NCBI GenBank assembly: GCA_949744505.1
Contig: CATJXY010000048.1
Location: 1 to 50,152, forward strand
DNA length: 50,152 nt
Direction of reading: 5' to 3'
Source: an uncultured Erysipelotrichaceae bacterium
Lineage (GTDB): Bacteria > Bacillota_I > Bacilli_A > Erysipelotrichales > Erysipelotrichaceae
Positions within the stretch are counted from its first letter, which is position 1. Every line of letters begins with the position of its first letter. The notes under the pieces were generated by a model. That model was not told where the DNA came from and did no database searches. It saw only the letters and a list, made by a program, of their open reading frames with translations. The position numbers and the translations under genes were made by a program. Positions 1-50,152 of this stretch are shown here, in pieces.

Positions 1-21
1 CACTAGTAAATAGTGTCATGT

Positions 22-97
22 GGAGGTTTAGCTCAGTTGGGAGAGCGTCTGCCTTACAAGCAGAGGGTCAGCGGTTCGAGCCCGTTAACCTCCACCA
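22..97 (+). tRNA. tRNA-Val (TAC)
   Basis: The cloverleaf closes with a 7-bp acceptor stem (GGAGGTT with AACCTCC), an anticodon loop carrying TAC, a TTCGAGC T-loop and an encoded 3' CCA. It is the first of six tandem tRNAs. The promoter lies before the window. Confidence 0.97.
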
Positions 98-105
98 TTT
101 TTTAA

Positions 106-181
106 GCCGTCTTAGCTCAATTGGCAGAGCAACTGATTTGTAATCAGTAGGTTGTAGGTTCGATTCCTATAGACGGCACCA
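106..181 (+). tRNA. tRNA-Thr (TGT)
   Basis: The acceptor stem GCCGTCT/AGACGGC is intact, the anticodon loop TTTGTAA gives TGT, the T-loop is TTCGATT, and CCA is encoded. It is 8 bp downstream of tRNA-Val in the same array. Confidence 0.97.
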
Positions 182-193
182 TTTTATGAAAAC

Positions 194-278
194 GGAGAGG
201 TAGCGAAGTGGCTAAACGCGGCTGACTGTAACTCAGTTCCCATCGGGTTCGGCAGTTCGAATCTGCCCCTCTCCACCA
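194..278 (+). tRNA. tRNA-Tyr (GTA)
   Basis: This is a class II tRNA with a long variable arm. Its acceptor is GGAGAGG/CCTCTCC, the anticodon is GTA and the 3' CCA is encoded. The 85-nt length fits bacterial tRNA-Tyr. Confidence 0.97.
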
Positions 279-289
279 TTTTCATGTTT

Positions 290-365
290 TGGGGCATAGC
301 CAAGCGGTAAGGCATCAGACTTTGACTCTGACATTTCGCTGGTTCGATCCCAGCTGCCCCAGCCA
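290..365 (+). tRNA. tRNA-Gln (TTG)
   Basis: The acceptor is TGGGGCA/TGCCCCA with discriminator G and an encoded CCA. The anticodon loop carries TTG. The unpaired-looking U1-A72 end is typical of glutamine tRNAs. Confidence 0.96.
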
Positions 366-378
366 TTTAATAAACGTT

Positions 379-454
379 GTCCCGGTAGCTCAGGTGGTAG
401 AGCAACTGACTTTTAATCAGTGGGTCGGAGGTTCGATTCCTCTCCGGGACACCA
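379..454 (+). tRNA. tRNA-Lys (TTT)
   Basis: The acceptor is GTCCCGG/CCGGGAC, the anticodon loop CTTTTAA gives TTT, and CCA is encoded. A second lysine isoacceptor (CTT) lies on the minus strand at 32012-32087. Confidence 0.97.
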
Positions 455-463
455 TTTCTAAAT

Positions 464-537
464 GCGAGTGTAGTTCAATGGTAGAACTTCAGCCTTCCAA
501 GCTGACTACGTGAGTTCGATTCTCATCACTCGCTCCA
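464..537 (+). tRNA. tRNA-Gly (TCC)
   Basis: The acceptor is GCGAGTG/CACTCGC with discriminator T and encoded CCA. The anticodon loop CTTCCAA gives TCC. It is the last tRNA of the array and is followed at once by a terminator. Confidence 0.97.
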
Positions 538-548
538 GTTAAAAATTC

Positions 549-572
549 CACGGTCATTGATCGTGTTTTTTT
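549..572 (+). terminator. Terminator of the six-tRNA array
   Basis: CACGGTC (549-555) pairs with GATCGTG (559-565) across a 3-nt loop, with one G-T wobble. Seven T residues follow. Confidence 0.9.
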
Positions 573-582
573 GTATATAATT

Positions 583-606
583 AAAAATAGACCGGAAATC
601 CGGTCT
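583..606 (-). terminator. Terminator of the 645-2613 minus-strand operon
   Basis: AGACCGG (589-595) pairs perfectly with CCGGTCT (600-606) over a 4-nt loop. Read on the minus strand the hairpin is followed by TATTTTTAA, so it ends the operon whose last gene stops at 645. Confidence 0.85.
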
Positions 607-644
607 GTTTCTTAATTGTGACGAATAGTTGCTTTATAGAGAAA

Positions 645-1445
645 TTAATGCTTTTCTTCTATTAAATCAACTAACTTCTCTGCAACTTCAACTCCTTTTT
701 TATAAAAGTTTTCGATTCCCATGTTTAAATAATCATTGCGATAGCATAACTCAAGTGTAATCGGGCCATCATAGTTGCATTCTTTGAGATGCTTCATAGT
801 TGCTTCCCAATCTAATGTGCCATCAAATGGAAGGAGGTGTTGGTCAGCACTTTGATCATTATCATGAAGATGGACTGCAAATATTCTGTTTTTGAAAAAA
901 TCAAAATCTAATTCATCGTTGAAATGAGCATGATAATGCCCTACATCAAAACAGAAACCAAGATTGTCATTTTTGATATTTTGTAAGGCATATTCCACAT
1001 ATCCTTTTATCTTTGTATTTTCAAGAGCAATGCGAACATTGAGCTTCTGCGCATAATCCGCAATTTCTTGTAATCTTTTGATGCCAAGCTCGTTATATGC
1101 GGGAGCAGTACTTTTTGATGTAATATGCATGACAACAAGGGAAATTCCATTTTCTTTGCAAATACGAATATCATTTTTATAACGTTCTACCATCCCGGCA
1201 CCGATTTCACTGTCAAGCCAAAGATCATTGATTTTTTGATATCCTAAGTGAGCGAAGATGACATTTAATCCGCTTTTTTTAATATAATCTAATTGTTGTT
1301 GCTGGGAAGGATCCCAATCTTTATTATACCATTGTACAAAAACATTTTTAAAACCAGCTTTTTTTATTGCATCAATTGTTTCAAATGGGGTTACATCTTC
1401 ATTGTCGTTGCTTACGGCAACAGCGATATTTCTTTCTTTTTCCAT
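645..1445 (-). CDS. Sugar phosphate isomerase/epimerase (TIM-barrel, AP-endonuclease 2 fold)
   Basis: This 266-residue cytosolic protein has the xylose-isomerase-like TIM-barrel pattern. The usual metal ligands of the family are visible: E142 (ALENT), D167 and H170 (FDVGH), H192/H194/D195 (VHLHDND) and E232 (TLELC). Family members isomerise or epimerise sugars and inositols; the substrate here cannot be told from sequence. The start is supported by AAAGGAG a few bases upstream. It is the last gene of a GNAT-YfcE-isomerase operon, 39 bp after the phosphodiesterase, and ends at the hairpin at 583-606. A DNA-repair endonuclease IV role is less likely because the protein is closer in style to IolE/YcjR-type isomerases. 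Confidence 0.8.
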   Translation of the reverse strand: MEKERNIAVAVSNDNEDVTPFETIDAIKKAGFKNVFVQWYNKDWDPSQQQQLDYIKKSGLNVIFAHLGYQKINDLWLDSEIGAGMVERYKNDIRICKENGISLVVMHITSKSTAPAYNELGIKRLQEIADYAQKLNVRIALENTKIKGYVEYALQNIKNDNLGFCFDVGHYHAHFNDELDFDFFKNRIFAVHLHDNDQSADQHLLPFDGTLDWEATMKHLKECNYDGPITLELCYRNDYLNMGIENFYKKGVEVAEKLVDLIEEKH

Positions 1446-1484
1446 AATTATGCTCCTTTTCTTGTCTGAAAAATTATATTAAGT

Positions 1485-2033
1485 TTAATCGAAATTAACA
1501 GTTAGTATGATTGAATTATTATTTAAATCATAAACTGTGAAATCGGTGTCTGATAAAATTCCATAACTGGGATTGAAATTCTCTTTTGGAAGGGAAATTG
1601 AACCGGGATTACAATAGTAGACTTTATCTTTTTTATATGCAGTAGGAATGTGCGTATGTCCTGATAAAAAGATAGATCCATTTGGTAATGGTGGCAAAGA
1701 TTGAGGTGTAATTGTATGGCCATGACTCATGAAAATTTTTCTTTCATTCATGTACAATTGATTAGAAATGGAAAGAATTGGGAAATCAAGTACCATTTGA
1801 TCCACCTCCCCATCGCAGTTTCCTTTTACAGCAATGATTTTTTCAGATAACGGATTTAGCGTTGAGATTACTTCTTTTGGTTTATAATGGTGTGGTAAAT
1901 CATTTCGTGGACCATGGTACAAGATATCTCCTAATATTAAAAGTACATTGCAATCTGATTTTTCAAAAATTTCAAGTGCTTTTTTACAGCAAAGTATATC
2001 CCCATGGATGTCGGATAGAACAAAAAATTTCAT
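1485..2033 (-). CDS. YfcE-family metallophosphoesterase
   Basis: The 182-residue protein carries the full calcineurin-like set in order: D8-x-H10, GD (D36), GNCD (N72, D74), GHT (H104/H106) and GHTH (H126/H128). This combination and the short length match the YfcE/MJ0936 family of dimetal phosphodiesterases. E. coli YfcE hydrolyses model phosphodiesters; the physiological substrate is unknown. It sits between an acetyltransferase and a TIM-barrel isomerase with gaps of 31 and 39 bp, so the three are probably co-transcribed. Confidence 0.88.
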   Translation of the reverse strand: MKFFVLSDIHGDILCCKKALEIFEKSDCNVLLILGDILYHGPRNDLPHHYKPKEVISTLNPLSEKIIAVKGNCDGEVDQMVLDFPILSISNQLYMNERKIFMSHGHTITPQSLPPLPNGSIFLSGHTHIPTAYKKDKVYYCNPGSISLPKENFNPSYGILSDTDFTVYDLNNNSIILTVNFD

Positions 2034-2064
2034 ACTACATTTCCTTTCAATTTAAATATATCTA

Positions 2065-2613
2065 TCAATCTGATCTCAAAGATGCGTAAAGACAGGCATC
2101 AGTGATGCCTTGATTGCTTCGAATCGAGCTACGTAGAGTTCCTTCATATTTCATGCCGCATTTTTCCATGACTTTACCTGAGTTGACATTACGAGGATCG
2201 TGTCTTGCTTCAATACGATTAACACCTACTTCTTCAAAAAGATATTCCATAACAGCTTTCATTGCTTCAGAGGTTATTCCTTGATGCCACCAGTTTCTTC
2301 CGATACAATATCCGATTTCTACTTCTTCAATATCGTCATCTACATGAACCACACTGATACTACCAATCGGTTCATGGCTGAATTCTTTTAAAACAATCGC
2401 CCATTGATAATATTGAGGATCTGCATAGGAGTTCACCCAATCTTTAATTACAAATTGAGATACATGGATACTTGAATGCGGAGGCCATGTTAGATATTTT
2501 GATACTTCAAAATCAGATGCCCAATTTTTATACATTGCATTTGCATCTTCGATTTCAAATCTTCTTAAGATTAATCGTTTTGTTTCCAGCTTTTTAGTTC
2601 CTAGATGTTTCAT
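2065..2613 (-). CDS. GNAT family N-acetyltransferase (RimJ/RimL-like)
   Basis: This 182-residue protein opens with the TKRLILRRF motif common to RimJ/RimL/YjcK-type acetyltransferases. It has an acetyl-CoA pyrophosphate-binding segment near residues 104-118 (GRNWWHQGITSEA, the Q/R-x-x-G-x-G/A variant) and a terminal RNVNSGKVMEKCGM block typical of motif B. It likely transfers acetyl to an amino group of a small molecule or a protein N-terminus. It is the first gene of a minus-strand operon with a good promoter at 2654-2682. The acceptor cannot be predicted. Confidence 0.85.
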   Translation of the reverse strand: MKHLGTKKLETKRLILRRFEIEDANAMYKNWASDFEVSKYLTWPPHSSIHVSQFVIKDWVNSYADPQYYQWAIVLKEFSHEPIGSISVVHVDDDIEEVEIGYCIGRNWWHQGITSEAMKAVMEYLFEEVGVNRIEARHDPRNVNSGKVMEKCGMKYEGTLRSSIRSNQGITDACLYASLRSD

Positions 2614-2653
2614 AAATTTATGCCTCTTTTATAACAATCAATTTGTTAGTGCG

Positions 2654-2682
2654 ATTATAACATCTTTTAATAGGGAAGACAA
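2654..2682 (-). promoter_or_regulatory. Promoter of the GNAT-YfcE-isomerase operon
   Basis: On the minus strand TTGTCT (2677-2682) is separated by 17 bp from a perfect TATAAT (2654-2659), about 40 bp before the GNAT start codon. Confidence 0.7.
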
Positions 2683-2705
2683 TTCTGAAACATTGAGTAA
2701 TCATG

Positions 2706-2728
2706 AAAAAAAGAAGCCGAAGCTTCTT
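2706..2728 (-). terminator. Terminator of the PdaA-like gene
   Basis: AAGAAGC (2711-2717) pairs with GCTTCTT (2722-2728) over CGAA. Read on minus, a T-run follows. The hairpin overlaps the stop codon of the gene by two bases. Confidence 0.85.
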
Positions 2729-3512
2729 ATAAATCATAGTCACTGATGATATATCCATTTGCAATCAGCTGATCGATCAAATCAGGAAGGATCTTTACAT
2801 TTGTCGAAGAAACCGAGTGGAGTAAATATATGGCTCCCGGGTGAGCACCTTCTAAACATTTTTTTAAAGCTTTTTCAGGACTCATTTGATCATTTACATT
2901 ATAGTCGTAATAAGCAAATGACCAAAGGACTGTTTGATGTCCTAATGATTTTGCGATAGCTAATGCCTGTTCATGGAATTCTCCCTTAGGAGGACGCACT
3001 AATGTCGGTTGATAGTTAAATCGTGTCATCATTTGTTTGTCAAAATCTGTAATTTCCTGGGAAATTTCTTCGTTTGTTGCTTCAATAAACGATTTATGAC
3101 GAGTTGTGTGATTTCCGATAATATGTCCTTCAGCAATCATTCTTTTTACCAATTCAGGATTTTCTTCGATATATTGACCGGTTAAAAAGAATACCGCGTG
3201 AACTTGTTTCTCTTTTAAAATATCTAAGATCATCGGTGTATTGCCGTTTTCGTAGCCATTATCAAACGTGAGATAAATTTTATTTTCGTTTTTACCGACA
3301 AATATAGTATTTAAATCTTTGTATTCATCGTTTGCTTTAACGGCATCGACCGGTTGGTTATTGGTATCACGTTCTTTACCGAGTCCCCATGATACACTTT
3401 CTCTTTTATAAGATGATATATCATTAGGATTCTCTGTTGGTGTCGCTTCTGCCCAAATAGGTTGAATCAAGGCTGTAAACAAACACAAAAGTATACAAGT
3501 AAATTTTTTCAT
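2727..3512 (-). CDS. PdaA-like polysaccharide deacetylase (peptidoglycan de-N-acetylase)
   Basis: The 261-residue protein has an N-terminal signal peptide (about residues 1-21, ending IWA) and a NodB domain. The catalytic motifs are TFDNGYE (D84, with N85 in place of the usual second Asp), H135/H139 (GNHTTRH) and R173-PPKGEF. The TFDNGYENG signature and the preceding SWGLG block are characteristic of PdaA, the delta-lactam-biosynthetic de-N-acetylase of Bacillus spore cortex. It probably removes acetyl groups from MurNAc in the wall. No other sporulation gene is visible, so a vegetative role is possible. It is transcribed alone, divergent from maf, with its own terminator. Confidence 0.88.
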   Translation of the reverse strand: MKKFTCILLCLFTALIQPIWAEATPTENPNDISSYKRESVSWGLGKERDTNNQPVDAVKANDEYKDLNTIFVGKNENKIYLTFDNGYENGNTPMILDILKEKQVHAVFFLTGQYIEENPELVKRMIAEGHIIGNHTTRHKSFIEATNEEISQEITDFDKQMMTRFNYQPTLVRPPKGEFHEQALAIAKSLGHQTVLWSFAYYDYNVNDQMSPEKALKKCLEGAHPGAIYLLHSVSSTNVKILPDLIDQLIANGYIISDYDL

Positions 3513-3570
3513 TTTAATCCTCCTTCAATGAATAGTATGAGTCAAATTCTGTAGAATAATTATTGAAATC

Positions 3571-3599
3571 TTTACCAAAATAGAGATTTGAATTATAAT
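3571..3599 (+). promoter_or_regulatory. Probable maf-ispF promoter
   Basis: TTTACC (3571-3576) and TATAAT (3594-3599) are separated by 17 bp. This would give a leader of about 75 nt before maf. Other AT-rich -10-like sites lie closer, so the assignment is tentative. Confidence 0.45.
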
Positions 3600-3682
3600 A
3601 AATTTAATGAAATAAACTTATTTGATGATAGTAAAACTACTTATTATTAAATTAGAAATAATAAAAGCGGAGGAATTATGAT

Positions 3683-4261
3683 ATGAAAGAATGTAGAAAA
3701 AGATTAATTCTTGCGAGTGGGTCACCACGGCGGAAGGAATTGTTGGCATACTGTGATATCCCTTTTGAGGTGATTACGGCAGATATAGATGAGACGATTG
3801 ATTTGAATGCAAATTTAAATGATGAAATTCAGAAATTGGCTACTCGAAAAGCACAAAAAGTATTCGATGAACACAAGGATGCGATAGTAATCGGATCTGA
3901 TACAATCGTTGTTTTGGATCATGAAGTTTTGGGAAAACCGAAAAATGAAGAAAGATCTGTTTCTATGTTAAAAAAATTATCAGGAAGGGTACATCAAGTA
4001 ATCACAGGAGTTTGTATTATGTCAGATGAAAAATGTGATACATTTAGTATATCGACAGACGTTGAATTCTTTGATTTAAGTGATGAAGAGATTGACGAAT
4101 ATGTATCTACTAAAGAACCATTTGATAAAGCGGGTGGATATGGAATTCAAGGAAAAGGTGCATTGTTGATAAAAGGAATACAAGGGGATTATTACAGTGT
4201 CATGGGATTTCCGATTTCCAGAGTCAATCAAGCCTTGAAAAGATATTTGAAAGATAAATAA
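3683..4261 (+). CDS. maf: Maf-family nucleoside triphosphate pyrophosphatase
   Basis: The 192-residue protein has the Maf/HAM1-fold motifs SGSPRRKELL (12-21) and GSDTIV with the catalytic D73, and the GKP and GGY blocks that complete the family. Maf enzymes hydrolyse dTTP, UTP and modified nucleotides to monophosphates, clearing non-canonical bases, and are linked to arrest of septation. The start is the ATG at 3683; an ATG five bases upstream is followed at once by an in-frame TGA. It is followed after 21 bp by ispF. Confidence 0.95.
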   Translation: MKECRKRLILASGSPRRKELLAYCDIPFEVITADIDETIDLNANLNDEIQKLATRKAQKVFDEHKDAIVIGSDTIVVLDHEVLGKPKNEERSVSMLKKLSGRVHQVITGVCIMSDEKCDTFSISTDVEFFDLSDEEIDEYVSTKEPFDKAGGYGIQGKGALLIKGIQGDYYSVMGFPISRVNQALKRYLKDK

Positions 4262-4282
4262 TGTTATAGAAAGGAAAAGAAC

Positions 4283-4759
4283 ATGTATAGAATAGGACAA
4301 TCCAGTGATATTCATCGTTTGAAAAAAGGAAGAAAGTTAATTCTTGGTGGTGTTGAAATCGACCATGAGTTGGGGCTTGATGGACATTCAGATGCAGATG
4401 CATTGCTTCATGCGATTTCAGAATCGATTATCGGCGCTTTGGCATGCGGAGATATCGGAAAACATTTTCCTGATACCGATCCGCAATATAAAGGGATAAG
4501 CTCTTTAATTTTACTTGAAAAAGTATATAAGCTTATGGATGATAAAGGATATCGACTCAATAATTTAGATGCCTTGATTCTTATTGAACGTCCAAAAATG
4601 GCACCTCATATACAGAGAATGAGGGAAAATATAGCTGCGGCTTTACATTGTGATTTGAATCAGGTAAATGTCAAAGCGACAAGAGGGGAAGGCTTGGGAT
4701 TTATCGGAAGAGAAGAAGGAGTCATGGCTCAAGCGGTAGTCATGTTAGTAAGAAAATAG
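4283..4759 (+). CDS. ispF: 2-C-methyl-D-erythritol 2,4-cyclodiphosphate synthase
   Basis: IspF closes the cyclic diphosphate ring in the MEP isoprenoid pathway. At 158 residues the protein is full length. The divalent metal ligands D9, H11 (SSDIH) and H43 (GHSDADALLH) are present, followed by HFPDTD and the C-terminal LGFIGREEG block. The usual KATT-x-E loop reads KATRGEG, a mild deviation next to the CDP site. It appears to be co-transcribed with maf. No other MEP gene is in the window. Confidence 0.96.
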   Translation: MYRIGQSSDIHRLKKGRKLILGGVEIDHELGLDGHSDADALLHAISESIIGALACGDIGKHFPDTDPQYKGISSLILLEKVYKLMDDKGYRLNNLDALILIERPKMAPHIQRMRENIAAALHCDLNQVNVKATRGEGLGFIGREEGVMAQAVVMLVRK

Positions 4760-4763
4760 AAAC

Positions 4764-4822
4764 AAAACAGTTTGAAATCAGGAATGTTATAGTACGATGT
4801 CCGATTAAAAACTGTTTTTTTT
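4764..4822 (+). terminator. Terminator of maf-ispF
   Basis: AAAACAGTTT (4764-4773) pairs with AAACTGTTTT (4808-4817). An inner helix, AATC-bulge-GGA with TCCGATT, extends it. A T-run ends at 4822. Confidence 0.65.
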
Positions 4823-4877
4823 ATTGGAATTAAGGAAATTTATTTTTATGATGTAAATATATTATTGAGGTGGTTTT

Positions 4878-5474
4878 ATGAATTGTTATGAAACGACAGA
4901 AAGTTCCGAGGAAAAAATAGTCGAAATCATACATAAACGAATAGAGTGTAAAATGCGAGTGAAGCAATGGCTTGAAATACAGTTGATATTACACAAAAGA
5001 AAAGATTCTGTACAACAATGGTTGGATACAGCTGAAAATTCGGTTGACCTTTATAAAAAAATGTGTGATTTAAATGATATTGAATGGATCGAACTTCAAT
5101 ATTTTTGTGTGTCTTTAAAAAAATCTTGTGTAATAATTGATGATTATGCTCGATATACGATGGAAGAAATAATGAGAATAAATAGGATTTTAAAGAAAAT
5201 ATCAAATACTACATATATAAGGGTTCGTTCTAAAGATAAGCGAATTCTTTTTCAAGATTCAACAAATTTATTTCGATATAAAATAAGTATGTCTTGTAAA
5301 AACTTTGAGGTACAGAAATATATAAAATTGGCGGATATCTTACAGGAAGGAGAAAATTTAATCTGCTATTTTGATGACAGAAAAAAAGCGATGAAGTTTT
5401 TGACAAAATGTATGAATAATGAAGAAATCTATTATTTGAAGATGGAGCCAAGTTATGATCAGAGTAATGATTAG
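4878..5474 (+). CDS. Degenerate ABC-ATPase-like protein (no Walker A)
   Basis: This 198-residue cytosolic protein starts at an ATG with a good GAGGTGG ribosome site. By eye its order of segments resembles the second half of an ABC-2-type ATPase. MRVKQWLEIQLILH resembles the helix after the signature motif (usually MKQRLGIAIALLH). LDTAENSVD sits where Walker B/D-loop LDEPTNGLD would be. The last 60 residues resemble the C-terminal domain of such ATPases. There is no P-loop, no LSGG, and the Walker B glutamate is lost. It overlaps the downstream permease-like gene by 20 bp. It could be a decayed ATPase or a retained non-catalytic partner. The homology is my inference; no family is formally recognised. 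Confidence 0.5.
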   Translation: MNCYETTESSEEKIVEIIHKRIECKMRVKQWLEIQLILHKRKDSVQQWLDTAENSVDLYKKMCDLNDIEWIELQYFCVSLKKSCVIIDDYARYTMEEIMRINRILKKISNTTYIRVRSKDKRILFQDSTNLFRYKISMSCKNFEVQKYIKLADILQEGENLICYFDDRKKAMKFLTKCMNNEEIYYLKMEPSYDQSND

Positions 5475-6423
5475 ATTACTTTGGGAAGAATGGAAAAGTA
5501 TTACACTTATTCTTCTTGGCATTTTTTCTTTCTGCATTATTGTCTTTTTTTCAGATGTTTTATTTAAATGGAAAGAACGAGTTGTTATTCAAGTTTCAAA
5601 AGAGTATTTGAATCAATTTTTAGAAATAGAACAATCCTTTTTTGAATTTCAGGTCATTGAGAGTGTCAATGGGAAAATACAGCTCATTGAGGAAAATTCG
5701 AACTGGGTTTTGAAAAACGGCAAGAAATTAAATGAATTCATGAAAAGTGAATTAATGAGACTTTGTATGAAACTGAATGATAACGAATTTAAAGAAGAAC
5801 AACAGAGTATGAAAAATGATATTTTAATTCTTTATCTCTGTATGATTTTAATTTTAAATGGGATAATTCTTTTTATGAATGATCAATCTGATATTTTTAT
5901 TTTGTTGAAAAAAGAAAGCGTTCAACGATTGGAAATTTTAGTTTTGGCAACAAAATTGATTGTAATGAATTTGTTTTCATTTATTATTATGATAAGTTGT
6001 TTAATGCTAAGAAATAGTTATGATCAAGGAAAAGGATGGTTGTTATATATGAAAAGGTATGGGTTAGTTGAATCTCTGTATAATTCTTTTTCTCTTTTCT
6101 TTTATGAAAAATCTTCAGAATTATTCAACTCAATTCTCTTGATATCAATATATAGTTTTCTTTTATGCCTAATTATTTATAAAATAGGTAAGAAATTAAA
6201 AAATAAAAAAATTTTAGTTCTTGTCTTTTTTAGTTTATTTTTATCCATGTTTTTAATGAATGAGTGTATGAGTTTTCAAAATAATTTTCCGCAATTTTTT
6301 GAGTTTATTCCCGGATTGGGGTTAGTTTTAATGCTAAGTAAGGTAATGAATTTTGATGTATCTTTGAGTAATGCAATTTTTTGTATTTTAGTTAATTCTA
6401 TGTTTCTGTTTGTATGTGGATAA
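5455..6423 (+). CDS. ABC-2-like multi-pass membrane protein
   Basis: This 322-residue protein has one N-terminal TM helix (about 14-34), a polar loop of roughly 90 residues, then about five further TM helices (near 125-145, 162-188, 225-245, 253-270 and the extreme C-terminus). This is the layout of ABC-2 permeases. No sequence motif identifies a substrate. Its start lies 20 bp inside the preceding ATPase-like gene, so translation is probably coupled. No intact ABC ATPase is nearby. A bacteriocin-immunity or lipid-type exporter is possible, but the function is unknown. Confidence 0.55.
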   Translation: MIRVMIRLLWEEWKSITLILLGIFSFCIIVFFSDVLFKWKERVVIQVSKEYLNQFLEIEQSFFEFQVIESVNGKIQLIEENSNWVLKNGKKLNEFMKSELMRLCMKLNDNEFKEEQQSMKNDILILYLCMILILNGIILFMNDQSDIFILLKKESVQRLEILVLATKLIVMNLFSFIIMISCLMLRNSYDQGKGWLLYMKRYGLVESLYNSFSLFFYEKSSELFNSILLISIYSFLLCLIIYKIGKKLKNKKILVLVFFSLFLSMFLMNECMSFQNNFPQFFEFIPGLGLVLMLSKVMNFDVSLSNAIFCILVNSMFLFVCG

Positions 6424-6549
6424 AAGTGTTTCGCTTATTTGTATACTTTTAAAATTTAAGAAAATTATACAGTGTATATTTGATAGAAATATGGATGTGA
6501 CTGTGATATTCGATTAGCGATATAAATCAGAAAGCGGAGAGTTGTGTAA

Positions 6550-6837
6550 ATGGCAAAAATAATTTATAAAAGTGAGAAAGACAAACAGAAAATTTTATCT
6601 TTGTATAATGAACAATTGCGAAATCTAAAAATAAAATCTGTAATGCCACAAAATGAAAATGCCGAACAGCTAAGAAAATATAAAAATCCTGTATTGGTAA
6701 TGGTGGAACAAAAAGATTGTTTATTTCCGGCAAAAAATGTGATTCCTCAAGTCAAGAGTGTATGGCAACAAAGTGTACAGTATTTGTTGAAAGACAGAGG
6801 GCATATAAATGATTTGATTTCTTATGAAAAAAGATGA
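6550..6837 (+). pseudogene. Alpha/beta-hydrolase C-terminal remnant
   Basis: The 95-codon reading frame has the end of an alpha/beta-hydrolase. NPVLVMVEQKDCLFP carries the usual acid residue on the strand-7 loop (EKD), and LKDRGHINDL carries the catalytic histidine. The nucleophile elbow (G-x-S-x-G), oxyanion loop and most of the fold are absent, and the 126 bp upstream encode nothing similar in any frame. A GCGGAG sequence lies before the ATG, so a short product could still be made. It is most likely a remnant left by deletion. Confidence 0.55.
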
Positions 6838-6919
6838 GATGTGAATTTTTAAAGTGATACAGATTTTGCTTTGTCTAACTGATTTTTTTACAATCAAAAT
6901 ATAATAGTATAGTATTAGA

Positions 6920-6950
6920 GCATATAGAAAAATAGTCTATGCGCTTTTTT
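6920..6950 (+). terminator. Terminator after the hydrolase remnant
   Basis: GCATA-bulge-AGA (6920-6928) pairs with TCTATGC (6936-6942) over a 7-nt loop. Six T residues follow at 6945-6950. Confidence 0.7.
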
Positions 6951-7274
6951 GAAAATCTGACAAAATAAAAACAAGTTATAATTCCACAGATTCAAGCGGA
7001 AGTCGGAAATTATTATTTATGTTATTCGGGTGTACTTTTATAAAGACATCGATAAGACCTTTATAAATAAAGTGAAAAAGTCGATTATTAATGGGTATTT
7101 TAAAAGAGCGGAAATAATCCGTATCAATACTTTACACCGCCTATCATTTACTGATCTTTTAGGGATGTTTTCCGCTTATTGTGTACGGAAATATATTTTT
7201 TGCGGAGCTAACTTTCATAAAACGGGATTTCATGATAATAATATGGTTATAGGTTTTGAATAATGGGAACTTAT
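6951..7274. other. Gene-free stretch, probably decayed sequence
   Basis: No convincing gene is seen. A 77-codon GTG-initiated frame (7030-7263) has no ribosome site and no recognisable domain. A weak TTTCCG...CGGAAA hairpin lies near 7168-7191. The stretch adjoins the hydrolase remnant and may be the rest of a deleted locus. Confidence 0.4.
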
Positions 7275-7303
7275 TTGAAACGATGAAATGGCTCTTTTAT
7301 AAT
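7275..7303 (+). promoter_or_regulatory. Promoter of the XRE regulator gene
   Basis: TTGAAA (7275-7280), a 17-bp spacer and TATAAT (7298-7303). The -10 box overlaps an upstream ATG at 7302, so transcription would begin after that codon. This points to the next ATG (7326) as the real start. Confidence 0.75.
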
Positions 7304-7325
7304 GAATGTAAAGGATAGGTTAGAT

Positions 7326-7667
7326 ATGGTTAATAAGGAAATTGCAGAAAGAATAAAAACTCTCATGAAGAACAAAGGAATAAAGCAGAAAGATATTATT
7401 GAGAAACTTCATACGACAAAATCAAGTTTGTCTGCAAAATTAGGTGGAAAAAGAATGTTAACTGCAGAAGATATCGTTGAATTTTCATCTATGTTAGAGT
7501 GTTCGACAGAAACTTTACTTAAAGAGAAACCGCCTCATTTAGTTGAAGTTACGAAAGATGAAGAAGAATTTTTTAAATTATATTTCTCATTAAGTGATGA
7601 AAATCAAAAAATTATAAAAAAGATATCGAATGCTTTGGCTGTCCAAAAAAATAGAAAATATCCGTGA
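7326..7667 (+). CDS. XRE-family helix-turn-helix regulator
   Basis: The protein (113 residues from 7326) has an N-terminal Cro/C1-type HTH around residues 4-62. NKGIKQKDIIEKL forms the scaffold and first helix, and TKSSLSAKLGGKRML the recognition helix. An acidic C-terminal helical tail follows. The start at 7326 is chosen because AAGGATAGG lies just upstream and because the promoter -10 box covers the earlier ATG at 7302. It is monocistronic, between a decayed region and convergent rarA. The target is unknown; autoregulation is a reasonable guess. Confidence 0.8.
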   Translation: MVNKEIAERIKTLMKNKGIKQKDIIEKLHTTKSSLSAKLGGKRMLTAEDIVEFSSMLECSTETLLKEKPPHLVEVTKDEEEFFKLYFSLSDENQKIIKKISNALAVQKNRKYP

Positions 7668-7703
7668 AGAGAAAAGAATGAAGATTAATAATTAGGTTGA
7701 TTA

Positions 7704-7742
7704 ACAAAAAAACATATCTTTTGTACTTATAAAGATATGTTT
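7704..7742 (-). terminator. Terminator of rarA
   Basis: A 12-bp perfect stem, AAACATATCTTT (7710-7721) with AAAGATATGTTT (7731-7742), has a 9-nt loop. The longer T-run is on the minus strand after rarA. It may also end the XRE transcript on plus. Confidence 0.85.
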
Positions 7743-7746
7743 TAGT

Positions 7747-9018
7747 TTATTTATTTTTTGTTTTTCTGTTGAGTTCTTTTATTTTGTTGGTTCGCGGATA
7801 TTTTTTTAATTCGTTAAGATTGGCAGCCAATGCTTTTTCATAAGTGCTGTTTTCATTAGGATAATAAAAGCGATTTTGACTTATTGCATCCGGCAGGTAT
7901 TGTAACTGATACCAGCTGTTTGGATTATCATAATCATACTTTTCATCTTCACTGAGATTGACTGGTTTTAATCTCAAGTAAGAAGGAACAGGGTAATCTC
8001 TTTGATTTACGATTTCCATAGCTGCACTGATTCCGTTTAAAGCAGACTTTGATTTGGGTGAAAGAGAAAGGTCAATAACGGCATTTGCCAAAGGAATGCG
8101 GGCTTCCGGGAAACCTATTTTTTTGGCTGACTCAATTGCATTGATCGTTCTGGCAACGGCTGCGGGATTGGCAAGTCCGATATCTTCATATGCAATAGTA
8201 AGCAGTCTTCTTTCGATTGAATCCATATCATTTGCTTTGATTAATCGTGCTAAGTAATATAAGGCGGCATCGACGTCACTTCCACGAATGGATTTTTGAA
8301 AGGCACTAAGTGTATCATAGTGGCCGTCTCCGTCAAAATCCATACTCATAGCGGCATTGGGCGAATACGTTTGCACGATTTCTTTGGTAATAAAATACTC
8401 ATCTGCAGCTAATGCACATAATTCTAAGACGTTAAAGGCATATCTTAGATCACCATTGCAACGTTGGGCAATGATCCTTTTTGCTTCTTCTTCCATAGTA
8501 TAATCTTGGTTTAATCCATTCGGATCATTTAAAGCTCGATCAATCGCTTCCATGATATCTTCTTCTGTTAGTGCTTTGACTTCGAAAAGATGGCATCTGG
8601 ATCGAATGGCCGGATTAATGGCGAAGTATGGATTTGAGGTTGTAGCTCCGATTAAGATAATGGAGCCCTTTTCAATATGCGGTAAAAGCAAATCTTGTTT
8701 GTCTTTATTTAAACGGTGTACTTCATCAATGATTAAAACCAGGCCTTCATAAAATCGAGATTCTTCAAAAATTGTATCCAATTCTTTTTTATTTCCGGTA
8801 ACGGCATTAAATAACCGATAAGGAAGATTGAGTTCTTTTGCTAAAACAGTTGCCAAAGTTGTTTTTCCGGTACCGGGAGGTCCAAACAAAATCATCGAAA
8901 AAAGGCGTTGTTCCTGAATGCACTTTCTTAATATACCATTCTTATCGATAAGATGCTTTTGGCCGATTAAATCATCTAATTTTTCAGGTCGCATTCTAAA
9001 TGCGAGAGGTTGTTTCAT
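7747..9018 (-). CDS. rarA: Replication-associated recombination protein RarA (MgsA, AAA+ ATPase)
   Basis: RarA is a clamp-loader-like AAA+ ATPase that acts at stalled replication forks. At 423 residues the length is typical. It has Walker A GPPGTGKTT (46-54), Walker B LIIDEVHR (D98, E99), sensor 1 GATTSNP and the arginine finger region RSRCHLFEV. The C-terminal MgsA oligomerisation domain follows, with KSIRGSDVDAALYYLARL and the YDYDNP/YLPD block. The ribosome site is GGTGAT. It is monocistronic, divergent from dtd. Confidence 0.95.
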   Translation of the reverse strand: MKQPLAFRMRPEKLDDLIGQKHLIDKNGILRKCIQEQRLFSMILFGPPGTGKTTLATVLAKELNLPYRLFNAVTGNKKELDTIFEESRFYEGLVLIIDEVHRLNKDKQDLLLPHIEKGSIILIGATTSNPYFAINPAIRSRCHLFEVKALTEEDIMEAIDRALNDPNGLNQDYTMEEEAKRIIAQRCNGDLRYAFNVLELCALAADEYFITKEIVQTYSPNAAMSMDFDGDGHYDTLSAFQKSIRGSDVDAALYYLARLIKANDMDSIERRLLTIAYEDIGLANPAAVARTINAIESAKKIGFPEARIPLANAVIDLSLSPKSKSALNGISAAMEIVNQRDYPVPSYLRLKPVNLSEDEKYDYDNPNSWYQLQYLPDAISQNRFYYPNENSTYEKALAANLNELKKYPRTNKIKELNRKTKNK

Positions 9019-9080
9019 AATATCACCAAAACTATTTTAACATTTTTTTATTTGTTATAAAATATAAGAGAAAGGAGAAT

Positions 9081-9104
9081 TTATCAATTTAATTAAATTG
9101 ATAA
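9081..9104. repeat. Perfect 24-bp palindrome in the dtd leader
   Basis: TTATCAATTTAA followed directly by its reverse complement TTAAATTGATAA. It sits between a strong AAAGGAG (9071-9077) and the dtd ATG at 9115, which has no other good ribosome site. It could be a regulator operator, or an RNA hairpin that brings the ribosome site close to the start codon. Confidence 0.8.
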
Positions 9105-9114
9105 GATTAAGTTA

Positions 9115-9561
9115 ATGAGAGTAGTTGTACAGCGTGCGAAATATGCTAAAGTATCCATAGATGGAGAATTGTATAATGAGATTAATGAAGGTTATTGTGT
9201 TTTTGTCGGTATAACACATGAAGATACGAAAGAAATTGTTGAAAAAGTGGCTAAAAAGTTAGTTGGATTAAGAGTTTTTAAAGATGAAGAAGATAAGATG
9301 AATAAGAGTATCTTTGATATCGGAGGAAAAATTTTATCTATCTCCCAGTTTACTTTATATGCTGATTGTAAAAAAGGAAGAAGACCTAGTTTTGTAGGTG
9401 CGGCAAAACCGGAGCAAGCTAAGGCATTATATGAGTATTTTAATAGAGTAGTTGAAGAAGAGGGAATTGAAGTCAAAACCGGTATTTTCGGTGCGGATAT
9501 GAAGATAGAGTTGTATAATGATGGCCCGGTAACGATACTTTTAGATAGTGATGAGTTATAA
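9115..9561 (+). CDS. dtd: D-aminoacyl-tRNA deacylase
   Basis: Dtd hydrolyses D-amino acids (and glycine from tRNA-Ala) off mischarged tRNAs. The 148-residue protein is full length, with SQFTLYAD (77-84) and the cross-subunit Gly-cisPro loop NDGPVT (135-140). The canonical N-terminus MRVVVQRA fixes the start at 9115. Unusually, the only strong Shine-Dalgarno sequence lies about 38 nt upstream, on the far side of a perfect 24-bp palindrome. It heads an operon with folD, DUF951, ychF and a gltD-like gene. Confidence 0.95.
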   Translation: MRVVVQRAKYAKVSIDGELYNEINEGYCVFVGITHEDTKEIVEKVAKKLVGLRVFKDEEDKMNKSIFDIGGKILSISQFTLYADCKKGRRPSFVGAAKPEQAKALYEYFNRVVEEEGIEVKTGIFGADMKIELYNDGPVTILLDSDEL

Positions 9562-9591
9562 AATATGATATAATGGAAAACGGTGATCAAA

Positions 9592-10452
9592 ATGGCGAGA
9601 ATAATATACGGAAGTGAAGTTTCTTTAGAGATAAAAGAGGAACTGAAAAATGAAATTGACAAATTAGTACAAGCAGGTAAGCGATTACCTCATTTGGCTG
9701 TTGTTTTGGTTGGAGAAGATCCTGCTTCAATTTCTTATGTCAGAGGAAAAGAAAAGGCTTGTAATCAGATAGGAATGAAATCTTCTGTTATAAAATTGAC
9801 TGATCAAGTTGAGGAAAAAGAAATGATCAATTTGATTCAACAATTGAATGAAGATGATAGTGTTGATGGAATTTTAGTTCAGCTACCTTTACCTAAAAAG
9901 CTGAATAGTCGCAGAGTTTTAAATGAGATCGATCCGAGTAAAGATGTAGATGGATTACATCCTATCAACGTTGCGAAATTGGCTATGAAGGAAGATGGTT
10001 TCGTGCCATGTACACCACAGGGAGTCATGGAACTTTTAAAACGTGCAAATGTGTCTTTGAGTGGCAAAAGAGTAGCGATGCTCGGAAGAAGTGAACTGGT
10101 CGGAAGTCCGCTTTTTAAGCTTCTGTTAAATGCGGATGCGACAGTTACGGCATGTCATTCTAAAACGAAAGACCTTGATAAGATTTGTAAAGAGTCTGAT
10201 GTTGTCATCGCAGCGGTTGGCAAAGCAAGAATGGTGAAAAAGGAATGGATCAAAGAAGGGGCTGTTGTTATTGATGTCGGAGTGAACAGAAACGAAGAAG
10301 GAAAACTTGTCGGAGATGTTGATTTTGAGGAAGTAAAAGAGATAGCCTCTGTAATTACACCGGTACCGAAAGGGGTTGGGCCGATGACGATTGCCATGTT
10401 ATTAAAGAATACATTGAAAAGTTATAAGTTGAGGGAGAGACAAGATGCTTGA
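9592..10452 (+). CDS. folD: Methylenetetrahydrofolate dehydrogenase/cyclohydrolase
   Basis: FolD interconverts 5,10-methylene-, methenyl- and 10-formyl-THF using NADP. The catalytic Y and K lie in SYVRGKEKAC and the folate-site Asp in KDVDGLHP. Also visible are LPLPK and the Rossmann segment MLGRSELVGSP. The start is taken as ATG 9592 (286 residues) because GGTGATC, a perfect anti-SD match, ends four bases upstream; a GTG at 9583 lies inside that site. The last 8 bp overlap the DUF951 gene. Confidence 0.95.
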   Translation: MARIIYGSEVSLEIKEELKNEIDKLVQAGKRLPHLAVVLVGEDPASISYVRGKEKACNQIGMKSSVIKLTDQVEEKEMINLIQQLNEDDSVDGILVQLPLPKKLNSRRVLNEIDPSKDVDGLHPINVAKLAMKEDGFVPCTPQGVMELLKRANVSLSGKRVAMLGRSELVGSPLFKLLLNADATVTACHSKTKDLDKICKESDVVIAAVGKARMVKKEWIKEGAVVIDVGVNRNEEGKLVGDVDFEEVKEIASVITPVPKGVGPMTIAMLLKNTLKSYKLRERQDA

Positions 10453-10651
10453 ATATGGATTGAATGACATTGTAGAGATGAAAAAAGAGCACCCTTGTCG
10501 TAAAGCTAAAACTTGGAAGATTATTCGTATGGGAGCCGATATAAAAATCAAGTGTATGGGATGCGGTGCAGCCGTTATGTTTCCACGCAGTGAATTTGAA
10601 AGAAAATGTAAAAAAGTAGTTGAAAAAGCTGAACAGCAAGAAGCTATATAG
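10445..10651 (+). CDS. DUF951 family protein
   Basis: This 68-residue protein matches the DUF951 pattern: HPC...WKIIRMGADIKIKCMGCGAAVMFPR, with a CxxC pair suggesting a small zinc or nucleic-acid-binding ribbon. In Bacillota the gene is commonly next to ychF, as here. Its function is unknown. It overlaps the end of folD by 8 bp, implying translational coupling. Confidence 0.88.
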   Translation: MLEYGLNDIVEMKKEHPCRKAKTWKIIRMGADIKIKCMGCGAAVMFPRSEFERKCKKVVEKAEQQEAI

Positions 10652-10674
10652 AATAAGAAAATGGAGTGAAATTT

Positions 10675-11775
10675 ATGTCATTGACAGCTGGAATTGTAGG
10701 ATTGCCGAATGTCGGGAAATCCACATTATTTAATGCGATTACGCAAAGCCAAGTTGAGGCTGCAAATTATCCTTTTGCTACGATTCAATCAAATGTTGGA
10801 GTGGTAGAAGTTCCGGATGAAAGAATGGAGAATATCGTAAATCTTTTTCATCCAAAAAAGACAATATATACAACCTTTGAATTTACCGATATCGCCGGTC
10901 TTGTTAAAGGTGCAAGTAAAGGGGAAGGGTTGGGAAACCAATTTTTATCTCATATTCGTCAAACGGATGCGATTTGTGAAGTCGTACGATGTTTTGATGA
11001 TGAAAATATTACCCATGTAGAAGGATCGGTAGATCCGATTCGGGATATCGAAATTATTAATCTTGAACTGATTTTTGCCGATTTACAGACAATTGAAAAT
11101 CGGTTGAGCAAAGTAGAAAGAAAAGCTCAATCTAAAGATAAAGAAGCGATGTTGGAAGTATCGGTATTGAAAAAGTTGCAAGAAGCACTTACAGAGGGGA
11201 AAGCTGCAAGAAGTGTTGAACTATCTAAAGAAGAGCAATTAGTTTGTAAAAGTTATCAGCTTCTTACATCCAAGCCGATGATTTATGTTGCGAATATGTC
11301 GGAAGAGGAAATCGGAAATCCTGAAAGTAATGTGTATTTCCAAAAAGTAAAAGAATATGCACATCAAGAAAATAATGAAGTTATTGCAGTCTGTGCACGG
11401 ATTGAAGAAGAATTATCAACGATGGATAAAGAAGATAAACAAATGTTTTTAGAAGATCTAGGTATTAAAGAAAGTGGATTGGATGCGGTTATTAAATCGG
11501 CATACAAACTCCTTGGATTGAAAACTTATTTTACTGTCGGTGAACCGGAATGTCGTGCATGGACATTTAAAGATGGAATGACGGCTCCGGAATGTGCCGG
11601 AATCATTCATACTGATTTTCAACGGGGTTTTATTCGTGCCGAAACATATAGTTATGATGATTTAATGGAATTTAAAAGCGAATCTGGTTTGAAAGAGGCA
11701 GGAAAACTTCGTCTTGAGGGAAAAGATTATCTTGTAAAAGACGGAGATATCATGCATTTTAGATTTAATGTTTAA
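10675..11775 (+). CDS. ychF: Ribosome-associated ATPase YchF (Obg family)
   Basis: YchF is an Obg-related P-loop NTPase that prefers ATP and binds the ribosome. The 366-residue length is typical. It has P-loop GLPNVGKST (9-17), the G3 DIAGLVKGAS, and an altered G4 (ANMSEEE instead of NKxD), which explains ATP use. The C-terminal TGS-like domain includes FTVGEPECRAWTF and GDIMHFRFNV. The start is ATG 10675 with GGAG 8 nt upstream, rather than the in-frame GTG at 10666. Confidence 0.95.
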   Translation: MSLTAGIVGLPNVGKSTLFNAITQSQVEAANYPFATIQSNVGVVEVPDERMENIVNLFHPKKTIYTTFEFTDIAGLVKGASKGEGLGNQFLSHIRQTDAICEVVRCFDDENITHVEGSVDPIRDIEIINLELIFADLQTIENRLSKVERKAQSKDKEAMLEVSVLKKLQEALTEGKAARSVELSKEEQLVCKSYQLLTSKPMIYVANMSEEEIGNPESNVYFQKVKEYAHQENNEVIAVCARIEEELSTMDKEDKQMFLEDLGIKESGLDAVIKSAYKLLGLKTYFTVGEPECRAWTFKDGMTAPECAGIIHTDFQRGFIRAETYSYDDLMEFKSESGLKEAGKLRLEGKDYLVKDGDIMHFRFNV

Positions 11776-11793
11776 TCGTGTGAGGATAAAGAA

Positions 11794-13005
11794 ATGAATG
11801 GTTTGATTGAAGAAGCAAAGAGATGTTTGAATTGTAAAGTTCCATTTTGTAAAAATAAAGGATGTCCTGTTCATACTTCGATTCCGGGCATGATCCAAGC
11901 ATACTTGCAAGAGGATTTTGATGCGGCTGGAAAGATGTTGTTTGATAATAATCCACTATCGGTTGTTTGCGGAACGGTATGTGATCAGAGAAAGCAATGT
12001 GAAGGAAGTTGTGTTAGAGGAATCAAAGGGGAACCTGTTTCAATCGGAAAAATTGAAAGGGCTATTTCGAGAGCGTATTTTGATCATGTAGAGCTGAATT
12101 GTAAAGAAAAAACAGGAAAACATGTTGCGATTATCGGTAGTGGTCCTTGTGGTATCACAGCAGGATTGTTGTTGGGACAAGCAGGAATTGACGTTACTTT
12201 ATATGAATCACAAGAAGATATCGGTGGTGTATTACGATATGGGATTCCGGATTTTCGTTTGGATCGAGAAATTATTGATGGATATAGGGCCTATTTAGAA
12301 AAATGCGGAGTTACAGTTTGTTGTAATATAAAAGTCGGAGAAGATCTTTCTTTAAAACAAATCAGAGAAGAAAATGATGCGGTTATCCTTGCCAATGGCT
12401 TATGGCAACCAAAAAAGCTGGGAATACCGGGAGAAAACTTGGATCATGTTATTACTTCAGTTGATTATTTGAAAAATCCTAAAGCATATGATCTTTGTGG
12501 TGAGGTCATTGTAATCGGTGCCGGGAATGCTGCGATGGATGTTTCTCGTTGTGCCGTTCGATCTAATGCCGAAAGTGTTGTTAATTATGTTCGTACTAAT
12601 CGTATTAAAGCTTCTGCACATGAAGTTGCATTTGCTAAAGCCGAAGGGGTTAGAATTGAACAAGGAAAAGCTCCTATTGAATTTACTGAAGAAGGAGTAT
12701 GGTTTAATTGCAGTGAATATGATGAGAATAACGAGAAAACGGATAAGCCGAGTGAAAAAAAGTTCTATCATGCAGATTGGATCATTGTGGCAATTTCTCA
12801 GGAATCAGATGGAATCATAAAAAAGGATTGTAGTGAATTACTAGTAGATGATTGGGGATTGATTGTTACAAATGAAGAGAAAATGACAAATATTGAAGGA
12901 GTGTTTGCCTGTGGAGATGCGGTAACCGGTCCGAAAACAGTTGTTCATGCTGTGGCAGCTGCAAAAGAAACAGTTTCAAGTGTCTTGAAATACTTGAGTG
13001 AATGA
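11794..13005 (+). CDS. GltD-like FAD/NAD(P)H oxidoreductase (glutamate synthase small-subunit family)
   Basis: The N-terminal ferredoxin-like Cys region (C12, C15, C19, C25, then a C-rich block ending CVRGIKGEPVSIGKIER) should hold two 4Fe-4S clusters. An FAD-binding GSGPCGITAG follows, then a second Rossmann motif VIGAGNAAMD and a terminal GVFACGDAVTGP flavin motif. At 403 residues it is slightly shorter than GltD. No gltB lies in the window, so it may serve another partner, as NfnB- or PreT-like proteins do. It is the last gene of the dtd operon, 18 bp after ychF, and is followed by a terminator. Confidence 0.85.
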   Translation: MNGLIEEAKRCLNCKVPFCKNKGCPVHTSIPGMIQAYLQEDFDAAGKMLFDNNPLSVVCGTVCDQRKQCEGSCVRGIKGEPVSIGKIERAISRAYFDHVELNCKEKTGKHVAIIGSGPCGITAGLLLGQAGIDVTLYESQEDIGGVLRYGIPDFRLDREIIDGYRAYLEKCGVTVCCNIKVGEDLSLKQIREENDAVILANGLWQPKKLGIPGENLDHVITSVDYLKNPKAYDLCGEVIVIGAGNAAMDVSRCAVRSNAESVVNYVRTNRIKASAHEVAFAKAEGVRIEQGKAPIEFTEEGVWFNCSEYDENNEKTDKPSEKKFYHADWIIVAISQESDGIIKKDCSELLVDDWGLIVTNEEKMTNIEGVFACGDAVTGPKTVVHAVAAAKETVSSVLKYLSE

Positions 13006-13020
13006 TTTCAAAATAGGAAT

Positions 13021-13059
13021 AAATCAGTGGAAAGTTGTGGAATTTCGACTGATTTTTTT
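13021..13059 (+). terminator. Terminator of the dtd-gltD operon
   Basis: AAATCAGT (13021-13028) pairs with ACTGATTT (13048-13055). The stem extends inwards as GAAA/TTTC past one mismatch. A T-run ends at 13059. Confidence 0.9.
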
Positions 13060-13120
13060 AATAATTGAGAGCTGTTTTGACATTTTCATAAAAAAATCAC
13101 ACATTTTACACATAATTTTA

Positions 13121-13149
13121 TTGACTAAATGAAATCGCTTACTTATAAT
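13121..13149 (+). promoter_or_regulatory. PTS operon promoter
   Basis: TTGACT (13121-13126), a 17-bp spacer and perfect TATAAT (13144-13149). Start of transcription is expected near 13156, leaving a leader of only about 18 nt, almost all of it ribosome site. Confidence 0.88.
13129..13143 (+). promoter_or_regulatory. cre site (CcpA operator) in the PTS promoter spacer
   Basis: ATGAAATCGCTTACT matches every fixed position of the consensus WTGNAANCGNWNNCW. It lies exactly between the -35 and -10 boxes, where CcpA binding should block RNA polymerase. Confidence 0.82.
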
Positions 13150-13173
13150 AATGTCAGAGGGAGGTTCAAAGAT

Positions 13174-13908
13174 ATGAACACATTATTATTAGCCATCTTG
13201 CTTGGTTTGTGGAACGGTGTCTCACAGGTTATCGCTTTGTCTGGTATCGGTATCCGTACAGCCTTGATGAGTGGTGTAGTTGCAGGTTTGCTAGTTGGTG
13301 ATCCACAATCTGGATTAACAATCGGTGCTACTTGTACACTTATGAGTATTGGTTTCTTCACATATGGAGGAGCTACAGTTCCTGATTATATTACTGGATC
13401 AATTTTCGGTGTAGTAATTGCTAAAGAAACAGGTAACTATGATTTAGGTTTGACAACTGCTATTTTATTGTCATTGTTGATGACTCAGATGGATATTCTG
13501 GGACGTGCTTCAACAACAGTATTCCAGCACCTTGCTGATAAGGCTCTTGCTCAAAACAGCATCAAGAAGTTCGAAATGTGGACTCTTGCTGGTACACTTC
13601 CTTGGATGCTTTCAAGATTTATCCCAGTATTTGTTGGTGTATTGTTGAAAGACAATCTTGGTGGTTTGACACAATTGTCAGAAAATTTAGTTTGGTTCTC
13701 TGATGGTTTGAGAACTGTTGGATCTGCACTTCCTGCAGTAGGATTTGCATTGTTATTGTCTTATATGGATATAAAGAAATTCTGGCCATTCATGGTTTTG
13801 GGTTATGTATTGTTCGCTTACTTAGGTCTTGGAACAATCGGTTTGGCTCTTATCGGAGCTGCTGCTGGAGCTCTTTATACAACATTCCAAGTTAAGGAGG
13901 CTCAGTAA
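13174..13908 (+). CDS. PTS mannose/fructose/sorbose family IIC component
   Basis: This is the membrane sugar channel of a mannose-class PTS. The 244-residue protein is strongly hydrophobic, with about seven TM segments and the family's conserved GATCTLMSIGFFTYGGA-type region. The start is ATG 13174 with AGAGGGAGG upstream; an in-frame ATG at 13129 lies inside the promoter. It is the first of four genes, order IIC-IID-IIA-IIB. Codons are visibly enriched in GCT, GGT and CTT compared with flanking genes, suggesting high expression. Confidence 0.92.
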   Translation: MNTLLLAILLGLWNGVSQVIALSGIGIRTALMSGVVAGLLVGDPQSGLTIGATCTLMSIGFFTYGGATVPDYITGSIFGVVIAKETGNYDLGLTTAILLSLLMTQMDILGRASTTVFQHLADKALAQNSIKKFEMWTLAGTLPWMLSRFIPVFVGVLLKDNLGGLTQLSENLVWFSDGLRTVGSALPAVGFALLLSYMDIKKFWPFMVLGYVLFAYLGLGTIGLALIGAAAGALYTTFQVKEAQ

Positions 13909-13910
13909 TT

Positions 13911-14735
13911 ATGGGTAGAACTAATAAGAAATTAAGCGTTAAGGCTAGAAAGTCTGCTGCTGTACGTCACCATTGGGCACTTCAATGGTGCTGGAACTAC
14001 GAACGTATGCAAGCTGCTGGTTATGCATATGCAATGGTTCCTGTTATGAAAGAACTTTATGAAACAGAAGAAGAACAGTGCCGTGAGCTTGAAAGACATA
14101 TGGTTTTCTATAACACAAACCCATTTGCTTCTGCTTTGATTTTCGGTGCTGACGTTGCATTGGAAGAAAACTACGAAGGTGAAATCGGAGATAGCTTGAA
14201 AGTTGCTTTGATGGGACCTTTGGCTGGTATTGGTGATACAATTTCAGCAGTATTGTTAACTCCTCCATTCAGCATCATGGCTGCATCTCTTGCAAACGAA
14301 GGAAGCTGGTTGGCATTGATCGTTGCTACTCTTCCATCTTTGATTACATTCGTTGCTCGTTGGCCATTGTTCAGCTATGGTTATGCTAAAGGTACAGATA
14401 TTATCGCTGATGTATCCGGAAGTTCTTCATTGGATACACTTCAAACAGCTGCATCTGTATTAGGTATGACAGTTATCGGTGGATTCATTCCTTCAATTAT
14501 CGGTTTGAAATTTAAAGTTAAACTTGGTAATGACTTGGTAAATGAAGCTGGTGAAGTAGTTCAAGCTGCTAAAACACTTCAAGAATCATTGGATGCAATC
14601 CTTCCTTATATGGTACCAATTCTAGTAACAGCATTCTGCTACTGGTTGATCAAAGTTAAGAAGGTTACACCTCTTAAGACAATTCTTCTATTGTTTGTAC
14701 TTGCATTCATTATGGGTGCAATCGGCTGGATGTAA
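13911..14735 (+). CDS. PTS mannose/fructose/sorbose family IID component
   Basis: IID forms the transporter core with IIC. The 274-residue protein has the N-terminal amphipathic NYERMQAAGYAYAMVP segment and the highly conserved MGPLAGIGDTI motif of EIID proteins, then TM helices to the C-terminus (ending IMGAIGWM). It begins 2 bp after IIC. Substrate specificity cannot be read from sequence; mannose, fructose, sorbose and amino sugars are all handled by this class. Confidence 0.93.
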   Translation: MGRTNKKLSVKARKSAAVRHHWALQWCWNYERMQAAGYAYAMVPVMKELYETEEEQCRELERHMVFYNTNPFASALIFGADVALEENYEGEIGDSLKVALMGPLAGIGDTISAVLLTPPFSIMAASLANEGSWLALIVATLPSLITFVARWPLFSYGYAKGTDIIADVSGSSSLDTLQTAASVLGMTVIGGFIPSIIGLKFKVKLGNDLVNEAGEVVQAAKTLQESLDAILPYMVPILVTAFCYWLIKVKKVTPLKTILLLFVLAFIMGAIGWM

Positions 14736-14744
14736 GAGACGATT

Positions 14745-15143
14745 ATGCAAGGAATTGTGATAATAAGCCACGGCGGTATGGCAGAAGGTATGTTGGATTC
14801 TGCAAAAATGTTCTTTGGAGAACTTGAGCAAGTAACAGCATGCAGTTTGCAGCCGGCAGATAGTCCAGAAGAATTTGATGTTAGATTGGAAGCTGCTATT
14901 GCACAAGTTAATAGCGGTGAAGGAGTAATCGTGTTGGCTGACTTGTTAGGTGGAACACCAGCAAACCGTTCCGCTTATAAGGCGTCAGACGATGTTCAGA
15001 TCATTACAGGTATGAACTTGACAATGTTTTTGGAACTATTAGGTTTACGTTTAGGTGGCGAAGTTCAAGTACAAAGCTTGATTGAAGCCGGACAAAATGG
15101 TATCGTAAGTTTGAATCAATTATTAGGCGGAGGTGACAACTAA
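14745..15143 (+). CDS. PTS mannose-family IIA component
   Basis: This 132-residue cytosolic phosphocarrier has the IIA-Man phosphorylation site H9 in VIISHGGMAEGM and the conserved LADLLGGTPAN motif. It accepts phosphate from HPr and passes it to IIB. Here IIA and IIB are separate genes rather than fused as in E. coli ManX. Its stop codon is one base before the IIB start. Confidence 0.93.
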   Translation: MQGIVIISHGGMAEGMLDSAKMFFGELEQVTACSLQPADSPEEFDVRLEAAIAQVNSGEGVIVLADLLGGTPANRSAYKASDDVQIITGMNLTMFLELLGLRLGGEVQVQSLIEAGQNGIVSLNQLLGGGDN

Positions 15144-15144
15144 T

Positions 15145-15630
15145 ATGATTACACATTTGAGAATTGATAACAGATTAATTCATGGACAGGTCGCAGTAGC
15201 ATGGAAAGGTTATATTGGTGCAGAAGCAATTATTATCTGTAATGATAAAGTTGCAGCAGATCCAATTCAAAAAATGGCTTTACCACTAGCTGCTAGAGGA
15301 TCTAAAGTGCTTGTTTTCACGATTGCTGAAACTCTTCAGTATGCTAAAGACCATCCTGATGAAACCATGTTTGTAATTTGCAAATTCCCTACGGATGCTT
15401 TGGAAGTTATCAAATCTGGTGAAGAAGTTAAGGATGTAAATGTCGGTAATGCTGCTCCAATTGCTGGAACAAAGTATGTAATGGTTACTAAATCCATTGC
15501 TGCAACTGCTGAAGATGCTGCAGTCTATCGTGAGATTGCTTCATTACGCGGTGGCAAATTGAGAAGTCAAATGACACCTATCCAAGATGAAATTGATTTC
15601 TTGAAAGCATTATCAGACGCAGGTCTATAA
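15145..15630 (+). CDS. PTS mannose-family IIB component
   Basis: This 161-residue protein has the IIB active-site block RIDNRLIHGQV, with H13 as phosphate acceptor. It transfers phosphate to the sugar during uptake through IIC-IID. The start is ATG 15145, preceded by GGAGGTGA inside the end of IIA; the in-frame GTG at 15133 lies within that ribosome site. It is the last gene of the PTS operon. No dedicated regulator or sugar-processing enzyme is attached. Confidence 0.93.
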   Translation: MITHLRIDNRLIHGQVAVAWKGYIGAEAIIICNDKVAADPIQKMALPLAARGSKVLVFTIAETLQYAKDHPDETMFVICKFPTDALEVIKSGEEVKDVNVGNAAPIAGTKYVMVTKSIAATAEDAAVYREIASLRGGKLRSQMTPIQDEIDFLKALSDAGL

Positions 15631-15640
15631 GAATTACTTT

Positions 15641-15671
15641 AAAAACTGAAACGTTAAGTTTCAGTTTTTTT
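15641..15671 (+). terminator. Terminator of the PTS operon
   Basis: A 12-bp stem, AAAAACTGAAAC (15641-15652) with GTTTCAGTTTTT (15658-15669), has a 5-nt loop and continues into T. Confidence 0.92.
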
Positions 15672-15739
15672 ATCTTGAAAAGATTTAAATTATTTACTTA
15701 AAAGAAACAAAGTTCTCATTTTAAATTAATCTTGATAAT

Positions 15740-15772
15740 AAAAAAATATTTCTCATATAGAGAAATATTTTT
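15740..15772 (-). terminator. Terminator of the 15774-16421 gene
   Basis: A 13-bp stem, AAAAATATTTCTC (15742-15754) with GAGAAATATTTTT (15760-15772), has a 5-nt loop. It is T-rich on the minus-strand exit side and immediately follows the stop codon of the minus-strand gene. Confidence 0.8.
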
Positions 15773-15773
15773 G

Positions 15774-16421
15774 TTATTCAATATTTTCTTGCGGATCAAT
15801 TACCAAGTCTTTAATTTCTTTGTTGATTTTAATTGATTCTTTAAATGGTCGTATAACCAATCCGGTGTTATAGAATACATCCATATATTTTATTTTAATA
15901 TTTTTGTTATTCTCGTATTTTGTTACAATAGGCATTAATGAAGGAATATGACTGATAATGACATTTTGAATAATAAATTTTTCTTCTGGTTTTTTAGGGT
16001 TATGTGTAACATACACTGTACACTTTGGAATTTCAGTAACTTCGTAATTCATTTTTTCATAAAAAGTTGTTTCGTGTTTATTCATTTCTTGATCATAATA
16101 AGTGATGCTTATTTCCCACAGGCGATAAGAACGAATTGAACTATCTTTAATTCTCATGAATGGCTTGGCACTTGTTATATTAGCTAGAGCTATTTGCCCA
16201 TTTAATGCCATTTTTTGAATTTTTCTTTTATCCCAGTTATTTTCAATTATTTTAATGACACATAAGCCAATCATAGGATAAAGAATAACAATTGCATATA
16301 CATAACTTTTGTAGTTTTCTACAAAATCATTATTGGCAATTAAGATTCCGATAACAACAGCAATACTTACAATAAAGCCAATAAGTAACCGAGTGGTTTT
16401 TTGATAAATTTTTAACTGCAT
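15774..16421 (-). CDS. Two-TM membrane protein with a DUF3592-like domain
   Basis: The 215-residue protein has two N-terminal TM helices (about 10-29 and 39-59). A soluble region of beta-strand character follows. The pattern GQIALANITSA...ITYYDQ...KCTVYVTHNPKKPEEKF resembles DUF3592-type domains, which read G-x-V...V-x-Y...V-x-Y-x-P-x-x-P. The function is unknown. A GGGAG ribosome site precedes the ATG. It is monocistronic with its own terminator, between the PTS operon and a MATE gene. Confidence 0.65.
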   Translation of the reverse strand: MQLKIYQKTTRLLIGFIVSIAVVIGILIANNDFVENYKSYVYAIVILYPMIGLCVIKIIENNWDKRKIQKMALNGQIALANITSAKPFMRIKDSSIRSYRLWEISITYYDQEMNKHETTFYEKMNYEVTEIPKCTVYVTHNPKKPEEKFIIQNVIISHIPSLMPIVTKYENNKNIKIKYMDVFYNTGLVIRPFKESIKINKEIKDLVIDPQENIE

Positions 16422-16481
16422 AATAATCTCCCTCTGTACTTATATTATAGAAGAAATGGAGGATTAAGTAAAGAAAATGGT

Positions 16482-16509
16482 TTTAACTTTTCACTATTTA
16501 TGCTAGAAT
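16482..16509 (+). promoter_or_regulatory. Promoter of the first MATE gene
   Basis: TTTAAC (16482-16487), a 16-bp spacer and TAGAAT (16504-16509) with an extended -10 TG at 16501-16502. Confidence 0.6.
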
Positions 16510-16532
16510 ACATCTCAATTGGAGGATAGAAA

Positions 16533-17897
16533 ATGGGAGTGTTTATATCAAAATTTATCGGGGATAAAAAATTCTATAAATCGGTTCTTATTGTGGCAAT
16601 TCCACTTATGATACAGCAATTAATTTCAAGTTCAGTGAACCTAATTGATAATATGATGGTTGGACAGCTTGGAGATGCGGCATTAGGAGGAGTTGCCGCA
16701 GTAAATAGATTTTATATGATTGCGAATTTCGGCACAATGGGTGTTATTAATGCGGCTGCTATTTTTATTGCACAATTTTTTGGAGCTGAAAAGATCAAAG
16801 AAATGAAACAATCGTTTCGTTTTTCATTAATCAGTGGTTTGTTAATTGTTATTCCTTTTTGTTTAATTGGATTGTTTGTTCCGGAATGGATCTTGCGTTT
16901 TTTTACAAATGATGCAGATATTATATCGCTAGGGTTACAATACATTTTGGTTGCTTCTTTTACTTTTTTACCTTTAGCATTTTCATATTCAATAGCCGGG
17001 GCGATGCGTGCAATCGGCGAAACAAAAGTACCTCTATATGCAGGGACATTAGCGGTTATTGTGAACTGTATCGGAAACTATTGTCTAATATTCGGTAAAT
17101 TTGGTTTCCCTATGTTGGGAGTTCAAGGAGCGGCATATGCAACTTTGATTGCTAGAATTGTTGAAGTGTTAATTTTACTCGTTGTATTGAAGATGAAAGA
17201 TTATCCGTTTAAAACAAGAATCCGTGATATATTTGATGTGCCCTTTGATTTAGTGAAAAATATTTTGATCAAGGCAGCACCGTTAACATTAAATGAACTT
17301 CTTTGGTCTTTTGGAATGGCTACATTATTTAAATTTTATGGAACAAGAGGACCGGAAGCTATGTCGGGGTATTCAGTTGCTTCTACAATCAGTGATTTAT
17401 TCTTTGTTTTATTTGGAGGAATGGCTGCTGCTACCAATGTAATGGTATCTCAACCGTTAGGAGCAAATAAGTTAGAAGAGGGAAGAAAAAACGGATATAG
17501 AATGATTGGAACTTCTATTATTTTGGCTTGTATTTTTGCGGTTATGTTATTCGGTTCATCTTTCGTTATACCTAGTTTTTATGAAATATCTGAACTTTCC
17601 TTGAACATTGCAGAATCATTTTTACGAGTTGAGGGAATTATGTTTTGGATTTATATGGCGAATACGGAGTGTTATTTTGTTTTGAGAGCAGGTGGAGATA
17701 CAAAGTCAACCTTGTTCATGGATTCTTTATTTATGTGGACAATCAATCTTCCTTTAGTTGGTTTATTGGCTTATACTACGAATATAAGTATTCTTGCGTT
17801 GTATGTGGTTGGACAATGTACCGATTTAGTAAAACTGTGCTTTGCGTATTGGCTAGTTTCAAAAGAAAAATGGGTAAAAAATATTACGGTTTCGTAG
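16533..17897 (+). CDS. MATE family efflux transporter
   Basis: At 454 residues with 12 predicted TM helices, it is full length for a NorM/DinF-type multidrug/toxin antiporter. The MATE repeats are visible: PLMIQQLISSSVNLIDNMMVGQLG at the N-terminus, then RAIGETKVPLY and, in the second half, RAGGDTKSTLFMD. It probably exports cationic compounds using a Na+ or H+ gradient. A second, distinct MATE gene lies at 43552-44907. GGAGGA precedes the start. Confidence 0.92.
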   Translation: MGVFISKFIGDKKFYKSVLIVAIPLMIQQLISSSVNLIDNMMVGQLGDAALGGVAAVNRFYMIANFGTMGVINAAAIFIAQFFGAEKIKEMKQSFRFSLISGLLIVIPFCLIGLFVPEWILRFFTNDADIISLGLQYILVASFTFLPLAFSYSIAGAMRAIGETKVPLYAGTLAVIVNCIGNYCLIFGKFGFPMLGVQGAAYATLIARIVEVLILLVVLKMKDYPFKTRIRDIFDVPFDLVKNILIKAAPLTLNELLWSFGMATLFKFYGTRGPEAMSGYSVASTISDLFFVLFGGMAAATNVMVSQPLGANKLEEGRKNGYRMIGTSIILACIFAVMLFGSSFVIPSFYEISELSLNIAESFLRVEGIMFWIYMANTECYFVLRAGGDTKSTLFMDSLFMWTINLPLVGLLAYTTNISILALYVVGQCTDLVKLCFAYWLVSKEKWVKNITVS

Positions 17898-17934
17898 CAG
17901 GGTATTCAACTTGATAAGAAATTTTTTAGATATC

Positions 17935-17962
17935 TTGACAAGGCTATAAAATAAGATATAAT
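17935..17962 (+). promoter_or_regulatory. Promoter of the Bax-inhibitor-1 gene
   Basis: Perfect TTGACA (17935-17940), a 16-bp spacer and perfect TATAAT (17957-17962). Transcription should start near 17969, inside the CIRCE operator. Confidence 0.88.
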
Positions 17963-17966
17963 TATA

Positions 17967-17993
17967 TTAGCACTTATTTAGTTTGAGTGCTAA
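17967..17993 (+). promoter_or_regulatory. CIRCE operator (HrcA binding site)
   Basis: TTAGCACTT-N9-GAGTGCTAA. The CIRCE consensus is TTAGCACTC-N9-GAGTGCTAA, so 17 of 18 positions match, with one C-to-T change in the left arm. It sits at the transcription start, where HrcA repressor should block the promoter at normal temperature. Confidence 0.9.
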
Positions 17994-18057
17994 TGGCGGA
18001 AATGATTATAAATTTCATTTGCGGTTAAAATAAGAATATAGAAAGAAGGTTATATTT

Positions 18058-18768
18058 ATGAGTGAAAGAAATGTAATGGATGGACAGGGATACTCTTCAA
18101 CGTCTGACTTAAATCGATTTATGACAAGAACATATGGTTGGATGGGATTAGGTTTATTGGTAACAGCAGTTGTTGCGTATCTTACATTAACCACAGGATT
18201 ATTTTATTATATTTATTCAAATAGTTTTATCATGCCGGTATTGATTATTGCTGAATTGGTTTTATGTATTGCTATGCAAGGAGCATTAAGAAAGACAAAT
18301 CCTGGAATGGTTACACTTTATTATTTTGGATATGCAGCTTTGACAGGAATTACATTCTCGAGTATTGGTATTCTATATGATATGGGAACAATTTTCATGG
18401 CTTTTGGTTATACTGCATTTGTGTTTGTCTGTCTATGTGCTATTGGAAAAACAACAAAGATGGATATGACAAGTTATGCCCCGATGTTGTTTTCCGGGTT
18501 ATTAGTAGCTATTGTTGTTTCTATTGTAAATATCTTTTTAGGACTTGAATTTATTGATACAGTTTTGTGTTATGTTGTTATCGGATTATTCTTGGCAATT
18601 ACAATTTTTGATGTACAGCGATTAAGAAATGCTTATTATGAAATGAGCGGAGATCGCCAAGGATTAGCAACAATCAGTATGTACGGAGCATTTATGCTTT
18701 ATCTTGACTTTATTAATATTTTCTTGCGTGTTCTACAAATTTTCGGAAAGAGAAATAATCGTAATTAA
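18058..18768 (+). CDS. Bax inhibitor-1/YccA family membrane protein
   Basis: The 236-residue protein has seven TM helices and the BI-1 family hallmarks: FMTRTYGWMGLGLLVTA at the start, GITFSSIGILY in the middle and IFDVQRLRN before the last helix. Bacterial members include E. coli YccA, an FtsH protease substrate and modulator, and B. subtilis YetJ, a pH-sensitive calcium leak channel. The CIRCE operator upstream places it in the HrcA heat-shock regulon, which suits a membrane-protein quality-control role. It is monocistronic, with a 90-nt leader and its own terminator. Confidence 0.92.
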   Translation: MSERNVMDGQGYSSTSDLNRFMTRTYGWMGLGLLVTAVVAYLTLTTGLFYYIYSNSFIMPVLIIAELVLCIAMQGALRKTNPGMVTLYYFGYAALTGITFSSIGILYDMGTIFMAFGYTAFVFVCLCAIGKTTKMDMTSYAPMLFSGLLVAIVVSIVNIFLGLEFIDTVLCYVVIGLFLAITIFDVQRLRNAYYEMSGDRQGLATISMYGAFMLYLDFINIFLRVLQIFGKRNNRN

Positions 18769-18788
18769 GTATATTAATTAAAGGATAG

Positions 18789-18840
18789 ACTCTTGGTGCA
18801 GCTTGAAAAATTGGATTCTTCTGCATTAAGAGTTTTTATT
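18789..18840 (+). terminator. Terminator of the Bax-inhibitor-1 gene
   Basis: ACTCTT plus GTGCAG (18789-18801) pair with CTGCAT plus AAGAGT (18821-18833), with a one-base mismatch between the two helices. TTTTATTTTA follows. Confidence 0.8.
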
Positions 18841-18877
18841 TTATTGACAAAGCATTTTAAATTTATGAGCATGAAAA

Positions 18878-18906
18878 TTGAAGTAGGAACAAGAATGCTT
18901 TATAAT
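18878..18906 (+). promoter_or_regulatory. Promoter of the C-S lyase/ABC operon
   Basis: TTGAAG (18878-18883), a 17-bp spacer and TATAAT (18901-18906). The expected transcript start near 18913 lies after an in-frame ATG at 18908, supporting the start codon at 18935. Confidence 0.75.
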
Positions 18907-18934
18907 AATGAAGTTCGAAAAGAAAGGATTAGCT

Positions 18935-20107
18935 ATGAAATATAATTTTGATGAAAATATCAATCGCCTTCATACAAATTCGATGAAGTGGGATGTGGAT
19001 GAAAATGTGCTTCCGATGTGGGTTGCGGATATGGATTTCATGACAGCTCCTGCAATTCGAGAAGCAATACAAACCAGGGCAAGCCATGGAGTTTTCGGGT
19101 ATACAATCTTGCCGGATGAATGGTATTGTGCATATCAAACGTGGTGGAAAAAGCGTCACCATTTTGAAATAGAAAAAGAGTGGTTGATGTTTTGTACCGG
19201 AGTTGTTCCCGCTATTTCCAGTATTGTAAGAAAATTAACGACACCGGCAGAGAATGTTTTGATACAAACACCTGTGTATAATATTTTCTTTAATTCAATT
19301 TTAAATAATGGCCGCAAAGTATTGGAAAGTCCACTTCATTTTGATGGAGAAAAATATGAGATTGATTTCGTGGATTTGGAAGAAAAAATGGCAGACCCAC
19401 AAACAACGTTAATGATTTTATGTAACCCGCATAATCCGGTGGGTAAAATTTGGAGCCGTGAAGAATTGGCTAGAATAGGGAGCCTGGCTAAAAAACATCA
19501 TGTGCTTATCTTATCTGATGAAATTCACTGTGATTTGACAGATCCGGGATGTGAATATATCCCTTTTGCATCAGTAAATGAAGAATGTGCTTCTAATTCT
19601 GTTACTTGTATTGCACCGACAAAAACATTTAATATTGCCGGATTACAAACGGCGGCGATTGTGGTTCCGGATTCAAATCTTCGTCATAAAGTTTCAAGAG
19701 GGATCAATACAGATGAAGTGGCAGAACCTAATGTGTTTGCAGTAGAGGCACCCATTGCTGCATTTACGAAATCTAGTGATTGGTTAGATGAGCTTCGCGT
19801 CTATCTTTATGATAATAAGAAGACGGTTCGTGACTTTATTCATGAACATTTATCGATGTTAAAAGTTATTGATTCTGAAGCAACTTATCTTTTGTGGATT
19901 GATTGTACAAAAGTGATGGAAGATGCAACGGAATTAGCTTGTTTTTTAAAGGAACATGCGGGATTACTTTTATCAGAAGGGGAAGAATATGGAAAGCCCG
20001 GTAAAGCATTTTTAAGAATGAATACAGCGACTTCAAGAAATCGTATTTTAGAAGGATTAAGTCGCTTAGAAAAAGGAATACATGAATTTATTAAAATGAA
20101 TAAATAG
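18935..20107 (+). CDS. PatB/MalY-type cystathionine beta-lyase (PLP C-S lyase)
   Basis: The 390-residue fold-type I PLP enzyme begins with the MalY/PatB signature: NTNSMKWD-like N-terminus, LPMWVADMDF and HGVFGY. The PLP aspartate is D195 (LSDEIHCD) and the Schiff-base lysine K230 (APTKTFNIAGLQ). CNPHNPVGK is also present. It cleaves C-S bonds of cystathionine, cystine or cysteine conjugates. The start at 18935 has AAAGGA upstream. It is first in an operon with a cystine-type ABC importer, so imported sulphur amino acids are the likely substrates. Confidence 0.92.
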   Translation: MKYNFDENINRLHTNSMKWDVDENVLPMWVADMDFMTAPAIREAIQTRASHGVFGYTILPDEWYCAYQTWWKKRHHFEIEKEWLMFCTGVVPAISSIVRKLTTPAENVLIQTPVYNIFFNSILNNGRKVLESPLHFDGEKYEIDFVDLEEKMADPQTTLMILCNPHNPVGKIWSREELARIGSLAKKHHVLILSDEIHCDLTDPGCEYIPFASVNEECASNSVTCIAPTKTFNIAGLQTAAIVVPDSNLRHKVSRGINTDEVAEPNVFAVEAPIAAFTKSSDWLDELRVYLYDNKKTVRDFIHEHLSMLKVIDSEATYLLWIDCTKVMEDATELACFLKEHAGLLLSEGEEYGKPGKAFLRMNTATSRNRILEGLSRLEKGIHEFIKMNK

Positions 20108-20120
20108 GAGGAAAATAGTA

Positions 20121-20930
20121 ATGAAAAACAAATGGATTAAAGGAGTTTTAGTTGCAGTCTTAGCATTAGGAATGTTGAGTGGATGTAATAGTACTAAAAC
20201 ATCAGAAAATGTTGATGAAAAGACAGATTTATTGGATGAAATACGAGAAAAAGGTGTGCTTGTGATTGGCACTGAAGGAACGTATTCTCCGAATAGTTTC
20301 CATGATGAAGATGGCAATTTGGTTGGATTTGATGTAGAAGTCGCTCAGAAAATCGCAGAGAAATTAGGAGTTAAAGCTGAATTTGTAGAGTCAGATTGGG
20401 ATTCTTTATTTGCAAGTATGGATTCGGGTAGAATTGATGTTGTAATCAACGAAGTCAATGTGACTGAAGAGAGAGCGTTGAAGTATGATTTCTCACAACC
20501 TTATACTTATGTTCATGGAGCGTTGTTGGTAAGTTCAGATAATGATTCAATTTTAGGATTTGATGATATTGCAGGAAAAAAATCAGCACAAAATTTAGCA
20601 AGTACTTGGGCATTAACCGCAGAAGAGTATGGTGCAGAAATAGTTGGAGTTAATTCAATGAATGAATCTGTCGAGTTGTTGTTGACAGGGAGAGCTGATT
20701 GTACATTGAATGCACAGACGGCATTTGGAGATTATATGAAGAATCATCCGGAGGCAGCTGTTAAGGTTGCTGCGTTGTCTGATTCAACTAATTCCTCAGT
20801 AGTTCCTGTAAGAAAAGGAAATGAAGAGTTATTAAAGGCAATCAATGAAGCTTTGGATGAAATGAGAGAAAGCGGAGAACTTTCAGAAATTTCAATTAAA
20901 TACTTTGGTATTGATGTAACGAAAGAATAG
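20121..20930 (+). CDS. Amino-acid ABC transporter substrate-binding lipoprotein (cystine-type)
   Basis: The 269-residue protein has a lipoprotein signal with lipobox LSGC (Cys at about 22), anchoring it outside the membrane. The family 3 solute-binding fold follows: GVLVIGTEGTYSPNSFHDEDG, GFDVEVAQKIAEKLG, WDSLFASMDSGRIDVV. The DSLFASMDSGR style and the neighbouring C-S lyase resemble TcyA/TcyJ cystine binders. It lies 13 bp after the lyase and 16 bp before the permease. Cystine specificity is inferred from context. Confidence 0.9.
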   Translation: MKNKWIKGVLVAVLALGMLSGCNSTKTSENVDEKTDLLDEIREKGVLVIGTEGTYSPNSFHDEDGNLVGFDVEVAQKIAEKLGVKAEFVESDWDSLFASMDSGRIDVVINEVNVTEERALKYDFSQPYTYVHGALLVSSDNDSILGFDDIAGKKSAQNLASTWALTAEEYGAEIVGVNSMNESVELLLTGRADCTLNAQTAFGDYMKNHPEAAVKVAALSDSTNSSVVPVRKGNEELLKAINEALDEMRESGELSEISIKYFGIDVTKE

Positions 20931-20946
20931 CGAGGAAGAATAAATC

Positions 20947-21606
20947 ATGAGTGAAAGAATCATAAGTCTGCTCATCGATTCCTTTTGGCAAATTCTGATT
21001 CCGGGATTGCAATTGACGATCCCATTGACAATTGCATCATTTTCGTTTGGAATGATCATTGCATTGATTACTGCGTTAGTTCAAGTTGCGAACATAAAAG
21101 TTTTGAAACATCTTGCACGATTCTATGTGTGGATCATACGTGGAACACCTTTATTAGTGCAGTTGTATGTGGTTTTCTATGGATTGCCGAAGTTAGGAAT
21201 TGTGATTGATGCGATTCCATCTGCAATTTTGGTATTTTCTATCAATACAGGGGCATATGCATCAGAGACCGTCCGAGCTGCAATCGAGTCAGTTCCGGCA
21301 GGACAACTTGAAGCGGGATATTGTGTTGGATTAACTTATTCACAAACAATGTTTCGAATTATCTTACCGCAAGCATTAAGAACGGCATTTCCACCGTTAA
21401 GTAATACTTTAATTGGTCTTGTAAAAGATACATCACTTGCCGCTAATATAACGATCATGGAAATGTTCAGGTCGGCTCAGAAAATTGCTGCTCGAACATA
21501 TGAGCCTTTTATCTTATATTGTGAGGTTGGTTTAATTTATTTACTTTTCTGTACAATTTTAACAAAGATACAAAGAGTATGTGAAAAGAAATTGGACTTG
21601 AAATAA
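20947..21606 (+). CDS. Amino-acid ABC transporter permease (HisM/GlnP family)
   Basis: The 219-residue membrane protein has about five TM helices, the N-terminal [13 protein letters not shown] block, [10 protein letters not shown], and the EAA loop ([24 protein letters not shown]) that docks to the ATPase. It is the single permease of the importer and probably forms a homodimer. It lies within the C-S lyase operon, 11 bp before the ATPase gene. Confidence 0.94.
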
Positions 21607-21617
21607 GAGGGTGCAGT

Positions 21618-22352
21618 ATGCTTGAAATATTAAATATTAAAAAATCGTTTGGAGATCTTTGTGTTTTGAATGGAGTTAATCTTCATGTGAATAAGGGAGA
21701 TGTTGTTGCGGTATTGGGACCGAGTGGTTCCGGAAAAACGACATTGTTAAGATGTATCAATTTTCTTGAAAAAGCAGATGAGGGTACAATGATTTTTGAT
21801 CAAGAAACATTGGATTTGAATAAGGTCAAAAAAAAGGATATTTTACGAATTCGGAAGAAAACGGCTTTTGTATTTCAAAATTATAACTTGTTTGCGAATA
21901 AGACTGCACTTCAAAATGTCACTGAAGGTTTGATTGTAGGGCGCAAAATGCCAAAGGAAGAAGCGATAAAAATCGCTAAGAGTGCCTTAGATAAAGTAGG
22001 GTTGAAAGATCGCTATGATTATTATCCACATCAGCTTTCTGGGGGTCAACAGCAACGAGTTGGGATTGCACGGGCAATTGCCACAAATCCGGAAGTGATA
22101 TTGTTTGATGAACCTACATCAGCCTTGGATCCGGAATTAATTAATGAAGTTCTTGAAGTTATGCGTAATTTGGCTGATGAAGGAATGACAATGGTTGTTG
22201 TAACACATGAAATGAATTTTGCCAGAAATGTAGCGAATCATGTGATTTTTATGGATCAGGGAGTCATTGTTGAGGAAAATAGTCCGGAAGAATTTTTTGA
22301 TCATCCGAAAGAAGATCGTACAAAGCAATTTTTATCTTCTCTGAATCATTGA
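21618..22352 (+). CDS. Amino-acid ABC transporter ATP-binding protein
   Basis: The 244-residue polar amino acid ABC ATPase has Walker [10 protein letters not shown] (34-42), Q-loop near FQNYNLF (86-92), signature LSGGQQQR (140-147), Walker [12 protein letters not shown] and the switch histidine in VVTHEMNFA. It energises uptake by the preceding permease and binding protein. It ends the operon; the pepF promoter's -35 box overlaps its stop codon. Confidence 0.95.
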
Positions 22353-22377
22353 TAAAATGAGAAAATAACGGTATACT
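22349..22377 (+). promoter_or_regulatory. pepF promoter overlapping the preceding stop codon
   Basis: TTGATA (22349-22354), a 17-bp spacer and TATACT (22372-22377). It would produce a leader of about 100 nt containing the hairpin at 22392-22452. Confidence 0.65.
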
Positions 22378-22391
22378 AATAGATAGTGAAT

Positions 22392-22452
22392 AAAGCGAAG
22401 GAAGGGAAATGAAAATAAATCTGTTTTCAAAATTCTGTTTCTTCGCTTTTTA
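22392..22452 (+). terminator. Terminator or attenuator hairpin upstream of pepF
   Basis: AAAGCGAAG (22392-22400) pairs with CTTCGCTTT (22441-22449) over a 40-nt loop that holds an inner TGAAAA/TTTTCA helix. T residues follow. It can end the ABC operon, but it also lies downstream of the pepF promoter, so it may attenuate pepF. Confidence 0.6.
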
Positions 22453-22483
22453 TAAGAACACTTGAATAAGTGATGGAGGAATT

Positions 22484-24244
22484 ATGAGTGGAAATTGGTC
22501 ATTAGATGATTTGTATTTAGGATATGATGATCCGCAATATGAAAAGGATAATCAAAAATTAGATGAAATCATTTCAAAAATCAACGAGTTGCCTAAAAAA
22601 CTCGACGAACATGATGTTAAAGAAAATCTTCTTGAAATTATTGCCTGTTTGGAAGAAGAGAGTAATTTAGTATCTAAGCTCGCAAGTTTTTGTTCGCTTA
22701 GACAATCTACAGATGCAATGGATATGGAGCATACATCTGTTATGGGGAGATTGTATCAAAAACTAAACCAAACAACAAAAGCTGAGACACTTTTAAATAA
22801 GTACATTGCACAAATTGAAAATTTAGATGAGATAATTGCAACAGATGAAAAACTAAAAGGATATAGTTATTTGCTTCATTGCATTCAGTCTGATGATAAA
22901 TATCAATTGAGTGATGAAGTAGAAGAAGCATTGTCAAAGATGGATATCAGTGGTGGAAATGCTTGGAGTGATTTACAGTCTTATCTGACTTCTACAGTTA
23001 AAGTTGATTATAATGGTTCAACTGTTACACTTTCGGAAATTAGAAACTTAGCCTATGATCCGAATCCTAAAGTGAGAAAAGAGGCTTATGAAGCAGAGTT
23101 AGCATGTTATGATAAAATTAAAGATGCGGTTGCCTATTCCTTAAACAGTATTAAAATGCAAGCTATCAGTGAGTGCGAATTACGTGGATTTGAATCGGTT
23201 TTAGATAAAACTTTATATTCATCAAGAATGAAAAAAGAAACATTAGATGCTCTTTTAGAAGCAATTGAAGAATATCTTCCTAAATTTCATGAATATTTAC
23301 GTTTGAAAGGGAAAGCCTTAGGTCATGAAAATGGGCTTCCTTGGTATGATTTATTTGCCCCGATGGGAAATAATGATAAGAATTATTCACTTGAAGAGGC
23401 AAAGAATTATTTATTGAATTTGTTTGAACAATTTAATCCAAAATTAGCTGAAGTCGCTAAAGAAGCTTTTGATAAGAATTGGATTGATTTTTATCCGCGT
23501 GAAGGAAAAGCCGGTGGTGCATTCTGTGCTGATTTAGCACCAATCAAACAGTTTAGAGTTTTAACAAATTATGCCGGAAGCTTTAGTGATCTTGTAACAT
23601 TGGCACATGAATTGGGGCATGGATATCATGATGTAATGGTTCAAGATAATCTTCCGTTAAACAGAAATTATACGATGCCGGTTGCAGAAACGGCTTCTAC
23701 TTTTAATGAAAATGTTGTCATGAATGCTGCAATTGCTCGTGCTGAAAGCAAAGAAGAAAAGCTTGCGTTGATTGAAAGTCAACTGATGGATACAACACAA
23801 ATTATTTGTGATATTTATTCTCGATTCTTATTTGAAAAAGCAGTTTGTGATCAGCGAAAAGATGTCTTCATGTCGGCAAATGATTTGTGTGAAATGATGC
23901 TTAATGCACAGAAAAAAGCATATAGTACAGGATTGGATCAAAACGTTCTGCATCCATATATGTGGCTTTGTAAAAGTCACTATTACAGTGCCGGATTGGG
24001 ATTTTATAATTTCCCATATGCGTTTGGGGGTTTATTCGCAAGAGGTCTTTATGAAAAGTATTTAAAAGAAAAAGAAACATTCTTGCCTAAGTTTAATAAA
24101 ATGTTGGAAAGTACACCACTGATGAGTGTCGAAGATGTAGCTGAAATTTGTGATATTGATTTGACTGATAAAGGATTCTGGAAAATGAGTTTAGAAGCAG
24201 TTACAAAGAATATTTCTCTGTTTAAGGAATTGATTGAGAAATAA
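22484..24244 (+). CDS. pepF: Oligoendopeptidase F (M3 metallopeptidase)
   Basis: This 586-residue cytosolic peptidase has the zinc motif HELGH (residues 375-379) and the downstream glutamate in PVAETASTFNE. The M3B N-terminal helical domain is present, starting with WSLDDLY, the usual PepF opening. It degrades oligopeptides of roughly 7-17 residues. TGGAGGA precedes the ATG, and a small CACTT-GAAT-AAGTG hairpin lies just before that ribosome site. It appears monocistronic, with a terminator 75 bp downstream. Confidence 0.94.
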   Translation: MSGNWSLDDLYLGYDDPQYEKDNQKLDEIISKINELPKKLDEHDVKENLLEIIACLEEESNLVSKLASFCSLRQSTDAMDMEHTSVMGRLYQKLNQTTKAETLLNKYIAQIENLDEIIATDEKLKGYSYLLHCIQSDDKYQLSDEVEEALSKMDISGGNAWSDLQSYLTSTVKVDYNGSTVTLSEIRNLAYDPNPKVRKEAYEAELACYDKIKDAVAYSLNSIKMQAISECELRGFESVLDKTLYSSRMKKETLDALLEAIEEYLPKFHEYLRLKGKALGHENGLPWYDLFAPMGNNDKNYSLEEAKNYLLNLFEQFNPKLAEVAKEAFDKNWIDFYPREGKAGGAFCADLAPIKQFRVLTNYAGSFSDLVTLAHELGHGYHDVMVQDNLPLNRNYTMPVAETASTFNENVVMNAAIARAESKEEKLALIESQLMDTTQIICDIYSRFLFEKAVCDQRKDVFMSANDLCEMMLNAQKKAYSTGLDQNVLHPYMWLCKSHYYSAGLGFYNFPYAFGGLFARGLYEKYLKEKETFLPKFNKMLESTPLMSVEDVAEICDIDLTDKGFWKMSLEAVTKNISLFKELIEK

Positions 24245-24318
24245 GATTCTCATGAAAAAATAAAAAAAGAGAAAAAATATTTAGAAATCTGTGTTATATT
24301 ATTAGTATCAAAGTAGAG

Positions 24319-24351
24319 AAAAAAGGCACTGAATGGTAGGTGTCTTTTTTT
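24319..24351 (+). terminator. Terminator after pepF
   Basis: AAAAAAGGCAC (24319-24329) pairs with GTGTCTTTTTT (24340-24350) with one G-T wobble and a 10-nt loop. It separates pepF from the sortase locus. Confidence 0.8.
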
Positions 24352-24369
24352 GTGGAAGAGAGGAGGAAA

Positions 24370-25086
24370 ATGAAGAAAAGTTTGTTTATCTCTGTAATTA
24401 TTTTTATAATTACGGTTATACTTGCTCTATCATTTGAGATGAATTCAAATGATACATATATTCAGTCCATTTATGAAAATGAGATTGTCATAGAAGAAAC
24501 AAAAGCAGAGACAGGAGAAGAAAGTTATGAAAAGGGTAATTATGAAGAATTCAAAAGAATTAATCAAGATGTTTTGTTTGTATTACATTTTTATGATCGG
24601 GATCTTCCGGTGGTGTTTAATGGGGATAATGAATTTTATGTAAGGAAAAATTTAATCAAAGAATATAGTTCGATGGGAACACCGTTTGTTGATCAATATA
24701 CTGGTTTTCAAGGCAGAAATACTTTGATTCATGCCCATAGTTCTCAAAATAATGAAAGAATGTTTACTTTTTTTAAGTATTTCTGTGATCAGGAATATGC
24801 GGATAAACATTCTTTTTTTACGATTGAAGGGAAAGATCAAACATGGGAAATGGTTATTTTTTCTGTCATAAAAATTGATTTGGATCAAGATGATTATCGA
24901 GATTGGATGAAAAAGGATTGGCGTAATGAAGATGAATTCATGAATTTTATTGCCGAAATTAAAAGGAGAAGCCTGATTGAAACATCTGTAGAAGTAGAAC
25001 CAAAGGAACGGTTCATAACGATGGTGACATGTGATATGAGTATTGAAAATGGAAGGTTTCTTATTTTTGCGAAAGAAAATATATGA
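24370..25086 (+). CDS. Class B sortase
   Basis: The 238-residue transpeptidase has an N-terminal TM anchor (about 4-23) and an extracellular sortase domain. The catalytic triad is visible: H123 in LIHAH, C221 in TMVTCD and R229 in GRFLIFAK. MFTFFKYF after the histidine and the long helix before the catalytic strand are class B features. The usual YGH reads HAH. The start at 24370 has a perfect AGGAGG; an in-frame GTG 30 bp upstream lies at the terminator. It lies 16 bp before the giant adhesin gene, its presumed substrate. Confidence 0.88.
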   Translation: MKKSLFISVIIFIITVILALSFEMNSNDTYIQSIYENEIVIEETKAETGEESYEKGNYEEFKRINQDVLFVLHFYDRDLPVVFNGDNEFYVRKNLIKEYSSMGTPFVDQYTGFQGRNTLIHAHSSQNNERMFTFFKYFCDQEYADKHSFFTIEGKDQTWEMVIFSVIKIDLDQDDYRDWMKKDWRNEDEFMNFIAEIKRRSLIETSVEVEPKERFITMVTCDMSIENGRFLIFAKENI

Positions 25087-25102
25087 AAGGAGAATAGATA
25101 CA

Positions 25103-28100
25103 ATGGTAAAAAAATTTAAAGTAATGATTTGTTGTATTGTAATTGCTTGGCTTCATTTTCCGAATTTTAATTTATGGGCAGAAGAGGTTACAGAGGATGA
25201 TTCTACAACGACAATGATTGCAGAATCAAGTGAAGAATTTTTGGAAAACTTAGTGATTTCTGAAGAGTCAGAAGATGAAATTGCTTTATTTTCATCTGAG
25301 CTTTATAAAGGGGAAAGAATTGGGAAACATTATCATAATGGGCAGTTTATAAGCTACATAACAAAAATGTATATAGAGGGTCAACTTGCCTATTGCCTTG
25401 AACCGTATGTTTTAATACCGGGTGGTCAAGGAAGTACTATTCCCGGATATGAGGCAAGTGGGATTTTATCTTATGATCGATTGGATTATGCGACTAAAGT
25501 GAAAATATGGAAAATAGCTTATTATGGCTACGGTTATAATGGAAAATGGGATAATGAACGGTTTGCGGCTACACAGTGTTTGATCTGGGATGCAATAAAT
25601 GAACCGCAAGAAGCCTATACAATGTCAGATGAACCATGGGATTTAAGTGCTGTTAAAAATGAGATCAATTACCTCGTAGAAACAAATCCTGCCGGGCAGG
25701 TTCCGTCATTTGCAGGAGAAACGGTTAAGCTTTCGTTGAATAAGTCAGTAAACTTAAAAGATGAAAATTATGTTTTAGCTAATTATGCGATTCCTGAAGT
25801 AAAGAATATTGCGATTAATCAAAATGGGAATGAATTAAATTTGAAATTGGAAAATTCAATGGATTTTGCATCTTCATTAAATGCATCCGGTTCAGTTTAT
25901 AATGCACTTGTGCAAAGTGTTATATGGAAAAATGCAGATTATCAAATTATGTTTACTCAACATTATGAACCGATGAAAGATTTTTCTCTTTTCTTTGAGT
26001 TGGATGCTGTTCCATTTTCTATATTAAAACTTGATAAAGAAACGAGGGGAGTTTCACAAGGGGAAGCAACGCTTATCGGAGCTGTTATTTCGATAAGAGA
26101 GGCACAAAGTAAAAACGAAATTCTTCAATTAACGATGAATGATTCAAATTCTATAACTTATGAAGATTTACCGGCAGGAGAATATTTGGCATGTGAAATT
26201 GTGGCGCCGCAAGGATATTTGTTAAATAATCAATGTGTTCCATTTTCTACTTTATCGAATCATTCTGTTCAAGTTGAAATTAAAGATGAAGTAATCCGGG
26301 GACAAATTGAAATAATAAAAAAAGATACAGAGAGTGGATTAAGCCCAATTAATGAAGCTGAGTTTACAGTATTTGATACAAAGGGGCAGCTTGTAGATAC
26401 GATAAAGGTTGTTAACGGGAAAGGAATTTCCACTTCTTTACCCTATGGTCACTATACGATCAAAGAAAGTGTTGCACCGAAAGGATATGTGCTTTCAGAG
26501 GAAGAATTTGAAGTATTTATTGATGGAAGGAAAGAAGTTATTTCTGTTGAAATATTAAATCAACCGCAAAAAGGTCAGATAACAATTATGAAACAAGATG
26601 AAGAAACCGGAAATGAAGCACAAGGAGAAGCAAGTCTTCGTGATGTAGTTTATGAAATTTTTGCGGAAAAAGAAATAGTCGGATATGATGGACAAGTACT
26701 TTACCAAAAGAATGATTTAGTGGAAACAGTGAAGGCAGAAGGCACAATCGCAAAATCTTCCTCAGTACCGATTGGAACTTATCGGGTTTGCGAAAAGATT
26801 GCATCTGTCGGTTATAACTTGAATCCGGCATGTGAAATCGTGGAGCTGTCATTACCGGATAAAACAGAACTTCTCAGTCATTCAGAGATTAACTTCAAAA
26901 ATAGTGTGATCAAAGGGAAAGTTGCAATAACTAAATTTATTATCGGTGATGAGAATTTAAAAGAAAATCGAAATTCCGGAGTTGTATCTGCTGGAAAAGG
27001 ATTTTCTTTTGATATAATTGCGCTTAAAAATAACGAAGTCGTGGATACTTTAATTACAGATGAAAATGGGGTTGCTACATCAAACTGGTTACCTTATGGT
27101 AGATATTTAATTAAAGAAAAAGATAAAATAGGGTTTGAAATCGCAAAAGAATTTGAAATCATGATCAGTGAAAATGAAAAAACTGTTCACTTTATTCTTG
27201 AAAATGATGTTTTTGAATCGGAATTGATAATTTATAAAGTAGATAAGGAAACGAATAAAAGAGTTCTGACATCAGGGGCATCGTTTAAGATTAAGGATAG
27301 CAATGGGAACTTTATAACACAAACAGTTACCTATCCACAAAAAGTTGAAATTGATACATTTACTACAGATTCAACAGGTTCTATTCATCTTCCCTCTCCG
27401 TTATCCTTTGGAACTTATACTCTTGTTGAAGTTCATGCACCGGTCGGATATGTTTTAAGTGATGAAGAAATTGAGTTTCAAGTGGATGGAACGAGTAAAG
27501 AAATTGTGATTGAATTCCCTGATAAACCGACAAAAGGAATTTTGGTTATAGAGAAGACGGGAGAAGTCTTGAGTGGATTTGATAAGATGGATACTCCTTT
27601 TGGAACTGTGGCAGTACCCAAATTTGAAGAAAAAATATTAGATGGAGTTACATATCGAATTATTGCAAGAGAAGATATCGTTACTTCAGATCAAACGGTG
27701 TGGTATAGGGCTAATGAAACGGTAACAGAATTTACAACATCTAAGGACGAACCCACTACTTCGATAGAACTTCCGTTAGGGGCATATTCATTTTATGAAG
27801 TACAAAGTAAGGCCGGTTATATAAAAGATGAGAAAATTTATGATTTTGATTTGGTATATGAGAATGAATGTGTTGAGATAGTTACTTCTTATAAAAAGCA
27901 TTTTAATAAGAGGAAAAAAGCAATTTTAAATTATGAAAAAAGTTTTGAAGATTCTGTTTTTGGTGAAAATGAGGAAATGAAAGAAGGGGTTGTATTCGGC
28001 TTATATAATGCAAAGGATATTCTTATGGGAGATGAAGTTGTATTACCCCAAGGAAGTTTATTGGGATATAGTTTGTTAAAAAAAGATTTTAGTGGTTCTT

Positions 28101-30394
28101 TTGATATTGAACTGGCAGGAAATTATTTTATTAAAGAAATTGCGTCTGGGAATGGATATGAATTAAACGAAAAAGAATATTATTTCACTGTTGACTTTTC
28201 CGATATGAATCAGGATATTTTTTATTTACAATTAGACGAAAAGATATTGAATGAAACAAAGAAAGGTTCTTTAACAATTATCAAAAGGGATGAATTTTAT
28301 GAAACTGGAGAAGAGTTGTTGGTGAAAGATGGATTTGTATTTGAAATTTCAACGGATGAAAAATTTAATAATATTATTTCGCAACAGGAAACGGATGAAA
28401 ATGGGAAAGTGGTATTTGATAATTTAGAAATCGGTACATACTATGTGAGAGAAAGTGATTGCCCACATTCTTATTTGTTGTCTGATGAAGTTTTTGAAGT
28501 ACAGATCATGTATCGTGAAAATACGGAAATTGAAGTGGTAAATAAACGACGACTTGTTGAATTAGAAATCATAAAACGAGATTATGATGATGAAAGTAAG
28601 CTATTGGAAGATGCTGAGTTTAGAATTAAAGAAGTAAGAAGCGGAAACGAAGTGTTTACCGGGAAAACAAATCAAGATGGGAAGTTAAGAGTTAGTAATT
28701 TAAAATGGGGAGAAGATTATGAAATCTGTGAAACAAAAACTCCGAAAGGATATACATATTTGACTGAGAATGGGTGCAAAATATGGAATGGCCGTCTTAA
28801 TGAAGACTTATCGGTTTTGACAGAAGAATGGATAAACAAAAGAGAAAAAGGAAATCTTCATATAACAAAAACCGATGAGTATGGAAAAGTATTCAGTGGC
28901 TCGGTATTTGTAATCAGTAGTCATGAGGATTTTGATGAAATTCTATATACTATTGATACAGATGAGAATGGAGAAATTTATATTGAGCAGATTCCTACAG
29001 GAGTATATTATTTGAGGGAGATTGACTGTGATGAACGATTTGAATTGAATACATCAATCGTTGAGGTTGAAATATCGGCAAATCAAACTCAAGAGATAGT
29101 TTTTGAAAATCGATATCGAGATATTGATGTCAAAATTATTAAAACAGATGAAAAAGATAATTTGTTGAATGAAGCGGAATTTATTGCTTTGGATATAACG
29201 GATGGACAAGTTCTGGAAACGTATTATCTTACTTTAGGGGAAACGATTGATTTGACAGAATTTTTTCTGAAAGATGTTCGTTATATTTCTTCTGAAGAAT
29301 CTGTGATTTCAATAGAGGGAACATGGGCAAAAGCACAAAAGGAAGGAGATACACTGATTAGTGCAGTGGATAAAGAAGGACAGCTTAAGAAGGTTGTTTT
29401 AATAAAGTGTATAAGTTCGATAAAGGATCAAAAAGTATTTTGGCAAGAAGAGAATTTAAAAGGAGATGTTACTTCATTAGATTGGGAGGATCAAATTCTT
29501 TTCAAGGGAAGAACAGGTCATTCTTACTTGCATATAACTGATTTGCAACATCATAATGCTCCGCTTAGAGAGAAACAGGTTGCTTTTTATAATTCATATG
29601 ATTCAAAAAATCCAGTTGTGATTAAAATAAGTGATGAATTCGGAATGATATGTTTGGATGAATTTGATGAAAAGACATGGTATTATGAAGTCTCAGGGAG
29701 TGATGAGCGTTTAAAAATTGAAGTCAATAAAAACGATGGGGAGTTGATGGTTCAAGGATTAAAATGGGGGAGAGAATATTTGTTGATTGAAACGGCTTTG
29801 CCACAGGGGATGATGTATGATAAATCTCCATTTACAAAGATAGATTTGACACTGGGTCCAAACGAAACAATTTATGATGTTACAATCCGTAATAAAACAA
29901 GAAAAGTTTCGCTTAAAGTAACTAAAACTGATGATAAACAAGAAAAGAAGCTGAATGGAGCAAGTTTTATTCTAAAAGATAAGGATTCGAACTTGGAATT
30001 GGAAGAAAAGATTACCGGAACTTTATTTATAAAAGATACAGATGAGAGCAGCTTCTTGGCTAGAGATAAAGAAATGAATGAAATGATTTCTATTCTTCAT
30101 CCGAATCAATTTAATGAGATACTAGAAAATCTTCCGGAAGGAACTTATTATCTTCAGACAATATCAGAGATGATGAGCGATGTTCAACAAGTGAAGATTG
30201 AAAAAGGTGTAACCGTATTTCATAATCTTAATGCAGGCAAAGAGTATATTCTTTATGAAAATGAAGCACCTTCCGGTTATCTAAAGCAAGAAGAGGAAAT
30301 ATCAATTGTATTGAATCCGGATTTCTTAACTGATGAAGTGGAAGTGATATTGACAAATTCATTGATTGAGATACCAAATATGAAAGAACAATAA
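25103..30394 (+). CDS. Giant surface adhesin: thioester domain plus SpaA/CnaB repeats
   Basis: The 1763-residue exported protein has a signal peptide of about 26 residues (ending LWA). The thioester domain has C98 (LAYCLEP) and Q158 (ATQCLIWDAI), the pair expected to form an internal Cys-Gln thioester for covalent host binding. From about residue 310 there are some ten or more CnaB/SpaA prealbumin-like repeats, each starting like IIKKD/ITKTD and ending in a YxxKE...P-x-GY block, able to form isopeptide bonds. Near 1370-1430 a Big-like segment interrupts them. The C-terminus stops at LIEIPNMKEQ with no TM or basic tail. The start at 25103 has AAAGGAG. Confidence 0.9.
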   Translation: MVKKFKVMICCIVIAWLHFPNFNLWAEEVTEDDSTTTMIAESSEEFLENLVISEESEDEIALFSSELYKGERIGKHYHNGQFISYITKMYIEGQLAYCLEPYVLIPGGQGSTIPGYEASGILSYDRLDYATKVKIWKIAYYGYGYNGKWDNERFAATQCLIWDAINEPQEAYTMSDEPWDLSAVKNEINYLVETNPAGQVPSFAGETVKLSLNKSVNLKDENYVLANYAIPEVKNIAINQNGNELNLKLENSMDFASSLNASGSVYNALVQSVIWKNADYQIMFTQHYEPMKDFSLFFELDAVPFSILKLDKETRGVSQGEATLIGAVISIREAQSKNEILQLTMNDSNSITYEDLPAGEYLACEIVAPQGYLLNNQCVPFSTLSNHSVQVEIKDEVIRGQIEIIKKDTESGLSPINEAEFTVFDTKGQLVDTIKVVNGKGISTSLPYGHYTIKESVAPKGYVLSEEEFEVFIDGRKEVISVEILNQPQKGQITIMKQDEETGNEAQGEASLRDVVYEIFAEKEIVGYDGQVLYQKNDLVETVKAEGTIAKSSSVPIGTYRVCEKIASVGYNLNPACEIVELSLPDKTELLSHSEINFKNSVIKGKVAITKFIIGDENLKENRNSGVVSAGKGFSFDIIALKNNEVVDTLITDENGVATSNWLPYGRYLIKEKDKIGFEIAKEFEIMISENEKTVHFILENDVFESELIIYKVDKETNKRVLTSGASFKIKDSNGNFITQTVTYPQKVEIDTFTTDSTGSIHLPSPLSFGTYTLVEVHAPVGYVLSDEEIEFQVDGTSKEIVIEFPDKPTKGILVIEKTGEVLSGFDKMDTPFGTVAVPKFEEKILDGVTYRIIAREDIVTSDQTVWYRANETVTEFTTSKDEPTTSIELPLGAYSFYEVQSKAGYIKDEKIYDFDLVYENECVEIVTSYKKHFNKRKKAILNYEKSFEDSVFGENEEMKEGVVFGLYNAKDILMGDEVVLPQGSLLGYSLLKKDFSGSFDIELAGNYFIKEIASGNGYELNEKEYYFTVDFSDMNQDIFYLQLDEKILNETKKGSLTIIKRDEFYETGEELLVKDGFVFEISTDEKFNNIISQQETDENGKVVFDNLEIGTYYVRESDCPHSYLLSDEVFEVQIMYRENTEIEVVNKRRLVELEIIKRDYDDESKLLEDAEFRIKEVRSGNEVFTGKTNQDGKLRVSNLKWGEDYEICETKTPKGYTYLTENGCKIWNGRLNEDLSVLTEEWINKREKGNLHITKTDEYGKVFSGSVFVISSHEDFDEILYTIDTDENGEIYIEQIPTGVYYLREIDCDERFELNTSIVEVEISANQTQEIVFENRYRDIDVKIIKTDEKDNLLNEAEFIALDITDGQVLETYYLTLGETIDLTEFFLKDVRYISSEESVISIEGTWAKAQKEGDTLISAVDKEGQLKKVVLIKCISSIKDQKVFWQEENLKGDVTSLDWEDQILFKGRTGHSYLHITDLQHHNAPLREKQVAFYNSYDSKNPVVIKISDEFGMICLDEFDEKTWYYEVSGSDERLKIEVNKNDGELMVQGLKWGREYLLIETALPQGMMYDKSPFTKIDLTLGPNETIYDVTIRNKTRKVSLKVTKTDDKQEKKLNGASFILKDKDSNLELEEKITGTLFIKDTDESSFLARDKEMNEMISILHPNQFNEILENLPEGTYYLQTISEMMSDVQQVKIEKGVTVFHNLNAGKEYILYENEAPSGYLKQEEEISIVLNPDFLTDEVEVILTNSLIEIPNMKEQ

Positions 30395-30473
30395 AGAAAG
30401 TGAAAGTATATCTTTTTAATAATGTAAATGGTAAAATAAGAATATTCAGTCCATACAAGATCAGAGGTGTAAT

Positions 30474-31958
30474 ATGAAAACATTTTATTACAAAGCGAAT
30501 ATATATGAAATGCCTGAAGAAAAACCAAGACAAATATTTATAGAAGAAATAAAAGAAAATCCGATTGTTGCCTTGCGTTTATATAAAGAAGATCACTGTA
30601 TGGCTCCGTATTTTATTAAGGAAGAAACTCAAACTGTTTTATTGGAAATTGATGAACCGGAAAGAATCATAGAAACTGAGGCTGTTCTGCTTTCAAAAGA
30701 AGAATATGATAGAAAGCTTCGTAAGCAAGTGATTGAGAAATGTTCCGGATGTTTACGGTATGATAATGACTCAAATAATTTGACAGGGAATGATACTGAA
30801 CTTACATTGGATGGTATGTGTTTTCAAAGAGTAGATTCACAGAAATATAATTTTAAAAAAGGTGTGGAAGCGTTTTGGAAGAAGTTTGAAAAAATAGAGA
30901 AAAAGCTTCGGATGCTTGTGAAGAAGGAGCGATATAAAGAAGCAATTAAGCTTGTTCAGGAAATTTATAATCGACACATAAATGCCTATGGAGATTTACT
31001 CTTTGGGATAAACAATAAAAAAGTTGTGTTTATCATAAGTGGACAAGGAAATTCTTTAGCACATTTGTTGGCGGATTATGTGATTGAATTTGCTTTGGAT
31101 ACTTTAAAAGAGAAGTGGGAATTTTATAGTTATATTCCAAAAGATATTTATAAATATGAACCGATAGGAAATTATGATGTATCAAAAAATCCACCTAAGA
31201 TTTATCAGGAATTAAAAGAAGTGGATCGGACACGATATGATTTGACTTTTTGTTGTCAAGAAGAAATAAAAGAAGAAGAGTATTACATCATGAATATTGA
31301 AAATTATCACTATATTTGTAGTATTATTGGAGAAAATCTTTTGTTAAATTTGGCTTGTGATATGAACTTTAGTTATAAAAAAGAAAATTTCAGCAAAATC
31401 ATCAGTGTCGAAGAATTTAAGGAAGAAATTTTCCGAATTTATATTCCGATGGTAATTAAAAGATTTTCAGAGGGATTAAACTTTTATTCTTATCAATTTA
31501 CTCCGAAAGCAGGCTCTATTATGAGAGGAGGATATCAGAAGTCTTTTACTTCATGTAGGGAACTAACTTTTAAATTAGCTCTATATGATGAAGTAAGTCA
31601 GATTGATTATTTTTTATCTCATATGAATATTCTTTGTGCTACTTTGGAAATGGATATATTCAAAGATTCGGAAGCAGATGAGAAAATGATGAGGATAGTA
31701 TTTAATGATATTGTTGCCGATTTGAGAAGTCAAGGACTTGTCCTAATGTTCGGCTATGAGGTTTCCGAAGAAAAACTTTATGTTGATATGTTGGTGTTTG
31801 ATAGCGGATTGTGCAAAAAAGAAATTAGAAAAAGATCTCCGGAATTAAGTAGATATAATTGTTTTTATACTGAAATTATTAATGAACATAGAAGAACATT
31901 TGAAGTTGATTATGAAATGAATGAAGTAATAATGAAAAAAGACACTAGACTTAATTAG
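30474..31958 (+). CDS. Uncharacterised 494-residue cytosolic protein
   Basis: I do not recognise a family. The protein has no signal peptide and no TM helix. It has a short N-terminal beta-like region with VLLEIDEPERII, then CSGCLRY and MCFQRVD (possible metal-binding cysteines near residues 90-116), a charged helical stretch with coiled-coil character (about 125-175), and a long mixed alpha/beta C-terminal half. VVFIISGQGNSLAHLLADYVIEF (about 183-205) is notable but lacks a P-loop. GAGGTG precedes the ATG. It lies 79 bp after the adhesin on the same strand and may be co-transcribed. Confidence 0.6.
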   Translation: MKTFYYKANIYEMPEEKPRQIFIEEIKENPIVALRLYKEDHCMAPYFIKEETQTVLLEIDEPERIIETEAVLLSKEEYDRKLRKQVIEKCSGCLRYDNDSNNLTGNDTELTLDGMCFQRVDSQKYNFKKGVEAFWKKFEKIEKKLRMLVKKERYKEAIKLVQEIYNRHINAYGDLLFGINNKKVVFIISGQGNSLAHLLADYVIEFALDTLKEKWEFYSYIPKDIYKYEPIGNYDVSKNPPKIYQELKEVDRTRYDLTFCCQEEIKEEEYYIMNIENYHYICSIIGENLLLNLACDMNFSYKKENFSKIISVEEFKEEIFRIYIPMVIKRFSEGLNFYSYQFTPKAGSIMRGGYQKSFTSCRELTFKLALYDEVSQIDYFLSHMNILCATLEMDIFKDSEADEKMMRIVFNDIVADLRSQGLVLMFGYEVSEEKLYVDMLVFDSGLCKKEIRKRSPELSRYNCFYTEIINEHRRTFEVDYEMNEVIMKKDTRLN

Positions 31959-31971
31959 TCAGTGTCTTTTT
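31935..31971 (+). terminator. Terminator at the end of the sortase-adhesin locus
   Basis: AAAAAGACACT, one bulged A, then GACT pair with AGTC plus AGTGTCTTTTT. The hairpin spans the stop codon at 31956-31958. Confidence 0.9.
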
Positions 31972-31972
31972 C

Positions 31973-32001
31973 AAATAAAAAAATTGGAAATTTCCAATTT
32001 T
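31973..32001 (-). terminator. Terminator of tRNA-Lys(CTT)
   Basis: A perfect inverted repeat, AAAATTGGAAA/TTTCCAATTTT (31980-32001). The minus-strand reading runs into seven T residues. Confidence 0.85.
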
Positions 32002-32011
32002 GTTTTAACAA

Positions 32012-32087
32012 TGGTGGATCCTTGGGGGTTCGAACCCCAGACCCACTGATTAAGAGTCAGTTGCTCTACCAACTGAGCTAAGGATCC
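32012..32087 (-). tRNA. tRNA-Lys (CTT)
   Basis: The minus-strand cloverleaf has acceptor GGATCCT/AGGATCC, an anticodon loop CTCTTAA giving CTT, T-loop TTCGAAC and an encoded CCA. It complements the TTT isoacceptor at 379-454. Confidence 0.96.
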
Positions 32088-32104
32088 ATTGCGATTGCTA
32101 AATA

Positions 32105-32133
32105 ATTATAGCTCATGTTATGATAAAATGCAA
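32105..32133 (-). promoter_or_regulatory. Promoter of tRNA-Lys(CTT)
   Basis: On minus, TTGCAT (32128-32133), a 17-bp spacer and perfect TATAAT (32105-32110) lie 18 bp before the tRNA 5' end. Confidence 0.8.
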
Positions 32134-32164
32134 TATAAATTTTAAGAAGTTGATTGGTTACAAA

Positions 32165-32188
32165 CAAAAAAAGTTCATTTCTGAACTT
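32165..32188 (-). terminator. Terminator of the tRNA-Asn/tRNA-Glu unit
   Basis: AAGTTCA (32171-32177) pairs with TGAACTT (32182-32188). The minus-strand reading continues into a T-run. Confidence 0.85.
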
Positions 32189-32199
32189 GATTTGTAAAA

Positions 32200-32276
32200 T
32201 GGTGACTCGTACGAGATTCGAACTCGTGAATGGCGCCGTGAAAGGGCGCTGTGTTCAGCCGCTTCACCAACGAGCC
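32200..32276 (-). tRNA. tRNA-Glu (TTC)
   Basis: Acceptor GGCTCGT/ACGAGTC (one G-T pair), anticodon loop CTTTCAC giving TTC, T-loop TTCGAAT and an encoded CCA. Confidence 0.96.
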
Positions 32277-32285
32277 ATCTAAGAA

Positions 32286-32361
32286 TGGCGCCTGAAGTAG
32301 GGCTCGAACCTACGACACCGCGGTTAACAGCCGCGTGCTCTGCCGACTGAGCTATTCAGGC
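32286..32361 (-). tRNA. tRNA-Asn (GTT)
   Basis: Acceptor GCCTGAA/TTCAGGC with discriminator G and encoded CCA. The anticodon is GTT. It is co-transcribed with tRNA-Glu. Confidence 0.96.
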
Positions 32362-32374
32362 AACTTGCTTAATT

Positions 32375-32403
32375 ATAATAGCATAGGTCATTTATGAATG
32401 CAA
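32375..32403 (-). promoter_or_regulatory. Promoter of tRNA-Asn/tRNA-Glu
   Basis: On minus, TTGCAT (32398-32403), a 17-bp spacer and TATTAT (32375-32380). It uses the same -35 box as the tRNA-Lys promoter. Confidence 0.7.
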
Positions 32404-32439
32404 GCATTTTTTTCTGTTTTTGATTATTTTGTTTTTCAA

Positions 32440-32485
32440 AAGAAAAAAGAAGTAATCCGATCAATACCGAATCACTTCTTTTTTT
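32440..32485 (-). terminator. Minus-strand terminator upstream of the tRNA-Asn promoter
   Basis: On minus, AAGAAGTGATTCG pairs with CGGATTACTTCTT as a 13-bp stem with two G-U wobbles, then TTTTCTTTT. On plus the wobbles would be A-C mismatches, so the minus strand is the functional reading. No gene ends here; it may stop transcription from the 32590-32708 element. Confidence 0.65.
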
Positions 32486-32589
32486 AATTCATATTCATAA
32501 GAAAGAGAGAGGTAGATTATTAACTACGAGATAAGTATATTAAATTTCAATGGGAAAAATATCGTGAAAATATGGAAAATTATGTGATT

Positions 32590-32708
32590 TTAAAAAGCGA
32601 GAAAGCCTTCCGTTTGGGAAGGCCTTCTCTAAGGGGATAGAATGGTTAACTCTTCAAATTACAGTGACCTGTATGAAGAATTGCAAGATTATTGATCTTG
32701 CTGGGAAT
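32590..32708 (-). ncRNA. Candidate structured small RNA (three hairpins)
   Basis: This gene-free stretch folds on the minus strand into three consecutive hairpins. First is GCAAGAT/ATCTTGC (32683-32701). Second is AATTCTTCA/TGAAGAGTT with an inner TACAG/CTGTA helix (32648-32682). Third is GAGAAGGCCTTCC/GGAAGGCTTTCTC (32599-32629), followed by GCTTTTT like a terminator. In the second and third stems the only non-Watson-Crick pairs are G-U on minus but would be A-C on plus, which favours minus-strand transcription. No open reading frame of useful length is present. It matches no RNA family I can recognise; the 5' end near 32707 is inferred. Confidence 0.5.
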
Positions 32709-32713
32709 AGTTT

Positions 32714-32741
32714 ATCAAATCTGTAAAGTAAACTTTGTCAA
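32714..32741 (-). promoter_or_regulatory. Tentative promoter of the candidate small RNA
   Basis: On minus, perfect TTGACA (32736-32741), a 16-bp spacer and a weak TTTGAT (32714-32719). It overlaps the tandem repeats of the divergent aminotransferase promoter. Confidence 0.35.
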
Positions 32742-32749
32742 ACTTTGTC
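32730..32749 (+). repeat. Two tandem AAACTTTGTC repeats
   Basis: Two perfect 10-bp copies stand head to tail, one helical turn apart. They overlap the aminotransferase -35 box (32745-32750) and the TTGACA of the divergent candidate promoter. The arrangement resembles a regulator-binding site. Confidence 0.7.
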
Positions 32750-32773
32750 GAATTATTCTTTTTTCTTTATAAT
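32745..32773 (+). promoter_or_regulatory. Promoter of the aminotransferase gene
   Basis: TTGTCG (32745-32750), a 17-bp spacer and perfect TATAAT (32768-32773). A 10-bp inverted repeat, ATTATTCTTT/AAAGAATAAT, brackets the -10 box and start region (about 32752-32800). Confidence 0.75.
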
Positions 32774-32853
32774 GAAGATTAATTTTTGTTGAAAGAATAA
32801 TCAATTAAGCATATCATAATATACAGAATAATTAAGTGACATGGAGGGTAACA

Positions 32854-34095
32854 ATGAGTTTTACAAGGAAAAGTGCAAATTTAACACCGATTGAAGATAC
32901 TGTATTTGCGGTAGTGAAGAAAGCAAAAGAAGCGAAACAGAAAGTGGGACAAGAAAATGTGGTTGATGCAACGATTGGGTCTCTTTATTCAGAGGAAGGA
33001 AAGATTGTTGCATTTGATTCTGTTTTTACAAATTATAATGCGATTGATAAAGAAACAAAAGCAGCGTATGCGGTTTCTTTTACCGGAAATCCTTCTTATC
33101 GAGAACAAGTTTATAAATGGGTTAAAGGAAATGCAAATCTTAAATTGAACCATTCTGTTATTGCAACACCGGGTGGAAGCGGTGCAGTCAGTCTAACAAT
33201 TAAAGATATTTTGGATAAAGGAGAAACTTTAGTTTTGCCGGATATTGCATGGGGGTCTTATGCTTTAATGGCATCGGATTCAGGCTTAGATTATGTAACC
33301 TATCAAATGTTTGATGGCGATTCATTTAATTTAAAGAGTTTCAAAGATACATGCTTAAAAGTGATGGAGAAACAAGATAAATTATTAGTAGTAATTAATG
33401 ATCCTTGCCATAATCCGACCGGATATAGTATGACACATGAAGAGTGGAAAGAAGTCATTTCATTTATCAATGAATGTGCAAAAAAAGTTCCATGTGTAAT
33501 TTTAGATGATATAGCCTATATTGATTATTCATATGATTTGGAATATAACCATAAATATATGGAAACATTTAATAATATTTCAGAAAATGTAATGGTTGTA
33601 GTAGCATTCAGTTGTTCTAAAACACTGACTTCTTATGGGTTACGTTGTGGTGCTGCTGTACTTTTAGCTAAAGATTCGCTTAAAGTTAGAGAAGTGGAGA
33701 TTGTATTTGAAAAAACAGCTCGTGCTATTTGGAGCAATGTATCTAATTCAGCTATGGATAATTTTACTGAAGTGACAACAACTCATTTAAATGAATATAT
33801 GAATGAAAAGGATAAGTATATTTCTTTGTTGAAAGAAAGAAGTACTATATTTTTAACAGAAGCAAAAGAGGTTGGATTAAATGTTTATCCATATCATGAA
33901 GGTTTCTTTGTAACAGTGATGATTGAAAATAATGAGTTAAGAAATAAGTATCATGAAGCTTTAATGCAAGAGCATATTTATACGGTTTGTGTAAACAAAG
34001 GAATTCGTGTTGCGGTATGTAGTTTATCAGTGAAACACTGTAAAGGCTTAGCGAAAAAAATGAAAATGATTCTGGATAATGTAAAAGAAAACTAG
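32854..34095 (+). CDS. PLP-dependent class I/II aminotransferase
   Basis: The 413-residue fold-type I aminotransferase has GNPSYREQVYKWV, TPGGSGAVSL (cofactor phosphate-binding region), NDPCHNPTGYS, DDIAYIDYSYD (PLP Asp and Tyr) and the Schiff-base lysine in FSCSKTLTSYGLRCG. It resembles aspartate/aromatic aminotransferases; the amino acid is not determined. The start at 32854 has GGAGGG close upstream; an in-frame ATG 18 bp earlier lies in poor context. It is monocistronic, and its stop codon overlaps the convergent cca gene by 4 bp inside a shared terminator. Confidence 0.88.
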   Translation: MSFTRKSANLTPIEDTVFAVVKKAKEAKQKVGQENVVDATIGSLYSEEGKIVAFDSVFTNYNAIDKETKAAYAVSFTGNPSYREQVYKWVKGNANLKLNHSVIATPGGSGAVSLTIKDILDKGETLVLPDIAWGSYALMASDSGLDYVTYQMFDGDSFNLKSFKDTCLKVMEKQDKLLVVINDPCHNPTGYSMTHEEWKEVISFINECAKKVPCVILDDIAYIDYSYDLEYNHKYMETFNNISENVMVVVAFSCSKTLTSYGLRCGAAVLLAKDSLKVREVEIVFEKTARAIWSNVSNSAMDNFTEVTTTHLNEYMNEKDKYISLLKERSTIFLTEAKEVGLNVYPYHEGFFVTVMIENNELRNKYHEALMQEHIYTVCVNKGIRVAVCSLSVKHCKGLAKKMKMILDNVKEN

Positions 34096-34114
34096 CGATT
34101 TGCTAGTTCTTTTA
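34085..34114. terminator. Shared bidirectional terminator of aminotransferase and cca
   Basis: AACTAGC (34090-34096) pairs with GCTAGTT (34102-34108) over a 5-nt loop, with T-rich tails on both strands. Both stop codons lie in the left arm. Confidence 0.85.
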
Positions 34115-35288
34115 TTCTATTAATACATTCGGATTTTTCGTTATTCAATTTTTCTTCCAAAATTTCATTTAAAATCGTATTTAAGACTTTGTGAATCTCT
34201 TTTTTTGGAACATTAAGTCTTAAACAATCATATCCATTAACGCAACAATCATGCAGAGTTAAGCATTCATGATTCTTTTTAATATCTATAATTAAATTTC
34301 TGTATAATTCTATCGGAAATCGATTTGAAAGAGCGTATTTCATAAATAGGAATTCTTCAATCAAAGAATCATCTGAACATTTTGACATAATTTTTTTGAG
34401 ATCAACTTTTGATTCTAATGGGAGTTTATTCAATGAAATCAAAGTGGTTACACGATTTATGATTTGATTGGAATATTTCAAGTCTTGAAGAAGTGAGAAA
34501 TCTTGAAAATTTTTTATAAATAAAGCAAGACGGAGAGTTAGGATCAACGGCGCATTTTTAAGTGAATTAAGAGTTTCTTGAAATGCATTGCTTCTTTTTA
34601 ACTGGTTTAAATTGGGTATAAATACACTTAGAATCTCTGTATATTTTTCAACAATTTCATAAGCGGATTTTCCGGTTAACAATTTACTGAATTCTTGATT
34701 GATTCTTTCAATTGCGATATCGGCTAAAAGCTCTTTGTTTTGAATCATACTAAGCTCAGTTTCTTTTTCTATGGTAAATCCTAAACATGAAGCAAATCGT
34801 AATGCACGAAGAATTCTTAATGAGTCCTCTTGCAATCGGTCATTAGCATTTCCGATTGCCCGTATAACTTTGTGGTTTAAATCAATTTGTCCGTTATTTA
34901 AATCTATGATCCCAAAGCTTGGATGCCAGCATAAAGCATTGATTGTAAAATCACGTCTTTTGAGATCCTCTTCAAGATTCTTTGTGAATCGAATCGTTGA
35001 TGGATGGCGATAATCATTATAGTCTTTTTCAATTCGAAATGTTGTGATTTCATAAGGAATCGTATTTAGTAATAAAGTGACGGTACCATGTTTGATTCCG
35101 GTATCTATAATCGGATAATTCATAAAGCATTGTTTTACTTCATTGGGGAGAGCTGAGGTTGTGATATCCATATCGTGGTTACTCCATCCCATTAGAGCAT
35201 CTCTCACACATCCGCCCACAAGATATGCTTCATGTCCATACTGATTTAGTCTTTGTAGTATAAAAATAGCATCTTTATTAAATTCCAT
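34092..35288 (-). CDS. cca: CCA tRNA nucleotidyltransferase / poly(A) polymerase family
   Basis: The 398-residue class II nucleotidyltransferase has the head motifs LVGGCVRDALMG and HDMDITTSALP (metal-binding DxD), KHGTVTLL, the template-region RRDFTINAL and the neck EDSLRILRALRFA. It builds or repairs the 3' CCA of tRNAs. All complete tRNAs in this window encode CCA, so it probably acts mostly in repair, unless other tRNAs lack it. AAGGAGA precedes the start. It converges with the aminotransferase. Confidence 0.93.
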   Translation of the reverse strand: MEFNKDAIFILQRLNQYGHEAYLVGGCVRDALMGWSNHDMDITTSALPNEVKQCFMNYPIIDTGIKHGTVTLLLNTIPYEITTFRIEKDYNDYRHPSTIRFTKNLEEDLKRRDFTINALCWHPSFGIIDLNNGQIDLNHKVIRAIGNANDRLQEDSLRILRALRFASCLGFTIEKETELSMIQNKELLADIAIERINQEFSKLLTGKSAYEIVEKYTEILSVFIPNLNQLKRSNAFQETLNSLKNAPLILTLRLALFIKNFQDFSLLQDLKYSNQIINRVTTLISLNKLPLESKVDLKKIMSKCSDDSLIEEFLFMKYALSNRFPIELYRNLIIDIKKNHECLTLHDCCVNGYDCLRLNVPKKEIHKVLNTILNEILEEKLNNEKSECINRIKELANR

Positions 35289-35422
35289 ATGAAATCTCCT
35301 TAATATAATTATACATGAACCAATTTGTATTTTCTATGATGGAGAAGTGAACAATTTGATTTGATACTGGTATTTTGATTAAGATAAAAGTATAATGAAA
35401 AAGCAAAGGGGATGAATCTTGT

Positions 35423-36205
35423 ATGAAAATTGGTTTTTTTGATTCCGGGATAGGGGGATTATCTGTATTGCATCATGCACTAAAAGTATTTCCGAATGAA
35501 CAGTTTCTTTTTTTTGCAGATAAAAAACATGTTCCATATGGTGAAAAAACATCTGAACAGGTATTAGAATATACAAGCGAAGCTGTTGAATTTATGATTG
35601 AGAATGATGTTAAAGCTATCGTGATTGCTTGCAATACGGCAACAAGTGTTGCGATAACTACACTTCGAGAAAAATATGATCTACCTATTATCGGAATGGA
35701 ACCGGCAGTGAAAAAAGCATTAGATGAAAATGACACAATGCGTGTTCTTGTGTGTGCCACACCAATTACCGTACGAGGGAAAAAGTTAAAACAATTAATT
35801 GAAAGAGTTGATAATCACCATTTAGTAGATCTTTTGCCTTTGCCGCAATTGGTGCGATTTGCAGAGACAGGTGAATTTGATTCAAAAGCTGTGACTTCAT
35901 ATTTAAGCGAGGAGTTATCTCGATTTGATTTGACAAAAGAATCATCTCTTGTATTAGGGTGTACTCATTTTAATTATTTTAAAGATAGTTTTCGAAAATT
36001 GTTGCCTGATTCGGTAAAATTTGTAGATGGGAATGAGGGAACGGTAAATCAATTATACCGCAAGCTGCAAGAAAATGGATTACTTGAAAATAATCGACAA
36101 AGTATTGAATTCTATTACTCTAAAGAAAAAGTTACAGATGAGGCAGAGTTGAAGCGAATTGATTCATTATTTGAACGACTGGATAAAATGTTTGATTTGA
36201 AATAG
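35423..36205 (+). CDS. murI: Glutamate racemase
   Basis: MurI makes D-glutamate for peptidoglycan. The 260-residue protein has the substrate-binding DSGIGG (7-12), first catalytic Cys C70 in ACNTAT and second C180 in GCTHF. The start at 35423 follows AAAGGGG; an upstream ATG at 35413 hits a stop after four codons. It heads a three-gene operon with a SAM-dependent-methyltransferase-like gene (10 bp gap) and a GIY-YIG gene. Confidence 0.95.
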   Translation: MKIGFFDSGIGGLSVLHHALKVFPNEQFLFFADKKHVPYGEKTSEQVLEYTSEAVEFMIENDVKAIVIACNTATSVAITTLREKYDLPIIGMEPAVKKALDENDTMRVLVCATPITVRGKKLKQLIERVDNHHLVDLLPLPQLVRFAETGEFDSKAVTSYLSEELSRFDLTKESSLVLGCTHFNYFKDSFRKLLPDSVKFVDGNEGTVNQLYRKLQENGLLENNRQSIEFYYSKEKVTDEAELKRIDSLFERLDKMFDLK

Positions 36206-36215
36206 TGGGTATATT

Positions 36216-37091
36216 ATGGATAAGATTGAAATAATGAATGAAAGAATCCTGTCTTTGCTTAGCTATTATTTGAATGAGTGTTCGACCCGGATCGATGTGA
36301 ATATGGTTAAAAGGTTAAAAGAAAGTTGTGCGATATCAGATAAAGAGGCATTTTCTATTTTGTTGGCCATTGAATTAGGAATTGATTTTGATGAAAATGA
36401 AGAAGATCGTTATCTTTATGATCACTATTTTGATGAAATGATTCATGAACTAAATTCGGATATTTATAAAGAAGATCTTTATTACGCTACAATTGAAATA
36501 CCTGAACGAAAAATAGGGGCATGGGAATTTAAAAAAGAGAAGTATCAACCTTATGAGTTATTTGTGATGAATGATATGGTCAAAAAGGAAGATGGAAGAA
36601 TTATCCCACAATTGGGATTTTTCAAAGAAGAATTTTCTTTTCCTGTAGTTTTGCAGTCCAAAAGAGAATGGATGCTTATCACACCAAATGAAATAGAAAC
36701 AATGAAAGACGCAATTTTACAGGCAAGAGGGAGAGTTTTGACTTCAGGGTTGGGGTTAGGCTACTTTGCATATTTATGTAGCGAAAAAGAAGAAGTTGAA
36801 TCCATAGATATTATTGAAAGAGATCCTGAATTAATTTCGTTGTTTGAAACAGTAATTCTTCCTCAAATTCCGCATCAAAATAAGATTAAGATTCATTGTT
36901 CGGATGCATTTGTATATTTTGAAAAGAATGATAATATGGAAAATATTGATTTTGTTTTTTGGGATCTTTGGCATGATGTTGGGGATGGATTAGAAATGTA
37001 CAGGAAATTAAAAAGTTTAGAAGGTCGTTATCCAAAAATTAACTTTACATATTGGATTGAGAAAACATTGAAATGTTATATAGAGGATTAA
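36216..37091 (+). CDS. SAM-dependent methyltransferase-like protein
   Basis: The 291-residue protein has an N-terminal helical/beta region of about 165 residues of unknown type. A Rossmann methyltransferase-like core follows: TSGLGLGYFAYL (motif I, about 172-183), IDIIERDPELI (acidic motif II) and FVFWDLWHDV (motif IV region). The layout resembles spermidine-synthase-like folds, but no substrate motif is seen. It lies between murI and a GIY-YIG gene with tight spacing. The reaction is unknown; it could bind SAM without methylating. Confidence 0.7.
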   Translation: MDKIEIMNERILSLLSYYLNECSTRIDVNMVKRLKESCAISDKEAFSILLAIELGIDFDENEEDRYLYDHYFDEMIHELNSDIYKEDLYYATIEIPERKIGAWEFKKEKYQPYELFVMNDMVKKEDGRIIPQLGFFKEEFSFPVVLQSKREWMLITPNEIETMKDAILQARGRVLTSGLGLGYFAYLCSEKEEVESIDIIERDPELISLFETVILPQIPHQNKIKIHCSDAFVYFEKNDNMENIDFVFWDLWHDVGDGLEMYRKLKSLEGRYPKINFTYWIEKTLKCYIED

Positions 37092-37098
37092 GATAATA

Positions 37099-37449
37099 AT
37101 GTATTATATTTACATGATTCGGTGTGAAGATGATTCACTGTATACCGGAATAACTAATAATTTGAATAAAAGAATGAAAGAGCATTTTTATAAAACTTCT
37201 GAATGTGCAAAATATACCAGAAGCCATCCTGCAAAAAATTTAGAGGCATGTTGGATGTGTGAAACAAGAAGTGAAGCAGCGAAATTAGAATATGCGATTA
37301 AGTCTTTTTCTAAGTCCGATAAAGAAAAAGTGGTATTTTCATCAGATTATTTAAATAACTTTGAAATTAATTTAAAAGGAAAATACACACCATTAGAAAA
37401 GAAACAATTGGAAATCTGTATGGAAGAAATCAAAAAGATGAGTCTATGA
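37099..37449 (+). CDS. GIY-YIG nuclease-superfamily protein (UPF0213/YazA type)
   Basis: The 116-residue protein opens with YYIYMIRCEDDSLYTGITNNLNKRMKEH, with the GIY-like YIYM and the YTG motif of the short single-domain GIY-YIG family. E in KLEYAIKSF is the predicted metal ligand. Homologues YhbQ and YazA are implicated in DNA metabolism, but their role is poorly defined. The C-terminal 30 residues extend beyond the usual 90-residue domain. It is the last gene of the murI operon. Confidence 0.88.
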   Translation: MYYIYMIRCEDDSLYTGITNNLNKRMKEHFYKTSECAKYTRSHPAKNLEACWMCETRSEAAKLEYAIKSFSKSDKEKVVFSSDYLNNFEINLKGKYTPLEKKQLEICMEEIKKMSL

Positions 37450-37529
37450 AATAAAACTCATCCTGTGATGAAAAATAAATCTTTAGCTTCTTAATATAAA
37501 TAAGTTAAATATTCTATTAGAGCTTAAAT

Positions 37530-38036
37530 TTATTCACTATAAATATTCAATATTTCTCCGACATATATAAGAGAATAATCTTTGTTTGGATAAAAGGATT
37601 GGTCAATATTTGTATCATTAATTAAACAAGTAGGATCAATTGTTTGACGATAAAGAACTTTGCATGACATAACCAAAGAGGCTTCTTGAAATGTATGAAT
37701 GCTACCTATAAAACAATCATGCAACCCGGATTGATTGATTTTATCTGCTTCCTCTTTTCCGGAATGTGTTCCCAAGTATTGTAAGGCCTGTTTATAACCC
37801 GGTTTTAAGAAACTGATTGTGAATTGATTTTGTGAATCGATAAATTCTCTTGTATATCGCTGTGGTCGTATATACAAAGTGACTGTATTTTTATTCCATA
37901 CTCGACCAAATCCGCCCCAAGATGCAGTTAAAGCATTTATTTTCCCATCTTTTTCTGCACTAACGATAAACCAATCGTCCATACAGCCGGTAAATGGATT
38001 AAATTTGCTTAATTCGTGTACACTGATTTCTTTCAT
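37530..38036 (-). CDS. Flavin reductase family protein (FMN-binding split barrel)
   Basis: The 168-residue protein has the flavin-reductase-like pattern: WFIVSAEKDGKINALTASWGGFGRVW followed by VTLYIRPQRYTREFI, where the loop contacts FMN. It likely binds FMN and reduces flavin with NAD(P)H or acts as a small flavoprotein. The start is placed at the ATG 38036 (MKEISVHEL) because GAGG lies 6 nt upstream; in-frame ATG 38042 and GTG 38048 overlap that site. It is monocistronic, with no clear terminator. Confidence 0.82.
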   Translation of the reverse strand: MKEISVHELSKFNPFTGCMDDWFIVSAEKDGKINALTASWGGFGRVWNKNTVTLYIRPQRYTREFIDSQNQFTISFLKPGYKQALQYLGTHSGKEEADKINQSGLHDCFIGSIHTFQEASLVMSCKVLYRQTIDPTCLINDTNIDQSFYPNKDYSLIYVGEILNIYSE

Positions 38037-38095
38037 TTTCATCCTCACTTTTCTTATTTATATTATGTGGAAAATATGTAAATAGAACTGAAAAT

Positions 38096-38121
38096 AAAAA
38101 AGGCAAATTTCATTGCCTTTT
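38096..38121 (-). terminator. Terminator of the DUF1836-PLPBP pair
   Basis: AAAAAAGGCAA (38096-38106) pairs with TTGCCTTTT (38113-38121). Read on minus it runs into T. It overlaps the stop codon of the PLPBP gene. Confidence 0.85.
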
Positions 38122-38761
38122 ACTCTTCATTAAAAAGTGCACTTCCTATGCGAAGCATTGTAGAACCTTCTTTGATAGCGATAGGATAATCTTGGCTCAT
38201 TCCCATAGAGCATTCTGTCATACTTGGATATTTATTTTGTAATGTTGATAAAAGAAGTTTTGCCTCATGAAACACTTCTCTGATTCTCTCTGGCTCATCG
38301 CAATGGGGTCCCATACACATGATTCCTTTTACCAAAATGTGGGGATATTGGTTACATGCCTCGATAAAAGAATCGGCCTCTTCTTTAGCGATTCCTGATT
38401 TCGTTTCTTCTTTTGCCAAATTTAATTGAATTAAGATAGGAAGCTGCCTATTGCATTTTGCGGCTTCTTTCTCCAAAATTTGAACTAACTGTAAATTTTC
38501 TACAGAATGAATCATTTCAATAAACGGAACGATATATTTTGCTTTATTTTTTTGCAGATGGCCAATAAAATGCCATCTAATATCTTTTGGTAGTTTTTGC
38601 TGTTTCTCACAAAGTTCCTGTACACGATTTTCCGCAAATGCTTGATGACCTATTTTGTAATAATCTAATATCTGCTCTTTAGATCTGAATTTTGATACTA
38701 TCAGAAGTTGACAGTTCTCAGGAAGCATTTGATTAATTTGATCATAAACATTTCTATTCAT
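38120..38761 (-). CDS. PLP homeostasis protein (YggS/PLPBP family)
   Basis: The 213-residue single-domain PLP-binding TIM-barrel protein has K24 in LLIVSKFRS (Schiff base), FAENRVQEL, WHFIGHLQKNK, IHSVENL, and the C-terminal SMGMSQDYPIAIKEGSTMLRIG that closes on the cofactor phosphate. It buffers free PLP and affects amino-acid homeostasis. It is usually linked to division genes (sepF, ylmD); here it follows a DUF1836 gene and overlaps it by 8 bp. The start is MNRNVYD, not the longer frame that would extend far into DUF1836. Confidence 0.93.
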   Translation of the reverse strand: MNRNVYDQINQMLPENCQLLIVSKFRSKEQILDYYKIGHQAFAENRVQELCEKQQKLPKDIRWHFIGHLQKNKAKYIVPFIEMIHSVENLQLVQILEKEAAKCNRQLPILIQLNLAKEETKSGIAKEEADSFIEACNQYPHILVKGIMCMGPHCDEPERIREVFHEAKLLLSTLQNKYPSMTECSMGMSQDYPIAIKEGSTMLRIGSALFNEE

Positions 38762-39308
38762 GGTTTTTCTCTTTTTTCTTTGTATTTTCAGGATAACAAT
38801 TATCAAGGATTGCTTCACTGATTTTTTTTGCTTGATCGCTTATCGCAGTCATGATTAAAAGTGTTTCCATTGGATCGCTGTTATCGTTAATAAGATCATT
38901 TGTCATTAAATAATCAGGTAATGATGCTTTGATTATATTTTTTTTATCTAAATAGTTTTGATAGTATTCACTTATTTCTTCAGCAGTAAATTCATGATCA
39001 TTGAGAACACGCTTTATTTCATCGATTGTCAGTGTATTCTTCATGTAATAAGTAATCAGAATTTGAATGATTTGGAGCTTTGAATATTTTTTTCCTTTAA
39101 TAGGTTTAATAACTCTGGCTTTACTGTAATTGTTGATCATGGTTTTAGTCAACAATTTTTCGTCCGGAAATCGTTTGTTTTCTTTTAATAGATTATCGAC
39201 AAGAGTGATAATTTGATCAACATATAAATCCAAACCGGGAATGTCATGGAGTGTAATTTCATTCGTATTTAATGCATCCTTGATAATTGTGTTTAATTCT
39301 TTATTCAT
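38754..39308 (-). CDS. DUF1836 domain protein
   Basis: The 184-residue protein matches the DUF1836 core: LLTKTMINNYSKARVIKPIKGKKYSKLQIIQILITYYMKNTLTIDEI, which resembles a MerR-like winged helix. A helical C-terminal part follows. It may be a DNA-binding regulator; the target is unknown. Its 3' end overlaps the PLPBP gene by 8 bp, which suggests a co-regulated pair. Confidence 0.82.
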   Translation of the reverse strand: MNKELNTIIKDALNTNEITLHDIPGLDLYVDQIITLVDNLLKENKRFPDEKLLTKTMINNYSKARVIKPIKGKKYSKLQIIQILITYYMKNTLTIDEIKRVLNDHEFTAEEISEYYQNYLDKKNIIKASLPDYLMTNDLINDNSDPMETLLIMTAISDQAKKISEAILDNCYPENTKKKEKNHE

Positions 39309-39367
39309 TACTAATACCTCTTATAGAGCTATTCTACACTATTTTTTTTAAAATTGAAACAAAAGAG

Positions 39368-39395
39368 TTGATAAGAAACGATAAAGGAGTATAAT
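39368..39395 (+). promoter_or_regulatory. Promoter of the PAQR/hemolysin-III gene
   Basis: TTGATA (39368-39373), a 16-bp spacer and TATAAT (39390-39395). Confidence 0.75.
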
Positions 39396-39406
39396 ATAAA
39401 TATAAA

Positions 39407-39423
39407 GTAGTTTTCAAAACTAC
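39407..39423 (+). repeat. Palindrome at the PAQR gene transcription start
   Basis: GTAGTTTT-C-AAAACTAC, 8-bp arms with one central base, begins about 5 nt after the expected transcript start and ends before the ribosome site. It may be an operator or a 5' RNA hairpin. Confidence 0.65.
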
Positions 39424-39441
39424 ATAACAAGGAGGAAAATT

Positions 39442-40092
39442 ATGAAAAAGAATTTCATGTATATTCAAGATCCTATTAGTTATTTGACTCATTTTTGGGG
39501 TGCAGTTGTTTCAGCTGCTTTCTTGGTTGTTTTTATTTTAGTGTCAATCCTTCATAGAAACCCGCTTGCTGTAACACTTTCTTTGATTATATTTGGGTGT
39601 TCGTTGATTGCTTTATATAGTGCCAGTGCTTATTATCATACTCTTTCAAACACATGTAAAAAGAAAAAGTGGTTTAGAAAATTAGATCATTCCATGATAT
39701 ATTGCCTTATTGCCGGAACGTATACACCACTTGCGTATATGTTTTTACCATCGGGGGAGAATATCAGATTCTTAGCTATACTTTGGACTATTGCATTAAT
39801 CGGAATTGTACTTAAAATATGTTGGTTGAATGCACCACGGGTATTATATACGGTTTTGTATTTAATGATGGGGTGGGCAGTTGTGTTTAAATGGCAAGCT
39901 TTTTCAACGATGCCGGGTTTATGTTTTGCCATGATTGCATTAGGTGGAATTCTTTATACCTTAGGGGCAATTATGTATATATTGAAAAGACCAAACATTT
40001 CGTCTCAGTGGGGATTTCATGAATTGTTTCATGTATGCATATTAGGAGGAAGCTTGTTTCATATTCTGGCAATATTATTCTTTGTCGCATAA
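39442..40092 (+). CDS. PAQR/hemolysin III family membrane protein (TrhA-like)
   Basis: The 216-residue protein has seven TM helices and the PAQR zinc-site motifs: SASAYYHTL (Ser and His), LDHSMIYCLIAGTYTPL (Asp) and the terminal GFHELFHVCILGGSLFHILA (two His). Bacterial members such as YqfA/TrhA affect membrane fluidity homeostasis; the hemolysin label is historical. AGGAGG precedes the start. It is monocistronic between a promoter with a palindromic start region and a strong terminator. Confidence 0.92.
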   Translation: MKKNFMYIQDPISYLTHFWGAVVSAAFLVVFILVSILHRNPLAVTLSLIIFGCSLIALYSASAYYHTLSNTCKKKKWFRKLDHSMIYCLIAGTYTPLAYMFLPSGENIRFLAILWTIALIGIVLKICWLNAPRVLYTVLYLMMGWAVVFKWQAFSTMPGLCFAMIALGGILYTLGAIMYILKRPNISSQWGFHELFHVCILGGSLFHILAILFFVA

Positions 40093-40094
40093 AT

Positions 40095-40120
40095 GGGAGT
40101 GTTCAACTCCCTTTTTTTTT
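40095..40120 (+). terminator. Terminator of the PAQR gene
   Basis: GGGAGT (40095-40100) pairs with ACTCCC (40106-40111) over a 5-nt loop. Nine T residues follow. Confidence 0.95.
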
Positions 40121-40128
40121 GGTATAAT
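40120..40128 (+). promoter_or_regulatory. Extended -10 promoter of pulA
   Basis: TGG followed by perfect TATAAT (40123-40128) directly after the preceding terminator T-run. There is no clear -35 box. Confidence 0.45.
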
Positions 40129-40153
40129 TTGCAAATGGTATGAGGTGATTTTA

Positions 40154-42292
40154 ATGGAAAAAGACTGGCAAGTAAAAGCACATTTAGATGATTATGATAA
40201 GATTGTTGCTTATGTCTCCACAAATTTTTATTTCGGAAAAAGCAATTTGTTTTTTTTGAAAGATACAAAAGGAGTATTGCAATCATGTTCTATACGCAGT
40301 ATTGAAAATCACTCGCAATATACAAAATATGAACTGGATGTTCCTTTTTCACTTGAATTTGGTCGAGAATATATCATGGTTGAGGAACATGCTCGTCAAT
40401 TTCCATTGCAAATCGGTCGGATTGTTAAAACACAACGATTTGATGAAGAGTTTTATTATGATGGAAATGATCTTGGAGCAGTATATAGTAAAGAAAGTAC
40501 CGTTTTTACTCTTTGGGCACCTACATCAACATCTGTTTTATTAAATCTTGAAAAGGGTGGGGAAGTTTTGCTTTTACCTATGAAAAGAGAAGAGAAAGGT
40601 ATATACCGTGTTGAAGTTAAAGGAGATTTAAAGAACGCAAGTTATACATATTTAGTAAAGGTTAACGGACATTATAATGAGGCTTGTGATCCGTATTCTT
40701 ATTCTTTAACATGTAATGGACTTCGCTCTGCCGTGATTGATTTGTCATTGAAAAAAACAGATTTATGTCAAAATAGTTGCACACCTTTTCTTTCTATGAC
40801 TGATGCAATTATCATGGAAGCCAATGTTCGGGATTTTACCAGTTTTAGGAATCTTGAATTGAAAAATAAACGTGGTACATTTAAGGCAATGGCAGAGAAC
40901 GGGCTACGTTTAAATGGATATACAGTGGGAATAGATTATCTCAAGGAATTGGAAATTACACATGTTCAATTACAACCCGTTATGGAATATGTAACAGTGG
41001 ATGAGGAAAATCCGGAAGAATTTTATAATTGGGGATATGATCCGAATCACTATCTTTCTTTAGAGGGAAGTTATAGTTCTGATGCGAAGGATCCATATGC
41101 CCGTATTAAAGAATTTAAAGAACTTGTTAAAAAGCTTCATCAAAGCAATATTCGTGTATGCTTGGATGTTGTATTCAATCATGTGTATGATATGGTAAGT
41201 TCAAATTTTGAAAAAATCGTTCCATTATATTATTTCAGAGTTAGTGAAACAGGATATGTTTCAAATGGGTCATTTTGTGGTAATGATTTGGATTCTACAA
41301 GAAAAATGATGAGAAAGCATATTTTAGACAGTTGTAAATTTTTTACTAAAGAATATGGTATTGACGGATTTAGATTTGATTTAATGGGTATTTTAGATGT
41401 AGAAACAATGAATCGAATCGTAGCCGAGTGCCGTCAATTAAATCCGTCATTTATCTGTTATGGAGAAGGATGGAATATGCCGACTGCTTTGAAAGATGAA
41501 GATAAAGCAATTCAAGCGAATAATTCAAAGATGCCCTTGATTGCCCATTTTAATGATATTTTCAGAGATAAGATAAAGGGGAAGTCTTCAGAATATGATT
41601 CAATGATCAAAGGCTTTGCGACAGGAAATGTATTTGATATTTATGATGTACAAGATGCTTTAATGGCGAATTGTGTTGATCATATTCATGCAAAAGTTTA
41701 TCAACATCCTTTTCAAAGTATTAACTATGTAGAATGTCATGATAATCAAACATGTTATGATAAAATTTGTGATTGTTGTCAAGAAGAAAGCGATGAAATA
41801 AAAATCAAAAGGCAAAAGCTGATGATCGGCATGCTGATGGTGGCACAGGGAGTTCCTTTTTTACAGTGTGGTCAGGAATTCTGTCGAACAAAAAACGGAT
41901 TGCATAACACATATCGAAGTGCCGATCAGATAAATCAAATTGACTGGTTGAGAAGATGTCGATTTGCAGATACAGTTGACTATACAAAAGCGTGTATTCA
42001 ATTGCGTAAAAGAAATCCGGTTTTCAAAATGAAAAGCAGTGAAGAAATTTTACATCATGTTTCGTTTGAAGTTCATGAGAATGAAATTTTGATTTATAAA
42101 TTGCAGAATATCGAAGAATATTGCGATTATCATGAAATATGGGTTTTATTTAATGGGGGCTTAAATGAGTATGTTTGGGAGGCGCAAGAACGCTTCTGTT
42201 TGATATTCGATGAATTTGGTTTTGTTAAAGAGCAGGAAGAAAGTTCTGTACTTAAAGCAACTGGATGTTCCATGCGTATTTATGCGCGATAG
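40154..42292 (+). CDS. pulA: Type I pullulanase (glycogen/starch debranching)
   Basis: The 712-residue protein has an N-terminal CBM48-like region (about 100-200, FTLWAPTSTSVLL) and a GH13 barrel with the type I pullulanase signature YNWGYDP. It has VCLDVVFNHVY, nucleophile D409 (GFRFDLMG) and acid/base E438 (YGEGW). It hydrolyses alpha-1,6 branches. There is no signal peptide, so it acts in the cytosol on glycogen or imported maltodextrins. The start at 40154 has GAGGTGAT. The chromate transporter genes follow after 20 bp and may be co-transcribed. Confidence 0.94.
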   Translation: MEKDWQVKAHLDDYDKIVAYVSTNFYFGKSNLFFLKDTKGVLQSCSIRSIENHSQYTKYELDVPFSLEFGREYIMVEEHARQFPLQIGRIVKTQRFDEEFYYDGNDLGAVYSKESTVFTLWAPTSTSVLLNLEKGGEVLLLPMKREEKGIYRVEVKGDLKNASYTYLVKVNGHYNEACDPYSYSLTCNGLRSAVIDLSLKKTDLCQNSCTPFLSMTDAIIMEANVRDFTSFRNLELKNKRGTFKAMAENGLRLNGYTVGIDYLKELEITHVQLQPVMEYVTVDEENPEEFYNWGYDPNHYLSLEGSYSSDAKDPYARIKEFKELVKKLHQSNIRVCLDVVFNHVYDMVSSNFEKIVPLYYFRVSETGYVSNGSFCGNDLDSTRKMMRKHILDSCKFFTKEYGIDGFRFDLMGILDVETMNRIVAECRQLNPSFICYGEGWNMPTALKDEDKAIQANNSKMPLIAHFNDIFRDKIKGKSSEYDSMIKGFATGNVFDIYDVQDALMANCVDHIHAKVYQHPFQSINYVECHDNQTCYDKICDCCQEESDEIKIKRQKLMIGMLMVAQGVPFLQCGQEFCRTKNGLHNTYRSADQINQIDWLRRCRFADTVDYTKACIQLRKRNPVFKMKSSEEILHHVSFEVHENEILIYKLQNIEEYCDYHEIWVLFNGGLNEYVWEAQERFCLIFDEFGFVKEQEESSVLKATGCSMRIYAR

Positions 42293-42312
42293 AATAGTGC
42301 AAGGAGGAAATT

Positions 42313-42855
42313 ATGAAAGAATATTTGGATTTATTTTTTACCTTTGCCCGAATCGGAGGATTAACTTTTGGGGGTGGTTATGCGATGCTTCCGATGTTAC
42401 AAAAAGAAGTTGTTGAAAAAAGAGGATGGGCAACGGAAGAAGAATTAATGGATTATTATGCGATAGGTCAATGTACTCCGGGAGTTATTGCCGTCAATAC
42501 CGCAACTTTTATTGGGTATAAGAATCGGGGAATTTTAGGCGGAATAATTGCTACACTGGGAGTTGTATTTCCATCTCTTGTCATTATCATGACAATTGCT
42601 GCATTTATTCGTAATTTTGCAGAGTTGGAAATTGTTAAGAATGCCTTTGCAGGAGTGCGGGTTTGTGTTTGTGTTTTGATATTGAATGCAGTTATTAAAC
42701 TTTTAAAAACTTCAGTAATTGATAAAGTCACATGTGTTTTATTTGTTTCTGTGGCACTGTTATCTGTTTTTACGGATTTATCACCCATTGTTTTGGTCGT
42801 ACTTGCAGGTGTATGCGGAATTCTTTTTAAAGGCAGAGCAAGGGAGGGGAAATGA
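42313..42855 (+). CDS. Chromate transporter family protein, first half-size subunit
   Basis: The 180-residue protein is one CHR domain with about five to six TM helices. The signature is FARIGGLTFGGGYAMLPMLQKEVV, then AIGQCTPGVIAVNTATFIGY. Half-size CHR proteins work as pairs. Chromate export is proven for some members, but the natural substrate in gut-type anaerobes is unclear. Its stop codon overlaps the start of the second subunit (ATGA), and it follows pulA closely with an AGGAGG site. Confidence 0.9.
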   Translation: MKEYLDLFFTFARIGGLTFGGGYAMLPMLQKEVVEKRGWATEEELMDYYAIGQCTPGVIAVNTATFIGYKNRGILGGIIATLGVVFPSLVIIMTIAAFIRNFAELEIVKNAFAGVRVCVCVLILNAVIKLLKTSVIDKVTCVLFVSVALLSVFTDLSPIVLVVLAGVCGILFKGRAREGK

Positions 42856-43442
42856 TCATGATTTATTTACAATTGTTTTATGAGTTCTTCAAGATTGGAT
42901 TATTTGCCATAGGGGGAGGACTTGCAACGTTACCTTTCTTAAATGATTTGGCAGTTAAAACCGGATGGTACACTCAAGCTCAACTGGCTGACATGATTGC
43001 AATAAGTGAATCAACTCCCGGTCCAATCGGAGTGAATACCGCAACCTATGTTGGGTTTACGGCCGGAGGATTTTTTGGTTCTTTTGCAGCTACATTCGGA
43101 TTGATTGCACCGTCTGTAATTATCATTGTCATTGTTGCGCGTATTTTAGCAAGTTTTAAGGATAGTAAACTTGTTAAGGCTACATTTTACGGTCTTCGCC
43201 CTGCATCTACCGGTTTGATTGCTGCGGCTGGATGGTCAGTCGTGTTGATTTCTTTAATTCATGTTGATTTGTATGAACAAAGTAAAGATTTACTTCAATT
43301 ATTTGATTTAAAAGCAATTCTTCTTGCAGCTATATTATTTATATTTACCCAATTTGTTAAAAAAACAAAAGGACTTCATCCGGTCATATTTTTAGCTATA
43401 TCGGCTCTTGTGGGAATCCTGTTTAATTTTGCGGGAATATAA
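42852..43442 (+). CDS. Chromate transporter family protein, second half-size subunit
   Basis: The 196-residue CHR protein has the matching motifs FFKIGLFAIGGGLATLPFL and ISESTPGPIGVNTATYVGF. It pairs with the preceding subunit, with ATGA overlap ensuring translational coupling, and probably has opposite membrane topology. It ends at a strong terminator. Confidence 0.9.
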   Translation: MIMIYLQLFYEFFKIGLFAIGGGLATLPFLNDLAVKTGWYTQAQLADMIAISESTPGPIGVNTATYVGFTAGGFFGSFAATFGLIAPSVIIIVIVARILASFKDSKLVKATFYGLRPASTGLIAAAGWSVVLISLIHVDLYEQSKDLLQLFDLKAILLAAILFIFTQFVKKTKGLHPVIFLAISALVGILFNFAGI

Positions 43443-43448
43443 AAATAG

Positions 43449-43492
43449 AATTTCTTCTAATGTATAAAAGGCAATATTAGAAGAAATTTTTT
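43449..43492 (+). terminator. Terminator of pulA-chromate transporter genes
   Basis: A 13-bp stem, AATTTCTTCTAAT (43449-43461) with ATTAGAAGAAATT (43476-43488), has a 14-nt loop and is followed by T. Confidence 0.9.
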
Positions 43493-43551
43493 CTTGCAAT
43501 AAATATGTACTTAACATATAGTATTATGGAATGCGAAAAAAGGAGGAAATT

Positions 43552-44907
43552 ATGAGAGCAACACAACAAATGACAAAGGGATCCCCTTGGAAATTAATTT
43601 TAGCTTTTTCATTTCCTCTAATGTTGGGAAATTTATGTCAACAGTTTTATATCATGGTGGATGCTGCAATTGTTGGACAGATATTAGGCGTATCGGCAAT
43701 TGCTGCGGTGGGGGCAACGGAGTGGATCATATGGATGATGCAAGGACTTGTACAAGGATTTACTCAAGGGTTTTCTATTAAAATGGCACAAGATTATGGG
43801 GCAGAAGATTATTCATCACTAAGAAAAGATGTCGTTCATTCACTTGTTCTGTCGATTGTTTCGACATTGATCCTAGTTATTCTTTGTTTTGTTTCAATGA
43901 AAGCAATGCTGAGTATGTTAAATACACCAACAGATGTTTTAGGTGATGCAAGTATCTATTTGAAGACAATGATTTTTGCTTTGCCGATCGTGATGGTTTA
44001 CAATTTAACGGCAGCTATTTTACGCTCTTTGGGGGATAGTAAAACACCGCTTATTGCGATGATCGTAGCGAGTATTGTCAATATTATTCTGGACATCCTT
44101 TTTGTCTATAATTTTAAAATGGGTGTATTTGGAGCCGCATTTGCAACAATGATTGCACAATGTTTTTCAGCTGTAATTTGTTTGATTAAATGTATGAGCA
44201 TCTCTTATTTGAGATTTTTTGAAGAAGACAGAAAGTTTGATAAAGTATTGAGTCTCTATCTTATGAAATTGGGGATGCCGATGGCTTTTCAAAATGCAGT
44301 CATCAGTATCGGGGGAATGATTTTACAATCTGTTATCAATGGTTTTGGAGTTATTTTCTTGGCAGGCTTTACTGCTGCGAATAAGCTCTATGGTCTATTG
44401 GAAGTGGCTGCAACTTCTTATGGTTATGCAATGGTTACTTATGTCGGACAGAATGTTGGAGCCCATCAATTTAAACGAGTCAAGAAAGGCTATTGGGGAG
44501 CTTTATTTATTGCTTTGATAACCTCTGTTGTGATTAGTGCTGCAATGATTGTTTTTGGGAAACAGATTTTACTTCTATTTATTAATGGAGAAAGTCAAAT
44601 CGTATCTCAGACATTAGAAATTGCTTATCGGTATTTATCTATTATGGCCGTATGTTTGCCAATCTTATATTATTTGCATGTTACAAGATCAACCATACAA
44701 GGTTTGGGAAATACAGTATTACCAATGGTATCGGGAATTGTTGAATTTGTAATGCGTACTTTTTCAGCATTTATGTTACCTATGATAATTGGTTCAAGCG
44801 GAATTTTTTATGCAGAGATTACCGCATGGCTTGGGGCAGATTTTGTTTTATTTGCAAGCTATATTTATTGCATGAAAAAAGCAGAAAATTCTATGAGAAG
44901 CTTGTAA
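43552..44907 (+). CDS. MATE family efflux transporter (second copy)
   Basis: The 451-residue protein has 12 predicted TM helices. The MATE motifs are PLMLGNLCQQFYIMVDAAIVGQ, RSLGDSKTPL and the second-half STIQGLGNTVLPM. It differs clearly from the MATE at 16533-17897, being nearer the DinF/NorM-like group with GLVQGFTQGFSIKMAQDYGA. The start at 43552 has AGGAGG; an in-frame ATG 21 bp earlier lies before that site. It is monocistronic. Confidence 0.92.
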   Translation: MRATQQMTKGSPWKLILAFSFPLMLGNLCQQFYIMVDAAIVGQILGVSAIAAVGATEWIIWMMQGLVQGFTQGFSIKMAQDYGAEDYSSLRKDVVHSLVLSIVSTLILVILCFVSMKAMLSMLNTPTDVLGDASIYLKTMIFALPIVMVYNLTAAILRSLGDSKTPLIAMIVASIVNIILDILFVYNFKMGVFGAAFATMIAQCFSAVICLIKCMSISYLRFFEEDRKFDKVLSLYLMKLGMPMAFQNAVISIGGMILQSVINGFGVIFLAGFTAANKLYGLLEVAATSYGYAMVTYVGQNVGAHQFKRVKKGYWGALFIALITSVVISAAMIVFGKQILLLFINGESQIVSQTLEIAYRYLSIMAVCLPILYYLHVTRSTIQGLGNTVLPMVSGIVEFVMRTFSAFMLPMIIGSSGIFYAEITAWLGADFVLFASYIYCMKKAENSMRSL

Positions 44908-44926
44908 AAATCAGGCTTCTTTTTTC
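44896..44926 (+). terminator. Terminator of the second MATE gene
   Basis: AGAAGC (44896-44901) pairs with GCTTCT (44915-44920). Five T residues and a C-T tail follow. The left arm lies inside the coding sequence. Confidence 0.8.
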
Positions 44927-45037
44927 TGTGCTTGAATATGGAATGGAAAATATTGCGATTGATAAAGAGGGATAAGAAGAGAGTTGAATTTTTATTTTTT
45001 CAAAAAGTGATTTCAATTTTAAGAACTCTTTTTATTG

Positions 45038-45046
45038 TGGTATAAT
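45038..45046 (+). promoter_or_regulatory. Extended -10 promoter of the SNF2 gene
   Basis: TGG followed by perfect TATAAT (45041-45046). There is no clear -35 box. The transcript would start about 20 nt before the ATG. Confidence 0.45.
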
Positions 45047-45071
45047 AAGAGGTAATAAAGTGAGGGAATTT

Positions 45072-48000
45072 ATGAACATTAATGCCGGGATTCAACGATA
45101 TTTTAATTATCAGTCATGGACTCTTGCCCGTTATTATTATGAAAACGGAGCTGTGAAATCTGTAAGAATTGATTATGATCCGATTGTGGATGTTTATCTT
45201 ATCCATGCTAAAGTTGAGGTTCGTTCTGAAAGTTATCCTGTTTATTTAGAATTAAAGAGAAGTGGATATTTCCCTTCTTTTCATTGTGTCTGCCGCAATA
45301 GTATGCCAAATCGAGTTGCATGTCCTCATATCGGAGCAGTGATGTTGATGTTGCGAGAAGTCAATCCAATTCGTTTTCCGTATGAGTTTGATTATGCCGT
45401 TGAGCATGAAAGAATTATGCGAGCACAAAAATTGAAAGGTTTCATGGATGATACCGGTGCTTTAATTCAAGGTTATAAAAAAAATATTGAAAAACAATTG
45501 AAGATGGAGGAAGAACAAACAGATATTTCCATCATCACCAATATCGACTCGGAATTGGATGGGTTAAGTCTTGATTTTAAAGTAGGTAAAAATAAAAAGT
45601 ATGTAATTAAAAATTGCCGTCAGTTTTTAGATAATATTGATGGAAACTATTTTGTGGAATATGGAAAAGAACTGAATTTTTCTCATCATGAGAATTGTTT
45701 TGATGAGGTTTCAAAAAGAACAATTGCATTAATTCGTAAAATCGTTTATCGAAGTGAAGGAAATATTTTGAAATCTTTAAAAGTTAATGAACAATTTATG
45801 GATGACTTGTTTGATTTATATTATGGTGCTGATGAGTATACCAATTACAATTTTATGCTTTGTGATGAACCGAATATTCGATTGATGATGTCACAAGATT
45901 CAGAGTTAAATATTTTTAAGTTGGATACGGGATCAAATAAAATCTTAATAGGAAAAGAGTATGTCTACCTTTTAAATGAAAAGACATTGAGTCGCTGTTC
46001 TAAAGAATTTTCAAAGAGTTGCTTGGGGCTTTTCCACTATTTTAGTAAAGATTCACAATTGGTTGTTGATCCAAGTCATATTCAAGATTTTAACAAGTAT
46101 ATTCTATCATCTGTTTTGCCTTATATTGAACTTGAAAAAGGCGATTTTGAGTTTGTACTACCGGAAAGATACCGCTGTGAGGTCTATGTAGATATGATAA
46201 AAGACGGAAGTCTTTCCATTCAAGAATATGCAGTTGATAAAGAGGATAAAAAGAATTCAATGATTAATCATGAAAGCTTTCAAAATCCTGTACTGGATAA
46301 AATAAAAGAAACGCTTGCCGGTTGTTTCAATGAAATCGACTTAGAAAATCAAAGAGGAATTATCACAGATGAAATTTCAATCAGTTATTTTTTAGATAAA
46401 ATTCTTCCGTACTTACAAAAATTGTGCACAGTATATGTGTCGGATGTAATTAAAGGATTACGTAATCCAAAGCCTGTTACAATGCAAGTGGGAGTTAAAT
46501 TATCAAATGATCTTTTAGCAGTGGAAGTTTCGAGCATTGATATCCCGGAAGAAGAAATCAGTGAGGTATTACGTTCTTATCGAAGAAAAAAGAAATATCA
46601 TCGATTAAAAAACGGAGAGACAATCAGTTTGGAATCAGAAGGCATTCAAGAAGTGAATGATTTTTTAAATGATTTGAAAGTTCATCTTACAGAAGGAAAT
46701 GAATTCACAGTTGACTCCAATCGAATGTTTTATTTGGATCAGGTAGATAAAGATTTTAAATCTGTTAAATTTGAACGGAATCAATTATTTAAAGAATTAG
46801 TACAAAATGTAAAAGATGTTCAAAAGAAAGATTATTCGATACCTACTTGCCTTAAACCGATTTTAAGAGAGTATCAAGTGATGGGGTATAAATGGTTAAA
46901 GACGATGAAAGATTATCATTTGGGAAGTATTCTTGCAGATGATATGGGTTTAGGTAAAACAATTCAGGTTATTGCGCTATTGGAGGAAGATAAACAATCA
47001 AATAAAAATAGTTGTAGTATTGTTATAACTCCGGCTTCTTTGATTTTGAATTGGAAAGATGAAATTGAAAAATTTTCTGAGAATTTAAATTGTTTGTGTA
47101 TTCAAGGAAATCTTTCATCAAGAGAATACCTTATCAGTGAAATTTCACAATATGATGTAATTATTACGTCGTATGACTATTTACGAAAAGATTTTGAATT
47201 GTATGCGGATATAACATTTGAAAATATCATTTTAGATGAAGCTCAATTTATTAAAAATCATCTTACCAAAAATGCTCATGCGGTTAAAACATTGAAAGGC
47301 TTAAATCGCATTGTTTTAACGGGAACGCCAATTGAAAATTCTTTGGCAGAATTGTGGTCAATATTTGATTTTTTAATGCCGAATTATCTTTATAATTATA
47401 ATTATTTTAGAAATGAATATGAAAAACCTATTATAAAAGAACAAGATGAAAAAAAGCAGGAAAAATTAAAAAAGATTGTTGAACCATTTATTTTGAGAAG
47501 GAATAAAAAAGATGTATTAAAAGAACTTCCGGACAAAATTGAGCAAGAAATCCTTTTGGAATTTAATGAAGAGGAAAGAAAAATTTATCTTGCTAATTTG
47601 GCATTGATCAATAATGAACTTCAAGCCAAATTGAAAACGGAATCTTTGGACCGATTCCAAGTTCTTTCCATGATGACAAGGCTTCGTCAGATATGTTGTG
47701 ATAAAAGACTTGTATACGAAAATACAGAAGGACTATCATCTAAACTGGTTGGTTGTTTGGATTTGATCCGTTCAGCTAAATCTGGTAATAAAAAAGTATT
47801 ATTATTTAGTGCTTTTACAAGCTGTCTTTCTCTGATTGAACAAGAGTTATTAAAAGAGGGGATCACTTATTACAAACTGACCGGGTCTACAAACAAAGAA
47901 GAAAGACATCAAATGGTAGATAACTTTCAGTCAGATAAAACAGATGTATTTTTGATATCTTTAAAAGCCGGAGGAACAGGACTTAATTTGACGGCAGCAG

Positions 48001-48251
48001 AAGTTGTTATTCATTTTGATCCATGGTGGAATATGTCAGCTCAAAACCAAGCAACAGACAGAGCCTATCGAATCGGTCAAGAAAAAAATGTCCAAGTATT
48101 CAAATTGATCATGAAAGATAGTATTGAAGAAAAAATTTTAGATTTGCAACGTAAGAAAATGAATCTTGCGGATGCATTTGTAAGCAGCAATGAAGGATCG
48201 CTTACTTCGATGAACACACAGGAAATCTTAGATTTATTTACGATTGATTAA
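45072..48251 (+). CDS. SNF2-family helicase with SWIM zinc finger
   Basis: The 1059-residue protein has a SWIM finger (about 70-92, FHCVCRNS...CPHIGAV), a long SNF2-associated middle region, and the two-lobe helicase. Visible motifs are Walker A DDMGLGKT (about 623), DEAQ (from 722), LTGTPIENSLAELWSIFDFL, then LLFSAFTSCL, SLKAGGTGLNL and DRAYRIGQ. It is an ATP-dependent DNA translocase, probably in repair, recombination or transcription recycling; bacterial SNF2 proteins also occur in defence systems, but no nuclease or methylase neighbour supports that here. The start is ATG 45072 with GTGAGGG upstream; the in-frame GTG at 45060 overlaps that site. Confidence 0.92.
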   Translation: MNINAGIQRYFNYQSWTLARYYYENGAVKSVRIDYDPIVDVYLIHAKVEVRSESYPVYLELKRSGYFPSFHCVCRNSMPNRVACPHIGAVMLMLREVNPIRFPYEFDYAVEHERIMRAQKLKGFMDDTGALIQGYKKNIEKQLKMEEEQTDISIITNIDSELDGLSLDFKVGKNKKYVIKNCRQFLDNIDGNYFVEYGKELNFSHHENCFDEVSKRTIALIRKIVYRSEGNILKSLKVNEQFMDDLFDLYYGADEYTNYNFMLCDEPNIRLMMSQDSELNIFKLDTGSNKILIGKEYVYLLNEKTLSRCSKEFSKSCLGLFHYFSKDSQLVVDPSHIQDFNKYILSSVLPYIELEKGDFEFVLPERYRCEVYVDMIKDGSLSIQEYAVDKEDKKNSMINHESFQNPVLDKIKETLAGCFNEIDLENQRGIITDEISISYFLDKILPYLQKLCTVYVSDVIKGLRNPKPVTMQVGVKLSNDLLAVEVSSIDIPEEEISEVLRSYRRKKKYHRLKNGETISLESEGIQEVNDFLNDLKVHLTEGNEFTVDSNRMFYLDQVDKDFKSVKFERNQLFKELVQNVKDVQKKDYSIPTCLKPILREYQVMGYKWLKTMKDYHLGSILADDMGLGKTIQVIALLEEDKQSNKNSCSIVITPASLILNWKDEIEKFSENLNCLCIQGNLSSREYLISEISQYDVIITSYDYLRKDFELYADITFENIILDEAQFIKNHLTKNAHAVKTLKGLNRIVLTGTPIENSLAELWSIFDFLMPNYLYNYNYFRNEYEKPIIKEQDEKKQEKLKKIVEPFILRRNKKDVLKELPDKIEQEILLEFNEEERKIYLANLALINNELQAKLKTESLDRFQVLSMMTRLRQICCDKRLVYENTEGLSSKLVGCLDLIRSAKSGNKKVLLFSAFTSCLSLIEQELLKEGITYYKLTGSTNKEERHQMVDNFQSDKTDVFLISLKAGGTGLNLTAAEVVIHFDPWWNMSAQNQATDRAYRIGQEKNVQVFKLIMKDSIEEKILDLQRKKMNLADAFVSSNEGSLTSMNTQEILDLFTID

Positions 48252-48253
48252 AT

Positions 48254-48284
48254 AAATATCTCAATTATTAATTGGGATATTTTT
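48254..48284 (+). terminator. Terminator of the SNF2 gene
   Basis: A 12-bp stem, AAATATCTCAAT with ATTGGGATATTT (48254-48282), has one T-G wobble and a 5-nt loop, followed by T. Confidence 0.85.
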
Positions 48285-48473
48285 ACTATGAATTAAACAT
48301 CCTTAGAAGAATCATGATAGAAGTTATACTTATCCATAATTTAAAAAAATATGAAGATTTTTTTGTCTTAGGCTTATTGACTGCAATGTAAGTACTTTTT
48401 GGTATGTTTTAATTAGTAAACAACGATATTCGTTTTTACCTAGATATATAATGTAGATAGTTAAGGAGAAATT

Positions 48474-48530
48474 ATGAATGAAGCTATTAAGAGAAAAGAA
48501 AGTAATTATTTAAGAGGTGATTATTTATGA
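48474..48530 (+). CDS. Eighteen-codon leader ORF before the zinc-ribbon genes
   Basis: ATG at 48474 is preceded by AAGGAG at good spacing. The frame encodes a short basic peptide starting MNEAIKRKES. Its TGA overlaps the ATG of the next gene (ATGA), a typical coupling arrangement. It could be a translational leader, or the beginning of a longer gene that lost frame. No homology is claimed. Confidence 0.4.
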   Translation: MNEAIKRKESNYLRGDYL

Positions 48531-48985
48531 TTGTAGGTATTGGTAAGAAAGGAAAACAAGTCGGGTACATAGGAGTAGATAAATGTCCCAATTGTAAAAA
48601 TTATGTACATTTTAGGCTATATGAATACTCAGATACTATCAATGCATATTTCATTCCTATAGCTAAATTTAATAAAAAAACATTTCTAGTTTGTCCGGTG
48701 TGTGAAACTGCATGGGAATTATCTAATGATATAAAAGATAAAATGCTAGAAAAATCTATCAATTCATTATCACCAGAAACAACTCAAGTTATTTGGGGTA
48801 AGGCAAGTAAAATAGTAAAAGAATATGTGACAGAATACATTGAAATGTATGGTGACGATTGGTATCAAAGACTAATTGAAAAATGTGCAGGAGAGATTAA
48901 TAAAGAAATAGATGATAAAACTTATATTCAAGAAATTGTTGAAAAATATTTACAATTTTATCTTGATGATGATAGGCCAAAATAA
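48527..48985 (+). CDS. Zinc-ribbon domain protein
   Basis: The 152-residue protein has an N-terminal zinc ribbon with CPNCKN (about 20-25) and CPVCE (about 57-61). Between them lies NAYFIPIAKFNKK, the phenylalanine-isoleucine-proline stretch typical of the zinc_ribbon_15-like group. The C-terminal 80 residues are acidic and helical. There is no TM segment. GAGGTGAT gives a good ribosome site inside the leader ORF. It is followed after 9 bp by a smaller zinc-ribbon gene. The function is unknown. Confidence 0.72.
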   Translation: MIVGIGKKGKQVGYIGVDKCPNCKNYVHFRLYEYSDTINAYFIPIAKFNKKTFLVCPVCETAWELSNDIKDKMLEKSINSLSPETTQVIWGKASKIVKEYVTEYIEMYGDDWYQRLIEKCAGEINKEIDDKTYIQEIVEKYLQFYLDDDRPK

Positions 48986-48994
48986 GGAGGATTT

Positions 48995-49246
48995 ATGATT
49001 TTTTCAAACAGTAGTAATCAATGGAAAGTAAAAAATACTAAGGAAGTAAAACTAAAATGTAATCACTGTGGAAACACATGTGATCATTATGTTTTGGGAT
49101 GTCTTACAGGACCTGCTTTTGGATTTGTTTTACAACCGGCAAGTACAAAACTAGGATTCAAAAAATATTATTTAACTTGTTCAATATGTAATCAAATAAA
49201 TAAAGAAATTTCTAAAGAAGAATTAAATCATTTGAAAATAAAATAA
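48995..49246 (+). CDS. Small zinc-ribbon protein
   Basis: The 83-residue protein has two CxxC knuckles, LKCNHCGN and LTCSICNQ, separated by about 40 residues including a hydrophobic, glycine-rich stretch (LGCLTGPAFGFVLQPAS). It is probably a distant relative of the preceding zinc-ribbon protein, with which it forms an operon (AGGAGG precedes the ATG). The function is unknown. Confidence 0.7.
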   Translation: MIFSNSSNQWKVKNTKEVKLKCNHCGNTCDHYVLGCLTGPAFGFVLQPASTKLGFKKYYLTCSICNQINKEISKEELNHLKIK

Positions 49247-49313
49247 GTTTTAAGATTCTGTTAGAAGAGTACAATCAAAGGATACTTTACATCAAAAATA
49301 ATTTACCAATTAA

Positions 49314-49354
49314 AAAAGAAACTCGGTCTTAATATATTAAATCCGAGTTTCTTT
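49314..49354 (-). terminator. Terminator of the HD-domain gene
   Basis: AAGAAACTCGG pairs with CCGAGTTTCTT (49343 onwards), with an AT-palindromic loop. A T-run follows on minus. It may also serve the zinc-ribbon genes on plus. Its core AAACTCGG/CCGAGTTT recurs at 50092-50122. Confidence 0.85.
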
Positions 49355-49376
49355 ATGCTTATATAAATAAGGAATT

Positions 49377-50048
49377 TTATTTAAATGAGGATATATCTTT
49401 TATTTCGTTATTAATTGAAAATATAAAACTTATATTTAAATAGGATGATATTTTATAGGGTATAAGTATTGCCTTGCGCCAATCTTTTAATATATTCAAG
49501 TCGAACTTATTTTCAGTTGTATAATTTAATGCCAAATCTTTACTTGATATATTTATATCTACTTTTTTTATTTTTTGTATTTCTGTATTTAGTTTATCTT
49601 GAATACTTGAATTTATTGTTCTATGGTATGTGACATCTAATTTGTCAGCAAGTACTAATGACAATCCAACTAAAGTTTTTATATCATTTCCATTTGAATG
49701 ATCACGAATTGCTTGTTCTAGAATTTCTTGTTCATTTTTATTGACATCGATTCCATCTAAATAATTCCTAAATATGTTGGCACTTAGTAAAGCGTGTTCT
49801 GTTTTATTTATGTTACTTTCACTTAAACCGATATCATGTAATAATGCAGCAATTTTTGCTAATTCTATAGTTCTGCTATCAGCATTTAATTGCTTTAAAA
49901 TATTTTCTGCATAATTAGCAACACGTTTATAGTGTCCTAATCCGTGATCCCAATCCCATTTTCCATTTGTTATAAAATGTTTTTTTTCTATTTTATCTAC
50001 AGTTTCTAAATAAAATTTATTATTTAATATTTTATTATAAGAATCCAT
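49377..50048 (-). CDS. HD-domain phosphohydrolase
   Basis: The 223-residue protein has the HD superfamily metal site: H35/H39 (WDHGLGH), H71-D72 (LLHDIGLSE), H85 (EHALLSA), H117 (IRDHSNG) and D135/D138 (LADKLD). Family members are metal-dependent phosphatases or phosphodiesterases, often of nucleotides; the substrate is not determined. AGGAGG precedes the ATG. It is monocistronic, placed between a minus-strand tRNA and the zinc-ribbon pair, with near-identical terminator cores on both sides. Confidence 0.83.
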   Translation of the reverse strand: MDSYNKILNNKFYLETVDKIEKKHFITNGKWDWDHGLGHYKRVANYAENILKQLNADSRTIELAKIAALLHDIGLSESNINKTEHALLSANIFRNYLDGIDVNKNEQEILEQAIRDHSNGNDIKTLVGLSLVLADKLDVTYHRTINSSIQDKLNTEIQKIKKVDINISSKDLALNYTTENKFDLNILKDWRKAILIPYKISSYLNISFIFSINNEIKDISSFK

Positions 50049-50091
50049 TGTTCCTCCTGAAAATATCTGCTTTATATGTAGAAAAAATAAT

Positions 50092-50122
50092 AAAACTCGG
50101 CTTTTAAAATGCCCGAGTTTTT
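50092..50122 (-). terminator. Terminator of the partial minus-strand tRNA
   Basis: AAAACTCGG (50092-50100) pairs with CCGAGTTTT (50113-50121). The minus-strand reading continues into TTTTATTATTTTT. Confidence 0.85.
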
Positions 50123-50130
50123 TATCAATC

Positions 50131-50152
50131 TGGTGCCGCTGGTCAGAATCGA
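50131..50152 (-). tRNA. 3' end of a tRNA cut by the window edge
   Basis: On minus, the last bases of a T-loop (TCGATT), a T-stem strand CTGAC, acceptor strand CAGCGGC, discriminator A and CCA are visible. The anticodon lies outside the window, so the identity is not assigned. Confidence 0.75.

Follow-up and report, generated by a model that had tools for sequence, protein, structure and literature searches.

The gene for a Bax-inhibitor-1 (BI-1) family membrane protein in an uncultured Erysipelotrichaceae bacterium is preceded by a near-perfect CIRCE operator on a perfect promoter, and was placed, with a probability of about 0.85 judged from the sequence, in the HrcA regulon and under HrcA control. 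The CIRCE-BI-1 pairing would add a member to a known regulon, recruited in one lineage. A search of open-licence PMC articles found no paper linking HrcA or CIRCE with BI-1, which is weak evidence of novelty. The window, meaning the whole stretch of DNA that was analysed, is one complete contig of 50,152 nucleotides (CATJXY010000048.1) from a 1.85-Mb genome in 70 contigs that is 98% complete (GCA_949744505.1). A contaminating contig was judged unlikely after comparing the tetranucleotide composition of the window with that of 42 kb in four stretches of other contigs carrying chaperone genes (r = 0.993, with similar G+C). Other features of the window were two tRNA clusters, at 22-537 (six genes) and 32012-32361 (three genes), four genes at 13129-15630 that, from their translations only, resemble a mannose-type PTS operon, and a very large ORF at 25043-30394, whose 1783-aa product has a signal-like N-terminus and is possibly a secreted or surface protein.

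Promoter, operator and transcription unit of the BI-1 gene

A sigma-A type promoter was located on the forward strand at 17935..17962, in which TTGACA (17935-17940) and TATAAT (17957-17962) are separated by 16 nucleotides and 12 of 12 hexamer positions match. The CIRCE operator (HrcA site), on the same strand at 17967..17993, starts 4 bases 3' of the -10 hexamer, lies 64 bases 5' of the BI-1 gene and consists of TTAGCACTT-ATTTAGTTT-GAGTGCTAA, the N9 spacer being ATTTAGTTT. When this TTAGCACTT-N9-GAGTGCTAA arrangement was compared with the consensus TTAGCACTC-N9-GAGTGCTAA, 17 of 18 arm positions matched, the single mismatch being a T for C at position 9, and the predicted transcription start is expected to fall within the left arm. 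The preliminary description, which had reported such an operator on the start site of a perfect promoter, was borne out. In Mollicutes, functional CIRCEs are those with at most two mutations (PMC5138195). A candidate ribosome-binding site, AGAAGG, was read from the sequence at 18044..18049 (forward strand), 8 nt 5' of the ATG.

No other CIRCE occurs in the 50-kb window when as many as 3 mismatches are allowed (0.01 in shuffled sequences). A chance match was rejected because of the number of sites with at most 1 mismatch expected from base composition, which is ~0.001 per 1.85-Mb genome, and because of a reversed-pattern control, which gave 0 matches in this genome versus nine real CIRCE sites.

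The BI-1 gene (18058..18768, forward strand) encodes a 236-aa membrane protein of the Bax1-I/TMBIM family with a YetJ-like fold. Its assignment to the BI-1/YccA family in the preliminary description was confirmed by Pfam PF01027 (158.5 bits, cut-off 34.1, covering profile positions 1-207 of 207), which has one match in the genome. An intrinsic terminator with a 15-bp stem and a U-rich tail follows on the forward strand at 18787..18835; it was found by RNA folding of 18765-18850 (-22.5 kcal/mol), a simple pattern scan having missed it because its loop exceeds 8 nt. Given this strong hairpin, BI-1 is the sole gene behind the promoter and is monocistronic, as had been stated at the outset. A MATE transporter gene lies on one side and a PatB-type lyase gene on the other.

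The HrcA regulon and the second FtsH

The presence of hrcA and of further CIRCE sites had been proposed as checks on the initial reading, and both were found. The genome contains hrcA (157.7 bits, contig C50), no CtsR was detected in it, and HrcA therefore remains the likely repressor. Nine CIRCE sites distributed over six promoters were located, by pattern search only, and the downstream genes were confirmed by Pfam. Two sites precede hrcA-grpE-dnaK-dnaJ (HrcA, GrpE, DnaJ), two precede groES-groEL (Cpn10/Cpn60) and two precede htpG (HSP90), with one site each before clpB (ClpB), a second ftsH, here called ftsH2 (FtsH, 1 mismatch), and BI-1 (Bax1-I). All eight sites other than that of BI-1 thus stand before proteostasis genes, and BI-1 is the only target other than a chaperone, protease or hrcA operon.

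At the two-site promoters one CIRCE covers the -35 hexamer and the other starts 1 to 7 nt 3' of the -10 hexamer. The BI-1 operator is of the downstream type, holding the position relative to the -10 hexamer that the downstream copies hold at hrcA and htpG, and its quality equals that of any other CIRCE of the genome. The clpB operator (contig C50, 3055-3081 of the locus, in the dnaJ-clpB interval) comes after a terminator-like repeat and some 15 nt short of the ATG, where it adjoins the ribosome-binding site and no promoter hexamers are recognisable. The BI-1 and clpB operators are identical at 25 of 27 positions when one is inverted, a likeness that may or may not be meaningful.

Two FtsH (M41) genes were found in the genome, the main ftsH (contig C40) having no CIRCE and ftsH2 (contig C47, 3868-5757 of the extracted locus) having one. 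The ftsH2 product is a distinct second FtsH of 605 aa in which the FtsH_ext, AAA and M41 domains were all found. CIRCE precedes ftsH2 in 7 of the 16 other family and order genomes that carry the gene (G001, G011, G021, G022, G028, G029 and G031), whereas the 30 best-ranked ftsH loci from relatives gave no CIRCE at up to 3 mismatches, and HrcA control of the second FtsH is thus predicted to be a recurrent trait of the family. Eight family genomes in total carry a CIRCE before a second ftsH paralogue. The BI-1 site joined a regulon that already extended, through ftsH2, to the membrane. Co-occurrence of BI-1 and FtsH2 across genera was not significant (one-sided p = 0.05 within the family and 0.10 with the sister family added), and therefore no fixed partnership was demonstrated. 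Open-licence PMC articles yielded no description of HrcA control of FtsH and none that mentions a CIRCE upstream of ftsH.

The regulon shares its consensus, the placement of operators at promoters and the hrcA-grpE-dnaK-dnaJ and groESL targets with the class I regulon of Bacillus subtilis and Lactobacillus plantarum, but here also includes clpB, htpG, the second ftsH and BI-1. HrcA of B. subtilis controls the dnaK and groE operons (PMC8957991), and L. plantarum likewise has two CIRCEs before hrcA (PMC3842655). In Mollicutes, where the HrcA regulon is extended by clpB, lon and pepA, it also contains a protease and clpB besides chaperones (PMC7737663; PMC5138195); there, however, the protease is Lon, FtsH is outside the HrcA set and no BI-1 is reported.

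Occurrence of the operator among related BI-1 loci

Conservation of the inverted repeat upstream of BI-1 orthologues had been proposed as a further check, and on this point the search was negative. Among 258 BI-1 loci scanned across the family, order and phylum and collection-wide (228 distinct, some shortened by contig ends), CIRCE at up to 4 mismatches was found at 0 of the 228 distinct other loci, 103 of which belong to the same family. A conserved CIRCE-BI-1 link in relatives was accordingly rejected. The nearest genera by DnaK (85-86% identity; G068, G233-G235, G035, G215-G217 and G252) all have BI-1, and those sampled have it without CIRCE. The genomes searched include one species only of the source genus. 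Conservation of an operator across orthologues supports membership of a regulon but does not define it; the comparison shows, at the level of sequence, a CIRCE-BI-1 link that is lineage-specific, not one that is absent in this genome. Control of the other BI-1 genes by CtsR was also considered and rejected, weak CtsR-like boxes being present in 2 of 100 upstream regions and unconvincing.

No conserved BI-1 gene neighbourhood was found across relatives, in which BI-1 often stands close behind a ThiF-family gene or a gene for a protein of about 460 aa without annotation. In several of the nearest relatives (G233, G252 and G030) BI-1 lies directly behind the ThiF-family gene, apparently in one operon. 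In others it starts shortly after, or slightly before, the end of a gene for a protein of about 450-470 aa without a Pfam match above cut-off. In this lineage the operator was apparently acquired once BI-1 had left the operons that it occupies in many relatives; in the simplest account, BI-1 became free-standing and gained a CIRCE promoter.

Possible roles of the BI-1 protein and alternative readings

The following sequence of events is proposed. At normal temperature GroESL would keep HrcA active, and HrcA bound to the CIRCE over the start site would block the strong promoter. Once GroESL is taken up with misfolded proteins, HrcA would leave the CIRCE, and BI-1 would then be produced along with DnaK/J, GrpE, GroESL, ClpB, HtpG and FtsH2, so that we infer heat induction of the gene. 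The part of BI-1 would most likely be played at the membrane, in protecting or tuning membrane proteins during the rise of FtsH2. It could do so by binding FtsH, as do YccA of Escherichia coli and mitochondrial TMBIM5 with AFG3L2, or through a YetJ-like ion-leak activity of its own.

The protein is all-helical in its AlphaFold model (pLDDT 83.9), and Foldseek matched it significantly to YetJ structures only (TM 0.60-0.72, probability 1.00), as did the sequence matches in the PDB; the closest BI-1 relatives found are 45% identical. B. subtilis YetJ, a proposed calcium leak channel, has the same fold and keeps the positions of two sensor aspartates, but is only ~23% identical to BI-1 here, and yetJ is not known to be under heat-shock control. 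Residues D185 and D217, which by the PDB sequence alignment occupy the positions of the two YetJ pH-sensor aspartates, are invariant in 19 relatives. The YccA equivalog NF007765 (NCBIfam) scored 24.2 bits versus a cut-off of 353, so by that cut-off the protein is a BI-1 family member but no YccA orthologue. E. coli YccA is, like BI-1 in the proposed scheme, a stress-induced inner-membrane protein of the BI-1 family, one that binds FtsH and protects SecY (PMC7876416; PMC10768439), but its regulator is CpxR. Mitochondrial TMBIM5 is likewise a BI-1 family protein that inhibits an FtsH-type protease, AFG3L2, but the control there is post-translational and exerted by membrane potential, and no transcriptional coupling was seen (PMC9379554). 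Two BI-1 family members, YccA and TMBIM5, thus have FtsH-type proteases as their targets.

The suggestion in the preliminary description that HrcA ties membrane quality control to the chaperones was therefore strengthened in one part, ftsH2 being under CIRCE as well, and not in the other, YccA-like modulation, which the equivalog score does not favour. By analogy alone, YccA-like modulation of FtsH by this protein is only hypothetical; co-control of ftsH2 by CIRCE makes it better motivated, and tuning of FtsH as the role of BI-1 at the membrane is still rather unlikely. The same grade is given to a broader proposal, in which HrcA would run a joint cytosolic and membrane response, a heat-inducible second FtsH being made together with BI-1 to restrain or direct it, as a bacterial counterpart of TMBIM5-AFG3L2 coupled at transcription by GroESL occupancy; this is offered tentatively, and the odds are against it. 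A somewhat better chance, still short of even, is given to BI-1 being under HrcA and unrelated to FtsH, with a YetJ-like, pH-gated calcium/proton leak adjusting membrane ion balance in heat stress. The restriction of structural and PDB sequence matches to YetJ and the invariant aspartates are consistent with such a leak, but the fold and the aspartates are common to BI-1 proteins generally, so that they do not separate the functions, and co-control with ftsH2 favours a link to the protease.

The operator may also be real and bound by HrcA, but a recent gain, by chance or promoter transfer, of little selective value and no consequence for fitness. The occurrence of CIRCE-BI-1 in one genome only would agree with this, and the 25 of 27 positions shared with the inverted clpB operator would fit a copied promoter element; the arms, the spacing and the placement on a perfect promoter are nevertheless intact, and so specific a palindrome would decay without selection, although its age cannot be dated from one species of the genus. 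A gain of this kind is considered improbable. Far less probable again is that the palindrome is a chance match, the site of another regulator, or an mRNA hairpin. CIRCE influences mRNA stability in B. subtilis, and the transcribed repeat at 17967-17993 can fold (about -11 kcal/mol), which would suit a hairpin; with the expected start inside the left arm, however, part of it may escape transcription, and the chance expectation, the empty control and the presence of hrcA argue against coincidence or another regulator. Regulation of BI-1 by HrcA through this CIRCE, as proposed above, is the reading preferred here.

The BI-1 family spans bacteria to humans, and the reason for the retention of its members in bacteria is poorly understood. 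If true, direct control by the chaperone regulon would be strong evidence for a part of BI-1 in protein quality control in this bacterium. BI-1 here shares its regulon with an extra FtsH; proteases of this family are inhibited by relatives of BI-1 in E. coli and in mitochondria, and the bacterium provides a simple and testable setting for that link. The finding hints at an ability of HrcA regulons to take in membrane genes in individual lineages, and conservation would therefore be unreliable as a filter for real HrcA targets.
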